From contig OX422197.1 of the NCBI GenBank assembly GCA_949130485.1, positions 1,836,603 through 1,900,602 of the forward strand: a DNA stretch of 64,000 nt. The letters run 5' to 3'. The DNA comes from Agelas oroides (Eukaryota > Porifera > Demospongiae > Agelasida > Agelasidae). Positions 1-64,000 of this stretch are shown in pieces (the stretch's first letter is position 1; the number at the start of each line of letters is the position of its first letter). Under the pieces are notes generated by a model, which had not been told where the DNA came from, made no database searches, and was given only the letters and a program-made list of their open reading frames with translations. The translations under genes were made by a program, and so were the position numbers.

Positions 1-313
1 GTGTATCATTGTATCACAAACCAAAGAGGAGGTAGTCTTGTGCCCAGACCACACTCACAAGGGGGTCTGGGCACGAGACTAAAGAGGAGGGCTTTGAATG
101 AGGTCAGCCAAATACCATTATTTTGTGGACTAAACATTCTTCTCCCAGAACTCAGTGATGCACTAAAAGTATGAGTTTTTTTTATTTTATTTTTACAAGT
201 GCATTTTGGTAACCAGACCTGGGAACAAGGCTAAAGATTTTGTGGCAACACGCTATCTATAGTAGACCACTTTGCAGTGAGAGCTAATTGTGAATGTACA
301 TGTAGCTTTCATT

Positions 314-400
314 TAGCCTCGTTCCCAGGCCCGCCCAGTTTTCCATCGCTTTCAGTACGGAAAGTGACAGAAAGCTGGGCGGGGCCTGGGAACAAGGCTA
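314..400. mobile_element. 87-bp Mutator-like MITE (TAGCCTCG family)
   Basis: Hairpin with terminal inverted repeats TAGCCTCGTTCCCAGGCC / GGCCTGGGAACAAGGCTA, flanked by 9-bp near-identical direct repeats GCTTTCATT (305-313) and GCTTTCGTT (401-409). TIR plus 9-bp duplication fits Mutator-like elements. Related copies with 9-bp duplications lie at 33006, 36568 and 52637. It sits exactly at the apparent end of the C19orf44-like reading frame. Confidence 0.75.
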
Positions 401-2951
401 GCTTTCGTTGTCACTGACCTCTTTAGTTTCCTCAAGAGTGGTATACTGGTATCCAGATTCAATGCCACTGGAGAGTTGTTCAGTTGCTTGCCTGCTGGTT
501 GCAAGAAACTGCTGAGTGAGAGCTATTTGGCTTAGCAAAAGTTTATTCAGAGCAGCAATGGCAGGAGAGTGCACAGCCATTGCTGTAGAGTGTGTATGTG
601 AGTGTGTGGTTGTGAGAAAATGCCAACTTTAACTTGGTTGCATAACTGGACAAAGGGTTAACTAAATGGTACAGTTGTACTCTGCAAAACAATTTGGTTG
701 TTTTGACCACAGAGTGGTTACCTTGGTTGCATACAAGCTGGAGAGACAGTGGTTATTAGAGGGTATGGAAGACTAATTGTTTAAGGTAACCTGAGAGGCA
801 GCTGCCCAGTTCATCTTACAACCACAATACACTGACAACCCTCAGAACATCTGTGCTCCAAAGTTGTAGTAAGGAACTTTTAATGCAAGCAGGTGATTCC
901 CTCACAGATATTCTGAGGGTTGTCAATGTGTTGTGGTTTTAAGGTGAACTAGGCAGCTGCCTCTCAAAGAAAACAAAAAACACTTTCATAACCACCATCT
1001 CCTCTAGCTAGTCTGCAACCAGGCTAACCACTCTGCAGCTGTGGTTAAAACAACCAATTTGTTTTTTATAGTGATATAGTCAACGGTTTCAAGTTTTACA
1101 AAAATTGAACCAGAAATCTTGACAACATGCAGTGGCACCATATGAAGCCCACACCATAATGAATGAATGGGTCCTTTTTGACCAAAAGTTTGTAGATTTC
1201 AGGCACATTCTACAAGTTTTTGCTATAAGTCTCATTCCCATGTCAAACAGGGCCTCATTCCCATGTCAAACCGGCCCCTTGGGCTGAGACTTAGTCTCAT
1301 TCCCATGTCAAACAGGGCCTCATTCCCATGTCAAACCGGCCCCACAGGCTGAGTCTATGGACAACTGAGAACCCTCCCTCTATAGTCTGTGCAGATTGTT
1401 TAACTATACTACAGCTTGCAGTGAACCTTCTAGTGTAGTAGCAGAAACGACATGAGGTGCAACAGGAGGCAGGTCCAGGTACTCTCTTCCATACAGAAGG
1501 CCGTGCAAAGTGGGCTCCTCTTGAGCAGCCAAGGAGCCATGTGCACGAGAACTTTGTTCTTTGCTGTTGAGAGTGCTGAGATGGTCTGAGTGGTCTTGGT
1601 TGATGATGGAAGTTCTACATGGGCTTGAAGAGAGGCCATGTTCATTGGGAGTATGGTTCTTCTGTGTAGTATTCTCTGAAAGGGTCAGAAAGAACTGATA
1701 AGTTGTGCATTGTTGTACACATTTAATGCTCACCATACCTGAGATGTATCCAGAATAATCTTTGAAACTCCTCCCACCACTTCCAGGTAAATAACGTCCA
1801 CTTTCACTAGGATTTTCCTCGTAACGAGTACTATCTTCAGTGTTAATGTCTTGACTATTTTCAACGTCTGATTCTGATTTTACGTTCATTTGTGTCTCAG
1901 TCTCAACGGAATTTGATTCAGACAATTCCTCCACAATGTCTTCCTCCTCTACAACGTTGCTATTAGAAGACTCTGATAAAGACTCAAACTCTTCATCACT
2001 ATAACCACCTGCACAACAAGGCTTGTCTTTTACAGCTTGGTTACCAGGATAAACTTTCACAGCTGGTTTTATTTTCACATTTCTCTCTTCAGCAGAAGTT
2101 CCTGATCCAGCTCCTCCACTTCCGAAACTAGGAGTTGATTCTGTAGTTTTATCAGCATGTGCATCAAGATCATTCAGAGTGTGCACATTTCTGAATTTTA
2201 TTGAACTATCATCAGTCTTACTATCCTCACCAGCACAGCTTTCATCAGAGTTGATCTCTTCATCACTTGCAACAGCTTTCAACTGATCTATGGAAAATAC
2301 ATTTCTTGTCAATTGAAATTGTTCAGACTCACTTTCAGTTTCCTCATTTTCTGATTGTGCGACTTTAGGTTTAGAGCCTTTCACGTCAGTGCTTGATCTC
2401 TTCCTATCAAGTTGGGCACTTCTTTTGCCATTTTCATCACCAGTCAGGAAGAAGTCTTCTGCCATCTTGATGTTAGCAAGAGGGTTTCTGACCCCATCAT
2501 TCTCCAAATCAGACCCACTGAGTTGGTCTCCCTCCAAACCACCACTATGCTCTGTCCAAACTTCAGTAAGACTACTCGTATCATTAAATGCTTCAGCGCT
2601 GACACTGTTCCAGGAACTAGTTTCCAAACTTTGTGCATCCATGGCTCTAAGGTGGTGGTGGGTCTTAGTTGCTAACTGAAGGTGCTTCTGCCTCCCACCA
2701 ACATTCTGCAAACTATTATCACCTCCCACAACTTCTCCACTTTCAGTACCTCTGTCCCTGGAAAATCCCTGTGCAGGTTTAGGCTTCAGAAAAGTAGACG
2801 TACCAGTGGTGCCTTCAAAATCCAGCATGAATCCTTCACCAACATCTTGACTTGGAGACTCCATCAACATTGCCCAGTCAATCTGAGACTTACCTGTCTC
2901 CTTCCGTTTGAAAACAGAGAGATAGGACTCGATATCGTCCATGTCTTCCAT
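398..2951 (-). CDS. C19orf44-like protein (DUF4614), 3' end possibly incomplete
   Basis: Seen: minus-strand exons 2951-1739, 1675-1427 and 582-398, joined by a 63-bp intron (1738-1676, in frame and stop-free) and an 844-bp intron (1426-583), both GT..AG. The junction gives ...TTLEAMAVHSPAIAALN..., which lines up with the end of human C19orf44 (IEALTAYSPAVLALH), followed by LTQQF and YxTLEE. An upstream EYLDLPPVAPHVVSA block, a YSDEEFES block and an FLK motif also correspond. The rest is a long acidic, Ser/Glu-rich, probably disordered region. The family's function is unknown to me. Start: ATG at 2951 (MEDMDD); an in-frame ATG at 2993 is the alternative. A perfect donor (CAG, GTAAGT) at 2896-2888 may mark a further small intron, but I found no clear acceptor. 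At the 3' end GAG, GTCAGT near 414 may be a donor to an exon beyond the window; otherwise the stop at 398-400 is the terminal trinucleotide of a MITE. Confidence 0.8.
690..1062. mobile_element. Foldback MITE, copy 1
   Basis: About 370 bp whose left arm (CAATTTGGTTGTTTTGACC...) reappears reverse-complemented at the right end, with further paired blocks inside (GCAGCTGCC, and AACCCTCAGAACATCTGTG pairing with its complement). It lies in the large intron of the C19orf44-like gene. A second copy of the family is at 29083-29370. Ends are approximate; no target duplication was resolved. Confidence 0.65.
1228..1353. repeat. 65-bp direct repeat, two copies
   Basis: A 65-bp unit starting AGTCTCATTCCCATGTC occurs at 1228 and 1293. 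Each unit itself holds two CATTCCCATGTCAAAC blocks. It is intronic in the C19orf44-like gene. No coding potential. Confidence 0.8.
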
Positions 2952-3447
2952 TTCATTTATAGTATTTTGTGTTATTAAGCAGTGGGAGAACAATGGACTG
3001 AGAGCTGGAGAGACTCGGGCTCTTCGGAAAATTGATCAGTTAGCGATAATGTTGCCACACCCACTCGTCCCAGTCTAGTCTGGAATTGGAACGAGACTAC
3101 TCCCGCGTGGCCACACCCCATTCCGCAAGTGAGGGGTATGGGCATAGATAATAGAGTCGTTACGACTCTATTATCTATGGTATGGGTGTGACCACGCGAG
3201 ACAAGGCGGCGCCGATTAGGTCGGCGGAATGTACTAATGTAGTTAGTCATTAGTCAATGTAGTATTTCCTGTTGGCTATGACCGTGTGTATGGACAGACT
3301 ATTATAAAAGCATACCATCTTGTAAGATGAGTAACTAGCTAGTTTGTTTTTGGCGCCTAGTAGAGTCTACTGTCAGTGACTGCATGCTACAGCAACCACT
3401 TGCATGATAGCTGTTGTCAGTATTGTGCTTGGGTGTTGGTTTTCAAG
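2952..3447. promoter_or_regulatory. Presumed bidirectional promoter between C19orf44-like and CTL-A
   Basis: The two genes start head-to-head about 500 bp apart (minus ATG at 2951, plus ATG at 3448), so this interval must hold both 5' UTRs and promoters if the start calls are right. No TATA box could be assigned with confidence. The most marked structure is the palindrome at 3104-3198. Confidence 0.45.
3104..3198. repeat. Nested palindrome in the divergent promoter
   Basis: Inner arms 3143-3160 and 3162-3179 (CATAGATAATAGAGTCGT and its exact complement) are separated by one base. Outer arms CGCGTGGCCACACCCCAT (from 3104) and ATGGGTGTGACCACGCG (to 3198) also pair. It could be a tiny MITE or a structured regulatory element; no target duplication was found. 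Confidence 0.75.
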
Positions 3448-6400
3448 ATGGGGAACATTTTTTGTGGTTGCTGCGGAGATGAGGCCAAAGGTGGTGGGGG
3501 GAAGGGTGAGTGTACACAAACTTGTTGAAGCCTGGTTAGATATTAAAAAAAAATAAAAAAGTTCTGGGCAAAGCAGTAGGCCTATCATTATAAGCAGCAG
3601 TATGGATACATAGGATAGTTGAATAACAGTTTACTTGTGTGTCGGTACAGGGCTTGAATTACATTCATTGGTCGAAATCGCGGCGTTCAGCGTAATAGCT
3701 AGTAGGTGACACAGGCGTCCCTTTTTTCAAGGAGATGTGGTTCATAATTTGATTGTTCTGAGTCATGCATGACCGCAGGTTTTGTCAGCAGACAGATAAT
3801 AATAATGCCACGGTATGTAGTCAACTGGGTAGCTAGCTACAAGTCGTGCATTGTACTCAGTCAGGCTACGATACTCAACGTGTATCTCTGTTATACCCAA
3901 CTGTAGGTACACCTCTAGCACATGACCCAGACTTCAGGGGACCCATCAGGGGCAAAAGCAGGTATAGCCATGCATATGTATGTGTTGCATAGCGTCCCAG
4001 CTTACTAGCGTACATAATGGCTATATGTCAGCTACACACACTACCTGGTATACTGTATGCTCTACTGCACACATGGGCTAGACTTACAGCAATATGAAAT
4101 ATATAGTAGGTAGCGAGTATTACAATGCCCAGTATCCATGCAAACCTTGACAGGATTTGTGTACCTAGCTGAGTGTGCTACCATACGAATGTTCAACTAG
4201 TCAGGATTCAATCCTGCCTTTTTTCCTTTCAAGTGATCTTATTGGCTGCATAAATCCCAACTACTGCAGGAACTCAAGCACACCATGCTGTTTACACATG
4301 CCAATTATGGAGATAAAACTGTTGTTCACATGGTTTTCCATTCCAACTATTTCGGGGATCTCTGTGGAAGTTAGGGTATACATGTTTTATTGATGCCCCT
4401 GTAACTGAGAAACTTGTCTCTGACAGCCCACTGACTCATGCATTAAACAACCTTTAAATACACAAATGGCAGGTACTCTATTTGTGCGTTCATGCATGTC
4501 AAGATAGTTATGGTTAGTAAAAGTGCAGTATGCAAATCATAGTACCCTAATCATGTTCACTCATGCATTGAATGTCTGGCATTACAGCAGATTGCAAAAG
4601 TCTTGCAACAAGCAAGCTGAACAGTGGAAAACCACAATAGATTTACTGGGTTTGAACCAAGAGAAGGGCATGCAGAGGTTGGAAAGATAATCATATTCAT
4701 ATGTGGTAAATCAATTGTGGTTTTCCACTGTTGTTGCAAGACTTTTTGCAATCTGCTATGGAAGGTCACATGACCTGTTGAGTATTACAGCTAACTATCC
4801 AGCATCTCTCAGCATTAAGTGCGTAGTTGCTGAGCAAACTCAAGTTCCAAGTTGCAAAATCTCTAAAAGTTTGCCCATATTCATATGGACCTGACCCACT
4901 CTCACACACTCACATACACACACATACAGACGACCCAAAGATTTGCTTTGCTTGGCATTGTTCATTGTGTTTATCATAATTTGGATAGCAATTGGTGTTT
5001 ATGGTGAGTTAGTACTTGTACAATTTGCTCTGAGGTTATTGTTCTATGTTCTAGAGTAAATTCTTGAATTGCCTGTGTACATGGAGATCTGCACAGAGTA
5101 TGTCACTATAGCTCTTTTAGATTCCACAAATTATGTCACATATCATAATGCAGTGTACATGTGAGGCTATGCTTGGTTGTGTTTGCATCGTTGTTTCGTA
5201 TCTGTCCGTTTCAGTGTGAAATTTTTACTCTTTCTTGCAGCCTGGGCAAATGGGCAACCCCTGAGAATAATCTACCCAACAGATTCCAAAGGCAGGCTGT
5301 GTGGTGTGGACAGCGATGTCCGGTGAGCTTTTGTACGTTTTCTCGTCAATCTTACCCACTGAACTGTCTAACATCAATGGCATCATGATAGTTGTATCTT
5401 TCAGCATGTTAGGTACAAATGCTATACCGTAGACTCTGGTTAATAAGCGCATGCGCTTATAAGTGTAAGTGGTAAGCAAATATGCGCCTAATAGAGGATA
5501 TGCGCTAAACAACGGATGCAATGAAAGCCACGCCCTACAGGTGGGCATAAGTGCGCAGTAGATCGTTAGACGCGTTCACCTGGCAAGTATCGACGTAAAA
5601 TCGGAAGGCTCCATCCTCCTCGATCGAAGAGACCGTGATTCACAGCCATTGTGTATTCAAGGAGATATGCGGGGCTCTACGCGTCGTACGGGAGAAATTT
5701 TTACTACGCCTAGTAGTCCAGTCGTAAGCTGCGAAGGATGTGGCTTGTGACTTTGTGTTAGCCAGAAGCGGGAAAACCTGTGTAGCTCTTTGTTTGACTA
5801 CAGGATGGCCATTGAGTGTGCTGCGTGTTCTTGACGCCATGGTTTTCACTCGATCTCTCGCCGCCATCGTGTACACTATTCAGTAATGCACATGCGCTTA
5901 ATAAATGATGCCGTGTACCAGGATGCATGCGCCTAATAAATAATATGCGCCTAATAGCAAGGTGCGCCTAATAACCAAACAAAAAAGGTTTGCACATATC
6001 TTCCTCTTTGTTTATTATCATATTTTGTGTCTCATACTTCTCCTCCATTTAGAGACAAGCCTTATCTCTTCTTCTTCGACATCACCCAGTGTGTTTCAGC
6101 TGCAAGCGTGGGAGAGCTGATCCAAGGACAGGTTGATACATCTTCCATTTTCACATGTCCGACACAGCAGGTGAATTGAGATAAATTTGGGAGAAACTTT
6201 CCTAACAATTGTGATAGCAGGTATGTGCGTATTATGCCAATATTTCTTCACCAGGTGTGTGTGGATCGTTGTCCAGAAGTGAATGAGTTTGGTGTGAGGA
6301 ACAACCCAGTCTGTATAGACTCTGTGGACACATCTGAGTTCATAAATATCACAAATGGAGGTGTAACTGTCGCAGCTGATAGAGTGGTGGTAAGGAGGAT

Positions 6401-9400
6401 TCTGTTTTTTGCTTTTACTGCTACATAATTGAGCTCACTGTGCACATGAGCAAGCAGCATCCTGAATGCTTTGAGCAGTAATGAGCACATAATTTTATGT
6501 TGAGTGTTAAGATATTCTCCACTTCACCCTTGTTTCTATAATAACAGGTGGGTACATATACTGACAGGAAGTTGTAGATTCTGTTTCATATACCACAGGA
6601 AGTTGTAAAATGATGTTTCCTATAAGCTGTTTTGTTTACAGTGTAAACTACCTTGTACCTTAGTCTTGCGAAAGAGTGCCCATGGGCAGAGCACCTTACA
6701 AGTCTGCCAAAGAGGGGGGTGGGTGCTCTTTCGAGTGGTTCCGCATTTAACCACGAAAGAGTGTTATGTTTGCAGCGACTCGATGCCCTTGAAGCAAATA
6801 ATTGGACAAGCAATAACATGCAACGGAACCACCAGCGGCTTCAAAGTCGAGTCCTGACAACACACAACACTCTGAATACCACCATGTCACTGTGAACATG
6901 GTGTAGCTCGTGGTGCGACCGCATTACTGCGGCATTAGCTAAGTCCATCTACGCACGATGCCTTCGGTGAAGTATTACACGAAGTTTCTTACCTCTGATA
7001 TGCATAGTGCTTGAGGCTGTGCTTCTCAAACTCCACGCGAAGCTCGCTCCAGGGTGGGCACTCATTCGAGTAAACTTTGACCCTATACAGGAAAATGGGC
7101 CAAAAGTAGGAGGTGGACACTTTTTTTGTGAGTGGACACTTTTTTTGTGAGTGGGAGCTCTTTCACGAGACTACAGTATGTTTACCAATAACATACCTTG
7201 TTTACAATGTTTACTAGTAACAACAACGACCAATCAGGTTGGAGAATATGACACATAATGCATGTTAGTCTGGGATTTATAATAACCACCCTTGCCCTCG
7301 GGCTCCACCCTCAGAGTCTGGTGGTTATTGACCATACATCCCAGACTACCATGCATTATTACATAATCCCTCCTGTTGGGTGGTCGTATTAATGATGATG
7401 GGTCATGGTAGTCTATCAAGCTAGACCATCTCTCACCTACAGAGATGACACCAGTATGTAAGACAACCCCTTATGGCCTAGGGAGGGATATGTAGCCTAA
7501 CTTGATGGGTGTCTCATTCACCTCTCTCTGTCTGCATGTGGTTACTGGTTACTATTCACACAGTCACATTACCTTGTATACTAGAACATTGTGGTTGCGA
7601 GCTGATACAGGAACAGTGTTATATTACAGGTGTAACACATCAAGTCAAGCATCCTCCTCATACACATTCACAGGGGTTTTTAAAAGTGCTGTTTTAAAAC
7701 AAGTCAAATAAAAAGACATGCTGTGCATATATACACAATCACAGTGCATAACAGTGCCAGGGGCCGAGATAAATGTTTGATGCATATGCCAGTCGTTTAT
7801 CCAGCCAGGGCAGCTACACATGCATGGACTAAGCTTCACACTCAAATCATGAGCTAAGTCTCCAGCGTATATGAGTGCCGTTTATGCACGGACCTTACCC
7901 GACCAAAGTCGGACTTCAACCACCGTCCATAATTTACACTGTTGTGAGCAGCCTGCAGTTGAAAGTCCGTAGCTGTACAAACCACGATTAAGTTGCAATG
8001 CATGCTTTCAACTTCAGTCGTCTTCACTTCAGGTCGCCGACCCTGTACTCTGGCTGTAGCCTCCACCTACTGAGTGCACAAGGACGTTCAAAGCTTCGTA
8101 AAATAGTTAATGCATTAATTTAAAATTTACGGTATATGGCCGCAAGCAAACCGACAGACATACACATGCACCTTTGCAATGCAGTCCCGCTAGTATGGGG
8201 CTCGCTCAGGCTCGCCCCAAATACTTATATTTGAGATATGAGATTTTTGGTATGTCTGAAACATATAATACCCATATAGGCAATATCACTATATGGGCAA
8301 CAACATTCTTTTATATAAAAAAACAACTTTACCTTAATTCCCCCCAGCTTCTAAAAAACTTTCCATCATCTGCAGTATAGCTGCTAGTAATGTAAACTTA
8401 GTGGCCTAAAGTGTGGTAGAGAAACAGACTATTCTATCTACACTAACTGTTGTGAACGCTGTCTTCCAAGTTTGGGTGACTGTGAATGTGTGTACCCAAG
8501 TGTGTATTCCTCACATTGCTACAGAGACTGCTTGGACATATAACCAGAGAGGAATGTGCACCATACTACCTGGTCAGCACACAAGGTGGGCTAATATCTT
8601 GATTCACATCAGTACCATGAGTAGCATTTCAATGCTACTTGTATAGGGGCAGTTGAGTTCTTATGCATAGCATAATGTCTCTAAAATGTTGATTGAAAGG
8701 TTTCTAATTTCTAACTAGAGACTTATTGGTTACAATCTTAGCTATCTCCTTTTCTTCTCAGTTGCAAGACGGTGTGTTCCAACATTGGTTAACTTGGACC
8801 CTATAATCAACTTCACTGCTAGTGAGGAGATCCAGAATGCCACAAATAATGCCACAGATGTCATCTCTAACTTTGGGGACCTCTTCACCACCCTCAGCAT
8901 CCAGTCTATCACTGACGGAACCTTGTAAGGAGCGGGTGTGCTCCTAGTGATGTACTATCACCATTCTTAGTGTGTCCTGCGTCTTGCCAAATATTTGTGA
9001 ATAAATATTAGTATTCATTCAAGACTGGGGGTATAGAAGGAGGTTGTGAGAAGCCAATTTCTTTATCTTATTTAACTCTTTCCCTCGCCTCCTTCTACAA
9101 AGTGTCCAGGGTGTGCTGGTGAACACACGGCAGTTTCTACTGAATGTGTATCGAGACTTGCAGGTTGTCTGGCCTGCCTTGCTCATGTCAGTTTAAACAG
9201 TTAGTGTATTTGGTAGTTGGAAATGCTGTTCACATGCAATTACTCTTTTCCTGTCATTATGACTTTCCACAGAGGAGTGGGTGTAATTCTTGCACTGTCA
9301 TTTACCTACATCTGCTTGATGAGGTAAGATTCTTGAAACTTGCGCAGACTCTGTACATATTTGTATGTTAGGTCACAGGTATTGTAAGCATAACCCACAT

Positions 9401-12400
9401 GATGTACCTCAATCCCAGGTGGTTTGCTGGTATCATTGTGTGGACTGGTATTCTTCTGTGTCTTATCCTCCTGGTTTCAAGTAAGTTACAAGCATACACA
9501 TATTATTTCAGCCATAAGCAATGCATTTTGTATCACTTGGTATATTTCGTACATGTACATATATTTCCATTCTCCACACAGTTGCTGGCTTTTCATACTT
9601 CCAGTTCTGGTGTTTCCAGGACACGACTGCCCTCTTCAACCAGTTTGACCCCAACTCGACCACTCTCTCAGAGTTTATCAATGTGACAGACCTGCAGAGA
9701 CTTTCTGCCCTCATTTGTGCTCAGACCTCAGTGATCAGGGAGTTTATTGACGAACAGCTCCCCTGGTTTCAGTATCAGGAGTGGACTTGGCTTGCTATTG
9801 GTATTATCTCTGTGATTAAAGTAGTGTGTGATGATTACCTAGTTTGCTGCTACACATAGCACTTTATGTAGTAGTATGACTGTTACAGCATGGAATGGTC
9901 CTGCAGGTATTATTGGTACACTGCTGCTGCTGATCTTGGTCCTCATCCTCATCTTCCTCGGGAAGAAGATCAGAATCTCCATCGCCATCATCAAGGAAGC
10001 AAGCAGGTGAGCACATGGCTCAGATCTGTTGTAGGTCCACTTCATGAGCTCTGAATACAGCCACATAACTGTAATCTTAGTAAAAATATGCTAACTGATA
10101 AAGCTACCAAATTGACCAAACTTACACCTCTTTGACCTCCTTCAGGGCTGTCGGTGGTGTCCCCACGTCTGTGTTCTTTCCCGTGGTGACCTTTGTACTG
10201 CTGCTGGTGGTGCTTGGATACTGGGCTGTTGTGGCACTGTATCCCACAAACTATAACTACAGTACTAAAATATTTGACTCTCCTTCAATTTAGCACATAC
10301 ATCTCTCCTTAACCACTCTCACACAAGCTTTCTACTAACCTCCTCTGATGCAAGACATGCCATTATTATGAATGCTACCATCTCTGAAAGCAACAGGAAT
10401 CTCACTGATATGATTGGGCTTGTAGATAATGGAACAAATTGTAACCAAACTTGGTTCATTGAGGTAAATACTACAGTATAAGTGGAAGTACATAACCAGC
10501 CCACCTCACTTGAAGAGTGTAAGGTACTTTACAGCTGGCATATTTCTTCAGTTCTACTCTATATTTGTTATAGTTAGCTCTTCAGACACACACACTCACT
10601 GATGTTTCATCCTGTATGTGTTTCACAGACCTATATGAATGAAACCATATTTTTTCCTGATGAGAATCGCCCGGGTGAAATGGCCTCACTCAGCTGCCAG
10701 TTTAACCAGTTCATCACCTCCAAGTATGTACATCCTGTATACATAAGAATAGTATATTTTACATAAGGGAATTTTTGATATGATACTTATTTGTTCTGTA
10801 GTTTTCTCCTGGGTCTGCATATCTACCACCTGTTTGGGCTATTGTGGGTCGGCAACTATGTTCTAGCTCTTGGGGAGTGCACCCTGGCTGGGGGCTTTGC
10901 ATCATGGTACTGGGCTTACAGAAAACCAAAGGTTAGAATACGTGGTGTGTCAGTGTGGACTTTGAGAGAATGCCAGGTGATTGCCAGAGATTAGCTTGCC
11001 ATGCTATCCTTATATCTCCTTTTCCTCACAGGATGTACCCACATTTGCACTTGTTGGGTCTTTTGGCAGAGCCATACTGTGAGTACCTTTACACATGAAG
11101 GATATCAATTGACTGTGTATTATTCCTTCTTGCTACTTACCCATGCACCAGATTCCACTCTGGTTCCCTGGCCTTTGGTGCCCTCCTCATTGCTCTTGTG
11201 CAGCTGGCAAGGATCATTCTGACCTACATCCAGAAGAAGCTGAAAGGAAGGGCGGGGAAGGTGGCTCAGTGCATCCTTTGCTGCATGCAGTGCTGCCTCT
11301 GGTGCCTGGAGAAGATACTCAAATACATCAACAGGCAGGCCTACATCGAGGTGAGCAATACATATACCCACCATGACATAACACAACAACTTGAGTGCAT
11401 ATTGTATATTATAAAACCGAGAACCATTTTTAGCAAGTTGTCTGACTGCCAGACCACACTATAGTCCTAATATAATGTTTACCATATAGTCTTTAGCTCA
11501 GATGGGTGCTACATTTTCATGGATGCATCATGACTTTCTTTGACAACAACCATGCACTAATAATCTATGCACCCAATAAAAAATGTATCCCCAAACTAAG
11601 AAGTGAAAAATGTATTTTCCAACTAAAAAAAGTATCTCCAACTGTATTTACAAGTTACCATGTGCAATCTATGCTTGCACATGGTACAACTTCTAAAGTC
11701 TATTGCACATTCTCAGGTCCTGGGTACAAGGCTAAGGGGAGTCTGGGAATGAGGCTAACCACATGTCACAAGTATCATAGGAGAAAGGCATTTATGTTCT
11801 TGGCAATGCTAATTGGAAGAAGATGTACAGTCTCAAACATCCATGCATGGCCCTGGCTTAGAGAAAATGGCTCAGTTCTAACAATTTTCTCTTGCCATAA
11901 ACACATGCAGATTGCCATATATGGGTATGACTTCTGCACTGCTTCTGCATGTGTATTTCTAACAGATTGCCATATATGGATATGACTTCTGCACTGCTGC
12001 GTGCAAGGCAGTGAAGCTGCTCATCAGGAACATCATAATGTAAGTGCTAGTAGAGGAAGACTTGAGTTTCTCATGTGGGAGCTACGGGACTTAGTCTGAT
12101 ACCAGCTCTGCTCTTGGTTCACCATGTAGCACTGCTGTAAAGGATCGTATTGTGGCTTTCCTCCTGTTCTTGGGAAAGCTGGCCATCACGTGTGCAGTCG
12201 GTGAGTTGAACTGACAGCCAAGTGTGACATGCATGATACCATGTCAACTATCTTGATGCATACTTTTTATATGTGTTCATCCAGGTATACTGGCTTACCT
12301 TGGATTTGGTGGTTATGTGAATCTGGGTCAAACTTTGTGGAGTGAGGAGCTCAACTACTACCTCATTCCAATCCTTGTGAGTTAACAAAAAAGTTTTGAG

Positions 12401-13424
12401 TTGTTAAATAGCTATGTGGTCTTCTGCTTTGATGGCTGCCTGTATCTCGCTGTTCATGATGCATTCATATGCAGTTTCTTGTTATTGCTGCCTACCTCAT
12501 TTCATCTGGGTTCATGAGCGTCTACCACATGGCTGTGGACACCATCTTTATCTGTGCAAGTGAGTTTTACCTCAATTGCAATGCTCCATGACCAACATGA
12601 AAACTACGTACCAGTGAATGATGTTTGAGCGTCTACAACATAGCTGTGGACACCATTTTTACCTGCGGCAAGTGAGCCATATCCTGGTAGCTGCATATGA
12701 CTGGCTATACTGTATAGTGCTAAATTTTCGCGGGTCTTTAATTTCGCGAATTTACAGCCATTTGTGAAAATATTTCAACGAAATTTTTTGACAAGCGGCA
12801 CGTTTTTCACGCTCTGACTACAAGAGCATCGATGGAGAGCATCCCGGGACTAAGCTGCCGAATCTGCAAGGAACTCTCCCCAACGAGACACCTTTGAAGT
12901 AGGCATTGCTTTGCTGACAGCTGCGAGCTCGAGCGGACGACAGTGTGACCGTACAATGCAGCAAGGCTTGTATGCTACGCCCATACCAAACATACATATG
13001 CAAAGTGCGTATCCAGCGAATTCGCAAAATTATTTCAATGAAATCTTCAAAAATCACTATTCACGAAAATTTAGACCCTCGAAAATTTAGCGCTATACGG
13101 TATATCTCATTGGGGCCCCTGACCATGCATATGCTTGTAGATAGCTACCTCGTTTTCCATATGCTGATAGCCATTGAAGATAGTGGCTATGTACATATCC
13201 AGATCATAATTTTGCACACACCATATTAATCTTGGGGACTCATGACTGTATGGTATTCCAATATGTATTACTACTTTCCAGTGGAGGATTTGGAGCGTAA
13301 CAATGGACAGGACAAGCCCTACTTCATGAGCAAGAAGTTAATGAGTCTACTCAACGTGAAGAACAAGACAGAGCAATCTGGTGGTGGAGAACCACAAGTT
13401 GAGATGTCTAAGCGTGCTAAGTGA
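3448..13424 (+). CDS. Choline transporter-like protein, SLC44A2/4 type (CTL-A)
   Basis: Multi-pass membrane protein of the SLC44 family, which carries choline or related substrates across plasma and organelle membranes (family knowledge). Seen: 24 exons at 3448-3505, 3907-3961, 4930-5003, 5241-5322, 6053-6170, 6255-6389, 8525-8585, 8762-8924, 9103-9186, 9273-9323, 9419-9480, 9582-9800, 9907-10006, 10146-10238, 10328-10463, 10629-10723, 10802-10931, 11032-11078, 11152-11350, 11966-12039, 12130-12200, 12285-12376, 12475-12559, 13282-13424. All have GT/AG borders and phases agree, totalling 2427 nt (808 aa), somewhat longer than human members. Hallmarks: N-terminal MGN with clustered Cys (possible acylation), [17 protein letters not shown] before TM1, [58 protein letters not shown], and near the C-terminus [17 protein letters not shown], all as in human SLC44A2. 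Substrate is inferred only. Confidence 0.93.
5425..5985. mobile_element. Non-autonomous DNA element with GCGCCTAATA termini, in CTL-A intron 4
   Basis: About 560 bp of base composition unlike the surrounding intron, bounded by opposed terminal motifs: GGTTAATAAGCGC on the left and GCGCCTAATAACC on the right. Several more GCGCxTAATA copies lie next to each end (5500-5515, 5888-5975). The multiple subterminal copies resemble transposase-binding sites. No intact transposase; a 78-codon minus ORF inside (5640-5876) resembles nothing I know. Confidence 0.5.
6660..7173. mobile_element. Candidate MITE in CTL-A intron 6
   Basis: Inverted ends TAGTCTTGCGAAAGAGTGCC (left) and its near-complement at the right end (GAGCTCTTTCACGAGACTA). 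The interior contains a GTGGACACTTTTTTTGTGA direct duplication near 7107-7150. No convincing target-site duplication was found, so the element call is tentative. Confidence 0.45.
7255..7359. repeat. Hairpin repeat in CTL-A intron 6
   Basis: Left arm ATAATGCATGTTAGTCTGGG and the right arm ending CCCAGACTACCATGCATTAT are complementary; GGTGGTTATT blocks also pair inside. Probably a MITE. Ends are defined by the arms only. Confidence 0.6.
11908..11943 (+). repeat. Partial duplicate of CTL-A exon 20 start
   Basis: The CAG acceptor and first ~33 bases of exon 20 (true copy from 11963) are repeated 55 bp upstream with one mismatch. Because 55 is not a multiple of three, use of this upstream acceptor would shift the frame, so it is taken as a dead duplicate. 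Confidence 0.7.
12628..12676 (+). repeat. Degenerate duplicate of CTL-A exon 23 tail
   Basis: The sequence from GAGCGTCTACAACATAGCTG to GGCAAGTGAG repeats the end of exon 23 (12517-12565) with several substitutions, about 110 bp downstream, within intron 23. It lacks a matching acceptor. Confidence 0.65.
12708..13102. mobile_element. TA-flanked MITE in CTL-A intron 23
   Basis: Terminal inverted repeats of about 30 bp: TACTGTATAGTGCTAAATTT on the left and, reversed, TACCGTATAGCGCTAAATTT on the right; TA at both borders, as for Tc1/mariner-type MITEs. Length 395 bp. The homologous intron of CTL-B lacks it, so it inserted after the gene duplication or was lost there. Confidence 0.75.
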
Positions 13425-13752
13425 GGTCATGTATGGAGGTGGACACTTTACTATGCAACGGACCTGCAGTGTACCAAGTGTGTTTTGTATCATATAAGCT
13501 AGCTAGTTTGGATTTAACACCGATAATGTTGTGAGAGACCAGGAGTAGGCATTCATTGACAGTTTCAAGCATGATGTTCATTTCCTCATAATCAATTTCC
13601 AATCCTTTTGAATATGTCTACTGTAGCAGTGTTGTTTGCACTAGTAGCCTCATTTCCAGCCTCTCAACAGTGAATGTTTGGTCTAGAAGTTAGCAATATA
13701 AATAGCCTCTCCCACCCCTTACACCCTTGCTATTGCAAGACGAGGTGTAGGT

Positions 13753-13815
13753 CCCCCCCCCCCCCAGCTTTCATTGCTTGCTTTTCATATCTGCAAGCAA
13801 TGAAAGCTGGGGGGG
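13753..13815. repeat. Perfect hairpin ending in homopolymer C/G
   Basis: CCCCCCCAGCTTTCATTGC on the left pairs perfectly with GCAATGAAAGCTGGGGGGG on the right around an 11-base loop. It may be a very small foldback element lying ~330 bp downstream of the CTL-A stop. Confidence 0.75.
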
Positions 13816-14369
13816 TGAGAGGCTGGAACAACACTAGTTGGGTTTTTGTCGTCTAGGCCTACCCATCTTTCAGGTCAGGTTTTATATTGCCAATTTCTCA
13901 TGATGCATTCACTGTTGACCTACACCTCCTCTTGCAATAGCAAGGATGTGTGTGGGCAATGGAGGGGCTCGGGGTGCTTCACCCCTCCATTTTTGGCAAT
14001 AATTATAACAATAAACATATTCATTAAAATCAACATTTACAATGTGTTCTGGTCCAAAGTATGCATTCTACTACAAAGAAGTGTGGTCATGCAAAAAGTG
14101 AGTGTGGTCAAACATTTCATAGGCACTTCACACACAATTTCAAGCCCATCTTCCCCCCCCCCCCCCCCACTTCTACAAAGTTGTCTATGCCACTGAATAG
14201 CTTAGCTAACGCTTGACAAGATTTGGGTATCAGCATGACTAAAAATTTGCCATGCACAACAACTCTTATGTCATCGTAACGGTCATTTTGTTGATGAAAT
14301 CTCCCAAATACCTACGTAAAGTTTTCTTGCACTGCTTGCATCTGCATCAGTAAAGTAAAGGTTTATGCT

Positions 14370-15010
14370 TTCAGTTTAGTTATATATAGGTAGTTTTTAA
14401 CAGTTAGATTTAGAAATAATTTACTTTTAGTTTAGTTATATCTACTATAGTTTTCAATATTACAATTGTCGTTATTGTTTCAACATAGATAATAGACCTA
14501 CGGCGGTCTATAATCAATTACTAAAACTCCAAAACCCTGTACTGAAAGGTTATTTTAGTAATAGTTTCTGTTTAGTATAGTTATGGTTTCTTTTTGGGTG
14601 ATTTAGTTTAGTAGTTTAGTTATAGTTTTCTAGAACAACATCCTAACCAAAATGAAGTGCCCCTGTAAGAAATTATAACCAAACTTTCATTGTCATCTAC
14701 ACTTATAGTTGCCAGATGATGTCCAGCAAACTCTCAACCCAAGAACACATTTTTGCTAGCCAGCAACTGAACTCTCAACTTAAGAACACATTTGCCAGAT
14801 GCTGTCCAGCAAGCTCAGAGATCCTCTTTCTTCATAGCCTAGCTACAAATCATGCACCCCATTTTGTTGAAGTGAGACAAGTGCAGCATAGTTAATGGCT
14901 AAAGTGACCGTTATTCACAGCTATCACTTAGCAATTGCATCTTTCAGTGTCTTATTTATAGTTAGGATGTTGTTCTAGTTTGGCCAATAATTTTAGTTAG
15001 TTATATAGTT
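14370..15010. repeat. TTTAGTTATAG-rich dispersed repeat
   Basis: Recurring TTTAGTTATAG-like blocks plus an ACTAAAACTCCAAAACCC segment. A reverse-oriented relative occupies about 63695-64000, which shares the TAGTTATAGTTTC and ACTCTAAAACCCC segments on the complementary strand. Low-complexity, non-coding; ends not defined. Confidence 0.5.
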
Positions 15011-15321
15011 TCTGATTCAGAATGACACAAAGCTTAGCTCAGACCCACCCTCACCACAGTCATGCTTGTTTGTAGATGTCCACTAATGTATGAGCAAGCC
15101 CCTGCCCGGCTATGATGATGATGGTAGCTTTGTTCCTTTACCTCCTCCAGTCTTGGATCACTCAGTGCAGTATGCAAACACCCAGCACAATGTCAAACCC
15201 TAAATTAGTAGTATTTTAATTTTAGCCTTCTTTTTCTTACAAACTGCATGTTGGTGGAAAAACAAAACGAACAACCAAAAAAAAAAAATCAGCATCCCTC
15301 ACCAAAGGCTAGTCTCGCAAA

Positions 15322-15398
15322 GCCAGACCTCACATGAAAAAGGTCTGGCTTCGACAAACCATAGATAGTATATACCTTCGGAAGGTAGCTATCTATGG
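15322..15398. repeat. Two adjacent hairpins upstream of CTL-B
   Basis: GCCAGACCT / AGGTCTGGC arms at 15322-15348, followed by CCATAGATAG...CTATCTATGG at 15359-15398. The CATAGATA motif recalls the palindrome in the divergent promoter at 3143-3179. Confidence 0.6.
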
Positions 15399-15624
15399 CC
15401 AAACTATCAAAAAGGCGGTGAAGCCAGGAATATGAATAGCAGTGGCTGTTGCTAGGCTATGTGTTTATTGGTGCGCTCTAGTTAGAACAACGCGCGCGAC
15501 TGTGTGGAGGGTGCAAATCAGTGTTAAATCCACAAAAGCTGTACAGTGACTCAGTGTGCGGTGTAGAGGCCGTGGATAGGGAAGTGCGGGACTAACACTT
15601 TCTCCAGCGTTGACAGTTAACAAC

Positions 15625-18600
15625 ATGGGAAACTTTCTTGGCTGCGGCTGCTGTGGGGACGAAGCAAAAGACCAAACAGATGGGAAGAAGGGTAAGTAAT
15701 GTGCCCCTGCCCATGCGAACACTAGCCAGTCTGTTGTCATGCATGCCAGGCGCAGCTCTACAAATCACATGTACTCACTACCAGTTTTTAGCTCGACGAA
15801 CCGCGCCCAGGGGCATGCAGCTGCCTCCTAGACATGGTTCATTAGTCAGTCAATCACCCAGTTAAAAAAATGAACCCAGGAACTCTGCTACTGCCTGCTA
15901 CTTATGAGCAGTGAAGCGAATTTACTATCACCTAAATCAACAGCAAATGCAGCATGTGGGATAAGTAATCTAGTGATCAGTAAGCTGTTTAGGAAGGTAG
16001 CAGGTCAAAGCCAGACAAGTCGGCTATAGAAGTAGATTTTCTACAGCACAGGTGTACTGGGCACTGACTATAAGTTTTACCTGTCGCGTAAGAGACATTC
16101 ACTGGGATGAGAGAACCTGTGATGTAGCGTAAGAGACATTCACTGGGATGAGAGAACCTGTGATATAGCGTAAGAGACATTCACTGGGATGAGAGAACCT
16201 GTGATGTAGCGTAAGAGAGATGTAGGTGGATAATATTCCTCTTGTGCAGATGAACTATTTCTCAAAAAGTGAGCTACATTTTCGCCAAAATGCTTCCTCT
16301 TGCTCTCCAAGTACATTAAGGACTGTTGATCTGAAGCATTGTTCAACGCGCTCTCTGCTATTTGGACAGACAAAATTTGGTTTCAAAATTTATTAACTAT
16401 CTCTGAAATTCAACTGAGTAAAGCCACAGGTCTAATCATGCGCGTGTTGGAACCCTATTCATCAAAGCCTTAACATTTTGTTGCTGTTACTGTACTCATG
16501 CAGGCAAATAGCAATTGGAATTCAAAACCACAGGTCGCTAACTAGCCAAATTTGAAAACGATTCTGTGATGCAAACTCCAAAGCATATTCATCAAATTTT
16601 ACAAATTTATGCACATAAATTATATTAGATAACATGTTTGTAAATGTGTAAATATGACACAAACCCCACTCTGTTGTTGGTATTCTTATTATCTAATTTG
16701 TTGTGATTGTTCTTGCTGTAGGAAAACCTCTAAAGTATGACCCCGACTTCAAGGGACCCATTCGAGGCAAAAGCAGGTTTGTAGCAGTCACATATGTTCC
16801 ATGCACCATACTGTAAATTTAGAGCATCAGTGCAACACACAATCAAATACATAATATATGCACTACACATATCACACCTTGCTCTTTATTTCCTGTTTCT
16901 CATGCTGCTAATGTTCAAAACACACACGTACAGTTCACACCTAATTGAAATGTAGTGTGACATCATGTGACAGAGGAGTACAATGGAGGTTTACATAATA
17001 CACAGTGTCAACATGCACCATGCAGTATGTGTAGATTGACAGGAAGTCCTTTTGGTCTGTTTGAACACACTTGTAGTAGATTCTACTTTTATCTATGGCT
17101 CGATCTACTGTGACGTACCACATTAATTTCTCAGTTATGCTGTGAACACTCTCACTCTACCATCATTGCCTTTACCATCACTTAATTGACTTACAATGTT
17201 TGCCCTTTACCATCGCTAGACTTACAATGTTTGCCCTTTACCATCGCTTGACTTACAATGCTTGCCCTTTACCATCGCTTGACTTACAATGTCTGTCTCA
17301 AACATTTACCATCGCTAGACTTATAATGTCTGTCTCGAACATTTACCATCGCTAGACTTACAATGTCTGTCTCAAACATTTACCATCGCTAGACTTACAA
17401 TGCTTGCCCTTTACCATCGCTAGACTTACAATGTCTGTCTCGAACATTTACCATTGCTAGACTTACAATGTCTGTCTCAAACTTTACCATCGCTAGACTT
17501 ACAATGTCTTTCTCAAACATTTACCATCGCTAGACTTACAATGTCTGTCTCAAACATTTACCATCGCTAGACTTACAGTGTCTGTCTCGAACATTTACCA
17601 TCGCTAGACTTACAATGTCTGTCTCGAACATTTACCATCGCTAGACTTGCAATGTCTGTCTCGAACATTTACCATCGCTAGACTTACAATGTCTGTCTCG
17701 AACATTTACCATCGCTAGACTTGCAATGTCTGTCTCGAACATTTACCATCGCTAGACTTACAGTGTCTGTCTCAAACTTTTACCATCGCTTGACTTACAA
17801 TGTCTGTCTCAAACATTTACCATCGCTAGACTTACAGTGTCTGTCTCAAACTTTTACCATCGCTTGACTTACAATGTCTGTCTCAAACTTTTACCATCGC
17901 TAGACTTACAATGTCTGTCTCAAACTTTTACCATCGCTAGACTTACAATGTCTGTCTCGAACATTTACCATCGCTTGACTTACAATGTCTGTCTCGAACA
18001 TTTACCATCGCTTGACTTACAATGTCTGTCTCGAACGTTTACCATCGCTAGACTTACAATGTCTGTCTCGAACATTTACCATCGCTTGACTTACAATGTC
18101 TGTCTCGAACATTTACCATCGCTAGACTTGCAATGTCTGTCTCAAACATTTACCATCGCTTGACTTACAATGTCTGTCTCGAACATTTACCATGACTTAA
18201 AAGATGAACTGGCCTCACAGATAAGCTTATCTTTTTTAACTTATAGAGCGGTGGTATTTCACCAGATTCAACACATACTAGAAGCATTCAAAGTTGTATT
18301 TGCCGAGATTGCCATAGAAGCTACCATCTTGATGTAATCCAACATGGCGATGTTTTCCGATTTCCTTGGTGTTCTTAAAAGTGATTATGTCATGTGAAAA
18401 CCCTGTGGTTGCTGTATATGGCAGTGGTGTGAGGATGTATCTGTAAACAAATCTGCTGCGATGCACTTTGAACACGCACTATAATGTGTGTGTGTGTGTG
18501 TCTCCCACATCTGTGGGGCTCTATGCAGTAATGGGACACCATAATTATAACTACGTATGTACCGTCATGGACCTTGATGAACAAATATCATACACTCTGT

Positions 18601-19081
18601 GTTCAGGTAAATACTGTGATGAAAACACTGTCACTTACACACATGGTCATGTGAGTATATCATGGTATGTCAGTGGGAGGCTAGAACTGAACACAGCTGA
18701 ATCAACGATGAGGCTGTTTCATGGTATTTGAGGAAAGATATCTGACCCCACAAAAAATATGCTTACAGTGTAATTGGACATGGTTTTGGTTTTCTTAATA
18801 TCAGGAAGTGTGCAACACATCACAGCAAATACTTTGACGGTACCATGACATATTAAGTAACAATAGTATTACCGTCACCCAATGCCCCAACAAATGCAAT
18901 ACACATGACCTTTTAACACTGTGTTGAGTCTTTCATGCTACGCACACTGTGTTGGATGACTGTATTCGTCTCTCTAGAAGTTGCTGAGAATGGTTGGAAA
19001 GAAAATTCAACTTGTTTTGAAAGTGAAGAGAATGTGAATGTTTGGTTGCTGTTCAGTATCGTTGGATCTCCCCCGACACAA

Positions 19082-19176
<95 letters not shown>

Positions 19177-22100
19177 CGACCAAAGGACTTGCTGTGCTTA
19201 GCTCTCTTTGTGGTATACATCATCGTATGGGCGGCAGTGGGCATCTACGGTAGGTGAAACTTGGCACTACACTGACTGATATAGAGACAGTAGACATACT
19301 AAATATTGTCTCTTGGACTACATGTACATGTGTGCAGGCTTCATTTAGAAAATCTGTTAAGGGGGGGACAAAAATTGAGTATTGAAAACCTTTGGGGGGC
19401 AACAATTCAAGTTGATGTGCTTGCACACCAACTTATAAGGGGGGACAAAATCCTGCAAAGGGGGGCCCGCTCCTAAATGAACCCCTGCATGTATGTACAA
19501 GTGTTACACAGGAGGAGAATGAAACACATGGTATATAGTATTCTGTTCCCAAGCCTTCCTCACCTCCAGTTCCTTTATATGACATCTGTCTCTATGTACG
19601 GAAATGTGTAAATCATTGACATCCCAAGCTTTCCTCACCTCCAGTTTTGCATAGGCACACAACCACTTTATATGACATCATGCTATATGCATGCATGTCT
19701 CTATGTACGGAAATGTGTAAATCATTGACATCATTCAGTTTAGTGTGGTCAATGTGGCAGCTACCTGTACATATGTAACGCTCTTTTGTGCAGCCTGGGC
19801 CAATGGTGAACCCTTGAGGATCCTGTACCCAACAGACTCGATGGGCAGACTCTGTGGTTCACACAGTGCAGTGAGGTGAGTAGCAGTACACCTCATGATC
19901 ACTATGAAAAATGGCTATCTATGCATGTGAAGTAACTGACCAAGAAGAATTACATGTCCAAAACTGGCATTACTAGTAATAGGGTTTATCCCACTTCTCC
20001 ATTTAGAGATAAGCCTTATCTTCTCTTCTTCGACATCACCAAATGTGCCACGGTTGTAAGTGTGGGAGAGCTGATCCAAGGACAGGTCGACACGTCCTCC
20101 ATTTTCACATGCCCAACACAACAGGTACAGACAACTGTCAATTATAATATTAGCCTCATACCCAGGCCATGTGGAGGCTAACTATAACATAGACAACAGA
20201 ACCACCATTTGGCTCACTAGTGTGGGGCTCACTCAGGCTACTATATTAGTTTGGCCTGCATATGTAACCACAGAGTGTAGAAAAATGGAAGTGGCTATAC
20301 TATATATGAACAGGCGTTTAAGTACTTAAAGATTACAAATGATTTGGCCTCCTGGCCTGGCAAAGACTGACCTTCAGAAATAGCTGTGTTCACAGCATGC
20401 ATAATGACGTACATATACATGTACCTCTGGTCTGTAGTTTGGAAGAACATTGCTCATGTAGTCTCGGCCCCAGACCCCCCTTCAACACCCTGGGTATACG
20501 AGACTAGTGCTCATGTAGCTGTTACACAAACTGTGTAGTGCACTGGCAATTTCTACATTGTACATGTGTCTTCTAAGTATAGGATTGACTGACTTCCAGC
20601 TAGTGCTTTTTGATATAATGAGTGATCTTTCTTCACCAGGTGTGTGTGGACCGTTGTCCAGAAGTGAACGAGTTTGGCGTGAGGAACAACCCAGTGTGTA
20701 TAGACTCTGTGGACACATCTCAGTTCATAAATATCACGAATGGAAATCCAGTGGATATAGCTACGAGAGTATCGGTAAGGAAGAGTGCCACTTGTAATCC
20801 TGTATGAAACCTTGTCTTTGAGTGTGAGTAACTGTTGTGATCTTGTCTTGAGACAGCCAGCCACTCTCTGTCCCTACATTGTAGACGCTTCTTGAGCACA
20901 TTGGCAGAGAGGAGTGTGCCCCCTACTACGTTGCCAGTACTGAGAGTAGGTCATGCTTTCACATTGACTTGATTGTGTTAGTATATATATGTGTATATTT
21001 GTATATGTCCTGTGCAGTGGGTGACTTTGCATAACATCTAGGCCTGCCTTTTGTATTGAAGAAGATGTGGTTTATTGATTGTTCGTGTATAGTGAACCAC
21101 ACCTCCCTGTTACAATAGCTGGCCTAGTTGTTACTATTTATCCTCTTACAGTGGCAAATCGTAACAAACTGTTTCAATCTCTTGTCTTCCAGTTGGAAGG
21201 CGGTGCATTCCTACTGGGGTTCAGTTATCCTCAGAGCTGGGCCAGATCTTCAACCTCACTGCTAGTGAGGAGATCCAGAATGCCACAAATGCCATCTCTA
21301 ACTTTGGGGAGCTCTTCACCACCCTCAACATCCAGTCTATCACTGACGGAACCTTGTAAAGAGACATCCTATATTCGCAGTGACTGTGTACAGCACCATC
21401 CCAAGTGACATACACAGTCATCTTGTGTTATGTACTATTTTGCTCTGAAAGAACGACATCTGAAACCAAATGGAACTTACTCTCACTGCTTTCCCCTCCC
21501 TCCCTCCCCCTTCCCTCCTTTTCTTTTCCCTTTCTTCCTCCCCCTTCTCTCTTTCCCTCTCTGCCTCCCCTCCCCTCCCTCCCTCCCTCCCTCCCTCCCT
21601 CCCTCCCTCCCTCCCTCCCTCCCTCCCTCCCTCCCTCCCTCCCTCCCTCCCTCCCTCCCTCCCTCCCTCCCTCCCTCCTCCCTCCCTCCCTCCCTCCCTC
21701 CCTCCTCCCTCCCTCCTCCCTCCCTCCACCCCTCCTTATACTCTAGTGCACAAGGCCTACTAGTAAACACAAGGCAGTTCCTACTGGACGTGTACCGTGA
21801 TCTTCAAGTTGTTTGGCCAGCCTTGCTCATGTAAGCTGTGATTAGTATATCAGTATGAAGATTTATTGAACTGTCAATGCGTGTGTCATTCTGAGTGCCA
21901 GTGCTTGTCTGGTGTAGCCTGTCATGTTTTGCTGCCATATGTTCCCTTTCTTTCTTTCAGAGGAGTGGGTATAATTCTTGTACTGTCATTCACCTACATC
22001 TGCTTGATGAGGTAAGATCCTTGAATAACAGTTCACACATGCACAACTAGCATGGATGCAAGGTTTTTACTGATGTCTCTGTGACAACTGTCTTTGTTCA

Positions 22101-25100
22101 CAACGAAACACTCAGCATTGGCATTGGATGTAATCACTCATAGTGGAAAAATCATGCTTATTGCCCATATGTGGTCTGTACAGCTGTATATACCTACCAT
22201 AAATTAGCAGAACAATGCAAAACAGACAGTGCAGACCTTATTGTGTACATGGCAGAGATCACTGTGGCTGTGTCTATCTCAATCCCAGGTGTCTTGCTGG
22301 TGTTGTTGTGTGGACTTGTATCCTCCTGTCCCTTGTTCTTCTTGCTGGAGGTGAGTTGCCGTTTGGGACGCATCCGTGAATTATTTATGGGGGAGGGGGG
22401 GGGAGTGGTTGGGAATTAAAATGAAATTTGTGTTGATTCTGTTGAATGTTTAGTTGTGTTACTCAGCCCCCATTTTCTGACCTTATACTACACACACACA
22501 CACACACACACAGTTGCTGGCTTTTCATACTTCCAGTTCTACTGCTTCCAGGACATGACTGCCCTCTTCAACCAGTTTGACCCCAACTCCACGACCATCT
22601 TTCAATTCATCAACAGGACAGACCTGCAGAGCATCACTTCTCGCTTCTGCTCAGAGACGGAAGTGCTCAGAGAGTTCATTGACTCACAACTCCCCTGGTT
22701 CCAGTACCAGGAATGGACATGGCTTGGCATTGGTAGGCACAAGAGTGCATGCATGTAGTTACAGCTGGAGCATGTGTGAATAAATGAGAATTTTTCCGAT
22801 ATTCATAGCATCACGTGCCAATTAAGGTAGGTGGGGCTGTTGTTACCCATTGGGTAATGTATACTGGTATTTATTATACCTGTAGGTGAAGAAACCAACT
22901 TTAATGGCCTATTAGTTGTCCATTGCTGTAAACATGAAAATATAGCTTGGGTCACGTGTGACAAAGTTTTGAACCACTCACGTGTACACACTCGTCTGTA
23001 AGAGAAAGACTCTCATACATACGTATTCTTAAGGGAGACATTCATCTGTAAGAGAGATCAAGGGAAAGGAACCTGCAAATTAAGAGTAGTCTATTGTGTA
23101 TGTACTCTTGTTACCCCGCTCGCATGTGCAAGGGGTAAAGTGATTGGTGTGTCTGTCTGTCAGCACAATAAAACGCCAGTTCTCCAGATCAAGGACGTTC
23201 TATTAGTGCTAAATACCTTCAAACTGTGAAAAACTGTCTTGTCTGTGCTAGATACACTCTACAATCGCTTAAAATCCAGCGTTTTGAGTTGGCATGCCTA
23301 TCGACCACACCCAGATACCTGACCACTTGTAACATGAGATGACAGTTTCCTAGGGTTCACTATACAGCATGCATTTGTGAGATGATGCATGGAAGCACAT
23401 GCATAGCTATGTGGCGCACAGGGTATGTGCTCTACAGAGCTTTAGTTGAAATAGTTACACTAGCTGGCACTTGATTGGTCATCATTATGTGTGTGTTTAA
23501 CATTTTGATGCTAGGAAGTGTGATCATATTGTGTGTCATGGAATGGTCCTGCAGGTATTATTGGTACACTGCTGCTGCTGATCTTGGTTCTCATCCTCAT
23601 CTTCCTCGGGAAGAAGATCAGAATCTCCATCGCCATCATCAAGGAAGCAAGCAGGTGAGCGCTGTACCTACATGTAGACTATAGCTAACCAAATTCATTG
23701 TTTTATGGTCCACCTTTGCACTCTTCCTAATTCTCACTTCAGAGTTTTGTCTCATGTTGTTCTCCCTCTCCTCCTCTTCTTCCAGGGCTGTTGGCGGTGT
23801 CCCCACGTCTGTGTTCTATCCTGTTGTGACCTGGGTGCTGCTACTGGTAGTACTCGCCTATTGGGCTGTCGTGGCACTGTATCCCACTATTACCGTAATA
23901 TTCTTGTTATGGCAATACTGCATAAACAGTTGACTCTTCCTCACTTTAGTGCGTATATCCCCTTAACCATCTTCCCACAAGCTTCCTACTAACCTCCTCC
24001 GAATCAACATACTCCATTATCATGAATGCTTCCATCTCTGAAAACAACAGGAGCCTCACTGCCATTGGGCTTGTTGTGACCAACGGAACAGCTTGTAACC
24101 AAGACACATTCATTGAGGTAAATATAAAACTGTTGGGTAGTCGAGTTCTACTTAGTCTTGTTTCCAGGCCTTCCTCACCACTGAAAAAGAAAGGGACAAG
24201 GCTGGGCTTTTGTGCGCACACTCACTGATGTGTTCCTTCTGCAGGCTTATGCCAACCAGACCATATTTTTTCCTGATGAGAATCGCCCGGGTGAAATGGC
24301 TTCTCTCAGCTGCCAGTTTAACCAGTTTGTCACCTCCAAGTATGTACATCCTAAGTGATTATGTGCACAACACTTACTTTCAACAGAGTGAACAATATTA
24401 TTTGTCTTTACAACTTTGTAAAAAAGTCATCAGTGGATCTGTAAATCAACGAATTTGAAACTAGGAGGGATGAATAACAACCCACCCACTACTTGTATGT
24501 ACTGTAGAGTAGACATAATACACCCTGTCTCACTACTGGTGATACCTGCATACTTACTACAAGCTACCAAAAGTAGCCTCGTGGCTGAATGCAAGCATCC
24601 TAAACTTGTGTTTTGTTCTGTAGTTTTCTCCTGGGTCTGCATATCTACCACCTGTTTGGGCTATTGTGGGTCGGCAACTTTGTTCTAGCTCTCGGAGAGT
24701 GCACCCTGGCTGGGGGCTTTGCATCATGGTATTGGGCTTACAAGAAAAAGGTATGGTAGAATAGAGTGTTGTGAAGAGAGTTTACATGTATACTGATTTC
24801 AATCAACTTGCTATCTTTGTTCCTCTAGGATGTCCCCACTTTTGCATTGGTCAAATCTTTTGGCAGAGCCTTGCTGTAAGTTTAACACACAAAATCGGAT
24901 ACTCACCATTCTGTGATTCCTCTCTCCATCTTATTGTATGTACATGTGACTGTGTAAGTGAGTATTGTAACTTTGATGATGGCTAATCGTTATTCCTTCT
25001 TGCTACCTACCCATGTACCAGATTCCACTCTGGTTCCCTGGCCTTTGGTGCCCTCCTCATTGCTATTGTGCAGCTGGCAAGGATCATTCTGACCTACATC

Positions 25101-26809
25101 CAGAAGAAGCTGAAAGGAAGGGCGGGGAAGGTGGCTCAGTGCATCCTTTGCTGCATGCAGTGCTGCCTCTGGTGCCTGGAGAAGATACTCAAATACATCA
25201 ACAGGCAGGCCTACATTGAGGTGAGCAACATGCCAGTAGACTCATGTACATGGTGTTTCACACATACCATAATTGGGAGAAAGGGTAGTGGTCACCTATG
25301 AATTTTTGGGGATTTTCCTAACAGATTGCTATATATGGATATGACTTCTGTACTGCTGCGTGTAAGGCAGTGAAGCTGCTCATCAGGAACATCTTAGTGT
25401 AAGTGCTAGTAGAGGAAGACTTGAGTTTCTCATGTAGGAGCTACAGGACTTAGTCTGATACCAGCTCTGCTCTTGGTTCACCATGTAGCACTGCTGTAAA
25501 GGATCGTATTGTGGCTTTCCTCCTGTTCTTGGGAAAGCTGGCCATCACGTGTGCAGTTGGTGAGTTGAACTGATAGCCAAGTAGCTGTGTTTGCATGACA
25601 CCATGCATTGCTTTAACCATTACAGAAAGCACTGTCCTCATGCATGTACATATATAGGTGTACTGGCTTACCTGGGATTTGGTGGCTACCTGAACTTGGG
25701 TACAAGTCTGTGGGGTGAACCACTCAACTACTACGTTATTCCCATCATTGTGAGTTATGCATGGATGTGCATGTTTAATTACCTTCAGTAATGGAGTACA
25801 TGTAACTCATGGTAAGTATTAAATCACAAATTTCTCGAGTCTTTCTCCATGCATGTAGAAGAGATTATGTTGTTACGACCAAAAATTTGTTATTTTAGCT
25901 GCATCAATGAACAGTTGAAATGTGCAGAGATACCTGGGAGTTGGTTAAGAATGCCTGTATTCCCTAGAGCACTGTAGCTCCTGGGGGACAATTACATATG
26001 TGGTATCATCTGTAAATGAATATTCATAGTCCATGCTCTGGGGATTTTGCATTCAGTAAACATCTTTGTTTTTGTAAAATTTTAAATTGGTTGGTGGAGA
26101 GTCTGAATCAGCTTTCTTTTTTTCTTTATGGAGTGTGCACATTTTCAAACTTCACACTGAGTCCAGGGCTATTCACAGTAAATGACCCAAAGGATACTAT
26201 TTCAATTGTGCATGTGAATATAAGATGCGAGTTAGTGACAAATGTCACTTAGTAACATCTTCCAAACTCCCATCGTAATGTCAAGTTCGGTTCTCAGCGA
26301 CCAGCTTTTGTAATGTGGTTGCTAAGTTCTTACAGCTGTCTTGAAACACAGCTGAGTATTCCTTCATGTTCATGATGCATTCATACACAGTTTCTTGTTA
26401 TTGCTGCCTACCTCATTTCATCTGGGTTCATGAGCGTCTACCACATGGCTGTGGACACCATCTTCATCTGTGCAAGTGAGTTTTACCTCACTGCTCCATG
26501 ACCAGCATGAAAACTACGTATGAACGATGTTTTCTGACATCTTTGTAGATGTACTTACCCCTTTTGTTCACGTATTGATTTCCCTCATATATTGATATCC
26601 ATGTATGGTAGCTATATACTCAGATATTTATGTATACCCTGTATACCACTATAATTATTCCAGTGGAGGATTTGGAGCGTAACAATGGACAGGACAAGCC
26701 CTACTTCATGAGCAAGAAGTTAATGAGTCTACTCAATGTGAAGAATAAGGAACAAACAGACAGCACAGCAATGAGAATGGAATCTGTAGATACAATCCAA
26801 GCCATATAG
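15625..26809 (+). CDS. Choline transporter-like protein, SLC44A2/4 type (CTL-B)
   Basis: Tandem paralogue of CTL-A in the same orientation, with the same 24-exon structure: 15625-15691, 16722-16776, 19176-19249, 19794-19875, 20007-20124, 20640-20774, 20885-20945, 21193-21355, 21747-21830, 21961-22011, 22289-22350, 22514-22732, 23555-23654, 23786-23878, 23982-24117, 24245-24339, 24624-24750, 24829-24875, 25022-25220, 25325-25398, 25489-25559, 25658-25749, 26391-26475, 26664-26809. The sum is 2436 nt (811 aa). Exon lengths equal those of CTL-A except exon 1 (+9), exon 17 (-3) and exon 24 (+3). Exons 12, 13, 16, 17 and 19-24 are close to identical to CTL-A, whereas exons 1-8 and the extracellular loop are more diverged. 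The C-terminus (…[15 protein letters not shown]) differs. Presumed membrane transporter of choline-like substrates (family knowledge); no sign of decay. Confidence 0.93.
16086..16216. repeat. 41-bp tandem repeat, three copies
   Basis: Unit beginning GCGTAAGAGACATTCACTGG, with at most one difference between copies, followed by a broken fourth. In CTL-B intron 1. Confidence 0.9.
17171..18192. repeat. 37-bp minisatellite in CTL-B intron 2
   Basis: About 26 units of a 37-bp repeat (ACTTACAATGTCTGTCTCGA plus ACATTTACCATCGCTAG) with scattered A/G variants and some 31-bp short units near the left end. Because 37 is one more than a multiple of three, a stop-free reading frame runs through part of it; this is a by-product, not a gene. 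Confidence 0.95.
19082..19174. repeat. (CA)n microsatellite forming the 3' end of CTL-B intron 2
   Basis: About 46 CA units run straight into the splice acceptor of exon 3 (CACAG at 19171-19175), taking the place of a polypyrimidine tract. CTL-A has only a short imperfect CA stretch at the same place. Confidence 0.95.
21487..21735. repeat. (CCCT)n tract upstream of CTL-B exon 9
   Basis: Some 250 bases of almost pure pyrimidine, mostly CCCT units, ending 11 bases before the acceptor CTCTAG at 21741-21746. It acts as a hugely expanded polypyrimidine tract. Frames through it are not genes. Confidence 0.95.
22490..22512. repeat. (CA)n at the acceptor of CTL-B exon 12
   Basis: Eleven CA units abut the CAG acceptor at 22511-22513, a third microsatellite at a CTL-B 3' splice site. 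Confidence 0.9.
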
Positions 26810-27055
26810 TTATTGCGGTGTATAGTAATCAAACTTAAAACCAGGCAAGTTTAATCCTATATATACTTAATAGCTTGCAATTCCTGCAGGATTATCTTGA
26901 GAATGTGTATCATAATTAAGTTGGATCATAGCCAAGTTGTAGGGATATTCATGTATGGTATACTGTCAGGGAATGGTATCGAAGTGAATTCATATGAGTC
27001 TTACTAGCAACATGTACACACAGACACGCCCTACCAGATTGCAACGCTTGTTGTA

Positions 27056-28843
27056 ATGGGGATCCAAGGACTTCTCAAATTGATTGATGACAACTTGCAT
27101 GCCTGCTGTGTGCGGCAGCAACTGTCGGGTGCTGGTACAAGGATCGTAGTGGACGGAAGCAACGTTCTACACGAACTCTACAGGCAACACAAACTAGACT
27201 GGGCCAATGGGGGGGAGTATTCTGAGCAGCGAAGGGTCACCGTGGACCTTTTTAACGCGCTGCAGGAAAAGGGCGCTAGGGCAATCGTCGTTATGGACGG
27301 AGGTGGTGTCGACAGCAATTTCTCTGACGTGGCCTACAGGAGGAATCGTTCCATAGTTACCGTTCCGCAGTCCCTTCGCGAAGAGCATCAAAACTATCGT
27401 CGAAGTTCACGGCATATTCTTCCTACACTTTCGCGAATCCTTTTCGCAGAGACCGTCGAAGAGCTAGATATACCACTGTACGTTGCTGATGGGAAGGCAA
27501 TCGCCACTGCCGTTCGGTTAGCCAACCATTACAACTGCCCTGTTCTTGGGAACGACACCAACTACTGCATTTGTAACCTGCGCGCAGGATTCATCCACTA
27601 TCAATACGTTGAGTTACGAGATACGCACGTACTAAGCGTATTTCACCGCCGCAATTTCGCACAACATTTCGGACTTCGAGATCCTGATTTGTGTTTAGCT
27701 ATTACTGCTATTCTCGGAGATGGCGGTGACATGTCCGTTCCTTATTTGTATCATGGCGCAATCAAACGATTCCTAGAACCCCAAGCCAATGAGGGTGAGT
27801 ACAGGTTAATGACAGTCATCAGGTACTTGAGCGGCTTTCGGTCCTTCCAACAATTCAAGGACAACATTCGCACAATGCCCTTTGGCCGAAAACCAAAAGA
27901 GGCTTTGCAGGGAAATTGCCAGAAGGTGGAGATCTTGTATTCAATACCGACTACCATGAGTTGTGAGGACTTGAGAGAATCAACCGAGATCAAATGCCTG
28001 GCTGGATGTGACCTACCAAAGTTTCTTCTCCAGCGATACAGGAAAGGGCACATGGATAACAGTGCAGTTGACGTACCTGCGCTGGGTAGTTGCTTGCTGA
28101 GTTATCTAGTTGGAGACCCAAAGCTACCTCCAGTGGTTGAAATTGGACGACCCATCCGCCAGTTCTTCTATGGCTTACTATCCCCCCTCATGGGTGGAGA
28201 TAGGAAAGTGGTTGAGTTTCATCGCAACAAAGAAGCGGGAGATGAGAAAGAACTCAAATATGAAGGCCACAGAGTTACTCCTATTTGCAGTGACCAGTTT
28301 CAGGAAATCTCAGCAGCAAATATAGAGATGGTTACTAAGGATGAGAGAGAGCCACTTGCAAAAGATGCCATCTGCTCTGCACTTCATTGTCCTTTGGCAG
28401 TCATTGCAGAGTTTGACAACTGGGAAGAGAGTGGCTGGATGTTGGTGGTTGCAGCTACAAGGTACTGGGCAACAAACCACCTTGTTCGTTCACTTGTACC
28501 AAACCATCCACAACTGGTAAAGTCGCTTGTCTTCAGTTTTGTCAGCTGTGCAAGTCGACACCCCAGCTCTCTTGTCGAAGATGCCTATGAGAAACCACAC
28601 TGGCTGAGGGCATATCATGCATACCTCCAGTGGCAGCTGGTCTACTTTGATTTATTGAACATGAATCAACTCCTGATGGAGCCATTTGAGTCAATGTCAC
28701 CATCCCTGCTTTTCAATGGTCCTTTGTCTCTTTATTATGCAACGCATGAGAGCCCAGATCTTCTTGATACAATGATATATAAGATGAACCATGAAAACAG
28801 GGAACTCTTTAAAAAACTGTTCGCTGCCATCTTGCCACAGTAA
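27056..28843 (+). CDS. Asteroid homologue (FEN1/XPG-like nuclease family)
   Basis: A single uninterrupted reading frame of 595 codons. Seen: N-terminal MGIQGLL, IVVDGSN with Asp33, VVMDGGG with Asp81, then LANHYNCPVLGNDTNYCI, matching the human ASTE1 block LANHWNCPVLSSDSDFCI, and IRQFFYGLL in the second half (ASTE1: IRQIIYGLL). It is shorter than human ASTE1 (about 680 residues); the basic C-terminal tail is absent. The FEN-type acidic positions look partly degraded (SDSD becomes NDTN; the Glu of the SEAD motif is replaced), so nuclease activity is doubtful; inferred from alignment by eye. Drosophila asteroid is linked to EGF-receptor signalling (literature knowledge). Its 3' half was duplicated to 50744-51590. 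It begins 247 bp after CTL-B, same strand. ATG chosen because MGIxGL is the invariant family start. Confidence 0.9.
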   Translation: MGIQGLLKLIDDNLHACCVRQQLSGAGTRIVVDGSNVLHELYRQHKLDWANGGEYSEQRRVTVDLFNALQEKGARAIVVMDGGGVDSNFSDVAYRRNRSIVTVPQSLREEHQNYRRSSRHILPTLSRILFAETVEELDIPLYVADGKAIATAVRLANHYNCPVLGNDTNYCICNLRAGFIHYQYVELRDTHVLSVFHRRNFAQHFGLRDPDLCLAITAILGDGGDMSVPYLYHGAIKRFLEPQANEGEYRLMTVIRYLSGFRSFQQFKDNIRTMPFGRKPKEALQGNCQKVEILYSIPTTMSCEDLRESTEIKCLAGCDLPKFLLQRYRKGHMDNSAVDVPALGSCLLSYLVGDPKLPPVVEIGRPIRQFFYGLLSPLMGGDRKVVEFHRNKEAGDEKELKYEGHRVTPICSDQFQEISAANIEMVTKDEREPLAKDAICSALHCPLAVIAEFDNWEESGWMLVVAATRYWATNHLVRSLVPNHPQLVKSLVFSFVSCASRHPSSLVEDAYEKPHWLRAYHAYLQWQLVYFDLLNMNQLLMEPFESMSPSLLFNGPLSLYYATHESPDLLDTMIYKMNHENRELFKKLFAAILPQ

Positions 28844-29082
28844 TAGTTACAAAATTAATAGCAAGACTTCTTCTGCATTAGCTAGTTTTGATAAATGAGG
28901 GTTTTTTTTAGGTTTTTTATATACTCTTAGTATGCTGTAGTTCTTAAGTTGGTATACGTGAATCTATAGCCTGGTTCCCAGGTTTTGATCGTCCAGCTAG
29001 TTTTTGCATGGTCACTGTATAGCTACAATGTATCAAAAAGTGGACAGTGCTAGGGCTTGCATGCATGCACCAAAAAACAAGT

Positions 29083-29370
29083 TAGTTGTTTTAACCGCAG
29101 AGTGGTTACCATGATTGCAAACAAGTGTGGTTATGAAATGTTTGCTTTGGTATTAGCATAAGGCAACCCAATAGGCAGCTGCCCAGTTCATCTTACAACT
29201 ACAACATGTGAGGAGTCATTATACAAATGCACTTCAAAGTTGCAGTAAGGAACTTTCATGCTCTTAATGTAACCAGGTGAGGGAATCACAGATGTTTGAG
29301 GGTTTTCAGTGTATTGTGGTTGTAAGATGAACTGGGCAGCTGCCCCCCTTGGGTTGCCTTATGCAATTAG
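29083..29370. mobile_element. Foldback MITE, copy 2
   Basis: Same family as 690-1062: TTGTTTTAACCGCAGAGTGG at the left, GGCAGCTGCCCAGTTCATC in the middle and its complement GATGAACTGGGCAGCTGCC at 29320-29345. An ATAAGGCAACCCA / TTGGGTTGCCTTAT pair closes part of the fold. 3' of the Asteroid gene. Confidence 0.65.
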
Positions 29371-30107
29371 TCTTCAATACCAAAGAGCACAGAAAATGGA
29401 AAGCACAATACCCTATAGTCCTGTTCCCAAATCCCATTCACTCTCTCACAAGGAAAAACGAAACAGGTCAAATTTCTTGGGCTAGCATGTGCTTTTGCAA
29501 CTAGTGTAACCATGTTTGTGTCACACCCGCTCAAACAATGTTGGGATGCATTGTGGAAAGGCAAAACTTTATTGCTGCAAGGGAAGTTCTACATACCAAT
29601 TAATCTCATTGGTCCTTTTCACATTTTCCCAAAAATTCAACTTAATTCACCAGACTGTTTTTCACTGTGAAAAACAGTCTGGTATATGTGTGTGTGTAAT
29701 AACTCTGCATGCATGAGATTACATGCCAAGGATACTTCTACTCACCAAAGCAAGAAGGTTGGTTGGAATTAGTCTCGTTCATAGACAGCATTTTTCACAC
29801 CCACCAGTGAAAAGTAGCTAATAGTCTGGGCATGAGACTATAGGTTGGGATGCTGATCTATAGGCAGTATTATCAAGATGCAGATACCTCCATCCTATGG
29901 CAGCTCTATGTCAGACCTCATCTTGAATATGCATGTCAGGTTAGGACCCTTATCTAAAGATCTGCCTTGCGAGTTTATTCAATATGTTGTCTGGCAAATT
30001 ATAACTCTTTCAACACTTCAACTTTAGTAGATGAATACATACCATGTATTAGTATCACGCATGCTGCTCATGCATATGTCACTGGCAAGAAGTTCCAAGC
30101 AACAGAG

Positions 30108-30345
30108 TGCACATGTACAGTGGCAGAGTTCTGCACAGCAATTTGACTTTCAGGCCTACCCAGCTACTGGAACTGATCTCAAGCAGGCCCCTCCACCACC
30201 TGTGCATGAGTGCAGACTCGCCCTTACCACAATCCCCCCCCCACTCCAGGCTGACTAGCTACCTTCAGGCTGCCTTATATATATACATAGCTTAGAGACA
30301 CCCTAATAATGTCACTGTTTGCCCCACATTATGCATAGTTGTAAC
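30108..30345 (+). pseudogene. Relic of an SRCR receptor cytoplasmic-tail exon
   Basis: The bases from GTGGCAGAGTTCTGCACAGC through CTGATCTCAAGCAGGCCC and on to TGTCACTGTTTGCC follow the last exon and 3' UTR of SRCR1 (49610-49965) and SRCR2, but about 200 bp of the tail is deleted and the frame is broken. No SRCR domain exons are nearby. It shows that another SRCR gene copy once lay here, between Asteroid and SRCR1. Confidence 0.8.
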
Positions 30346-31337
30346 TCCTATTTAAGCTATATATAGGCACGCACCATGCAGAACACTTAACCAACCATGC
30401 ATGTGCAGCTGTGGTGGTGCAGCAACTGTGTGAGTGCTGCCACTAAAGATAATGTACACAGAGTACATACAATCTGCACCAGACCTGTACAGCTAGCATG
30501 CAAGGGGTCTAACAATTTCACTGGGGTGAGGCAACTGAAAATAATAATTTATTTTGGGCATGTGGCCAGCACACCCATGGGAAAAACCCCCTCTAAAAAC
30601 CTCTGTGAGGTTTTTAATTGTGAGGGGAAAAAAACAAATGAAAATAACACCCCGAGGCTACACAGACTTCCTCATAAGCCAATCGATGACTATTAGATCT
30701 TCCAGGCTCTTCTTTCCTGCACTAAGGAAGACTAGAAACCCATGATAAGGGGTTGGTACATGCAAACTGGAGCTTCAGGGCTCAACCCATCTTCTCTGCT
30801 TCCTGTAGCAAGATACTTCAGATAAAATGTTTTTCTTCAGTGGCAGCAGGAGTAGTTGCTGAGAGAATGCTACTTCCCGCTCAACTCCTGCTTTCAATAC
30901 ACATAAATACAGCATTCCACAGTATCTCAGCAATCTTACATTCCTCTATCTCCAATAAACTAGCATGCATTCCCCTGTCTCCAGCTATATTACACCATAG
31001 ATAATGAAAGGCACTGAAGTGCCAAACCCTTGGCGCAGCAGTGCTTGTGATTGTACTTGTGTGTTAACTAGAATCGATCACTGTCTCGTGAACAATAGTA
31101 TCATGAAGTTTGCTCTTGAGTTGATATAGCATGCTTTTTGATATTAATTCATTCCTAACTGTCTGTCCTCGAATCTGTTCTGACAGCTAGGCACTTGGGC
31201 CTAATATTAACACAGTGCAGTACATTGCAGTTATTTGACATCATGCAATTAACCTACATTAACACAGCTATGCAATATGACATTGCATTGTGGTCATTAC
31301 ATCTATAGAGCAGCAATACATCATTGTTACTATTTAT

Positions 31338-31839
31338 TAGGGTGTCCAACCTGAAATACGAAAGTGTGCGCATTGGTTCCAAAACAGTGGTTTTTATAAA
31401 AGCCAACCCAGGTAAGAAAGAAACCACAGACGGATTGGGTTCGCATGTCATTTCTTTTGGGATTGGTGCACTTTTCCGGAAGTGGTAAATTCCGAAAAAT
31501 GGCACGTGACCAAAAATTTAAGTTCGCCGTAACAGGTAAAAATTATTTCGTTCCTAGACCACTGACCACTGCCAGCGAGGCTACTTTAAACATGGCAGTG
31601 AGTTATACATTAGGTCTGTGAGGGTAAGTTTCTTGGGAGATAACTAGGCCCATGGCTTGATATTGGTCACGTACCATTTTGTGGGACTTACCACTTCCGG
31701 AAAAGTGCACTGTTTCCGAATAAAATTGATATTCGAACCCGATCCTTCAGTGGGTTTTTTCTTAACTAGGTTAGCTCTTATAAAAACCACTGTTTTGGAA
31801 TCAATGCGCACACTTTCATATTTCAGGTTGGATACCCTA
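31338..31839. mobile_element. 502-bp foldback element with 7-bp TSD
   Basis: Long inverted ends starting TAGGGTGTCCAACCTGAAAT (left) and, reversed, TAGGGTATCCAACCTGAAAT (right), arms paired over well over 150 bp. Flanked by TATTTAT at 31331-31337 and 31840-31846. No coding sequence. Inserted in the rolling-circle-like element A. Confidence 0.75.
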
Positions 31840-31947
31840 TATTTATACACACGACACAGCACAGTGACTAAGTTATGACTTAGCAATAATATGCTTACTT
31901 TGTGCATTCTATCTCGCTCTTTCCTCTGCACAGTTTGCTCAAAGGTT

Positions 31948-32232
31948 TCAGTCTCTCATGCTTGCCATGCGCATTCTGTTTTGTTCCTGCCTATACAAAG
32001 TTCGCTCACGAGTTTCTGACGCTCTTTCACAGGCCTTGTGCAACTTATCTTTAGCTTTCGTAGCTGATTTCACACTATCTGATTCTACTGATCTCATACG
32101 TTTCATAGCTTTCTCTCGCAAATTACACTCTGCTTTTCGTTTGGATCGAAAGACATGATCACAGCGTTCACATGTCTTCCGTCTTACAGGTACAGCAGCT
32201 TTATACTGCGGGCATACCTTTGTTGAAGGCAT
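31948..32232 (-). pseudogene. Zinc-ribbon, Arg/Glu-rich transposon ORF fragment (copy A)
   Basis: Begins [18 protein letters not shown] and continues [14 protein letters not shown], a CX2C-X10-CX2C ribbon with the second Cys changed to Tyr, then a Lys/Arg/Glu-rich stretch ending with one ASETRERTLYRQEQNRMRM repeat. It is paralogous to the copy at 55367-55758. Function unknown; likely the N-terminal piece of a transposon protein. Confidence 0.55.
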
Positions 32233-32238
32233 ACTTAC

Positions 32239-32668
32239 TAGGCTCCCGCACATTATGCTTCATTGCTACCCTATTATGCTATTCCTTTATTCCTGACAAT
32301 TTTACCAATTATGCTCAGTTATGTTCCCCATTATGCCCAATGTGTACACAGCGTTACGTGACAGTTCTGATCGCGTAGGGGCCTTGAGTCGGTCCAGCAA
32401 TGAGATGTGGACTCCGTCTCCTTAGGCATACTACCCGAGCTCTGATATGAGCTGTTGCAAGAGTCAGACGTTGCGATCCTCGTGCTAGTAGTACCAAGCG
32501 TGAGCGGTATATACGTATACTACAGTTACTTTACACGTGGCATTCGGTTCAAAGGTTAAAAAATTATGTAAGCGCGCGTTGCGCTTACCTATTATGCTCG
32601 AAATTGTGCTTATGCTAATAGCTGCCTATTGTGCTTTAAATTATGCCGGCATAATGTGCGCATGTCTA
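32239..32668 (-). mobile_element. 430-bp hAT-like MITE with 8-bp TSD
   Basis: Termini TAGGCTCCCGCACATTATGC and, from the other end, TAGACATGCGCACATTATGC; 8-bp duplication ATACTTAC at 32231-32238 and 32669-32676. The empty site is present in the paralogous element near 55757-55764. Several internal ATTATGC motifs lie in both subterminal regions. A second copy is at 36591-38460. An 8-bp TSD is typical of hAT. Confidence 0.88.
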
Positions 32669-32918
32669 ATACTTACTGCCAATGGCCAATAATCGAACTC
32701 GCAAAGAACGTCTCTCCCAAGAACAAAATCGCCGCTAGCCACGTGGTCCAGATTCATACGCATGCGCGTTTTCCGCGGAGTAAAAAATGGCCGACTTATC
32801 ATGTAGCCGTAGGGCAGAGGAGGAAGGGCTCTGGCCCGAGCCATCCTGGGGTACCTTTTCAAAACTCTAATCCTATTGGTCAATAATTATACGCATATGC
32901 GCCGTTGCCCTGACAACA

Positions 32919-32961
32919 CCCTAAATTAACCCTAACCCAACCCTAATAAACCCTAACCCAA
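32919..32961. repeat. Short degenerate telomere-like tract
   Basis: Repeated CCCTAA/CCCTAACCC units (about six, with irregular spacers) in a 43-bp stretch. The metazoan telomere repeat is TTAGGG, so this is an interstitial telomere-like patch or a chance low-complexity tract. Confidence 0.6.
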
Positions 32962-33005
32962 CCAATCAGATTAGAGCTTTGAAACGCACTCCGGTACTGT
33001 AGTCT

Positions 33006-33474
33006 TAGCCTCGTCCCCAGGCCCCACCCAAAACTCGGGAAAGGGGCCTGGTGTTACTTGCAAAAATTCCCGTATGTGCTGTGTCAGCAGTCTTCGTTTG
33101 GAGTAGAGGAATCACGTTCGTCCATTACCAATTACTAAATTCTTGACACGTGAAAGTAGTAGACTCGTTCCAAGACCATTTGAAAATGGGAACGAGGCAA
33201 GCAGACTTTTCATAAACCTCGGATTTCAAAAACTTAGAGCGTAGTTACGCTTGCTAGGCTACTACTCTTGCCTCACAGGATTTGTCTGTAGTCGCTCCGT
33301 AGCAAGATCTATTCATCCACTCTGTAATGCCATTGTCAACAGTAGCTGGCTACCACGTGATCACGTAAGGCATGTAATTCTTACATAATATGCTGACTCA
33401 GCACATACGAGAAAGTTTGCAAGTGACACCAGGCCCCTTTCCCGATTTTTGGGTGGGGCCTGGGGACGAGGCTA
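33006..33474. mobile_element. 469-bp Mutator-like MITE
   Basis: Terminal inverted repeats of about 95 bp starting TAGCCTCGTCCCCAGGCCCC; 9-bp duplication CTGTAGTCT at 32997-33005 and 33475-33483, identical on both sides. Same family as 314-400, 36568-39063 and 52637-53201. Confidence 0.88.
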
Positions 33475-33511
33475 CTGTAGTCTGGCCCTACACGGGATCG
33501 TCTAAGTTCAA

Positions 33512-36259
33512 AGGAGGTCCGACACGCTTACGGACGTGCACGGAACTCCGTATCACGTATGGTAAGCAAACATTGCAAGATCAACATGGTGATGGTTCTC
33601 AAAGTCCGTTTTTGTGCCTGTTCTGTCGAGCGAACTAGACCTTGTAGGAGCACCATACTCGGTCTGCGGATAGTTGAGAAAGGACTCTACTGCTCCTGTG
33701 TATCTGTGGAGCTGAGGAGTGATAACTTCGCAGCAAGAGCGACTTAAACCCGGAGCGTGATAAACATGACCTGGAGGACGGTACTTGGAGCAGTTGTAGC
33801 TCCATAACGCAACGGGCTATGAAGCTCGGACTTGCGTTGGATGAAAGTAGAAAGAGAGCTGATTCCAGTGATGTGCATTTGTGGGGGTGACACCCCCATT
33901 GGTTTTGGAGCTACAGAGCTTTGAAAGTTGACAAGATTTGGGAAACTTGAAAATAGGCTCCAATTTAGGAGCCCATATCTTCCGGTCAGATTATGCTATC
34001 GTGACAGAACTTACACCAAAATGAAGCCCTTTCCATGTACTTTGAGACGATCTCACATTGTTGGTGACACCCCATATAGATTTGGAGTAATCCAGCTTTG
34101 AAGTTGACTATAATTATGAAAGACGTAAATCTGGGTAAATTTCTATCACCCGTATCTCCTCAACAAAAGAGACAGTGGTGATGGAACTCACACCAAAATG
34201 ATGCACACTTTCTGATGATATCCATATTGTTGGTGACATCCCATACAAATTTGGAGCTATACAGCTTTGAAGTCAACTATGTTTGTGAAATATCAAAATA
34301 TGTGTAAAATACAATCACTTGTACACCACATTCTGTGTGCTTTCTGATAATATCAACATTGTTGGTGACAGCCCATGAAGGTTTAGAGCTTTGAGGTCAA
34401 TCATGTTAGTGCAATATCTGAATATGGGTAAAATTTAACCACCCGACAGTATATATCTTCTGAAAAAGAGACAGAGGTGATGGGACTCACACCAAATGGC
34501 TAAGAAGAACTATGTTTGTGAAACTTTGAACTACCAATATCTTAGCCATGGGCTAGGGAGTGAGACTGCCAATATCTTTGAGGACAGTGCATGACTTAAC
34601 CTAATGTGTAAACTTATGCGCCTATCAATGGTGTGCCCCACCTGACATACCTGGGGCAGATGTTGGAGAAAGGAGGGGGATAAGTCATCGGAATCTTCCC
34701 TGATGGGTTGGTACGTAGTCCCAATCCACTCAAATTGCATATATATTCTCTTTTGTTGTGTTAAAAATGTGCACAACAGGGAGATATGGGGTATTTGTAA
34801 GGGATATGTAGGGGGGTGGTACGCATGCAGGATTGTGCCCAAGGTATGGGGGCTTGTTCCAATAGGACATATCAATTCCCCTCCTTTCCCCCACGAAACC
34901 CAGGTATTGGAGGTATTTAGGGCATACCACTGATAGGTGCATTACTGCAATCAAACCATGCTCTAAAACTATTAATGAAATGACCTCATTCATAAGCCTT
35001 CCCTGCCTCCAGCATGTAACCAAAGGCCTTCTCCATTTGTTTGCATACTGGAAATGACTAATCGTTTGATGTAGAGAAAGCATGAGAAGGAGAGGTGTGT
35101 CGCCATCAAAGTGGAATCATCGATATCAGAAACTACTTTTCACTTTCACATTGTTGGCTATACTTGAGTAGACAAAATCAAAGCTCCAAACATAAATGGG
35201 ACATCACCACTATGAATAGGTATCATCAGAAAGTACATAGAAGGTGCATCTTTTGTGTAATTCCCATCACTGTCCTCAGAGATGTCTACTTTTATCAGCA
35301 AAATTACACACGACTTCTGAGCAAGATGGCTTCAAATTTCTTTTCTATGATATGTCACAGAAAATCTGAATATAGTCAGAAAATGTGCATCATTTTGGTG
35401 AGACTCCTATCACAACTGTCCTTTGCTGAGGAGACACAGGTGATTGAGTTTACACAATCCCTATTGTGATATTGCACAAACATAGTTGACTTCAAAGCTG
35501 TATAGCTCCAAATTTGTATGGGATGTCATCAACAATATGGATATCATCAGAAAGTATGTAGAATGTGCATCATTTTGGTGTGAGTTCCATCACCACTGTC
35601 TCTTTTGTTGAGGAGATACGGGTGATAGAAATTTACCCAGATTTACGTCTTTCATAATTATAGTCAACTTCAAAGCTGGATTACTCCAAATCTATATGGG
35701 GTGTCACCAACAATGTGAGATCGTCTCAAAGTACATGGAAAGGGCTTCATTTTGGTGTAAGTTCTGTCACAATAGCATAATCTGACCGGAAGATATGGGC
35801 TCCTAAATTGGAGCCTATTTTCAAGTTTCCCAAATCTTGTCAACTTTCAAAGCTCTGTAGCTCCAAAACCAATGGGGGTGTCACCCCCACAAATGCACAT
35901 CACTGGAATCAGCTCTCTTTCTACTTTCATCCAACGCAAGTCCGAGCTTCATAGCCCGTTGCGTTATGGAGCTACAACTGCTCCAAGTACCGTCCTCCAG
36001 GTCATGTTTATCACGCTCCGGGTTTAAGTCGCTCTTGCTGCGAAGTTATCACTCCTCAGCTCCACAGATACACAGGAGCAGTAGAGTCCTTTCTCAACTA
36101 TCCGCAGACCGAGTATGGTGCTCCTACAAGGTCTAGTTCGCTCGACAGAACAGGCACAAAAACGGACTTTGAGAGCCATCACCACGTTGATCTTGCAATG
36201 TTCGCTTACCATACGTGATACGGAGTTCCGTGCACGTCCGTAAGCGTGTCGGACCTCCT
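33512..36259. repeat. Giant palindrome with ~0.8-1 kb arms
   Basis: The left arm from 33512 (AGGAGGTCCGACACGCTTAC) reappears reverse-complemented ending at 36259. The first ~770 bp of each arm correspond almost base for base; the inner parts consist of degenerate ~160-bp tandem units (…GTTGGTGACAxCCCAT…AGCTTTGAAGT…). The spacer of roughly 0.7 kb (34.5-35.2 kb) is unique. An 80-codon frame in the arms (36024-36266 minus, with a mirror at 33559-33747 plus) has no recognised family. No TSD was seen, so foldback transposon versus inverted duplication stays open. Confidence 0.85.
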
Positions 36260-36730
36260 CTGACATGATTCAGGTGGAATATATACGGCACCGGAAACGG
36301 AACCGGAAATCCTGTTCACCTGGACTGCCACGTATGCTACCTGTGCGCTAACTAATCCGAATTTCTGGTGCCGTGTATTCCAATTGTAGGGTTCGCAACT
36401 TGGAATACGAAAGCACTGCAATGAACGATTTCATGCGCTCGGTGAAACACTGTATTCAAGTCCTAATCGTGGGTGCACATTGCGTTGACTGGAGCCGTAA
36501 GTTTTCCGACAGTGACGTAATGAAAAATTTTCGTTTCCGGTCAAATTTTAGTCACGAAACATTTCAATAGCCTCGTTCCCAGGCCTTCGCTAGACATGCG
36601 CACATTATGCCGGCATAATTTAAAGCACAATAGGCAGCTATTAGCATAAGCACAATTTCGAGCATAATAGGTAAGCGCAACGCGCGCTTACATAATTTTT
36701 TAACCTTTGAACCGAATGCCACGTGTAAAG

Positions 36731-38163
36731 TAGCGATGTCGGGGTGAAAATCAAAATTCGTTTATCACAACAACAACCTTTATTTTTGAAAAGAGCATAA
36801 TATGGCGATTCCAACGGTACCCATATCAATGGGATTGGGTGAATACAGCAAGCGGTACGGTCTTCGAAATGTAACTGGTTTACCAAATTTTTTCTACGTC
36901 ATTTTAGCGCAATATTCCGGTCACTACCTTTCCGGAAGCCGCTGTAAGCCCGATCAGAATGAAACTCGCTGTGAAAGATAGTCTGTACCTATTCAGTCCA
37001 ATGAAGGTTGTGGATTTTAGATATCTAGTATAATCCTTGCACTAGGCTTGATAAATGCTTAAAAAACGGCATTTTGTGGCCATAAATAGTTGCATTTCCG
37101 GGGAAGTTGGAGTAAGATTCCAATCAAAAACCTGTACCATCCCATTGGGCAACTACTCTAGTATACAGAACTGGTTGTGCTTTGTTGAATATTAAAGTAG
37201 CTGTGAGTAGCGATGTCGGGGTGAAAATCAAAATTCGTTTATCACAACAACAACCTTTATTTTTGAAAAGAGCATAATATGGCGATTCCAACGGTACCCA
37301 TATCAATGGGATTGGGTGAATACAGCAAGCGGTACGGTCTTCGAAATGTAACTGGTTTACCAAATTTTTTCTACGTCATTTTAGCGCAATATTCCGGTCA
37401 CTACCTTTCCGGAAGCCGCTGTAAGCCCGATCAGAATGAAACTCGCTGTGAAAGATAGTCTGTACCTATTCAGTCCAATGAAGGTTGTGGATTTTAGATA
37501 TCTAGTATAATCCTTGTACTAGGCTTGATAAATGCTTAAAAAACGGCATTTTGTGGCCATAAATAGTTGCATTTCCGGGGAAGTTGGAGTAAGATTCCAA
37601 TCAAAAACCTGTACCATCCCATTGGGCAACTACTCTAGTATACAGAACTGGTTGTGCTTTGTTGAATATTAAAGTAGCTGTGAGCAGCATTACAAAATGT
37701 CTTAATACTTCAACAATTTGCAGAAAAGTAGCGAGATGTGCCAAAAAATTGTGTGCAGTTCTGATCGAGGCGGATATTTTTAACAAAGCTGTGCAAGGAA
37801 ATATACCAAAGCCTCTAAGGAACCTCTATACTAAATTTGATGTGAATACATTAAGACTTTGTGGAGAAATGGCCTGGGTAGAAGAGCATTTGCATACTAT
37901 TGGAAACTCTGACATCGCTACTGTGAGCAGCATTACAAAATGTCTTAATACTTCAACAATTTGCAGAAAAGTAGCGAGATGTGCCAAAAAATTGTGTGCA
38001 GTTCTGATCGAGGCGGATATTTTTAACAAAGCTGTGCAAGGAAATATACCCAAGCCTCTAAGGAACCTCTATACTAAATTTGATGTGAATACATTAAGAC
38101 TTTGTGGAGAAATGGCCTGGGTAGAAGAGCATTTGCATACTATTGGAAACTCTGACATCGCTA
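36731..38163 (+). mobile_element. 713-bp TAGCGATGTC element (outer copy), third level
   Basis: TIR TAGCGATGTC at 36731-36740 and GACATCGCTA at 38154-38163; 7-bp duplication TGTAAAG at 36724-36730 and 38164-38170. The empty site (ACGTGTAAAGTAACTG) is read on the minus strand in the solo hAT-like MITE near 32520-32540. Its total of 1433 bp equals two 713-bp copies plus one 7-bp duplication, since a second copy lies inside. A 7-bp duplication is unusual among DNA transposon superfamilies. Confidence 0.9.
37208..37920 (+). mobile_element. 713-bp TAGCGATGTC element (inner copy), fourth level
   Basis: Complete copy inserted into its own family member, in the same orientation. TIRs at 37208-37217 and 37911-37920; 7-bp duplication CTGTGAG at 37201-37207 and 37921-37927. 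The same CTGTGAG is present uninterrupted inside the inner copy at 37678-37684, giving the unoccupied site. The two copies differ by only a couple of bases (e.g. position 37039 versus 37516), so the insertion is very recent. Confidence 0.92.
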
Positions 38164-38166
38164 TGT
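37592..38166 (+). other. Unidentified reading frame in the 713-bp element (duplicated by nesting)
   Basis: Open from the TAA at 37589 across the inner copy's right half and on into the outer copy's right half, so an 81-codon block (SSITKCLNTSTICRKVARCA ... HTIGNSDIA) appears twice in tandem. It runs through the TIR and stops only in the flanking duplication (TAA of TGTAAAG), which argues against a finished gene. I recognise no domain. It may be the decayed C-terminal part of a transposase, captured host sequence, or chance. Confidence 0.4.
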
Positions 38167-38608
38167 AAAGTAACTGTAGTATACGTATATACCGCTCACG
38201 CTAGGTACTACTAGCACGAGGATCGCAACGTCTGACTCTTGCAACAGCTCATATCAGAGCTCGGGTAGTATGCCTAAGGAGACGGAGTCCACATCTCATT
38301 GCTGGACCGACTCAAGGCCCCTACGCGATCAGAACTGTCACGTAACGCTGTGTACACATTGGGCATAATGGGGAACATAACTGAGCATAATTGGTAAAAT
38401 TGTCAGGAATAAAGGAATAGCATAATAGGGTAGCAATGAAGCATAATGTGCGGGAGCCTAGCCTTCGCGCGTTAATTCGCTCAGAAGGCCTGGCCATTTC
38501 ATCACGTGATGTGTGCCGCAGCTTACGTCACGACCATTCTACTGGAATCAATGATGTCATATGATGTAACCATTGACCAATCAAATTGAAGTTTTGAAAT
38601 CCACTGCT

Positions 38609-38906
38609 GTGTTGCCTATTCTAATACTGGTGTTGCCTATTCGTGTTGCTAATACTGGTGTTGCCTATTCTAATACTGGTGTTGCCTATTCTAATACTGG
38701 TGTTGCCTATTCCCAATACTGGTGTTGTCTATTCTAATACTGGTGTTGCCTATTCGTGTTGCTAATACTGGTGTTGCCTATTCTAATACTGGTGTTGCCT
38801 ATTCTAATACTGGTGTTGCCTATTCTAATACTGGTGTTGCCTATTCCTAATACTGGTGTTTCCAATTCCCAATACTGGTGTTTCCCATTCTAATACTGGT
38901 GTTGCC
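38609..38906. repeat. 21-bp minisatellite
   Basis: About 13-14 units of AATACTGGTGTTGCCTATTCT with small variants, two of them carrying a CGTGTTGCT extension. It lies inside the Mutator-like shell element. Confidence 0.9.
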
Positions 38907-39072
38907 TGTTCATTTACTGCAACATACGTATTGCGTGGGCGAGCAAGCTGACCAATCAGGTGAACTTTTTGATAAGAGCTGCGGTACTGTAGGGACCAGG
39001 CCTTCTGAGCGAATTATTTCGTACTGCAAGCGACGAACGCGCGAAGGCCTGGGAACGAGGCTAACATTTCAA

Positions 39073-40320
39073 GGCTCACATGTTTCTCTAAGCTGTAGCT
39101 AGTCCAAGCGTAGAAAGTTGCTGTTGTTTAGTCAACTTTAGGGAACATTTGTGATGATATTTCAAGAGTGAAAGTGACTGCCGACCTACTGCGTCAATTT
39201 CCGGAGCTGTGGTGGTTCCTACGGGATTCCAAGTCCAAGTGAGTTTGATCCTGCGCTACTTTGATATAAACTGTAGCCAGCCTAAGCTTACTTTTGAGCG
39301 TAGTTGATTTTGTGTGTCACTTGAAAAGTCACCTGAACCGGATGCCCTATATTTTCTGTACTTAATGAATGGGAAAAGGGGCGGGGACGCCGCTTGTACA
39401 CGAGTTCTGCATAGATTCACTTGCGCGCGGTATCAGCAGTTTCAGTCCGTAGGGACCTTTAACACAAGGGTAGTTTGATGCCTCTACTATTACAAAAGTC
39501 ACCTACATTTTCATACCTTTGATTCCTGAATGCGTATGCCCTTCACTGAAGTCAGTGAAGGGTTATTTTGTATGATAGCGGCACTCCTGTGAAGCTCAAC
39601 GGTAAAAAAAAGTATTATTAGATGTACTTTTGATGTTTGTAGCATGTTTCCAGTAGCCAAAGGTTGGATATTGCTCAAGTACTTTGAGTACATGGATGGA
39701 CGAGATGTAGACATTCCAGCCTGTTTGATATGACTAGCTTGTACAAGTTTCCAGTAGAGTGCATGACTGGGGGATTCAGTAGAATAGCTGACTGTATATG
39801 CTGGTCATCCATCTGGTTAGACTGTATACATACATGCAGGTAGTAGAAAATAAAGAGTAATATGCAGTTCATAAGACTTGCTATCTTATTTATACCTTGT
39901 AGGTGGCTATACAGCAAGAATACTGGTTCCTGGAGTTCTGTTGCAGCAGGCACTCTTTCCTGATCTTGAATGTGCTGTTCAAAATACTTTCCATGCCTAA
40001 ATCAACATATTGTGTTTATTTATGCAGGCACTGTTCATGTCTCAGTTGTTACATCCGTATCATCCACTCGATGGAGGGTGGAACTAAATACTCATTTCTG
40101 TACTGCGCATCGCAGGAAACCCGTAATCCCAATTTTCTGCGTAGGTGGGCATTTTTGCCAACATTTGCATGCGCGTTTATCGCGAAGTGAAGAAGACTTG
40201 GAAAAAGTTACTGTACGATCTGAATTCAATACCTGGCGGGTAGTGCTGGCAGTTACTTTTGGAACATTATATGAAGAAAAATTTTTTTCGATTGTGAACC
40301 ATACCAATTGATCCCAGATG
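39073..40320. other. Gene-free interval before SRCR1
   Basis: No recognised coding sequence. Several short frames (e.g. 39903-40311) show no family signature. The last 150 bp before the AGGTCA array are upstream sequence of SRCR1. Confidence 0.5.
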
Positions 40321-40327
40321 ATTTCAC

Positions 40328-40347
40328 AGGTCACAGGTCACAGGTCT
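40328..40347 (+). promoter_or_regulatory. Triple DR1-like AGGTCA array upstream of SRCR1
   Basis: AGGTCA-C-AGGTCA-C-AGGTCT at 40328-40347, with one more GGTCAC at 40351. AGGTCA half-sites spaced by one base are the DR1 site bound by HNF4- and RXR-type nuclear receptors (established). It lies about 165 bp before the SRCR1 ATG. The array and its surroundings (…CAGAGGAAATACAGTAA…) recur upstream of SRCR2. Function is inferred; it could be a simple 7-bp repeat. Confidence 0.5.
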
Positions 40348-40510
40348 ATGGGTCACAGTACAGAGGAAATACAGTAAATAAAATCATAGCCAGCATAATA
40401 GTAACGGACACATATATTTAAGTACGTATTAATAGCTGACTGACACACATATATGTGCTGATTACTGAATGATCGAGCTTACCACGCTTCTTCTGAACAC
40501 ACGGCACAAG

Positions 40511-49937
<9,427 letters not shown>

Positions 49938-50183
49938 ATATGAAAAATGATATGTCACTGTTTGCCGTAATATGCACTTTTAATCATTTGTACAGTGAAT
50001 GTGATTTCACTTAAAAAAAAGTAATATGTTCATCATGGTAGTACCCCTGTACGGGGGAAAATGAAGGAAAAAAAATTTTGCTTTAGATCTTAGAGAGGCA
50101 ATATGGCTGAATTCACTTCACCAATTTCTCAACTGATTTTTTGCTATTGATTGATGGGCAATGACACCAATGATAAAAAGATA

Positions 50184-50653
50184 TACCTTAAGGTGACAAT
50201 TATTCACAGGTACATTTTTTCGCGGTTTTGGGATCCTAAACATTTTACTGATATTAAATTTTGTGATTTTCATGCAAGCATGCAAATTAGAGCACCACCA
50301 AGTGCATTTGCACAGTACAGTATCTATCAGTACTTACAGATCTAGCTGCTTGTGCTGGGAGGCCTAGAAATTCCAGTTCAGGTGATTGTGAAGATGGAAT
50401 ACAGTCTTCAGAACAAAGAAAGACACGATAGTTGATGGCAAGTTTGAAGATATAACTGCAACTGTGTTCGATGGCTTGGAATCTGACACAGATAGAGACA
50501 GATGAAGAAGCAGAAAATTGTGAACCAGAAGCGAGGCCAGAACACAAGAACATGATAGTAGTGCGGTAACGCAGTTAATGATATTCACTCATGCAATTTA
50601 TGTTTGAGGGTACAAAATTTTGCGTTTTTGTCCAAAATAGTCACCTTAAGGTA
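50184..50653. mobile_element. TA-flanked MITE 3' of SRCR1
   Basis: Inverted ends TACCTTAAGGTGAC / GTCACCTTAAGGTA with TA borders. The sequence before it (GGCAATGACACCAATGATAAAA) matches the SRCR2 3' flank at 59472-59495, where the element is absent. Confidence 0.75.
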
Positions 50654-50743
50654 TGTGAATACATGAATTAGAAATCAGACATCAGTCACGCTTCATCAAA
50701 ACATGTTTGTCTGTTTGTTTTTCTTTTGTATAAAATAATAAAA

Positions 50744-51590
50744 ATGCCTGGCTGGATGTGACCTACCAAACTTCTCCAGCAATACATGCAGGAAAAGGCA
50801 CATGGATAACAGTACAGTTGACGTACCTGCGCCTGGTAGTTGCTTGCTGAGTTATCTAGTTGGAGACCCAAAGTTACCTCCAGTGGTTGAAATTGGACGA
50901 CCCATCTGCCAGTTCTTCTATGGCTTACTATCCCCCCTCATGGGTGGAGATAGGAAAGTGGTTGAGTTTCATCACAACAAAGAAGTGGGAGATGAGAGAG
51001 AACTCAAATATGAAGGCCACAGAGTTACTCCTATTTGCAGTGACCAGTTTCAGGAAATCTCAGCAGCAAATATAGAGATGGTTACTAAGGATGAGAGAAA
51101 GCTACTTGCAAAACTCGGATGCCATCTGCTCTGCACTTCATTGTCCTTTGGCAGTCATTGCAGAGTTTGACAACTGGGAAGAGAGTGGCTGGATGTTGGT
51201 GGTTGCAGCTACAAGGTACTGGGCAACAAACCACCTTGTTCGTTCACTTGTACCAAACCATCCACAACTGGTAAAGTCGCTTGTCTTCAGTTTTGTCAGC
51301 TGTGCAAGTCGACACCCCAGCTCTCTTGTCGAAGATGCCTATGAGAAACCACACTGGCTGAGGGCATATCATGCATACCTCCAGTGGCAGCTGGTCTACT
51401 TTGATTTATTGAACATGAATCAACTCCTGATGGAGCCATTTGAGTCAATGTCACCATCCCTGCTTTTCAATGGTCCTTTGTCTCTTCACTATGCAACGCA
51501 TGAGAGCCCAGATGATCTTGATACAATGATATATAAGATGAACCATGAAAACAGGTCGCTGCCATCTTGCCACAGTAATAGTTGAAAATC
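50744..51590 (+). pseudogene. Partial, frameshifted copy of Asteroid (3' half)
   Basis: Closely follows Asteroid from about 27993 to the stop (over 95% by eye) but starts mid-gene. It has small indels near 50770-50795, a 4-bp insertion at about 51115 after GCAAAA, and a ~19-bp deletion near 51556 in the last codons. No start, so not a working nuclease. About 200 bp of downstream sequence also correspond (to 51797). It lies between SRCR1 and SRCR2, which shows an Asteroid-3'/SRCR block was duplicated together. Confidence 0.9.
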
Positions 51591-51965
51591 AAGACTTCTT
51601 CTGCATTAGCTAGTTTTGATAAATGAAAATGAGAGGGGGGTTGTTTGTTTGTTTGTGAACCATACAATTATAACATTTTGTGTAACAACACAGTGTGCAG
51701 CCTCACCAAATCAGTGTTCAGATGTTGGGGTTGAAGAACCTGACCGACTCTTAATTCTTAAGTCGGTATGTGAACCTATAGCCTGGTTCCCAGGACTTGA
51801 GGTAGGTCCAGCAGGTGGTGGGTTGGGGTATGCTGCATGGTTCGTACATTATGCCAGTACAAGAATGCAGACACGACGTCAACCCAAAGACTTTAGTATG
51901 CTCGCTATGAATATGGTGCACACGGTATACGTAGTAGTTATAGGACACAGTACAGATGATTCCAC

Positions 51966-51985
51966 AGGTCACAGGTCACAGGTCA
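51966..51985 (+). promoter_or_regulatory. Triple DR1 AGGTCA array upstream of SRCR2
   Basis: Three perfect AGGTCA half-sites, each separated by one C (51966, 51973, 51980), about 125 bp before the SRCR2 ATG at 52109. Paralogous to 40328-40347 and followed by the same GAGGAAATACAGTAA and ATCATAGCC segments. Confidence 0.5.
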
Positions 51986-52108
51986 GGTACAGAGGAAATA
52001 CAGTAACTAAAATCATAGCCGGCATAATACGTAATAGCTGACTGACACACATATGTGCTGATTACTGAATGACGGCTTACCACGCTTCTTCTGAACACAC
52101 GGCACAAG

Positions 52109-55100
52109 ATGCGCATCGTTTATCTTCTGGTGATAACGTTTGTTCGCTGGGCAACTGGTAAGTTAGTACAGCGCGTGTGTAGCTATTTGTAGTCCATGAA
52201 ACCTGATGTAGATCAGTGGCGGTTCTAGGACACTATTACTTGAGGGGGGGGGGGGGGGACTAAGGTAGCAGGTGGGGTGTGAGTAAAATCGCGCGTAAGC
52301 GCGCTCCACATAGGGGGGTCTGGGAGCGAGTCCAAACAAAAAACAAAATTTTGCAATCAAAAAAGTGAGTAATACAGGCTTAAACAGCAGCCTTAGAGCA
52401 ATTGAACAATATGCATATTGGCTGGGTTACCTATATCTTACCCCAAGATATGGCTTTCCGAAGTCAAATGGTACCGTACCCACTTTTTACAACAAAATTT
52501 AATGGAGAGGGTGGCACCGGCAACATCATTTAAAGATCAAGTGCATACAACACCTCATCCAGGTTTAAATTTTCTGGGGATCTAAATGAGTCCTGTGCTA
52601 TGATATCTTAGCCTTTTTGGGGGGCAGAACAGCTCATAGCCTCGTCCCCGGCGTGCACGAAAAACGTGGTACACACTGTTTGCGCATACTCCCCAAGATG
52701 TGGGGACTCCGGACTATTTTCTGATTCTTCCGTGTTATGTGACGTCAGAGTTCGGACTCGATATAGTAAACTTGTCAGGATAATGAAAGTTCGGATTTTC
52801 AGCAAGCAATTTATCAAGCCCTTCAGCGACTTGCGACCCCAAGTATGGTTCTCTAAACTTTCAACTCTCCGCTTGGACTTCGCACACATGAGATTCGGTA
52901 AGCCGTCATCATGGTTCAACGTTATATCCAAAAGAGCGCTTATCCTTGATGCTAGTCTTTCCTGGCTAGCTTTTTTACCAAACAATGCTACTCTATGGTG
53001 GCTATAAGCCACAGAGGAGGCGGCACACCAATGCCATTTTCGCTAACTGGTCCACGTCGGGATGTTTACTACTTAAATTTTGTCAGAGCACACGCCCCTA
53101 AACAGTGTAAACGTCATAAATGTGAGCAACGCCATTTTTAATTAACTGGAAGCGCATCAGTGTGTACCAGGCGCTCTTCCTCCGCGCCGGGTACCAGGCT
53201 AAACAGCTCACGGCAGTGGTATCAGTGCATATTATGGTAGATGTTTCAAGTTTGTTTCTTTCAAGAGCTGGCTATGGGGATGACTCTAATGATGAAAATG
53301 ACATTTGTTTTGGCTAATGAGTCTAAGTGCATGTAGCTAGCTCCAGTGAGTCCCCAAACCTGCAGACAGGAGTCACCAACATGCATGGTCATCATAATCG
53401 TGCCTGGAGTCTCTAGGAAGGGCAGTACGGCTTGTCCACCTATTCCCTTCAACCCAGTCACTGGTCATTGACCATCACATTCTTGTTTGTGCATCTCTTA
53501 ATAGTCCACCTTCTTTGCAACTGCAAACACTCCCTTCTCTCCTTCATCATTCTGTGGGCCCACTGTATCTCCCAGCAGCTACAGCTGTGGATTTCATACA
53601 CTTTAGCTCTATTATACATGAACAGACTCATTGCCATACACACAAGCATATGCAGTTCTTATGTCAGTACACAGCCTCCACCACTCAGGTATCAGGAGTG
53701 GGATAGTCGAAATTTCGGCCAATAGCCTTACAACGCACATCAAATTGAAGCGCTTTCATTCTTCTTTTCAATTCTGCTGGTAAGAACAATCATTTTTAAT
53801 TCTACCGGTTTTTTGGTGTTTAGCCGCTTTTTACAAATTTCACTGGACTTCTAAGGTATATGCAACCCTTGCCATGGGAAATAGGCTTCTTGGGGTGCAG
53901 AATTCAATTATTTGGGTTGTATTTGCCATCAAAACAGTCACACTACTGTGGCAACCAGCAAAAGTTCAGGACATTGCAAGCGAGTGTCACTCCAGTACTG
54001 TCATTTGCTGCTCCAACTTACTTTAACAAACATGTGGGTGCGCGTTTTTGCAAGACACGCACAACGGTGCCGCATTCAATATGGCACTTCCGCCATAGCT
54101 TCCGCTCAGAAAAGGGTTACACAATTATGAATATCATTTGGACTCGCTAACTTGACTGTACAGCGCGTGTGTATTTGACAAGCCATGAAACCTGGACAGT
54201 CTGAAACGAAAGCTACCTGGTAGTGCCACTGGGCGGTTTGAAAGCTACCTGATAGTGCTGGTCTAAAAGCTGCCCGGTGGTGCAACTGGACATTCAAAAA
54301 ATATTACCGAATAACAGCACTCCTAGTGCACTTCCCGTCAACGGGGGAGGTAGAATTGATATACGTACGCCTCAAAAGCATCTTCACAACACTCAGATAG
54401 TCTTGCTATGTGGCAAAGATACGTAACAGGATGACCCATGTATCCGGTGCACAACGGGTCAACGGTTGGACTATATACCAGAACAGACAGTCTAAAAGTT
54501 GCAGCGTAATTAAATTTCCGGTTTCTCAGCATCTAGTTTTCCAGATGGCAAACCTCTGTTGGGTACGTAAAACTGGTTATGCCCATGTCAAATAGCTACC
54601 GGTATATGTACACTATACTATAATGTGTATTGGTGTGTTGTTTAGCGTAAAGTGCTTTACTGGACATCTCCAGTTATTGCTGGGTGTTGTATTGACCAAT
54701 TGATGTTCATGTGATGAATACATATGTGCAGCTCAGAATTATGGTGACCTGAGGCTGGTGCAGAGTGGATCCACCAGCAGCTCCAACACACATGGTCGTC
54801 TGGAGGTCTACTACAGTGGACAGTGGGGGACTGTGTGTCAGGACTCCTGGTCTTCAATAAACACTCATGTGGCTTGTCGTCATCTTGGATTTTCTCCTGC
54901 CGGTACCAGCTGGACCACAAGTAGTGCTGGAGGGTGAGGGTTTGTACTCTGGGTTGCTATGGACAATATAATGTTCCCTAGGGCGATCCAGCATGTGAAA
55001 TACCAGCTCAACAGAGGTTCACAGAGATACATTATTTTGCATTGTTTTATTATATGAATAACAGGTAGCTACAATTACACGGCTTACGGCTATTAAAGTT

Positions 55101-58100
55101 ACTACTCACTTCATCAATAATGAAAGGCACTGAAGTGCCAAACCCTCGGTGCAACAGTGCATGTGAATGTATTTGTGTGTTAACTAGAATCGATCACTGT
55201 TTCGTGAACAATAGTATCATGACGTTTGCTTTTGAGTTGATATGGCATGCCTTTTGATATCAATTCATTTGTAACTGTCTGTCCTCGAATCTGTTCCGAC
55301 AGCTAGGCACTTGGGCCTAACATTCACACAGTGCAGTACATTGTGGTTATTTTACATCATGCAACCTCATGCTTGCTTTGTGCATTCTATCTTGCTCTTT
55401 CCTCTGCACAGTTTGTTCAAAGGTTTCAGACTCTCCCATGCTTGCTTTGTGCATTCTATCTCGCTCTTTCCTCTGCACAGTTTGCTCAAAGGTTTCAGAC
55501 TCTCTCGTTGTTCCAGCCTATGCAAAGGTCGCTCACGAGTTTCTGACGCTCTTTCACAGGCCTTGTGCAACTTATCTTTGGCTTTCCTAGCTGATTTCAC
55601 ACTATCTGATTCTACTGCTCTCATACGTTTCATAGTTTCTCTCGCAAATTACACTCTGCTTTTCGTTTGGACCGAAAGACATGATCACAGCGTTCACATG
55701 TCTTCCGTCTTACAGGTACAGCAGCTTTACACTGCGGGCATACCTTTGTCGGAGGCATACTTACTGCCAATGGCGAACTCGCAAAGAACGTCTCTCCCAA
55801 GAACAAAATGGCCGCTAGCCACGTGGTCCAAATTCATACGCATGCGCGTTTTCCGCGGAGTAAAAAATGGCTGACTTATCATGTAACTGTACCAACAGGA
55901 AACGCTCTAGCTTCGCAACGAAGCATTTTCAGAGAAAATCGCTTAAACTTTTCGACCTTCATCCGCCGCTAAGAAGGTTGTATCGTTTGTGGCACGAATA
56001 ATCACGTGAAAAGTGAGATGTTGAGTAACACACACACAGACAGACACACAGACCAAGTACCGTAACCCTCGCTGCGCATGCTCGCCGAGGGTTAATGACC
56101 ATTAAGAATAATAACTTAGCTTGTTTGTGTTGCAGGTATGGGACAGCGACTGGAAGAATCTGGTTGGACAATGTCAGGTGTTCTGGTTCTGAATTAAGGC
56201 TGATCTCCTGCCAAAGAAGCAATTTTGGTTCTCACAACTGCTTCCATTCTCAGGATGTGGCTATTGACTGCAATGGTACTACAACCATTTCACCAGATAG
56301 CAGATAGTGACTTCATTCAGCTATGCTAGTATTGTGTGACTGTATGTTTCAAAGAGACGAGCGTAACTTGTACATGCATAACATGACAATGTAATCCACA
56401 GCTCCAAGAACTGGTGCCCTGAGGCTGGTGCAGAGTGGATCCACTAGCAGCTCCAATACACGTGGTCGTCTGGAGGTCTACTACAGTGGACGGTGGGGGA
56501 CCGTGTGTGATGACTCCTGGTCTTCAACAAACACTCGTGTAGCTTGTCGTCAACTTGGACTTTCTACTACCAGTACCAGTTGGACCACAAGTAGCACTGG
56601 AGGGTGAGGGTTTGTACTCTGCAGAACACAGGGTTGCTATGGGCAATACTAAGCCATAAGGACAGAGATATATGTGAGACATTTTTGCAAAATGCCCTGT
56701 CAATACCAATTTGATTTATATGATTTTGTTGCCCTGACACATCCATGCAAGCAGATTCAATATTGTGTGGATGAAAAAATTCCAACGAAGTTTGCACAAA
56801 GATTTGTTGCTTTAATGTCAAGTCGGGTATGACAGGCTGCCACATCACATTTTGAAAGATCTCTTTGTCTTGGAAACAACACCATACACTTTTTTGTAGT
56901 TTGCCCCAGCCCTGTAAGAAAATTTTTTTTTATCATTACATTGCAGGTATGGGACAGCGACTGGAACAATCTGGTTGGACAATGTCAGGTGTTCTGGTTC
57001 AGAATCAAGGCTGATCTACTGCCGAAGAAGTTCATTTGGATCTCATGATTGCAGCCATTCTGAGGATGTGGCTATTGACTGCAATTATACTCCAGGTATA
57101 ATCCCACTATCAATTAATGCAGAATTCATAACTATACATTACACTGAACTCTCTTTGTAGCTTCAAATCAATGGTATACTCTGCTGTGTAGTAGTGTGTT
57201 TTGATCACCACATTTCATTGTAGCAGTGGTGTAGCTATAGAATTTTATGTGTGCAAAGAATGAAAGCCAGAACAGATCTAAGTCATGAATGACCTGCAGC
57301 CATTTTTTGGATCTTGGAACTGCGTTCAGTTTCAGGATGTGGCTACTGAATGCTATGGTACTATACAACCCTTTTCATTGCATAGCTGATGATGTTTGGC
57401 TAGAGTTCATTCAGCTAGCTATATATAACTGCATGTTTCAAACCATGTGCAACTCTCATGCATGCACAACATGACAATGTAATCCACAGCTCCAAGAACT
57501 GGTGCCCTGAGGCTGGTGCAGAGTGGATCCACTAGCAGCTCCAATACACGTGGTCGTCTGGAGGTCTACTACAGTGGACGGTGGGGGACCGTGTGTGATG
57601 ACTCCTGGTCTTCAACAAACACTCGTGTGGCTTGTCGTCAACTTGGATTTCCTACCTCCAGTACCAGCTGGACCACAAGTAGTGCTGGAGGGTGAGGTGT
57701 TTGTACTCTGTATAACATAGCATTGCTATGGGCAACATAATGTTCTAACAATCAGAAAAGCTCCTTGTTGTTGCACCTGTCACTGTGAACCTCACTTCTT
57801 GACTACAAAAAATCTAACTGTAAACTAATAACCAGTAATTTGCTTTGTATACAATGCATGAACTATGTAAGAAAATTCGATTCTTGGAATTTATCAACCT
57901 TAATTCAAGTCAAGCAGTGTTAAAGCATTTTTCACTTGTATAGTTATGGGTCTGCAACTGGAAGAATCTGGTTGGACGATGTCAGGTGTTCTGGTTCTGA
58001 ATCAAGGCTGACCTCTTGCCAAAGGAGTTTCTTTGGATCTCATGATTGCAGCCATTCTGAGGATGTGGCTATTGACTGCAGACCACTGAGAACAGGTAAC

Positions 58101-59259
58101 ACCACAGTAATATTAAAATAGGTAACTAGGATGTTTGATCCAGCATAGACATAGCAAAAAAAATAGTACTAATACCCATCATTAGGCCTTCCTTAGCTAC
58201 TATAGCACAACCTAGAAGCGGAAATAAGGTTTTGCGAAAATTTGAAAGACCTATAAATAGGACTTGTAACACTGAGTTCAGGGAGGGTCATTAAGTAATG
58301 GGTGCCAGAGTTGAAGCCAAAGTCTAAATCCATAACTAGCGATGACACGTATTGATGACTGAACAAACCAACCAGAAACTCATTACCAAAGTACGGTACA
58401 GGAGTTTACCCTCTTGAAACTGAAACAACAAATACACATCCTCCAATTGATTGACAAATCAGCAACAGTCTTCATAGAAATGAGCAACAGTGTTCTGTAT
58501 TCACATAGAAATGATAATTGGATTGTGCATGCATTATGTAACCCTAAACCAAGGATGCAGATATGCCAACTTGCAGCCCAGACTCAAGAAACAATATATT
58601 GATGAAAGGCCTAATTTAGTCTTTCTCACACAAAGTTTTTGATCAGCATAGCTTACCAGATATTAAGCTACTTTGCATAATGAACAACATTGCATTCTAC
58701 GCATGCTCTGAATAAGTATTTCTCTCTAGGTGTAGACACAGTTGCAATTGCTGTGGGAGTGTCAGTCGCATCTTTGGTGCTGTTTGTGATCATCCCAACC
58801 ATCTGTATTGTCATTGCCTGCATCATGCATAGAAGAAGAACAACCACACAACCTGCTGCTCGTGCCACTAGTGTCACACCACGTTTTCAGCAAGAGAATG
58901 ACCAGCAACATAACGCCCAGTGGCAGAATGGCCAGCAACCAAGTGCACAGCAGTTTGACTTCCAGGCCTACCCAGCTGCTGCAACTGACCTCAAGCAGGC
59001 TCCACCTCCTGCATATGAGATGCACACTGCATACCCTGCCCCATCTCAACAACAATCTAAACAGGCTCCACCTCCTCAATATGAGATACAGGCCACACCT
59101 TCTCCCTCATCCCTCACAACCAGCTCCCAGCAACAGTCTGAACAGCCTCAACCTCCTCCATACGAGATGCCCCCTTCCCATCCCATGCAAGCTACACAGT
59201 CTCCACCACTCCAGGCTGACTACCCTCCCCAGCCTCAGGTTGCCTTAGAGACAACCTAG
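52109..59259 (+). CDS. SRCR2: transmembrane receptor with three group-A SRCR domains
   Basis: Exons 52109-52157 (signal peptide [17 protein letters not shown]), 54732-54933/56136-56275, 56402-56603/56947-57095, 57490-57691/57944-58095, and 58730-59259. Sum 1626 nt, 541 aa, all phases consistent. Same architecture as SRCR1 with half as many domains. Domain 1 deviates (TVCQDSW, RHLGF) and its second exon ends at a weak donor (AATG, GTACTA) chosen because it restores the phase. The first intron (2.6 kb) holds a Mutator-like MITE, and the intron splitting domain 1 holds rolling-circle-like fragment B. The membrane span and tail are nearly identical to SRCR1; tail motifs are PPAY, PPQY and PPPY. 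Presumed cell-surface recognition receptor signalling or turning over through WW-domain partners (inferred). Confidence 0.88.
52637..53201. mobile_element. 565-bp Mutator-like MITE in SRCR2 intron 1
   Basis: Ends TAGCCTCGTCCCCGGCG / CGCCGGGTACCAGGCTA, with identical 9-bp duplication AACAGCTCA at 52628-52636 and 53202-53210. No transposase. Confidence 0.88.
54221..54345 (-). repeat. Segment inverted relative to SRCR1 intron 1
   Basis: The complement of this stretch (…GAGTGCTGTTATTCGGTAAT … CTTTCAAACCGCCCAGTGGC) matches 40931-41040 of SRCR1 intron 1, while sequence to the right (GATAACCCATGTATCCGGTG) is in the same orientation in both genes. A local inversion of roughly 110 bp. Confidence 0.7.
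55110..55890 (-). mobile_element. Rolling-circle-like element fragment B, in the domain-1 intron of SRCR2
   Basis: Shares with 30998-32805 the AATGAAAGGCACTGAAGTGCC terminal hairpin, the zinc-ribbon ORF and the CGCATGCGCGTTTTCCGCGG block, but lacks both nested elements and so shows the hAT-like empty site. Ends are approximate. Confidence 0.5.
55367..55758 (-). pseudogene. Zinc-ribbon, Arg/Glu-rich transposon ORF fragment (copy B)
   Basis: ATG at 55758: [18 protein letters not shown] then [14 protein letters not shown], with an intact CX2C...CX2C ribbon. A one-base loss near 55637 relative to copy A shifts the frame before [20 protein letters not shown]; the end has two ~65-bp tandem units encoding [19 protein letters not shown]. 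Non-functional fragment of a transposon protein. Confidence 0.55.
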
Positions 59260-61378
59260 ATATGAAAAATGATATGTCACTGTTTGCCGTAATATGCACT
59301 TTTTAATCATTTGTACAGTGAATGTGATTTTACTTAAAAAAGTAATATGTTCATCATGGTAGTACCCCTGTAGGGGGAAAGTGAAAGTTGAGAAATTGGT
59401 GAAGTGAATTCAGCTATATTGTCTCTCTAAGAGCTAAAGCAAAGTACTTTTTTTCTTGCAATTGATTGATGGGCAATGACGCCAATGATAAAAGATGAGT
59501 TAATGTGTAGGTAGTGAGGAGGAAGACACAAGTGAAAGTTAGTATGAAATACTTAGGTACTTTATCTAATTAATGAGGGATAATTAGGCAAATTATAACT
59601 GGGCATTCTGAGACCAATCTGTTTGAAAGAGAACTGCATGGCTACTAAACATGACAACTAGATCAGTATCACCAAGTATAATCGTGCCGTTACTAAGAGT
59701 TGCTCTCACACTCAACTAGAGATGAAAACAAACCTTGAGATTCTGAAGTATGCTCACTATATATTGAGTGAAATATAGCACTCACAAATAACTTATACAT
59801 AGCGAGGTACAATTAAGCTGGATGACGCAGTTAAGGCCCTGCAAGTTTCATGCAGAACTCACTAATTGTAAGCTAAGTCAGAAGCTGGGTGGAAGGAAAC
59901 TGACAGGAACTGGCAAGGACTAATTTTGGCAGCAGCACAAGAAATTTTAAACACAAATGTTGTGCTGCCAAAATTGGCCCTACCCAAAATTCATGCCTTG
60001 TTTTCGGGTACGTAGTTGCAAATATGTGATCCTGGCAGGATCAACTTTGGTAACAAAACTAACCGGTCTGTGCAATGAGTCTGTGTGGATCAAATTTTCC
60101 ATGATTGTGCTCTTCCTACTTCTTTCTGCATCTGTTATGCGAACAAATACAGTGACGCTAACACACATGCACCAGTGGCGTAGGAACCGTAGCGGCCGTA
60201 GCGGCGTTGGCCGCTACACTTTTTAGGCCGTAAATGAATATTCATAACCTGCATGCTATAAGTTAACTCAAGTTAGCCTCGTTCTCTGGGAGCGAGGCTA
60301 AGAAGCAGCGTCTTCGTTGCATCAGTCTTATATGTAGTTACATGCGTATACATTTCCGATTAAAGTACACTATAAGGTGATCGAAATCTTGTCAGTGAGA
60401 TGGCTAGGTATACGAAGCTAATGCAGATTTTCAAAGAGGCTACTACAAGCGACGAAAGTTAGCCGGGCGGTCTCCTGCATGGGAAGGAGGACGATGTCAG
60501 GTTTTCCACATAAATTGAATATTGTACTGGAGGGTTGGTAAGGTCTGAGAACGAGGCTAGAATATTATATGCCGTTGAAAAAAGGCTTTATTTTGCAGTT
60601 TAAAAGTGCACACTTTGAAAAAATTCGCCGCCGCGCTACGCGCGGCGAAATTACTTTCCATTTACGTAGTAGCGCTTCGTGCGGCACAGCATGGCCTCTG
60701 CACTTCAAATTTGCTTCCTACGCCTATGCACACATAGTTCTCACCCAGTTATGTAAACAGGTAGCCTCGTACCCATGCCACGTGGGAGGAGGGAAAAGTG
60801 GCCTGGTATCCACTGTTTGCGCATGCGCGAAAACCCCCATGATTTCATGGGGTGCATTGATCCGCGTTCACTGGCTCGAGGTGCAGAGTATGAAATCTTA
60901 CAGTTTCTCGTGGTAGAGCGCACGTTGCTGATATTGTGCGGTACTGTTTGACCCCGAGGACCCACTTCCTGGTTGCTGGGGTGATCAAGGAAGTTGTGAG
61001 TTGGCTCTGGGAAGAACCGGTTGTAGTTGAGCTTGCCACGTTTTCCACGAAGCCTAGTCACCAAACTTCTAGCTAATACTCGGTTCGAATACGATAAATT
61101 CTCGCTGGCTGATGGTTTTTTGGCATCGTAGTGCACATCTGTGACATCACAAATTATCTGTGACGTCACAAAGGCTCTTCTTAAGTATGGCAAGTATATA
61201 GAGAAGCTAAAACTCGCAGCGCAGGCCGTGTACGTGCAAATAACGATGATTTGTGCTGTTTATATGTGTAAATAAGATGATAAGAGGGCTTTACTACATA
61301 ATTAGAAAAATTTCAAAAAATTTGTTCTCTTGCTTTGGAGCACTGTAGCAGATAGTGTTTGGTCAGAATTTATGCAGC
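59260..61378. other. Gene-free region after SRCR2
   Basis: 3' UTR-like sequence parallel to SRCR1 for ~150 bp, then unrecognised sequence. TAGCCTCG-type ends occur at 60275-60301, 60546-60559 and 60761, indicating decayed Mutator-like MITEs without recognisable duplications. Two short G/C-rich palindromic patches lie near 60190-60220 and 60625-60650. No gene is supported. Confidence 0.5.
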
Positions 61379-62465
61379 TTTTTTTTTTTTTTTTTTTTTC
61401 TATGAAATTTATGCATAAAAGCAAAGGATGCATGAAATAGCGTACAGCTAATGCTAGCATACATCCTAAATACAATGATACAATTGTAGGGAGTGTTTAA
61501 ATGTGACTAAGGAGTTAGAGTGTACTACAGAATCAGGTAAATTGTTCCACAAAGAAATTGTATGGGGGAAAAAAGAATACATATATTGATTGGTACGAGC
61601 AGTTGGACAAACAAAAGAGAGATCATGTATGTGTCTAGATTGAAAAGGTGGTACTCTGTGAATAAGATTAGCAATAGGAGCAATAGATAATCCATTCATA
61701 TAGCTGATGAAGGTACACAATTTTAGTTGTTTTCTACGTGTAGCCAAAGTAGGAATGCTGAGGGTCCTGAGCATAGTTGGATAGCTTAAATCCCACTGCT
61801 TCAAGCACACTCTACAAGCAAATTTTTGAATGTTTTCAAGAGTTTGTTGGTCCTTCAGTAGATGTGGATCCCAAACCTGGCTTGCATATTCCAAGTGAGG
61901 CCTTACGATAGCAATGTAGAGCTTACGAATGATGTCTGTATCTGCACATCTATAGAACTGCCGGAACAGCAGTCCAACAAGCTTTCGGGCTTTGGAGCTG
62001 ATGATGTTTATATGTTTAGTCCAGGATAAGTCAGAAGAGATGGTAATGCCCAGGTACTTAACACTGTCAACAATTTCCAATCTAGGACCCATTTAGTGAA
62101 AAGTAGGAAGGGGCTTGAACAGGATGTCTCTTTCTTGAAAATACCATGGCTTTGGATTTCGAAGGATTAAATGTCAGATAGTTATTGTTAGCCCATTTTC
62201 CAAGTGCTTCAACATCCTGCTGCAAAAGTTGATAGTCAGATGCTTGCCTAATAGGCCTGTACAACAGAATATCATCAGCATACATAACCAGTTTGCTCTC
62301 AGGTGATAATGGTAGCTCAGCAATTCCATTGATGTAAATGAGGAAAAGAAGGGGCCCCAGGACAGACCCCTGGGGCACACCAGAAATGACAGAGAGGGGC
62401 TTTGAAGATACGCCATTCACTACAACATACTGAGTACGGTTTGTGAGGTAGTCAGTAATAGGTAG
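61379..62465 (-). mobile_element. 5'-truncated LINE retrotransposon fragment
   Basis: Minus strand. The frame 62465-62082 has the reverse transcriptase signatures GVPQGSVLGPLLFLIYING and YADD (catalytic Asp pair), then TFNPSKSKAMVFS. After a frameshift near 62085 the frame 62092-61466 carries VKYLGITISSDLSW and a typical jockey/CR1-like C-terminal region (RPHLEYASQVWDPH). A 21-base A tail (61379-61399 as T) follows 66 bases of 3' sequence. The endonuclease and first part of the RT are missing; the 5' limit near 62465 is approximate. Dead copy. Confidence 0.85.
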
Positions 62466-62555
62466 ACATCCAGGCCAATAGCTATGCTACTATTGTGTAC
62501 ATAACTGCAAGGGACTGGCATAACATGTACACAACAAACATAATGTTGTCCACAG

Positions 62556-62761
62556 CTCCAAGGTCTGCATGGTGACCTGAGGCTTGTGCAGAATGATAAC
62601 TCCAACAGCTCCTACACACGTGGTCGTCTGGAGGTCTACTACAGTGGACGATGGGGGACTGTGTGTAGTGACTTCTGGTCTTCAACAAACACTCGTGTGG
62701 CTTGTCGTCAACTTGGATTTTCTACTACCAGTACCAGTTGGACCAGAAGTAGCATTGGAGG
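62556..62761 (+). pseudogene. Frameshifted SRCR first-half exon
   Basis: Acceptor CACAG and donor GGAGG, GTGAGG as in the SRCR1/2 first-half exons, but 206 rather than 202 nt: a 4-base insertion at about 62566 (TCTGCATGGTGAC) shifts the frame and gives an immediate TGA in the expected phase. Downstream [20 protein letters not shown] remains open. No matching second-half exon is visible to 64000. A relic, or an exon of a damaged third gene extending beyond the window. Confidence 0.75.
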
Positions 62762-64000
62762 GTGAGGTGTTTGTACTCTGCAGAACACAGGGTTGCTATG
62801 GGCAACATAATGTTAACTCCCCGAGACAATCCAACAACTAGCTAGTATCATTAATGCTCATGCAAAGATGTGGTGTATATACCAGCAACTTTAACAATGA
62901 ATTCATTAGTATCACCAAACGCTTATCAATCTGCTGGAAGCATGCAGCTGCCAATGCACCTTTGATATCAATGTACAGACATAGCTAGTATACAGTGATG
63001 ACTGCTGATTATGTTATTCACAATATGTAAGTACACCCAAAATGCTGGATCATGTAATTATAACATAATGAACTTTTTGGGGAGCCAGTATTAATATAGA
63101 CACATCGTGTTAATCCACCTCCAATAATTACAAGTCACAAAAAAGTTTTCTCAATGAAAACAAGCACATGTAGGGATGGAACCCTCAAAAACCAACCAAA
63201 CAAGATAGGAACAACACCACAATACTTTTACACCATCCCTACATCTTGTGCCATTTTGCTGACTATATGCATTGTGTTTGTTAGTTGTGTGCACAGAAGG
63301 GTTGTCTTGGGCATGGAAGCCTGTGGAACGAGCAGTACTGGATGTGTAGTGCACGTTGTTGTGTATGGAGAGTGCGTTGTGTTGTGGGTGGCTGTAACTT
63401 TGTTACGGTTGAGTGTGGCAGGCAGGTTAGCTAGTTTAATATGTACAAGCTGTGGGGTGCAAGGTCAGTGCTGAGTCTGTGTGGCATGTTGGAGTGGGTT
63501 GCGTATGTTGTCGGCTTTTGTAGCTGCTGGGCATGGCAGGTAAGGGTTGTCTTGTAAGTGAAGGCTGTGGTGTGAGCAGTACTGGGTCGGTTTGTAGTTA
63601 ACGACATGGTGGTATGTTTGAAGGGTTTGTGGGGTAGGTAGCTAGTTGTAGGGAGAAAGGTTGTTTGTTGGTTTGTGGGTGTAGCTGGTGTGCAGTGTTG
63701 TTTTAGTTAACTATAACTTTAACTAATATATTTTAGTATGGCCTTTTTAAAATTTAGTTAACCAAAAGTGCAACTTAAATTTCTTGCTAACTTGGGGGCT
63801 GTAACTAAAACGTCCAAGGACGTACAAGAAGAAACCGTAACTGTACTAAAACAGAATACAGCCTGTTTTCAACAATAAGTGTAACTAAATACCTTTTAGT
63901 AAGGGGTTTTAGAGTTTCAGTGGTTGAAACTATAACTAACTAAAAATTTTGTAAAACCGGGAAACTAGAACTAAACTAAACCAAAAGTATTTTCTAAATA
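62762..64000. other. Gene-free right end
   Basis: No gene recognised. 63270-63700 is strikingly G/T-rich on the plus strand (GTTGTGTGG-like words); about 63695-64000 is rich in AACTAAA/TTAGTT words and resembles, in opposite orientation, the repeat at 14370-15010. Confidence 0.5.

What the first reader, a model, noticed from the sequence alone, without database searches (positions are those of the whole stretch)
36724..38170. A 713-bp DNA transposon inserted into a copy of itself, with both 7-bp target duplications intact
Segments read A-CTGTGAG-A-CTGTGAG-B-CTGTGAG-B. This is explained exactly by one 713-bp element (TIR TAGCGATGTC...GACATCGCTA) sitting in a second 713-bp copy at CTGTGAG. The outer copy is flanked by TGTAAAG twice. 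Arithmetic closes: 713+713+7 = 1433 = 36731..38163. Two independent events thus give the same 7-bp TSD. Most superfamilies make 2, 3, 4, 5, 8 or 9 bp; 6-7 bp is reported for Dada-like elements, so this may be an undescribed family. The near-identity of the copies suggests recent activity.
Basis: seen in the sequence. Interest (0 to 1): 0.85.

Follow-up and report, generated by a model that had tools for sequence, protein, structure and literature searches.

The report
Self-nested short DNA transposon, 7-bp duplications
A short, gene-less jumping DNA element has landed inside a copy of itself, and it and two related element families in the same genome make an uncommon but already documented 7-base target duplication.

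Summary
At 36731-38163 a 713-bp element (37208-37920) sits inside a second 713-bp copy, with both 7-bp target duplications intact (CTGTGAG inner, TGTAAAG outer). The copies differ at 2 of 713 bases; the uninterrupted copy has one CTGTGAG and so shows the pre-insertion site.

Of 36 distinct contiguous full-length copies in hand (mostly best-scoring ones), 35 have an exact 7-bp duplication and none matches at 5, 6, 8, 9 or 10. The target consensus is about CTNNNAG. A sister 714-bp family (one copy checked) and a ~1970-bp family (9 of 10 sampled) also make 7-bp duplications.

Inferring novelty from TSD length is only partly right: 7-bp duplications are in print for Galileo (P superfamily), fungal hAT7 and Kyakuja. 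Dada lacks TIRs and targets small-RNA genes.

Best reading: a young non-autonomous family mobilised in trans by an unidentified transposase, hAT7-like more likely than P-like or new. One self-nest is about what chance predicts.

The parts
36724..36730 (+). TGTAAAG, left target-site duplication of the outer copy
   Evidence: sequence; identical to 38164-38170
36731..37207 (+). outer copy, left 477 bases (470 bp A plus the first CTGTGAG)
   Evidence: direct repeat D1 with the inner copy
36731..36745 (+). left terminal inverted repeat of the outer copy, TAGCGATGTCGGGGT
   Evidence: pair I4, 15 nt, 87% complementary
37201..37207 (+). CTGTGAG, left target-site duplication of the inner copy
   Evidence: sequence
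37208..37920 (+). inner 713-bp copy, complete; itself shows the pre-insertion site (single CTGTGAG at 37678-37684)
37921..37927 (+). CTGTGAG, right target-site duplication of the inner copy
   Evidence: sequence
37928..38163 (+). outer copy, right 236 bases
   Evidence: direct repeat D2
38149..38163 (-). right terminal inverted repeat of the outer copy (reads TAGCGATGTCAGAGT on the minus strand)
   Evidence: pair I4
38164..38170 (+). TGTAAAG, right target-site duplication of the outer copy
   Evidence: sequence

Best explanation
The feature is a non-autonomous cut-and-paste DNA transposon (MITE-like, 713 bp, 15-bp imperfect TIRs) that inserted into another copy of the same family. SHOWN: insertions carry 7-bp direct repeats at targets with consensus CTNNNAG; the family has many copies, some very young; a third family in this genome shares TAG at TIR positions 1-3 and GAT at 5-7, the 7-bp duplication and similar-looking targets, and a sister family shares the ends. 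INFERRED: a transposase encoded elsewhere binds the TIRs, excises the element and makes target cuts staggered by 7 bp, and repair leaves the 7-bp repeats. INFERRED, weaker: the transposase belongs to the hAT superfamily (a hAT7-like lineage, about 0.45), ahead of P (about 0.2) and of an undescribed lineage (about 0.22). The confidence below is for the statement without the superfamily guess.
For: Nest and both TSDs. TSD: 35 of 36 distinct contiguous copies exact at 7 bp, 0 matching at 5, 6, 8, 9 or 10. Target motif: (33 sites; chi-square over 11.3 at TSD positions 1, 2, 6 and 7, and also at one flank position, -13). Copy number: 378 TIR matches against 6 control; 40 candidates scored of 376; 150 right-end matches scored of 354 candidates. 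Young subfamilies. Sister family: 40 scored of 353 candidates, 93-100% to the query. Third family: 40 of 155 candidates scored; 9 of 10 sampled copies with exact 7-bp TSD, plus one nested in a sister-family copy at CTGAAGA. hAT guess: the TAG[C/T]G start fits the hAT end consensus (recalled, from no call); T at TSD position 2 and A at the next-to-last position resemble the hAT target pattern (recalled); a 7-bp hAT group is in print (PMC12730594, passages).
Against: No autonomous copy or transposase was tied to these TIRs. The open frame at the right end has no Pfam match and no codon-phase bias between the window family and its sister. Of nine long third-family TIR pairs none holds a hAT dimerisation hit (150 of 249 candidates scored) or a hAT RNase-H hit (16 of 16). 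The 280 bp past the hAT domain in six chosen hAT families show no such TIR, though 280 bp may fall short of the end. One contiguous copy (L014) has no TSD, and one interrupted copy with a mutated right end (L072, 2549-4050) has no exact 7-bp repeat; its flanks agree at 8 of 9 as 9-mers. The palindrome holds for the consensus only: in single sites, complementary pairs are fewer than the columns predict (TSD positions 1/7: 9 against 13.5; 2/6: 9 against 13.4; 3/5: 5 against 9.3).
Confidence: 0.88

Rival explanations
1. The families are mobilised by a P-superfamily (Galileo-like) transposase, which also leaves 7-bp target duplications with a palindromic consensus.
For: Galileo TSDs are typically 7 bp with consensus GTANTAC inside a 15-bp palindromic motif (PMC4168063, passages). 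P RNase-H domains are present in this genome: 67 matches, 66 of 66 candidates scored.
Against: None of those P hits lies inside the nine long third-family TIR pairs, nor within 8 kb of the 100 contig-1 TIR ends listed. P TIRs usually begin with CA (recalled). No preference beyond the 7 bp was seen apart from position -13.
Confidence: 0.2
2. The transposase belongs to an undescribed lineage or superfamily with 7-bp target duplications.
For: The 713-bp and ~1970-bp families share TSD length and similar targets, and the 714-bp sister family shares the ends (TSD CACGTGG in the one copy checked). hAT, P and MULE domain searches tied no known transposase to them convincingly.
Against: The searches were partial (150 of 249 hAT and 150 of 194 MULE candidates scored; TIR lists cut at 100 places), and the DNA of the long TIR pairs could not be read. 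Ends and TSD can be fitted to known superfamilies.
Confidence: 0.22
3. Dada-type transposon.
For: Dada TSDs are 6-7 bp (PMC3706591, passages).
Against: Dada has no TIRs and inserts in specific small-RNA genes. These elements have 15-bp TIRs; 33 sites show 32 different TSDs; among 20 of the fetched copies with 1.5-kb flanks Rfam finds one tRNA, about 870 bp away from its element, and none at an insertion site; none in the window.
Confidence: 0.02
4. Assembly artefact: one element duplicated in the assembly to give tandem A/A and B/B blocks.
For: The blocks are 99-100% identical and no reads were available.
Against: The duplications meet the TIRs exactly. The inner copy carries variants at 310 and 601 that are rare among 34 aligned copies (2 of 34 and 1 of 34, itself included). 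The two TSDs differ from each other. A tandem duplication would not add a complete TIR-bounded unit plus exactly 7 bp.
Confidence: 0.02
5. A MULE (Mutator-like) transposase drives the third family: a MULE domain in a 474-aa frame lies inside one of its long TIR pairs.
For: C10:5055363-5055626 lies within the pair C10:5052026-5058951, 6926 bp.
Against: Other MULE copies with nearly the same score and the same frame length (C1:21933146, C2:11977162) have no such TIR nearby, whose list covers C1 and C2 whole. 6926 minus ~1970 suits a MULE element inserted into a third-family copy. MULE TSDs are usually 9 bp (recalled).
Confidence: 0.05

Closest known systems
hAT7 (hAT superfamily, rust fungi; PMC12730594, passages)
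   Same: 7-bp TSD; DNA transposon; start TAG[C/T]G compatible with hAT ends (recalled)
   Different: hAT7 is described from fungi with a transposase and in part a TET/JBP gene; here no transposase was found, and the host is unidentified. Termini of hAT7 are in a figure that is not held, so they could not be compared.
Galileo (P superfamily, Drosophila; PMC4168063 and PMC2775673, passages)
   Same: 7-bp TSD with palindromic consensus; many transposase-less copies; nested insertions
   Different: TIRs of hundreds of bases, target consensus GTANTAC and a 15-bp palindrome; here 15-bp TIRs and CTNNNAG.
Dada (PMC3706591, passages)
   Same: TSD length 6-7 bp
   Different: Dada lacks TIRs and inserts in small-RNA genes.
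Kyakuja (KDZ, fungi; PMC12730594, passages)
   Same: 7-bp TSD
   Different: Kyakuja has CA..TG termini and no TIRs; the families described encode TET/JBP.

Membership tests
Non-autonomous TIR DNA transposon (MITE-like) | short element, TIRs, constant TSD length, many near-identical copies, no recognised transposase | tested here: met
hAT / hAT7 | hAT transposase in the autonomous copy | tested here: inconclusive
   no autonomous copy found; hAT domain hits not inside nine long TIR pairs, searches partial
hAT / hAT7 | TSD of 7 bp (hAT7) | tested here: met
   7 bp in 35 of 36
hAT (canonical) | TSD of 8 bp | tested here: not met
   0 of 36 copies match at 8 bp
hAT / hAT7 | termini of the YARNG type (recalled) | tested here: met
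   TAGCG and TAGTG starts; the consensus itself is from memory, and the hAT7 termini were not seen
P superfamily (Galileo) | P-type transposase in the autonomous copy | tested here: inconclusive
   67 P RNase-H matches in the genome, none inside the nine long TIR pairs
P superfamily (Galileo) | 7-8 bp TSD with palindromic target motif extending beyond the TSD | tested here: inconclusive
   TSD 7 bp and a palindromic consensus within it, not borne out site by site; no clear extension beyond it in 33 sites
Dada | no terminal inverted repeats | tested here: not met
   15-nt TIR pair
Dada | insertion in multicopy small-RNA genes | tested here: not met
   32 different TSDs in 33 sites; no Rfam match at the insertion site in 20 copies or in the window
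Kyakuja (KDZ) | CA..TG termini without TIRs | tested here: not met
   TAGCGATGTC termini with TIRs

The most novel reading that the evidence does not exclude
The 713-bp, 714-bp and ~1970-bp families are the visible non-autonomous part of an undescribed transposon lineage in this unidentified (probably animal) genome. It would be either a hAT7-type clade outside the rust fungi or a new superfamily, defined by TAGYGAT termini, a strict 7-bp stagger and a CTNNNAG target. Its autonomous members would be among the long TIR pairs that hold no detected hAT, P or MULE domain (e.g. the two of 4945 and 4897 bp).
Probability: 0.3. Interest if true: 0.5.

Novelty: new member of a known kind. Interest (0 to 1): 0.3.

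Why it matters
The nest is a clean natural experiment. An uninterrupted copy shows the empty target and the interrupted copy shows exactly what the insertion added, so the 7-bp stagger needs no guess about element ends. With a third family obeying the same rule, TSD length and target motif become a usable marker for finding the driving transposase. If that proved hAT-like, a 7-bp hAT would be known outside the fungi of PMC12730594; if not, a new lineage may be at hand. Taken alone, the nest is ordinary: about 0.1-1.3 self-nests are expected for an assumed 190-700 copies in 259 Mb.

Tried and rejected
The 9864-bp candidate for the autonomous element (C1:4517678-4527541, same ends, TSD GACTAAG on both sides) was rejected. 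It is a 713-bp copy interrupted near position 483 by a ~9.15-kb insertion that begins CACAGAAAA, is flanked by TA and carries a 181/176-bp tandem array. Six of its ORF translations had no Pfam match.

The 2691-bp candidate (C1:24392228-24394918) was rejected. It is a sister-family copy with a 1970-bp third-family element nested at CTGAAGA.

Single TIR ends on contig 1: 13 were read and look alike, ends of the sister 714-bp family; 8 of the 13 coincide with sister-family copies. Of three left ends without a listed partner, L090 and L091 match ordinary family sequence (L090 up to a mutated right TIR, L091 over nearly all of the 201 bp read) and L092 leads away from the family into sequence that looks like a retroelement (by eye).

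The right-end open frame as a transposase remnant: no Pfam match and no codon-phase bias.

Six hAT families, 280 bp past the domain each: no such TIR. On contig 1 one hAT hit lies 4.1 kb and one MULE hit 0.9 kb from a TIR end, in both cases outside a short copy, so neither was taken as a driver.

MULE domain inside one TIR pair: most likely a nested insertion.

Literature searches. In one search (terminal sequences as words) 9 papers held two of the three terms and the 7 listed have unrelated titles. The host species was not identified: one search gave 14 relatives without a name and one fish protein at 26% identity.

Full report
1. Observation. The block is as described. Reading: TSD TGTAAAG, 470 bp A, CTGTGAG, A, CTGTGAG, 236 bp B, CTGTGAG, B, TSD TGTAAAG. 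The inner copy (37208-37920) is complete; the outer is split after its own CTGTGAG. Lengths close (713+713+7 = 1433). Inner and outer differ at 2 of 713 positions. The terminal repeat is 15 nt with 13 matches, the first 10 exact. Because the uninterrupted copy holds CTGTGAG once, it is the pre-insertion site, and the duplication is exactly 7 bp.

2. The family in its genome. The window lies in a 259-Mb genome with 141 contigs (C15:1836603-1900602). The 713-bp unit gave 44 matches from 40 scored of 376 first-look candidates, and the right-end frame 150 matches from 150 scored of 354; both are lower bounds. The TIR pattern TAGYGATGTCRGRGT has 378 matches against 6 for the reversed control. Of 36 distinct contiguous full-length copies with both flanks in hand, 35 have an exact 7-bp duplication; the exception is L014; none matches at 5, 6, 8, 9 or 10. 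These are mostly the best-scoring copies, and copies whose ends do not align were left out. Overlapping earlier counts are 29 of 30 and 33 of 34 (after setting aside four cross-pairs of neighbouring elements). Of three interrupted copies of this family with both ends seen, the outer window copy (TGTAAAG) and the 9864-bp copy (GACTAAG) are exact, and L072 is not: its flanks CGCAAACTG and CGCAAAGTG agree at 8 of 9 but give no exact 7-bp repeat.

3. Target choice. In 33 sites (32 different TSDs) the consensus is C(18 of 33) T(21) N N N A(17) G(22). Flanks show no comparable preference except one position (-13) over the threshold. The consensus is palindromic, but site by site the complementary pairs are fewer than the columns predict (9 against 13.5, 9 against 13.4, 5 against 9.3), so the symmetry may reflect one good half per site rather than full palindromes. 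CTGTGAG fits CTNNNAG, and the 713-bp unit holds three such sites, the window average (3.1 per 713 bp). Self-insertion needs no special explanation: 0.1-1.3 self-nests are expected for an assumed 190-700 copies.

4. Age. In 34 aligned copies there is a 21-member subfamily that holds both window copies (mean pairwise divergence 1.06%; one copy identical to the majority) and a 10-member one (1.39%), with outlying groups of 2 and 1 (copies with mutated TIR ends were not in this set). The near-identity argues for recent activity. No clock for this host was available, so no date is given.

5. Relatives. A sister family of 714 bp is about 74% identical to the window family over 693 aligned bases, with 40 scored of 353 candidates. 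One sister copy (C1:24392228-24394918, TSD CACGTGG on both sides) carries a nested 1970-bp element with TIR TAGTGATTCCGGA and TSD CTGAAGA. That third family has 40 scored of 155 first-look candidates and 132 exact TIR matches against 0 control. Of 10 full-length copies that I chose and read at both ends, 9 have an exact 7-bp TSD and the tenth has none as placed (perhaps an imperfect one with three extra bases). Its TSDs look like the same taste (CTCATAG, CTAGATA, CTGTAGT, CTAGAAG, CCTTAAG among them), but I made no count of the motif. The sister family's TSD was checked in that one copy only.

6. Coding. The 713-bp unit has no Pfam match in its right-end frame, and that region shows no third-position bias when it is compared with the sister family (73 substitutions, 27/25/21 by phase). 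It is probably moved by a protein made elsewhere (inference).

7. Search for the driver. Two promising long elements proved to be copies with other elements inserted. Hits of hAT dimerisation (150 of 249 candidates scored), P RNase-H (66 of 66), MULE (150 of 194) and hAT RNase-H (16 of 16) were compared with nine long third-family TIR pairs and with the 100 listed contig-1 TIR ends of the window family (list ends at C1:27.9 Mb). One MULE hit lies in a third-family pair and is best read as nested. One hAT hit and four MULE hits lie within 8 kb of a contig-1 TIR end; the two nearest (MULE 0.9 kb, hAT 4.1 kb) lie beside short copies. Six hAT families read for 280 bp past their domain show no such TIR. 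These negatives are weak.

8. Comparison with print. The Repbase paper uses hAT with '7-bp TSD' as its example query (PMC4455052). Dada is excluded by its lack of TIRs and its small-RNA targets (PMC3706591); in 20 copies with flanks Rfam finds one tRNA, some 870 bp from its element. All papers were read as passages, not in full. By ends and TSD, hAT7-like is my first choice, but the end consensus is recalled and the hAT7 termini are in a figure not held here.

9. Verdict. True, clean and well replicated; a new non-autonomous family of a known kind. The superfamily is open. The nest itself is ordinary; the consistent 7-bp rule in related families with no known driver is the part worth following.

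Noticed in passing
L069 and L070 (C1:4517200-4528200): A ~9.15-kb insertion (starts CACAGAAAA, ends TTTTCTGTG, flanked by TA) carries a long array of 181/176-bp units. A 300-bp piece of it gives 668 matches from 30 scored of 229 first-look candidates, spread over many contigs, so it looks like a dispersed element that carries satellite arrays.
   Followed up: partly
C7:9304137-9516840 (outside the window): Six same-strand left TIRs of the third family within about 0.2 Mb, without partners in the list, as if a segment had been amplified.
   Followed up: no
C1:12102713-12107868 (outside the window): By coordinates, a copy of the window family (12105418-12106126) seems to lie inside a third-family copy (hit 12106129-12107868, right TIR at 12102713): a further nest.
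   Followed up: no
L074 (C19:4040500-4046500), 1901-2880: A 713-bp copy whose right TSD CCATACG is followed after one base by the left end of an older relative: insertion beside or into the older copy's own flank.
   Followed up: partly
27008-28843 and 50742-51585: A 611-aa open frame (with MGIQGLLKLI near its start) and a broken partial copy of it lie in the same window; 9 of 15 relatives found carry PF27698, and 14 of 15 have no name given by a source.
   Followed up: partly
49368-49937 and 58684-59259: Two near-identical open frames (hydrophobic stretch followed by a Pro/Gln-rich tail), apparently duplicated genes (by eye).
   Followed up: no
61466-62486, minus strand: Reverse-transcriptase-like frames of a non-LTR element (read by eye).
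   Followed up: no
36600-36700 and 38360-38450: The word GCATAAT recurs several times on both sides of the nest.
   Followed up: no
32918-32963: Short telomere-like stretch, ACCCTAA repeats, inside the contig.
   Followed up: no
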